Source: Caldifarciminota bacterium
GTDB lineage: Bacteria; Hydrothermota; E44-bin80
DNA: 11,234 bases
Direction of reading: 5' to 3'
Assembly: GCA_023127905.1 (NCBI GenBank)
Contig: JAGMEZ010000571.1
Coordinates: 1 to 11,234, forward strand
Shown here in pieces: positions 1 through 11,234 of this stretch. Every line of letters starts with the position of its first letter. Position 1 is the first letter of the stretch. Below the pieces are notes generated by a model. It was not told where the DNA came from. It worked only from the letters and a program-made list of their open reading frames with translations, and searched no databases. The translations under genes were made by a program, and so were the position numbers.

Positions 1-5
1 TATAA

Positions 6-500
6 GATACAATTGAAATTATAAATAACAACGAAAACCCTTTTGGATTTGATAGGTTAGAGTATATAAAGAATGTAGAGAAATCAAAAAGTTTGAATTC
101 TATCACTGAACCTTGTGTAATAATTTCTGCGTCAGGTATGTGTGAAGCAGGAAGAATCCTACACCACCTCAAGAATTCCATTGGTGATAGAAGGAATGTT
201 ATTCTAATTGTTGGGTACCAGGCAGAGGGTACGCTTGGTCGCAATCTTGTTGAGAAGAAAAAGAAAGTAAGGATTTTTGGAGAGGAGTATGAGCGAAGGG
301 CACAGGTGATAGTATTAAATGAATTCAGTTCTCACGGTGACAGGAATGACCTGTTAAATTTTGCTAAAAACAGTGGTGCAAAGAAGATTTTTTGTGTTCA
401 TGGTGACCTGGATCAAATGGAGAAATTTTCACAGGGATTAAAACAATTATCTCATTTGAGAGTATATATTCCAGAAAGAGGAGATATCTTTGAGCTCTGA
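6..500 (+). CDS. beta-CASP metallo-beta-lactamase RNA nuclease, C-terminal part (probably interrupted upstream)
   Basis: This is the last ~164 residues of a metallo-beta-lactamase/beta-CASP protein of the RNA-processing (CPSF73-like, TTHA0252-like) family, zinc-dependent cytoplasmic RNA nucleases. Visible family landmarks are NPFGFDRL near codon 11, SGMCEAGRILHHLKN from base 132, GYQAEGTLGR, RIFGEEYERRAQV, the FSSHGDRNDLL histidine motif (family FSAHADR) and the CVHGD motif near the C-terminus. The catalytic HxHxDH part would lie left of the window. A TTG at 93 could serve as a start, but family-like sequence continues upstream of it to base 6, so 93 is not a convincing natural start. That stretch runs straight into an in-frame TAA at 3-5, so the gene is probably broken by a nonsense or frameshift change, or by a sequence error. 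The stop at 498-500 lies inside the next gene, an 11-base overlap that suggests co-transcription. Family assignment is confident; integrity is not. Confidence 0.8.
   Translation, partial: DTIEIINNNENPFGFDRLEYIKNVEKSKSLNSITEPCVIISASGMCEAGRILHHLKNSIGDRRNVILIVGYQAEGTLGRNLVEKKKKVRIFGEEYERRAQVIVLNEFSSHGDRNDLLNFAKNSGAKKIFCVHGDLDQMEKFSQGLKQLSHLRVYIPERGDIFEL
479..483 (+). promoter_or_regulatory. Shine-Dalgarno site for the xer gene
   Basis: AGGAG lies six bases before the TTG at 490, inside the end of the nuclease gene. No other start codon in the first ~100 codons would leave the recombinase N-terminus intact, so this site supports the TTG start. Confidence 0.65.
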
Positions 501-1395
501 CGCTATTGATGGTATTGTCAAGTCCTATGTTAGTTACCTTGCTGGTGACAGGGGGTTTGCTTCCAATACAATTGATGCTTATGAAGGGGATATTAAACAG
601 TTTTCCCAATATATTTTGTCGGAGGAAAAAGAGATAGAAAAAGTAAGTGATTCTGACATTACACATTTTATTCAATATATAAGTAAACCAGGACTTGCAG
701 CAACATCTCTTTCCAGAAAGATCAGTTCCCTTAAGAATTTCTTTAAGTTTTTGATAGAAGAAGGATTGATAGAGGAAGATCCAACTCTTGTTATTGAATC
801 ACCACATATAGTCCGAAAACTACCTGCTGTCCTTGAGGTTGAAGAAATAGAGAAAATTCTTGAACAACCGAATCTTGAGACTCCACTGGGTTTGAGAGAC
901 AGGACTGCATTAGAACTCCTTTATGCTTGCGGTTTAAGGATATCAGAACTTCTTTTTTTGAAAGCAGAGAATATAGATTTTAATGAAGGTTTTTTGATTT
1001 GTTATGGAAAAGGGAAGAAAGAAAGGATTATTCCTATCGGGAAATGTGCTTTGGATTTTCTTACCCTTTACCTCGCTGAGGTAAGGTGTAAACTTGATAA
1101 AGGAAAAGCTGAAGGAATTCTTTTTCTTAGCAAGAGGGGAAAGAGGATGAGTAGAATGGGTTTCTGGAAAAGATTTAAGGAGTATTACCATAAAGCAGGA
1201 ATTTCAAAGAAAGTTTCTCCTCACACATTCAGACATAGTTTCGCTACACATCTTCTTGAGGGTGGCGCTGATCTTAGAGTTGTTCAAACACTGCTCGGGC
1301 ACAATGACATTTCCACTACTCAAATATATACTCATATTACAAAGGATTACTTAAAAAAGGTAATACGGGATTTTCATCCGAGAGGTAGAAGATGA
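490..1395 (+). CDS. XerC/XerD-type site-specific tyrosine recombinase
   Basis: The 301-residue product has the normal length of XerC/XerD, which resolve chromosome dimers at dif during division. The N-terminal SAM-like core-binding domain covers about residues 5-90. The catalytic domain follows, with the full active-site set: R150 (in ACGLRISELL), K174 (in GKGKKER), H245 and R248 (in SPHTFRHSFATH), H271 (in LLGHND) and nucleophile Y280 (in TTQIYTH). These lie within one or two positions of the E. coli XerD residues as I recall them. The start is TTG at 490, overlapping the upstream gene. The stop at 1393-1395 overlaps an ATG at 1392. Nothing looks degenerate. XerC versus XerD cannot be decided here because many lineages carry a single Xer or two close paralogues, so I give no symbol. 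No associated mobile element is visible, so a housekeeping Xer is more likely than an integron or phage integrase. Confidence 0.93.
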   Translation: MSSDAIDGIVKSYVSYLAGDRGFASNTIDAYEGDIKQFSQYILSEEKEIEKVSDSDITHFIQYISKPGLAATSLSRKISSLKNFFKFLIEEGLIEEDPTLVIESPHIVRKLPAVLEVEEIEKILEQPNLETPLGLRDRTALELLYACGLRISELLFLKAENIDFNEGFLICYGKGKKERIIPIGKCALDFLTLYLAEVRCKLDKGKAEGILFLSKRGKRMSRMGFWKRFKEYYHKAGISKKVSPHTFRHSFATHLLEGGADLRVVQTLLGHNDISTTQIYTHITKDYLKKVIRDFHPRGRR

Positions 1396-1469
1396 TTATA
1401 CAGACTACGAATGGCAGAATACATGGAGTACAGGGGACAGCGATTGAAATGCCAGGAGGGGAACATTGA
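1392..1469 (+). CDS. possible 25-residue small protein, or remnant, between xer and the coiled-coil gene
   Basis: An ATG at 1392 overlaps the recombinase stop as ATGA. It opens a 25-codon frame that begins MIIQTTNGRI and ends EMPGGEH, and its TGA at 1467-1469 overlaps the TTG start of the next gene as TTGA. AGAGGT at 1381-1386 is a reasonable ribosome site five bases before the ATG. Such stop/start overlaps on both sides are typical of translationally coupled operon genes and are unlikely to be purely accidental, though a frame this short can arise by chance. I do not recognise the peptide. It has no membrane segment and is rich in Gly, Thr and Ile. In Firmicutes hslV (clpQ) follows a xer-type gene (codV), and a TT...NGRI start is loosely HslV-like, so a collapsed hslV relic is possible, but the rest does not match anything I know. 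Confidence 0.4.
   Translation: MIIQTTNGRIHGVQGTAIEMPGGEH
1454..1461 (+). promoter_or_regulatory. Shine-Dalgarno site for the coiled-coil gene
   Basis: AGGAGGGG, a near-perfect anti-SD match, sits just before the TTG at 1466. It decides this rare start for the 939-residue frame and lies inside the last codons of the small ORF. Confidence 0.7.
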
Positions 1470-4285
1470 AGAATAAAAAAGTTCGTGAGAAGGAACTACA
1501 AAAACTAATTAGAGAGATAGAAGAAAGAAAAGAGGAAAAGAAAAATGTAGAGGATTCACTTGCTTCAATATGGAGTGAAGAACTTGATCTAACACACAGG
1601 ATTGAGGAAAAAAAGAAAGAATTACGGAAACTTGAGCAAAGTGTTGACGAAACAATTGAAGAAAGAGAAACCATTGGGGTCGAAATTTGGAAGAAGAAAC
1701 GGGAATTGATGGGAATAAAGAAAGAAGTCCAGCAGAAAGGAGAAGAGGTTCCCCGAGCTGGAAAGGAAATTGCAGTTAAGGAAAAAGAACTTAAGAAGGA
1801 ATTGAAAAAAGTGATTGCAGACCTCGAAAAGTCGAAAAAACTTTTAAAGGAAACAAAGGAAGAGAATGACCTTACTGGTCAGCTTATTCAGAAGAAAAGG
1901 GAAGAAATTAAATCACTAAATAATGATATTGATTCCTTAAAAGATACGGTAGAAGAGCATTCTAAAAAAAGCAAGAGTTTAAAGTATGAAGTTATGAATT
2001 TTGAGAAAGAGAGAGATGAGATTTTAGAAACGGTACGTATCAAGAATGAGGAGCTTAAGAGAAGCACCGATGAGAGTGCTAAACGGATGAGTGAGGAAAT
2101 GGAATTCTCTACTTCCATAGAAGAACTGAAGAAAAGGAAGGAAGAACTTCTGCAAGAAATAAATAGTGATGAAGAAAGAAATACTGAACTTATGGAGGAT
2201 ATAGAAAAGTATAAAAAGGAGAAAGAAAGAATAGAGAGCTTTGTAAAAGAGAAGGAAAATCTCGAAAGTGAGAAGGAAGAACTGGAAAAGTTGATAGTTG
2301 AAACGAGAAAGGGATATGAAAGAGAAAAGAGGAAATTTGAGGAAGAGATAGAGGCTCTTGCTAAGAAGAAGTCAATGGATAAAGATAAAATATTAGAGGA
2401 GCTTTCGAAAGAGGAAGAGGAAAAGCAAGGACAAATAGCGGCGCTTGATGGAGAAATCGAACAGAAAAAGAGTGAGATGGTAACAGTCGAGAATGAAACA
2501 AAGGATTTTATAAAGAAGTTGGAGAATAAAAAAGAGGAACTTGAATCTATAAAGGCTGAACTCACGTCAATCGAGAAGGAAAGGGAGGAGATAAAGAAAC
2601 TTCGCGATGAGATAGAAGAACTTCTGGAAGAGAGAGATCGATACATGAAACAGATAGAGGAGAAGAAGAACGATCTCGATATGCTTGAAGAAGGACTTGG
2701 AAAAAGAATGGGGGATGAGCTCGACCTTGCACATAAAATTGAGCATTTGGGTGAACAGGAATCTGATCTCGTACAATCAATCTCAGAGAAAGAACAGGAA
2801 CTAATTGAAATTGGGAATCGTCTTGATGAAAGAAAATCTGATGCTGAAAACGTTAAAGAAGAAATTAATAGACTGAAGGATGAAAAGGAAAGACAGCAAG
2901 ATTCGTTTGGTGAATTGGAAGATAAGAAGAAGGTCGCTATTGAGGAGATTGATCGGCTGATAGATAAAGAAGATGATATTCGAGTACAGATTCACCAAAG
3001 AGAAGAAGAGGAGGTAAAACTATCGGGTGAAATTGAGGAATTGAGGAAAACATATGAGAAAATGAAGGATTCAATTACTGAGAAAGAAAAAGAGAAAGAG
3101 ACTATTACCAGGGAAGTTGAAAAGGTAAAAGAGAAGATTGAGAAGATAGTAAGCGAAAAAGAATATTTATTAGAAGAAAAAAACAAAACAGGAGATGAAG
3201 TAAAACAGCTTTTGGATGAAAAAGAGAAAAAAGATCGAGAACTTGATCAATTTAGAGAAGAAAAAGAAACACTACTTGATAGTTACAAAAAATCAAAAGA
3301 AAATGTTGAAAAAATAGAGAAGAAGAAAAAAGTGATAGTAACAGCACATGAGGAGATGCTATCTAAAATAAATGAATTAGAAAAGGAAAAAGATAATCTC
3401 GATCTTGCAATGAAGGATAAACGAGTTAATATGGATTCTTTAACCCATACAAAAGAGAAGCATGAGGGTACGATAAAGACCCTTGAAAAGATAAAAGCAA
3501 AATTAGAAACTGGTATAACATCTATGAGTGAAGAAAGAGAATCTCTGAAGGAAGAAGTTGATAAGACAAGAAAGGAAGTGAGCGGATACATCGTTCAGCT
3601 CCATGAACTCCAGGAATCGATAAAGGGCAAGGAAACGAAGATGGATGAGAATATCGAAAAAGCAAAGATGCTTGACTTTAAATTAAAAGAGATGGAGAAA
3701 GATGTAGAAAAACATCGAGGGAGAGAAAGGGAGTTTGAGAAGTTGCTTGAAGAAATGAAGAGACTAACAAGTGACAGGCAATTGATAACTGATAGAATAA
3801 GGAATCTTGAGGAAGAAGAAAAAAGTCTTGGAGCAAAAACTGCAAGTTTAATGAAAATAAGACAGAATCTTGAAGCAACAGTAGAAAAGAAGAAGAAGGA
3901 AGGTAAGGAAGAACTTGATAGATTGACAAAAGAGATAAAAGAGAAGGGAATGCTTCTTGAAAGAATGCAACTTCTGGAAAGCGAAGAAGTTGTAAAAGCT
4001 AAGAAAGATCTTCAGAAACTAAAGAAGGAGATTGGTGAAGAAGAAAGGATTCTTAATAATCTGAGGCAAGAGGAAAGCGAAATTGCAGAAATTAAGGAGA
4101 ATTTTGATAAGTTCGAAAAAGAAATTAACGAGAAGAGATTAGTTCTTGAGGATTTAAAAAGAGAAGAGAGAGAGAAAGCTCAAAAGATTACAAAATATGA
4201 AAAGATGATTGACGAGGCTGAAGAACGAGTAGAAAAAATGAGAAAGATAGAAAAACTCCTCGAGAAGAGAATTGGAAAGGAGTAA
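1466..4285 (+). CDS. giant headless coiled-coil protein (939 residues), function unknown
   Basis: The translation is almost entirely Glu/Lys-rich heptad-like alpha-helix from end to end. In 939 residues I count one proline (residue 96), no cysteine and two tryptophans (W36 and W75, both near the N-terminus). There is no signal peptide, membrane segment, Walker A/B or ABC signature, or C-terminal globular domain, so it is not an SMC, RecN or Rad50 ATPase although database searches may label it SMC-like from composition. A recurrent motif of the type M/W-x-E-E-L/M-D/E-L/F...IE appears near residues 36, 208 and 415. As a continuous coiled coil it would be about 140 nm long (939 x ~0.15 nm). The likely location is cytoplasmic, as a filament, scaffold or spacer comparable in style to FilP or crescentin, but this is inference. 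The frame starts at TTG with a strong ribosome site. Its end sits close to the secreted DUF4159 gene. Confidence 0.8.
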   Translation: MKNKKVREKELQKLIREIEERKEEKKNVEDSLASIWSEELDLTHRIEEKKKELRKLEQSVDETIEERETIGVEIWKKKRELMGIKKEVQQKGEEVPRAGKEIAVKEKELKKELKKVIADLEKSKKLLKETKEENDLTGQLIQKKREEIKSLNNDIDSLKDTVEEHSKKSKSLKYEVMNFEKERDEILETVRIKNEELKRSTDESAKRMSEEMEFSTSIEELKKRKEELLQEINSDEERNTELMEDIEKYKKEKERIESFVKEKENLESEKEELEKLIVETRKGYEREKRKFEEEIEALAKKKSMDKDKILEELSKEEEEKQGQIAALDGEIEQKKSEMVTVENETKDFIKKLENKKEELESIKAELTSIEKEREEIKKLRDEIEELLEERDRYMKQIEEKKNDLDMLEEGLGKRMGDELDLAHKIEHLGEQESDLVQSISEKEQELIEIGNRLDERKSDAENVKEEINRLKDEKERQQDSFGELEDKKKVAIEEIDRLIDKEDDIRVQIHQREEEEVKLSGEIEELRKTYEKMKDSITEKEKEKETITREVEKVKEKIEKIVSEKEYLLEEKNKTGDEVKQLLDEKEKKDRELDQFREEKETLLDSYKKSKENVEKIEKKKKVIVTAHEEMLSKINELEKEKDNLDLAMKDKRVNMDSLTHTKEKHEGTIKTLEKIKAKLETGITSMSEERESLKEEVDKTRKEVSGYIVQLHELQESIKGKETKMDENIEKAKMLDFKLKEMEKDVEKHRGREREFEKLLEEMKRLTSDRQLITDRIRNLEEEEKSLGAKTASLMKIRQNLEATVEKKKKEGKEELDRLTKEIKEKGMLLERMQLLESEEVVKAKKDLQKLKKEIGEEERILNNLRQEESEIAEIKENFDKFEKEINEKRLVLEDLKREEREKAQKITKYEKMIDEAEERVEKMRKIEKLLEKRIGKE

Positions 4286-4301
4286 AAAGTTTTATCAGAA
4301 A

Positions 4302-4952
4302 ATGAAATTGGAGTATTGGCTTACATGTTTGATCCTTCTGTTATTTTTTTTCACTCTGTATGGTGAACCCTCCATTGTAAGATTAAAGTACAGGGGAGGT
4401 GGTGACTGGTATAACGATCCATCAATAATACCAAATCTTGCACACCAGATAAATAAACGAACAGAAATCCGAGTAAATTCCAGTGAGGTTACACTCTCCC
4501 TGTCCGATGAAGAATTGTTTCGTTACCCATTTCTTTTCTTAACAGGTCATGGAAATATAACACTCTCTGTTGAAGAGGTAAAGAAATTAAGGCTTTTTCT
4601 TTCAAATGGTGGTTTTCTTTATGCAGATGATGATTATGGAATGGATGAAGCCTTTAGAAGGGAGATAAAAAAAGTTTTCCCTGAAAACGATCTTGTAGAA
4701 GTTCCATATGATCATCCACTGTATAGCTGTTTTTATGACCTCGATGAACTTCCTAAGATACATAAACATGATGGTGGTCAGCCAAAGGGTTTCGGTTTAT
4801 TCTCTGAAGGTAGGATGGTCCTTTTCTATACATACGAAACAAACATAAGCGATGGATGGGCTGACCCGGAAATTCATAAAGATCCTCCTGAGAAAAGGGA
4901 AGAGGCATTCAGGATGGGTATTAACATTTTTATATATGCGCTAACGCACTAA
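4302..4952 (+). CDS. exported DUF4159-family protein
   Basis: The C-terminal 190 residues match what I know of DUF4159: RGGGDWYNDPSIIPNL (residues ~31-46), FLTGHGNITLS (~79-89), GGFLYADDDYGMDEAFRRE (~103-121) and the C-terminal TNISDGWADPEIHKDPPEKR block. The family's function is unknown. To my recollection the fold is related to class I glutamine amidotransferases, and the domain also occurs behind BatA-like membrane domains. With the ATG at 4302 the N-terminus reads MKLEYW followed by a hydrophobic core of about 14 residues (LTCLILLLFFFTLY), a plausible signal peptide, so the protein is probably exported. No lipobox cysteine stands in the right position. A TTG at 4272 in the same frame would overlap the coiled-coil stop and add ten residues. 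Neither start has a well-spaced ribosome site: AAAGGAG at 4276-4282 is 19 bases from the ATG. Confidence 0.82.
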   Translation: MKLEYWLTCLILLLFFFTLYGEPSIVRLKYRGGGDWYNDPSIIPNLAHQINKRTEIRVNSSEVTLSLSDEELFRYPFLFLTGHGNITLSVEEVKKLRLFLSNGGFLYADDDYGMDEAFRREIKKVFPENDLVEVPYDHPLYSCFYDLDELPKIHKHDGGQPKGFGLFSEGRMVLFYTYETNISDGWADPEIHKDPPEKREEAFRMGINIFIYALTH

Positions 4953-4962
4953 TTGCAAAGTG

Positions 4963-5000
4963 AAAAATGAAAGAAGTAAATAGTAAGGAGTAAGCAGAAG
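4963..5000 (+). repeat. purine-rich low-complexity spacer tract
   Basis: After the DUF4159 stop the spacer is an A/G-rich run of loosely repeated words (GTGAAAAATGAA, AGTAAATAGTAAGGAGTAAG). No open frame, tRNA-like fold or promoter is convincing in it. It directly abuts the palindromic element and may be part of the same insertion. Confidence 0.35.
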
Positions 5001-5101
5001 GTAGCCGCAGGCTCTTGTCCTGAGCTTGAAGTGAGTTATTCGAACTGCTGCAAAGTCCTGAGCGAAGTCGAAGGGTGGAGTCGAAGGGTTAGCCTGCGTA
5101 C
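5001..5101. repeat. REP/MITE-like palindrome-bounded intergenic element
   Basis: The ends form an inverted repeat: CGCAGGCT at 5006-5013 pairs with AGCCTGCG at 5091-5098. Outside a two-base bulge, GTA (5001-5003) also pairs with TAC (5099-5101). Inside are a direct repeat GTCCTGAGC (5017-5025 and 5055-5063) and another, GTCGAAGGG (5067-5075 and 5080-5088). The block is GC-richer than its surroundings. Words such as CCTGAGCGAAGTCGAAGG and CGCAGGCT recur, to my recollection, in dispersed repeats of many uncultured bacteria. The structure resembles REP elements moved by RAYT (Y1 transposase-like) enzymes, but no transposase is in this window, so mobility is inferred. Confidence 0.55.
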
Positions 5102-5128
5102 TTATAACAGATATTAAAGGAAAAGTCA

Positions 5129-5875
5129 ATGATTTACATAAAGAGTGAACAAGAAATAGAGAAGATGAGGCATGCAAATGCTCTTGTTATGGAGATTCTT
5201 ACTATGCTCAAGGATATGGTAAGACCAGGATTAAATATTAAAAGACTCGAGAGAAAAGCTGATGAGGTAACAAAAGAGAAAGGAGGGATTCCAGCATTTA
5301 AAGGCTACAATGGTTATCCTTCCTCTCTTTGCGTTTCTGTAAATGAGACAATAATTCATGGAATTCCTCATAACCGAATTCTAAAAGAAGGTGACATCGT
5401 TGGGATTGATTATGGAATCCTGTTTGAAGGATTTTATGGGGATGCTGCAATAACAGTGCCGGTTGGAAGGATAAGCAAGGAAGCGTCGAGGTTGATAACA
5501 ATTACAAGAGAAGCTCTTTTCAAAGGGATAAAGAGTGCAGTTGTGGGAAAGAGAGTTGGTGATATATCTCATGCAATCCAATCTTATGTGGAGGGAAAAG
5601 GATTTTCTGTTATCAGGGAATTTACAGGTCATGGTATAGGAAAAGAGCTGCATGAGAATCCTTCCATCCCTAATTATGGTTCTCCTTGTACAGGAATAGT
5701 GATTGAGAAAGGTATGACATTTGCCCTCGAACCCATGGTTTCCAGCGGTTCCCATGAAGTGGAAGTGTTATCAGATGGTTGGACGGCTGTGACGAAAGAT
5801 AGATCGCTCTCAGCTCATTTTGAGCATACAATTGCCATAACTGATGGCGAACCAGAAATCCTATCAAAACACTAA
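5129..5875 (+). CDS. map: methionine aminopeptidase, type I
   Basis: This 248-residue cytosolic metalloenzyme removes the initiator methionine from new proteins. The length is that of the short bacterial type I form without N-terminal extension. All five metal ligands are visible: D94 (IDYG), D105 (YGDAAIT), H168 (GHGIGKELHE), E201 (FALEPM) and E232 (FEHTIAIT). Each sits exactly three positions before its E. coli counterpart. H77 in ETIIHGIP matches the substrate-binding histidine. The ATG at 5129 is preceded by AAAGGA with seven bases of spacing. The usual secY-adk-map-infA ribosomal context is absent; here the gene stands after the repeat-bearing spacer and 26 bases before tatD. A promoter for the map-tatD-nptA-phoU group would have to lie in the spacer, but none stands out. 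Confidence 0.96.
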   Translation: MIYIKSEQEIEKMRHANALVMEILTMLKDMVRPGLNIKRLERKADEVTKEKGGIPAFKGYNGYPSSLCVSVNETIIHGIPHNRILKEGDIVGIDYGILFEGFYGDAAITVPVGRISKEASRLITITREALFKGIKSAVVGKRVGDISHAIQSYVEGKGFSVIREFTGHGIGKELHENPSIPNYGSPCTGIVIEKGMTFALEPMVSSGSHEVEVLSDGWTAVTKDRSLSAHFEHTIAITDGEPEILSKH

Positions 5876-5901
5876 TGTAGAAAAAAAGAAAAACTGAAAT
5901 A

Positions 5902-6681
5902 ATGTCTAAATTAGTGTTTATAGATACACACTGTCATCTACAGATGAAGACATATAAAAATGATATTGAAAAAATTATTGACAATGCACACATTGCTGGT
6001 GTAAAAGTACTCATTAATGTAGGTTTTAATATAGAGTCAAGCGAGAAGGCAGTGGAACTTTCTCGGAAGTACCCAATGATGTTTGCAGCAGTTGGAATAC
6101 ACCCACATGATGCGAGAACATATACAAATAGGAGTTTATCAATACTTGATGATTTATTAAAGGATGATAAAGTTGTTGCAATTGGAGAGATAGGATTGGA
6201 TCTTAAGCGAAACCTTTCTCCTTTAGATACACAGATAAAAGTATTCAATGAGCAATTGGCTTTTGCGCAGGAAAGAGGAGTTCCGGTCATCGTTCACATA
6301 AGGGATGCTTATTCAATTGTGAATGATATTCTTGAGAAGAAAAAACCTGAAAAGGTTCTTCTACACTGTTTCTCAGGAACCAAAGGTGATGCTGAGTGGG
6401 GGATAAAAATGGGTTACTATGTCTCTTTTGCTGGTAATATTACGTACTCTCATAACAAAATCTTGAGTGTTATTAATGACATTCCGCTATCTAAAATAGT
6501 CATAGAGACAGATGCACCATATCTTTCTCCTGTTCCTCATCGAGGAAAACGGAATGAGCCGTCATTCATAAGATATACTGCAGAGAAGATGGCGGAGATA
6601 AGAGGTGTTACTATCAAAGAAATAGCTGAGGCTACTACAAAAAACGCAAAGGACTTTTTTCAGGTGGAATTTGATGGTTAG
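5902..6681 (+). CDS. TatD-family metal-dependent hydrolase (DNase)
   Basis: The 259-residue product has the standard TatD length and all TIM-barrel metal-site motifs: H10 and H12 in DTHCHL, AVGIHPHDAR, E96 in GEIGLD, H132 in VHIRDA, H155 in LHCFSG and D204 in ETDAPYLSPVPHRGKRNEP. TatD/YcfH/YjjV proteins are cytosolic 3'-5' DNases also linked to D-aminoacyl-tRNA or DNA-repair roles; the precise substrate cannot be read here. The ATG start at 5902 has only a weak purine-rich leader. The stop at 6679-6681 overlaps the start of the phosphate transporter, so those two genes are probably coupled. It is intact, and the subfamily symbol (tatD versus ycfH) is left open. Confidence 0.93.
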   Translation: MSKLVFIDTHCHLQMKTYKNDIEKIIDNAHIAGVKVLINVGFNIESSEKAVELSRKYPMMFAAVGIHPHDARTYTNRSLSILDDLLKDDKVVAIGEIGLDLKRNLSPLDTQIKVFNEQLAFAQERGVPVIVHIRDAYSIVNDILEKKKPEKVLLHCFSGTKGDAEWGIKMGYYVSFAGNITYSHNKILSVINDIPLSKIVIETDAPYLSPVPHRGKRNEPSFIRYTAEKMAEIRGVTIKEIAEATTKNAKDFFQVEFDG

Positions 6682-7774
6682 ATCTATAAGGATTAAAAAC
6701 TTTCATCCCTTTTTAAACCTCTTTATCTTTATTATATCTATTTACTTTTTCCTTGTTAGTATAAAACTGATGGGGAGTGCAATGGAAGGTATCGGTATTC
6801 CATTTATTATGAGAATTCTTGGTGTTGCTGAACATCCATTTACAGGAATCTTCATCGGTATCCTTGCAACTTCGATTATTCAGAGCTCTTCCTGCGTTAC
6901 TGCAATCGTTGTCGGGATTGTTGGGAGTGGGGGAATGTCCGTTGCCACTGCTATACCCATAGTTATGGGATCTAACATAGGGACAACAATAACTAATACA
7001 ATCGTTTCTTTTGGACATATCAGAAGGAAAACCGAGTTCGGACGTGCATTTCCTGCTGCCATTGTCCATGATTTGTTTAACGTCCTAACAGTCATTATAC
7101 TTTTCCCTCTTGAAATGCATTTCCATTTCATAGAGAAGATTTCAGCTTTCTTCTCGGTAGTATTTGAGAATATTGGAGGAATTCATCTTTTTAATCCTAT
7201 GAAGGTCATGGTTAGTCCGGTTGTGAAACTATTTGAGAGGTTCCTTTTCCATAACTATATTGTTATTCTTATTGTAGCTTTAATCATACTCTTTACTGCT
7301 TTACATTTTATTGTTAAATCAGCGCGAAAGTTGGCAACTCGACGGGTGGAGGTTAACCTTGACAGGTATCTTTTTGGAAGGCAGTGGAAGTCCTTTATTT
7401 TCGGTCTAATTCTTACAGCGATAGTCCAGTCGAGTTCCGTTACTACATCGCTCGTAGTTCCCCTTGTGGGTGCAGGGGTACTTGATATTGAAAGGATTTT
7501 CCCTTATACACTTGGCGCAAATATCGGGACAACTGTCACTGCTTTATTAGCTTCACTGATGACAGGTTCTATTGTAGCGGTTCAGACCGCTTTTGCTCAC
7601 TTAGCATTTAATATTCTTGGCATTATTGCTTGGTACCCATTCAAATTTGTTCCTATCAGAATGGCAAAAGCTCTTGGACGACATGGTAGTGAACACCGTT
7701 ATCTATTAATTCTATATGTTGTGATAATTTTCTTTATTATTCCCATTACACTTATTCTTGTGACAAGGAGGTGA
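6674..7774 (+). CDS. Na/Pi cotransporter family protein (NptA/PF02690 type)
   Basis: This is an inner-membrane sodium-dependent phosphate symporter of the type II (NptA/SLC34-like) family, 366 residues. The diagnostic inverted repeat is present twice. The first has IIQSSS (Q70) followed by GSNIGTTITNT; the second has IVQSSS (Q252) followed by GANIGTTVTAL. Around them lie roughly eight or nine hydrophobic segments, starting with an N-terminal helix (LFIFIISIYFFLVSIKL) and ending in LILYVVIIFFIIPITLIL. I prefer the ATG at 6674 over the adjacent TTG at 6671 because AGGTGG at 6662-6667 is then better spaced. The start overlaps tatD. Unlike many bacterial homologues, the protein ends after the membrane part and has no fused PhoU domain. 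That domain is encoded separately three bases downstream, which supports phosphate as substrate. Confidence 0.93.
   Translation: MVRSIRIKNFHPFLNLFIFIISIYFFLVSIKLMGSAMEGIGIPFIMRILGVAEHPFTGIFIGILATSIIQSSSCVTAIVVGIVGSGGMSVATAIPIVMGSNIGTTITNTIVSFGHIRRKTEFGRAFPAAIVHDLFNVLTVIILFPLEMHFHFIEKISAFFSVVFENIGGIHLFNPMKVMVSPVVKLFERFLFHNYIVILIVALIILFTALHFIVKSARKLATRRVEVNLDRYLFGRQWKSFIFGLILTAIVQSSSVTTSLVVPLVGAGVLDIERIFPYTLGANIGTTVTALLASLMTGSIVAVQTAFAHLAFNILGIIAWYPFKFVPIRMAKALGRHGSEHRYLLILYVVIIFFIIPITLILVTRR
7764..7772 (+). promoter_or_regulatory. very strong ribosome binding site of phoU
   Basis: AAGGAGGTG, a full anti-SD match, ends five bases before the ATG at 7778 and overlaps the end of the transporter gene. 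It predicts independent, strong initiation of the PhoU protein relative to the transporter. Confidence 0.8.
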
Positions 7775-7777
7775 AAA

Positions 7778-8428
7778 ATGTTTGGAGAAATTTGGAAATT
7801 CTGGAAAAAAGAGACATTGATTGATAAGGCTGAAGAAGAGGTTGAAAAGATGTTAGTGATTGCAAAGGATATGTTCAGAATTGCAATGTCAGTGCTTCTT
7901 GATAATGAAAAGTCAAGAGCTGACCTTTATAAGATGGACAGAGGTTTGAATGAAATTCAAATAGATGTGCGGAGAAAGATACTTGAGCATCTCTCGATAA
8001 ATCCTGCAATGGACATAACAGCATCCCTTATTCTCATTACCATTGTAGTCGATATTGAAAGATTGGGAGATTACTCAAAGAATGTTCTTGACCTCTCTCA
8101 GAATATAGATATGAAATTAAAGGGTTGTTATTTTGATGAGATAAGGGATTTAAGGAATGAACTTGAGCCTCTGTTTGATGAAACGATTAGTGTTATTAAG
8201 GAAATGAGAAAGGATATAGGAAAGGAAGAGATGCAGAAGTGCACAGATATTGCAAAAAGTTGTGATACACTTCTTGATAAACTTATGGATGATGATCTCA
8301 CACCAAAAAAGGCTATCCTTGCAACGTTGCTTCTACGTTATATAAAGAGGATTGCTTCACATCTCAAGAATGTTGCATCAAGTGTTGTAAATCCTTTCGC
8401 GCGTCTCGGCTATAAACCAAAAGAGTAA
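7778..8428 (+). CDS. PhoU-domain protein, partner of the Na/Pi cotransporter
   Basis: The 216-residue, soluble, all-helical product has the typical PhoU length with two three-helix halves. The first half carries the classic acidic metal-binding motif, DIERLGDYSKN (E94 and D98). The second half has the matching helix, RYIKRIASHLKNVAS, but where E/D residues normally stand (ERIADH pattern) it has K190 and S194, so its second metal site is probably lost. PhoU proteins regulate phosphate uptake at the membrane. In many bacteria this domain is fused to the C-terminus of NptA-type transporters, so a separate gene only three bases downstream most likely does the same job. Nothing in the window (no pstSCAB or phoR/phoB) ties it to a Pst system. 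It is the last gene of the plus-strand group and faces the guaA remnant six bases away. Confidence 0.88.
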   Translation: MFGEIWKFWKKETLIDKAEEEVEKMLVIAKDMFRIAMSVLLDNEKSRADLYKMDRGLNEIQIDVRRKILEHLSINPAMDITASLILITIVVDIERLGDYSKNVLDLSQNIDMKLKGCYFDEIRDLRNELEPLFDETISVIKEMRKDIGKEEMQKCTDIAKSCDTLLDKLMDDDLTPKKAILATLLLRYIKRIASHLKNVASSVVNPFARLGYKPKE

Positions 8429-8434
8429 TCTTTT

Positions 8435-8810
8435 CTATTCCCACTCTATCGTAGCAGGGGGTTTTGAACTTATGTCGTAGACAACCCTGTTTACACCAGG
8501 AACTTCATTGATAATCCTATTACAGACTCTCCTCAGGAATCTTTTTGAAAATGGATACCAGTCTGAAGTCATACCATCCTCACTTGTGACCGCCCTGAGT
8601 GAAATAACATTTTCGTATGTTCTTTTGTCACCCATCACTCCAACGGTTTTTATAGGAAGCAGGACACAGACGATGATTCTCACCCCAAGTCCGGCTATGT
8701 CCGTATTCTCTCTGTTTTGTTCCAGACACTTCTCCTCCTGAAATATATGTGAGTAATTGATGTCCGTAGCATATACCGAGGATTACAATTCTTTCGCTTG
8801 TGATGGTCAT
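8435..8810 (-). pseudogene. guaA: GMP synthase (guaA) remnant with three internal deletions and a frameshift
   Basis: Read on the minus strand, four GuaA blocks follow each other in correct order. First is a GuaA-like N-terminus, [11 protein letters not shown] (8810-8778). It joins in frame to the GATase nucleophile region [17 protein letters not shown] and on to QREYGHS (8777 to ~8697). Then, in another frame, comes GLGVRI (~8692-8675), the start of the dimerisation domain. That joins to the complete C-terminus: [44 protein letters not shown] and KPPATIEWE, ending in TAG at 8437-8435. About 125 codons remain of ~510-525. The rest of the GATase, including His/Glu, and the whole ATP-pyrophosphatase domain with its SGGVDS loop are missing, so no GMP synthase can be made. 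The start codon still overlaps the HEAT gene stop (ATGA) and keeps AAAAGGAG ten bases upstream. The retained blocks look little mutated, suggesting recent loss or an assembly artefact. Confidence 0.85.
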
Positions 8811-11234
8811 ACAAGAGATACTCCTTTTAAAATTTCCTGTGCTCTTTTTCCCACCTCTTGGTTTTTTAGCCATGAGGCTCTTGTAAGAATGTGTCTTGAA
8901 ATATCAGTATCCATTTTTCCAAGAGTATCAACACACAAAAGCCGGATCTTATCGTTAAATTTGTATCTTCCAAAGATATTTTTATTAAAGATTACACTTT
9001 CAAAGATGTCTATTACTCTTTTTCCACCAATGGAGCCCAATACTGCAACTGTTCTTTTCTGTATTTCAAGAACTTTCTCTTTTTTCAGTAAGGATTGTTT
9101 TTCTAGGAGTTCCTTTAATAGATAAATAGATAGTTCTGTTCCCACTTTTCTTAAAGATGTGAGTGTTCTAATTACAACTTCTTTGTTTGAATCCTTTAAT
9201 CCTTCGAGAAGAAGTGCCTCACAGTCTTCATTCTTTATTTTACTAAGTGATTCCATTACTTCTATTCTAACCCGCGGTTCTGGGTCTTTCAATAACAATG
9301 AAAGGAGGTTTGAAGATTTTCCCCCCCCAATCTCTCCAAGTATGATGGCGATGTTTCTTCTAACATACCATTTTGGGTCTTCTATATATATTTTTATATA
9401 GTTATCAAAATCAGGAACATTATTTGCTGAGTCTATTAGGAGAGAGAGGACTCGTATTCTTGTTATCTTATCCTCGATTGCTTTCATGGAATGAAGAAGA
9501 AGGGGGAAAATAGCTGAACCTTTCTCTGCGAGTTCGGTATTGATAAAGCCATAAGCAACATCTCTGTTAATTGCATATATTAGGTTATGTAAGGCTTTTT
9601 GGTCTCCCTGATCTCCAATCTTTGATAATGCAATGACAACGGGTTTTAATTTTTCCTCATCTTCAAGAGTTTTTAAATACAAATTAAGGATTTCATCGAT
9701 CATCTCTGCTTGTAAACCTTTACCTTCTTTTATTAATTTTACAGCAATTTCTGCGAGAGCGTGAATAATATTTGAGAAAATCTCTTTTTCGGATTCCCTG
9801 CCAAGTCTATCAGAGAATGCAACTATTATAAGCTTAATTAGGTCCAACCTTCCAAGAAGAAGCAATTTGTCAGTAAGGTCAGTGAATGATTTAACAACAT
9901 TTCGACGTATATTGGGATTTTTGTTATTCAGTAAATCAATAAGTGATTTCAGGAGTTCTTCGATTCCTGCATTTTTCTGAATCAGGTTTCTTATTCCCAT
10001 GAGAGCATCAGAATCCACTCCTGTTCTTATTAAGTCCTTTTCAATAATTTCCAGGAATTCCTTTCTTGTATCCCCCCCTGACATATAATTTAAGACAGGT
10101 TGCTTGACACCTTCACTCTGTAGACTCTTCCTTATAGCAGGGATTAATTCCGATTTTCTTTTGCTTTTGTCAATGAAATTTGAGAAGAATTTCTCAATAT
10201 ATGATAATCGGGACTTTTCTTCAGCCCCTCCTGTTACTAAAACTTTGAGTGGATCTGTATCTCCAGTGCTTTCTGTACCACTACCGGCACCGCCTTCAGG
10301 AGCGGATGTCCCGTTTACGCCACCTCCTACACCATCTCCTACACCACCACCTGTACCACTACCGGCACCGTCTCCATCTCCAATTATTACTGTTTCAGAT
10401 AAAATTTTTGTCTCTTTAGCAATAAGATCCCCCAATTCAGATGCCGTTATTTCGTTTACAACTTTATTTACCACATCATCCCAGAATGGGATATCGTGTT
10501 TCGAGAAGAGCAATTCCCTCTGCATTTCCGGGGTGAGGACAAGAATTAATTTAGATACCGTTTCAGTATAGGTTTCAATATCTGTTTTTTCATACATATT
10601 AAAGAGTCTTTCAGCAATATTCCCTACTGCTTGTTTTATTTTACTCCCCCAGCCAGGTTCTCCCTCATCACCCTTTAATGAATTGTTGATAGTTTTTGAG
10701 AATTCTTTCGGATTTTTCCCAATATTTTTAATAAAATCGTCTGAGCTTGTTATAAGTGTCAGTAAATCCTTCCACTTTATGCTCGATTCTTTGGTATCCT
10801 CTTCCTCTCCGAATGATAAACCCCTGATGGTAATATGCTGTACATTTCTTATAGACATAATCTTTGTTACCCCTCCCTGCTTCTCAATATCCTCAGGATC
10901 AAGCCCTAATAACTCAATCAAACTGCTGAATTCATCCATGTCAACACCTTTGAGGAACGTGATTTTGCCAATCTTTCTTTTCCCGAGTATTGTGAGGAAT
11001 GTGTCAATTGTCTGTTTGTGTACAATATGAGCGGGTTTATCGTTTATAAGTAGAACATTGCCTGCTAGTGAGAGGGTAAAGAAATCATTGTCTTGTAGTA
11101 CATCTTTTAATTTTGTAAATGAAGAAGAAATTATTCTTTTTGTTATAGGGTGTGAGGCGGGATAAAGTTTAAGGTTTTTTGAAGCAGAAATAAGTCTTCC
11201 AATAATTGTTTGTGCATCCTTGCTTAATTTTTTC
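8807..11234 (-). CDS. large HEAT-repeat protein, 5' end beyond the window
   Basis: The minus-strand frame is open from the stop at 8809-8807 to the window edge, giving at least 808 codons. An ATG at 10939 looks like a start but is internal: the same frame upstream encodes coherent protein (RLISASKNLKLYPASHPIT..., LSLAGNVLLINDKPAHIV, GKITFLKGVDMDEFSSL), with no other start codon before the edge. Layout of the visible part: an alpha/beta N-terminal region of ~110 residues resembling the LYPxxHP...LxVNG type of module seen before some HEAT or signalling domains; a helical region; a Gly/Ser/Thr-rich linker (encoded at about 10246-10383); then ~480 residues of HEAT/armadillo-like helical pairs, clearest near the C-terminus (YVRRNIAIILGEIGG, DPEPRVRIEVMESLSKI, DSNKEVVIRTLTSLRKVG). 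No signal peptide or membrane segment is visible. Such repeats usually bind proteins; the partner is unknown. The stop overlaps the guaA remnant start. Confidence 0.85.
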   Translation of the reverse strand, partial: KKLSKDAQTIIGRLISASKNLKLYPASHPITKRIISSSFTKLKDVLQDNDFFTLSLAGNVLLINDKPAHIVHKQTIDTFLTILGKRKIGKITFLKGVDMDEFSSLIELLGLDPEDIEKQGGVTKIMSIRNVQHITIRGLSFGEEEDTKESSIKWKDLLTLITSSDDFIKNIGKNPKEFSKTINNSLKGDEGEPGWGSKIKQAVGNIAERLFNMYEKTDIETYTETVSKLILVLTPEMQRELLFSKHDIPFWDDVVNKVVNEITASELGDLIAKETKILSETVIIGDGDGAGSGTGGGVGDGVGGGVNGTSAPEGGAGSGTESTGDTDPLKVLVTGGAEEKSRLSYIEKFFSNFIDKSKRKSELIPAIRKSLQSEGVKQPVLNYMSGGDTRKEFLEIIEKDLIRTGVDSDALMGIRNLIQKNAGIEELLKSLIDLLNNKNPNIRRNVVKSFTDLTDKLLLLGRLDLIKLIIVAFSDRLGRESEKEIFSNIIHALAEIAVKLIKEGKGLQAEMIDEILNLYLKTLEDEEKLKPVVIALSKIGDQGDQKALHNLIYAINRDVAYGFINTELAEKGSAIFPLLLHSMKAIEDKITRIRVLSLLIDSANNVPDFDNYIKIYIEDPKWYVRRNIAIILGEIGGGKSSNLLSLLLKDPEPRVRIEVMESLSKIKNEDCEALLLEGLKDSNKEVVIRTLTSLRKVGTELSIYLLKELLEKQSLLKKEKVLEIQKRTVAVLGSIGGKRVIDIFESVIFNKNIFGRYKFNDKIRLLCVDTLGKMDTDISRHILTRASWLKNQEVGKRAQEILKGVSLV
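10273..10370 (-). repeat. in-frame direct repeats encoding a glycine-rich linker
   Basis: A perfect 20-base word containing CCACTACCGGCACC occurs at 10273-10292 and again at 10351-10370, exactly 78 bases (26 codons) apart. Both copies encode GAGSGT on the minus strand. Between and around them lie shorter related units giving GGGVGDGVGGGV. It is a minisatellite-like stretch inside the HEAT gene that can expand or shrink without frameshift when whole units move. Confidence 0.75.

Follow-up and report, generated by a model that had tools for sequence, protein, structure and literature searches.

Remains of a native guaA gene worn by deletions, and an intact CPR/DPANN-type guaA in the same metagenome bin

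Results

The guaA gene of the window (the whole stretch of DNA analysed here, 11,234 nt in length, which constitutes contig C525 in full; its draft bin totals 2.88 Mb over 668 contigs, with 89% completeness and 3.61% contamination) is a pseudogene. Homology to the GuaA domains is present in the proper order, but the gene is dead since the ATP pyrophosphatase domain with its SGGVDS loop has been deleted and the reading frame is broken. A second, intact guaA, related to sequences from CPR and DPANN organisms, is found on another contig of the same bin, C174. Probably the native guaA has been decaying by clean deletions after its function was taken over by a guaA of CPR/DPANN type, i.e. by xenologous gene displacement.

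The guaA remnant

The remnant is situated at positions 8435–8810 of the minus strand and retains 376 bp, start and stop codons included, out of 1545 bp in the ancestral gene, as seen from alignment and from synteny in L036 and L037. GMP_synt_C (Pfam) matches the translation of 8435–8674 minus (E-value = 5e-38, 129.5 bits, profile positions 16–92) and GATase (Pfam) matches the upstream fragment (E-value = 9.2e-8). The initial annotation had described this interval as four conserved guaA blocks in order, left by three internal deletions of which one shifts the frame, with about 75% of the gene gone. Alignment to the guaA genes of sister genomes bears out this description. The blocks match GuaA at 8810 to ~8778, ~8777 to 8697, 8696 to 8671 and 8670 to 8435, the junctions are located where they had been placed, and the net losses of 210, 857 and 102 bp add up to 1169 bp, or 76% of the 1542 coding bases. 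The lengths balance as well: 1542 + 3 − 1169 = 376 bp, exactly the interval 8435–8810.

Block 1 (8778–8810; all blocks and junctions are on the minus strand) encodes the GuaA start of 11 residues and overlaps the stop codon of the upstream HEAT-repeat gene. It is matched only in part in the alignment to L007, and the same 11 residues are present in the protein P0241 described below. Junction 1 (8777–8780) marks the loss of 210 bp (70 codons), in frame. Here the tetranucleotide CTCG had been suggested as shared microhomology, and it is indeed found in both flanks in L007 of sister genome G003, with CTTG on both sides in L037; the window displays CTCG at 8780–8777. Block 2 (8697–8777) extends from the GICYGH glutaminase motif to REYGH, and its 27 residues are also identical in P0241.

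Junction 2 (8695–8697), also present in P0241, is the frameshifting one and the earliest event. The raw gap is 862, but five window bases were put at chance spots by the aligner, which gives a net loss of 857 bp and a position not definable to the base. Block 3 (8671–8696) carries GLGVRII, out of frame relative to the guaA start. Junction 3 (8670–8671) lacks 102 bp (34 codons), a loss that preserves the frame of block 3, and comparison with the sister sequences reveals no microhomology there. By frame reading this deletion is absent in P0241, and it is present in a second protein, P0001. Block 4 (8435–8670) contains most of the GuaA C-terminal domain (PF00958 positions 16–92 of 92, 129.5 bits) and continues to the stop codon.

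Neighbouring genes and sister genomes

The HEAT-repeat gene upstream of guaA (8807–11233, minus strand) is a conserved neighbour and is open at the contig end. A convergent phoU-like gene (7778–8428, plus strand) lies on the other side and is open; its match to TIGR02135 (59.8 bits) is below the cut-off of 130.25. Between these same two neighbours, where the window carries the remnant, a full-length guaA is found in L036 (E29_bin43) and L037 (E44_bin50). The third sister, G003, also has a full guaA, situated at a contig end, and the gene has 514 codons in each of the three. The two relatives found for the HEAT-repeat gene sit in bins labelled Candidatus Cloacimonadota.

Elsewhere in the window, positions 1466–4285 contain a 939 aa open reading frame, almost all charged and coiled-coil-like by eye, that is partly present in L036. 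Its sole domain match, DUF4200, is weak and below cut-off. A search of Rfam gave no match within the window.

Other alleles and the order of deletions

P0241 was the sole protein found from five candidates in a search with the 81 aa open reading frame at the front of the remnant. It is an NCBI-held sequence of 121 aa, encoded on a 2846 bp contig. P0241 shows the 11-residue start of the window, then 70 residues at the site of deletion 1, then GICYGH to REYGH. Over junction 2 it has the same frameshifted RTWGENHR, with T for S just before, followed by RDYP and the end of the chain. Taken in the guaA frame, this tail is codon-compatible with LGVRII-GEIT, which, except for one residue, is the undeleted sequence found in G002 and G003. 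Outside the deletions, 46 of 47 residues are equal to those of the window, as far as a comparison of proteins goes. P0241 thus carries deletion 2 alone. At the protein level this shows the 857 bp deletion to be the earliest, followed by the in-frame losses of 210 and 102 bp, whichever of these two came before the other.

The NCBI record of P0241 names a candidate division WOR-3 bacterium, a bin label that conflicts with Cloacimonadota, and the guaA pseudogene fragment is annotated there as a gamma-glutamyl-gamma-aminobutyrate hydrolase family protein.

P0001 (82 aa) is 100% identical to the C-terminal open reading frame of the window across junction 3. It has six member sequences, and the longest contig measures 26,355 bp as against 11,234 for the window; that contig may stem from a separate assembly of one and the same sample.

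Assembly error had been named among the possible causes of the deletions, and an assembly or amplification artefact would not be out of place in a draft metagenome bin of 668 contigs. Some contigs were apparently broken by strain variation: guaB is present in the bin on two contigs whose ends (L100:1-150 and L099:1-150) overlap with 149 of 150 bases identical, and the one mismatch is a sign of such variation. Yet deletion 2 recurs in P0241 and junction 3 in P0001, both on other contigs, the neighbouring genes are open, and a single gene would hardly collect three artefacts while its surroundings have none. An artefact is therefore very improbable.

Age and constraint of the remnant

At 6 of the 120 retained codons compared, the window alone differs from a residue common to the three other rows; such single-row departures number 7 in G003, 2 in G002 and 14 in G001. 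There is no excess of changes in the dead gene, and so it died late by comparison with the divergence of these genera. Values of dS against the sisters range from 0.98 to 3.9, near or past saturation and partly not computable, and therefore only dN and the single-row changes were used in place of dN/dS. Three-point dN for the C-terminal block and block 2, calculated by hand, is 0.041 on the branches of both the window and G003, as against 0.027 on that of G002, again without excess. These figures suggest that the native guaA is recently dead.

The remnant might also still encode a useful small protein, e.g. an 82 aa C-terminal module acting on another GuaA. Block 4 shares 91% identity with G002, and the six member sequences of P0001 could be read the same way, but the conservation is explained by recent death, given the 6 single-row changes against 7, 2 and 14. 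Moreover, one of these six changes hits the MTADW motif, where the window has S in place of the A found in 234 of 239 fetched relatives (the remaining 5 gave no match to the pattern). We regard a functional module as the most improbable of the readings considered.

The intact guaA on contig C174

Three matches to the GuaA C-terminal domain are found in the bin: the window, C174 and the end of a stand-alone PP-ATPase. C174 carries a complete GuaA of 510 aa (NCBIfam NF000848, 729.4 bits; cut-off 400) whose domains are all joined in a single frame. Its translation shows the catalytic motifs GICYGH, QFHPEV and SGGVDS. Another guaA copy had been named among the ways out for a cell with the remnant, and the bin contains one on C174; no intact native guaA is found among the matches in this bin, which is 89% complete.

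The C174 sequence does not resemble the GuaA of the sisters closely. Identity to the GuaA of the three sisters is 50–52%, while 119 other listed matches, among the best 120 of 8000 scored, share 60–71% identity. Eighteen of those 119 carry an organism name, and all 18 are CPR or DPANN (Woesearchaeota 12, Micrarchaeota 2, and one each of Azambacteria, Patescibacteria, Pacearchaeota and Nanoarchaeia; again within the best 120 of 8000). In 59 other genomes (E-value = 0.001 or better) full-length identity is at most 54%, the top sequence being that of G027; partial matches in these genomes reach 57–58%, and the window remnant gives 64% over 77 residues. A scan of 147 genomes from the phylum gives three further ones with E-value = 1e-170 or better against C174 GuaA, at 52–54%.

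A tree of 66 proteins, consisting of C174, 36 of the 119 matches and 29 Cloacimonadota rows obtained from 40 locus ids, and built without G051 and G027, places C174 with the listed matches (support 100/100). In a tree of 69 rows, with G051, G027 and one more added, C174 falls within the clade of the matches (100/99), next to P0122 and P0123; the two nearest matches are 71 and 69% identical. The GuaA of sisters G001–G003 falls elsewhere, away from C174. Since C174 groups with CPR/DPANN sequences and the sisters do not, its guaA is foreign to its family. The matches in these trees were chosen as nearest to C174, so that they show its separation from the sisters' GuaA and not the exact donor. A search of plasmids gave only one weak match, a Legionella plasmid guaA.

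The GuaA of G027 and G051 (L040 and L039), which are Cloacimonadota of other families, forms a branch adjoining the CPR/DPANN clade (100/99), apart from the other Cloacimonadota sequences, and is perhaps an older transfer. It weighs somewhat against displacement, as GuaA of the kind found on C174 is thus not entirely without precedent among Cloacimonadota.

Does C174 belong to the organism of the window?

On C174, guaA adjoins purF and pyrG. The purF gene is 80, 77 and 73% identical to those of G003, G002 and G001, pyrG is 82% identical to that of G002 (no pyrG was found in G001 or G003), and a GHL10 gene shows 74, 75 and 68% identity to the sisters. These three genes belong to the family of the window's organism, and so the contig does not derive from CPR or DPANN. 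The tetranucleotide correlation between C174 and C525 is 0.55, within a range of 0.28–0.74 among 11 stretches.

The gene order of C174 is not that of the sisters. Genes other than guaA come after purF in all three sisters, and an archease-like gene (its NCBIfam match is below cut-off) adjoins a PorX gene in G001 and G002. For this PorX gene, G000 offers nothing close, the best match by E-value being 34% identical.

There are two family-type purF sequences in the bin (L062:3-677 and L004:3202-4644), one in the sisters' order and one beside the foreign guaA. The former, on C62, is partial and 75.6% identical to the purF of C174. Either purF has been duplicated or the bin mixes two family members. 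With the 3.61% contamination, this weighs against displacement within one cell, because C174 may come from a second family member. The organism of the window would then lack a fused GuaA and would obtain GMP via the stand-alone PP-ATPase, by salvage, or not at all, a reading that we consider unlikely but take seriously.

The PP-ATPase lends this reading some weight. It is native: a stand-alone GuaA-like PP-ATPase is found beside the fused GuaA in G001, G002 and G003, as well as in several other genomes of the phylum, and C178 (L066:4400-4840) and C131 (L005:4523-4828) carry its two ends, split by a contig gap. The neighbours, judged by eye, are as in G001, except that C178 has one extra open reading frame between. 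In principle this protein could serve in place of GuaA. But the sisters retain the fused GuaA besides it, and the PP-ATPase of G002 scores 308.4 bits, under the NCBIfam GuaA C-terminal cut-off of 338.75. Contamination would also require chance to bring together in one bin two things that the three sisters (77–94% complete) do not show, a dead native guaA and a foreign one. In addition, the pyrG and GHL10 genes of C174 are the bin's only matches of their kind. A single organism carrying both C174 and the window is in our view likelier than two.

Some further observations were made on these genes. In the sisters the stand-alone PP-ATPase measures 321–325 aa (L078:865-1842, L079:652-1617, L080:1056-2021). 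C131 was considered as a second guaA remnant and rejected, as it is one end of the native PP-ATPase. In G005 (98% complete) a full-length fused GuaA was not found; this genome has a 313 aa PP-ATPase frame and, on a separate contig, a glutaminase-like protein (L081, L083), like the split archaeal enzyme, with scores below cut-offs in the stretches tested (320.3 vs. 338.75 and 115.9 vs. 198 bits). A 100 aa frame in G045 was rejected as a second case, because its guaA matches are at the ends of C21 and C46, a contig break.

Discussion

In xenologous gene displacement a foreign homologue replaces a resident gene, and the displaced old copy is usually gone. The guaA case resembles this in that the resident gene is dead in its ancestral place, with a foreign homologue intact beside genes of the recipient family. 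The new copy on C174 has a foreign phylogeny and the resident guaA is inactivated in the same lineage; both copies are in the same bin, which is also the one with two purF. It differs in that the dead guaA persists in grades, from intact in the sisters to one deletion in P0241 and three in the window.

The displacement that we prefer would have proceeded as follows. A complete GuaA of CPR/DPANN type, encoded at present beside purF and pyrG on C174, would have entered the cell, and this enzyme would convert XMP, the product of the retained guaB. The native guaA, of the Cloacimonadota lineage, would thereby have become redundant and free for deletion, and would have been worn stepwise, by the 857 bp frameshifting loss and then by those of 210 and 102 bp. 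It would thus be an old copy caught still in its ancestral place during displacement. That the acquired GuaA permitted the death of the native guaA is what the presence of both in the bin suggests.

The initial annotation held that ordinary decay gives point lesions first and that several clean deletions in one gene are therefore unusual. According to Kuo and Ochman (2010, PMC2916853), accumulated deletions are the primary eroding force in Salmonella pseudogenes, so the deletions as such are not unusual. The extent of the loss is: in the same paper only a small fraction of Salmonella pseudogenes have lost more than 20% of their length. The guaA remnant is alike in being eroded by deletions, and unlike in being 76% gone with flanking genes untouched. 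Set against that source, it is at the far end of the known range, and a loss of 76% in three steps is uncommon.

In archaea, an extra fractional purQ is suspected to have arisen from duplication or transfer followed by decay, and transfers have been inferred for several other pur genes (PMC3261824). The present case differs from those in that source in having a bacterium as recipient and guaA as the gene concerned. Among the titles and abstract openings of the literature covered, nothing on this guaA case was found.

As a tentative and somewhat doubtful extension, the displacement may be so recent that one-deletion and three-deletion alleles coexist among strains, and in this lineage clean deletions of 0.1–0.9 kb may outpace substitutions where a gene is no longer needed. 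If so, the locus would offer a natural clock for a takeover in which the new gene came from tiny, often host-attached microbes.

The process looks like an ordinary one, displacement and then decay by deletion, unusually clear thanks to the intermediate allele on record, and the general picture is unchanged by it. What the guaA case provides is the loss of a housekeeping gene seen as ordered allele states, with a plausible cause in the same bin. If both guaA copies are in one cell, a larger-genomed bacterium would carry a core purine enzyme of CPR/DPANN type.
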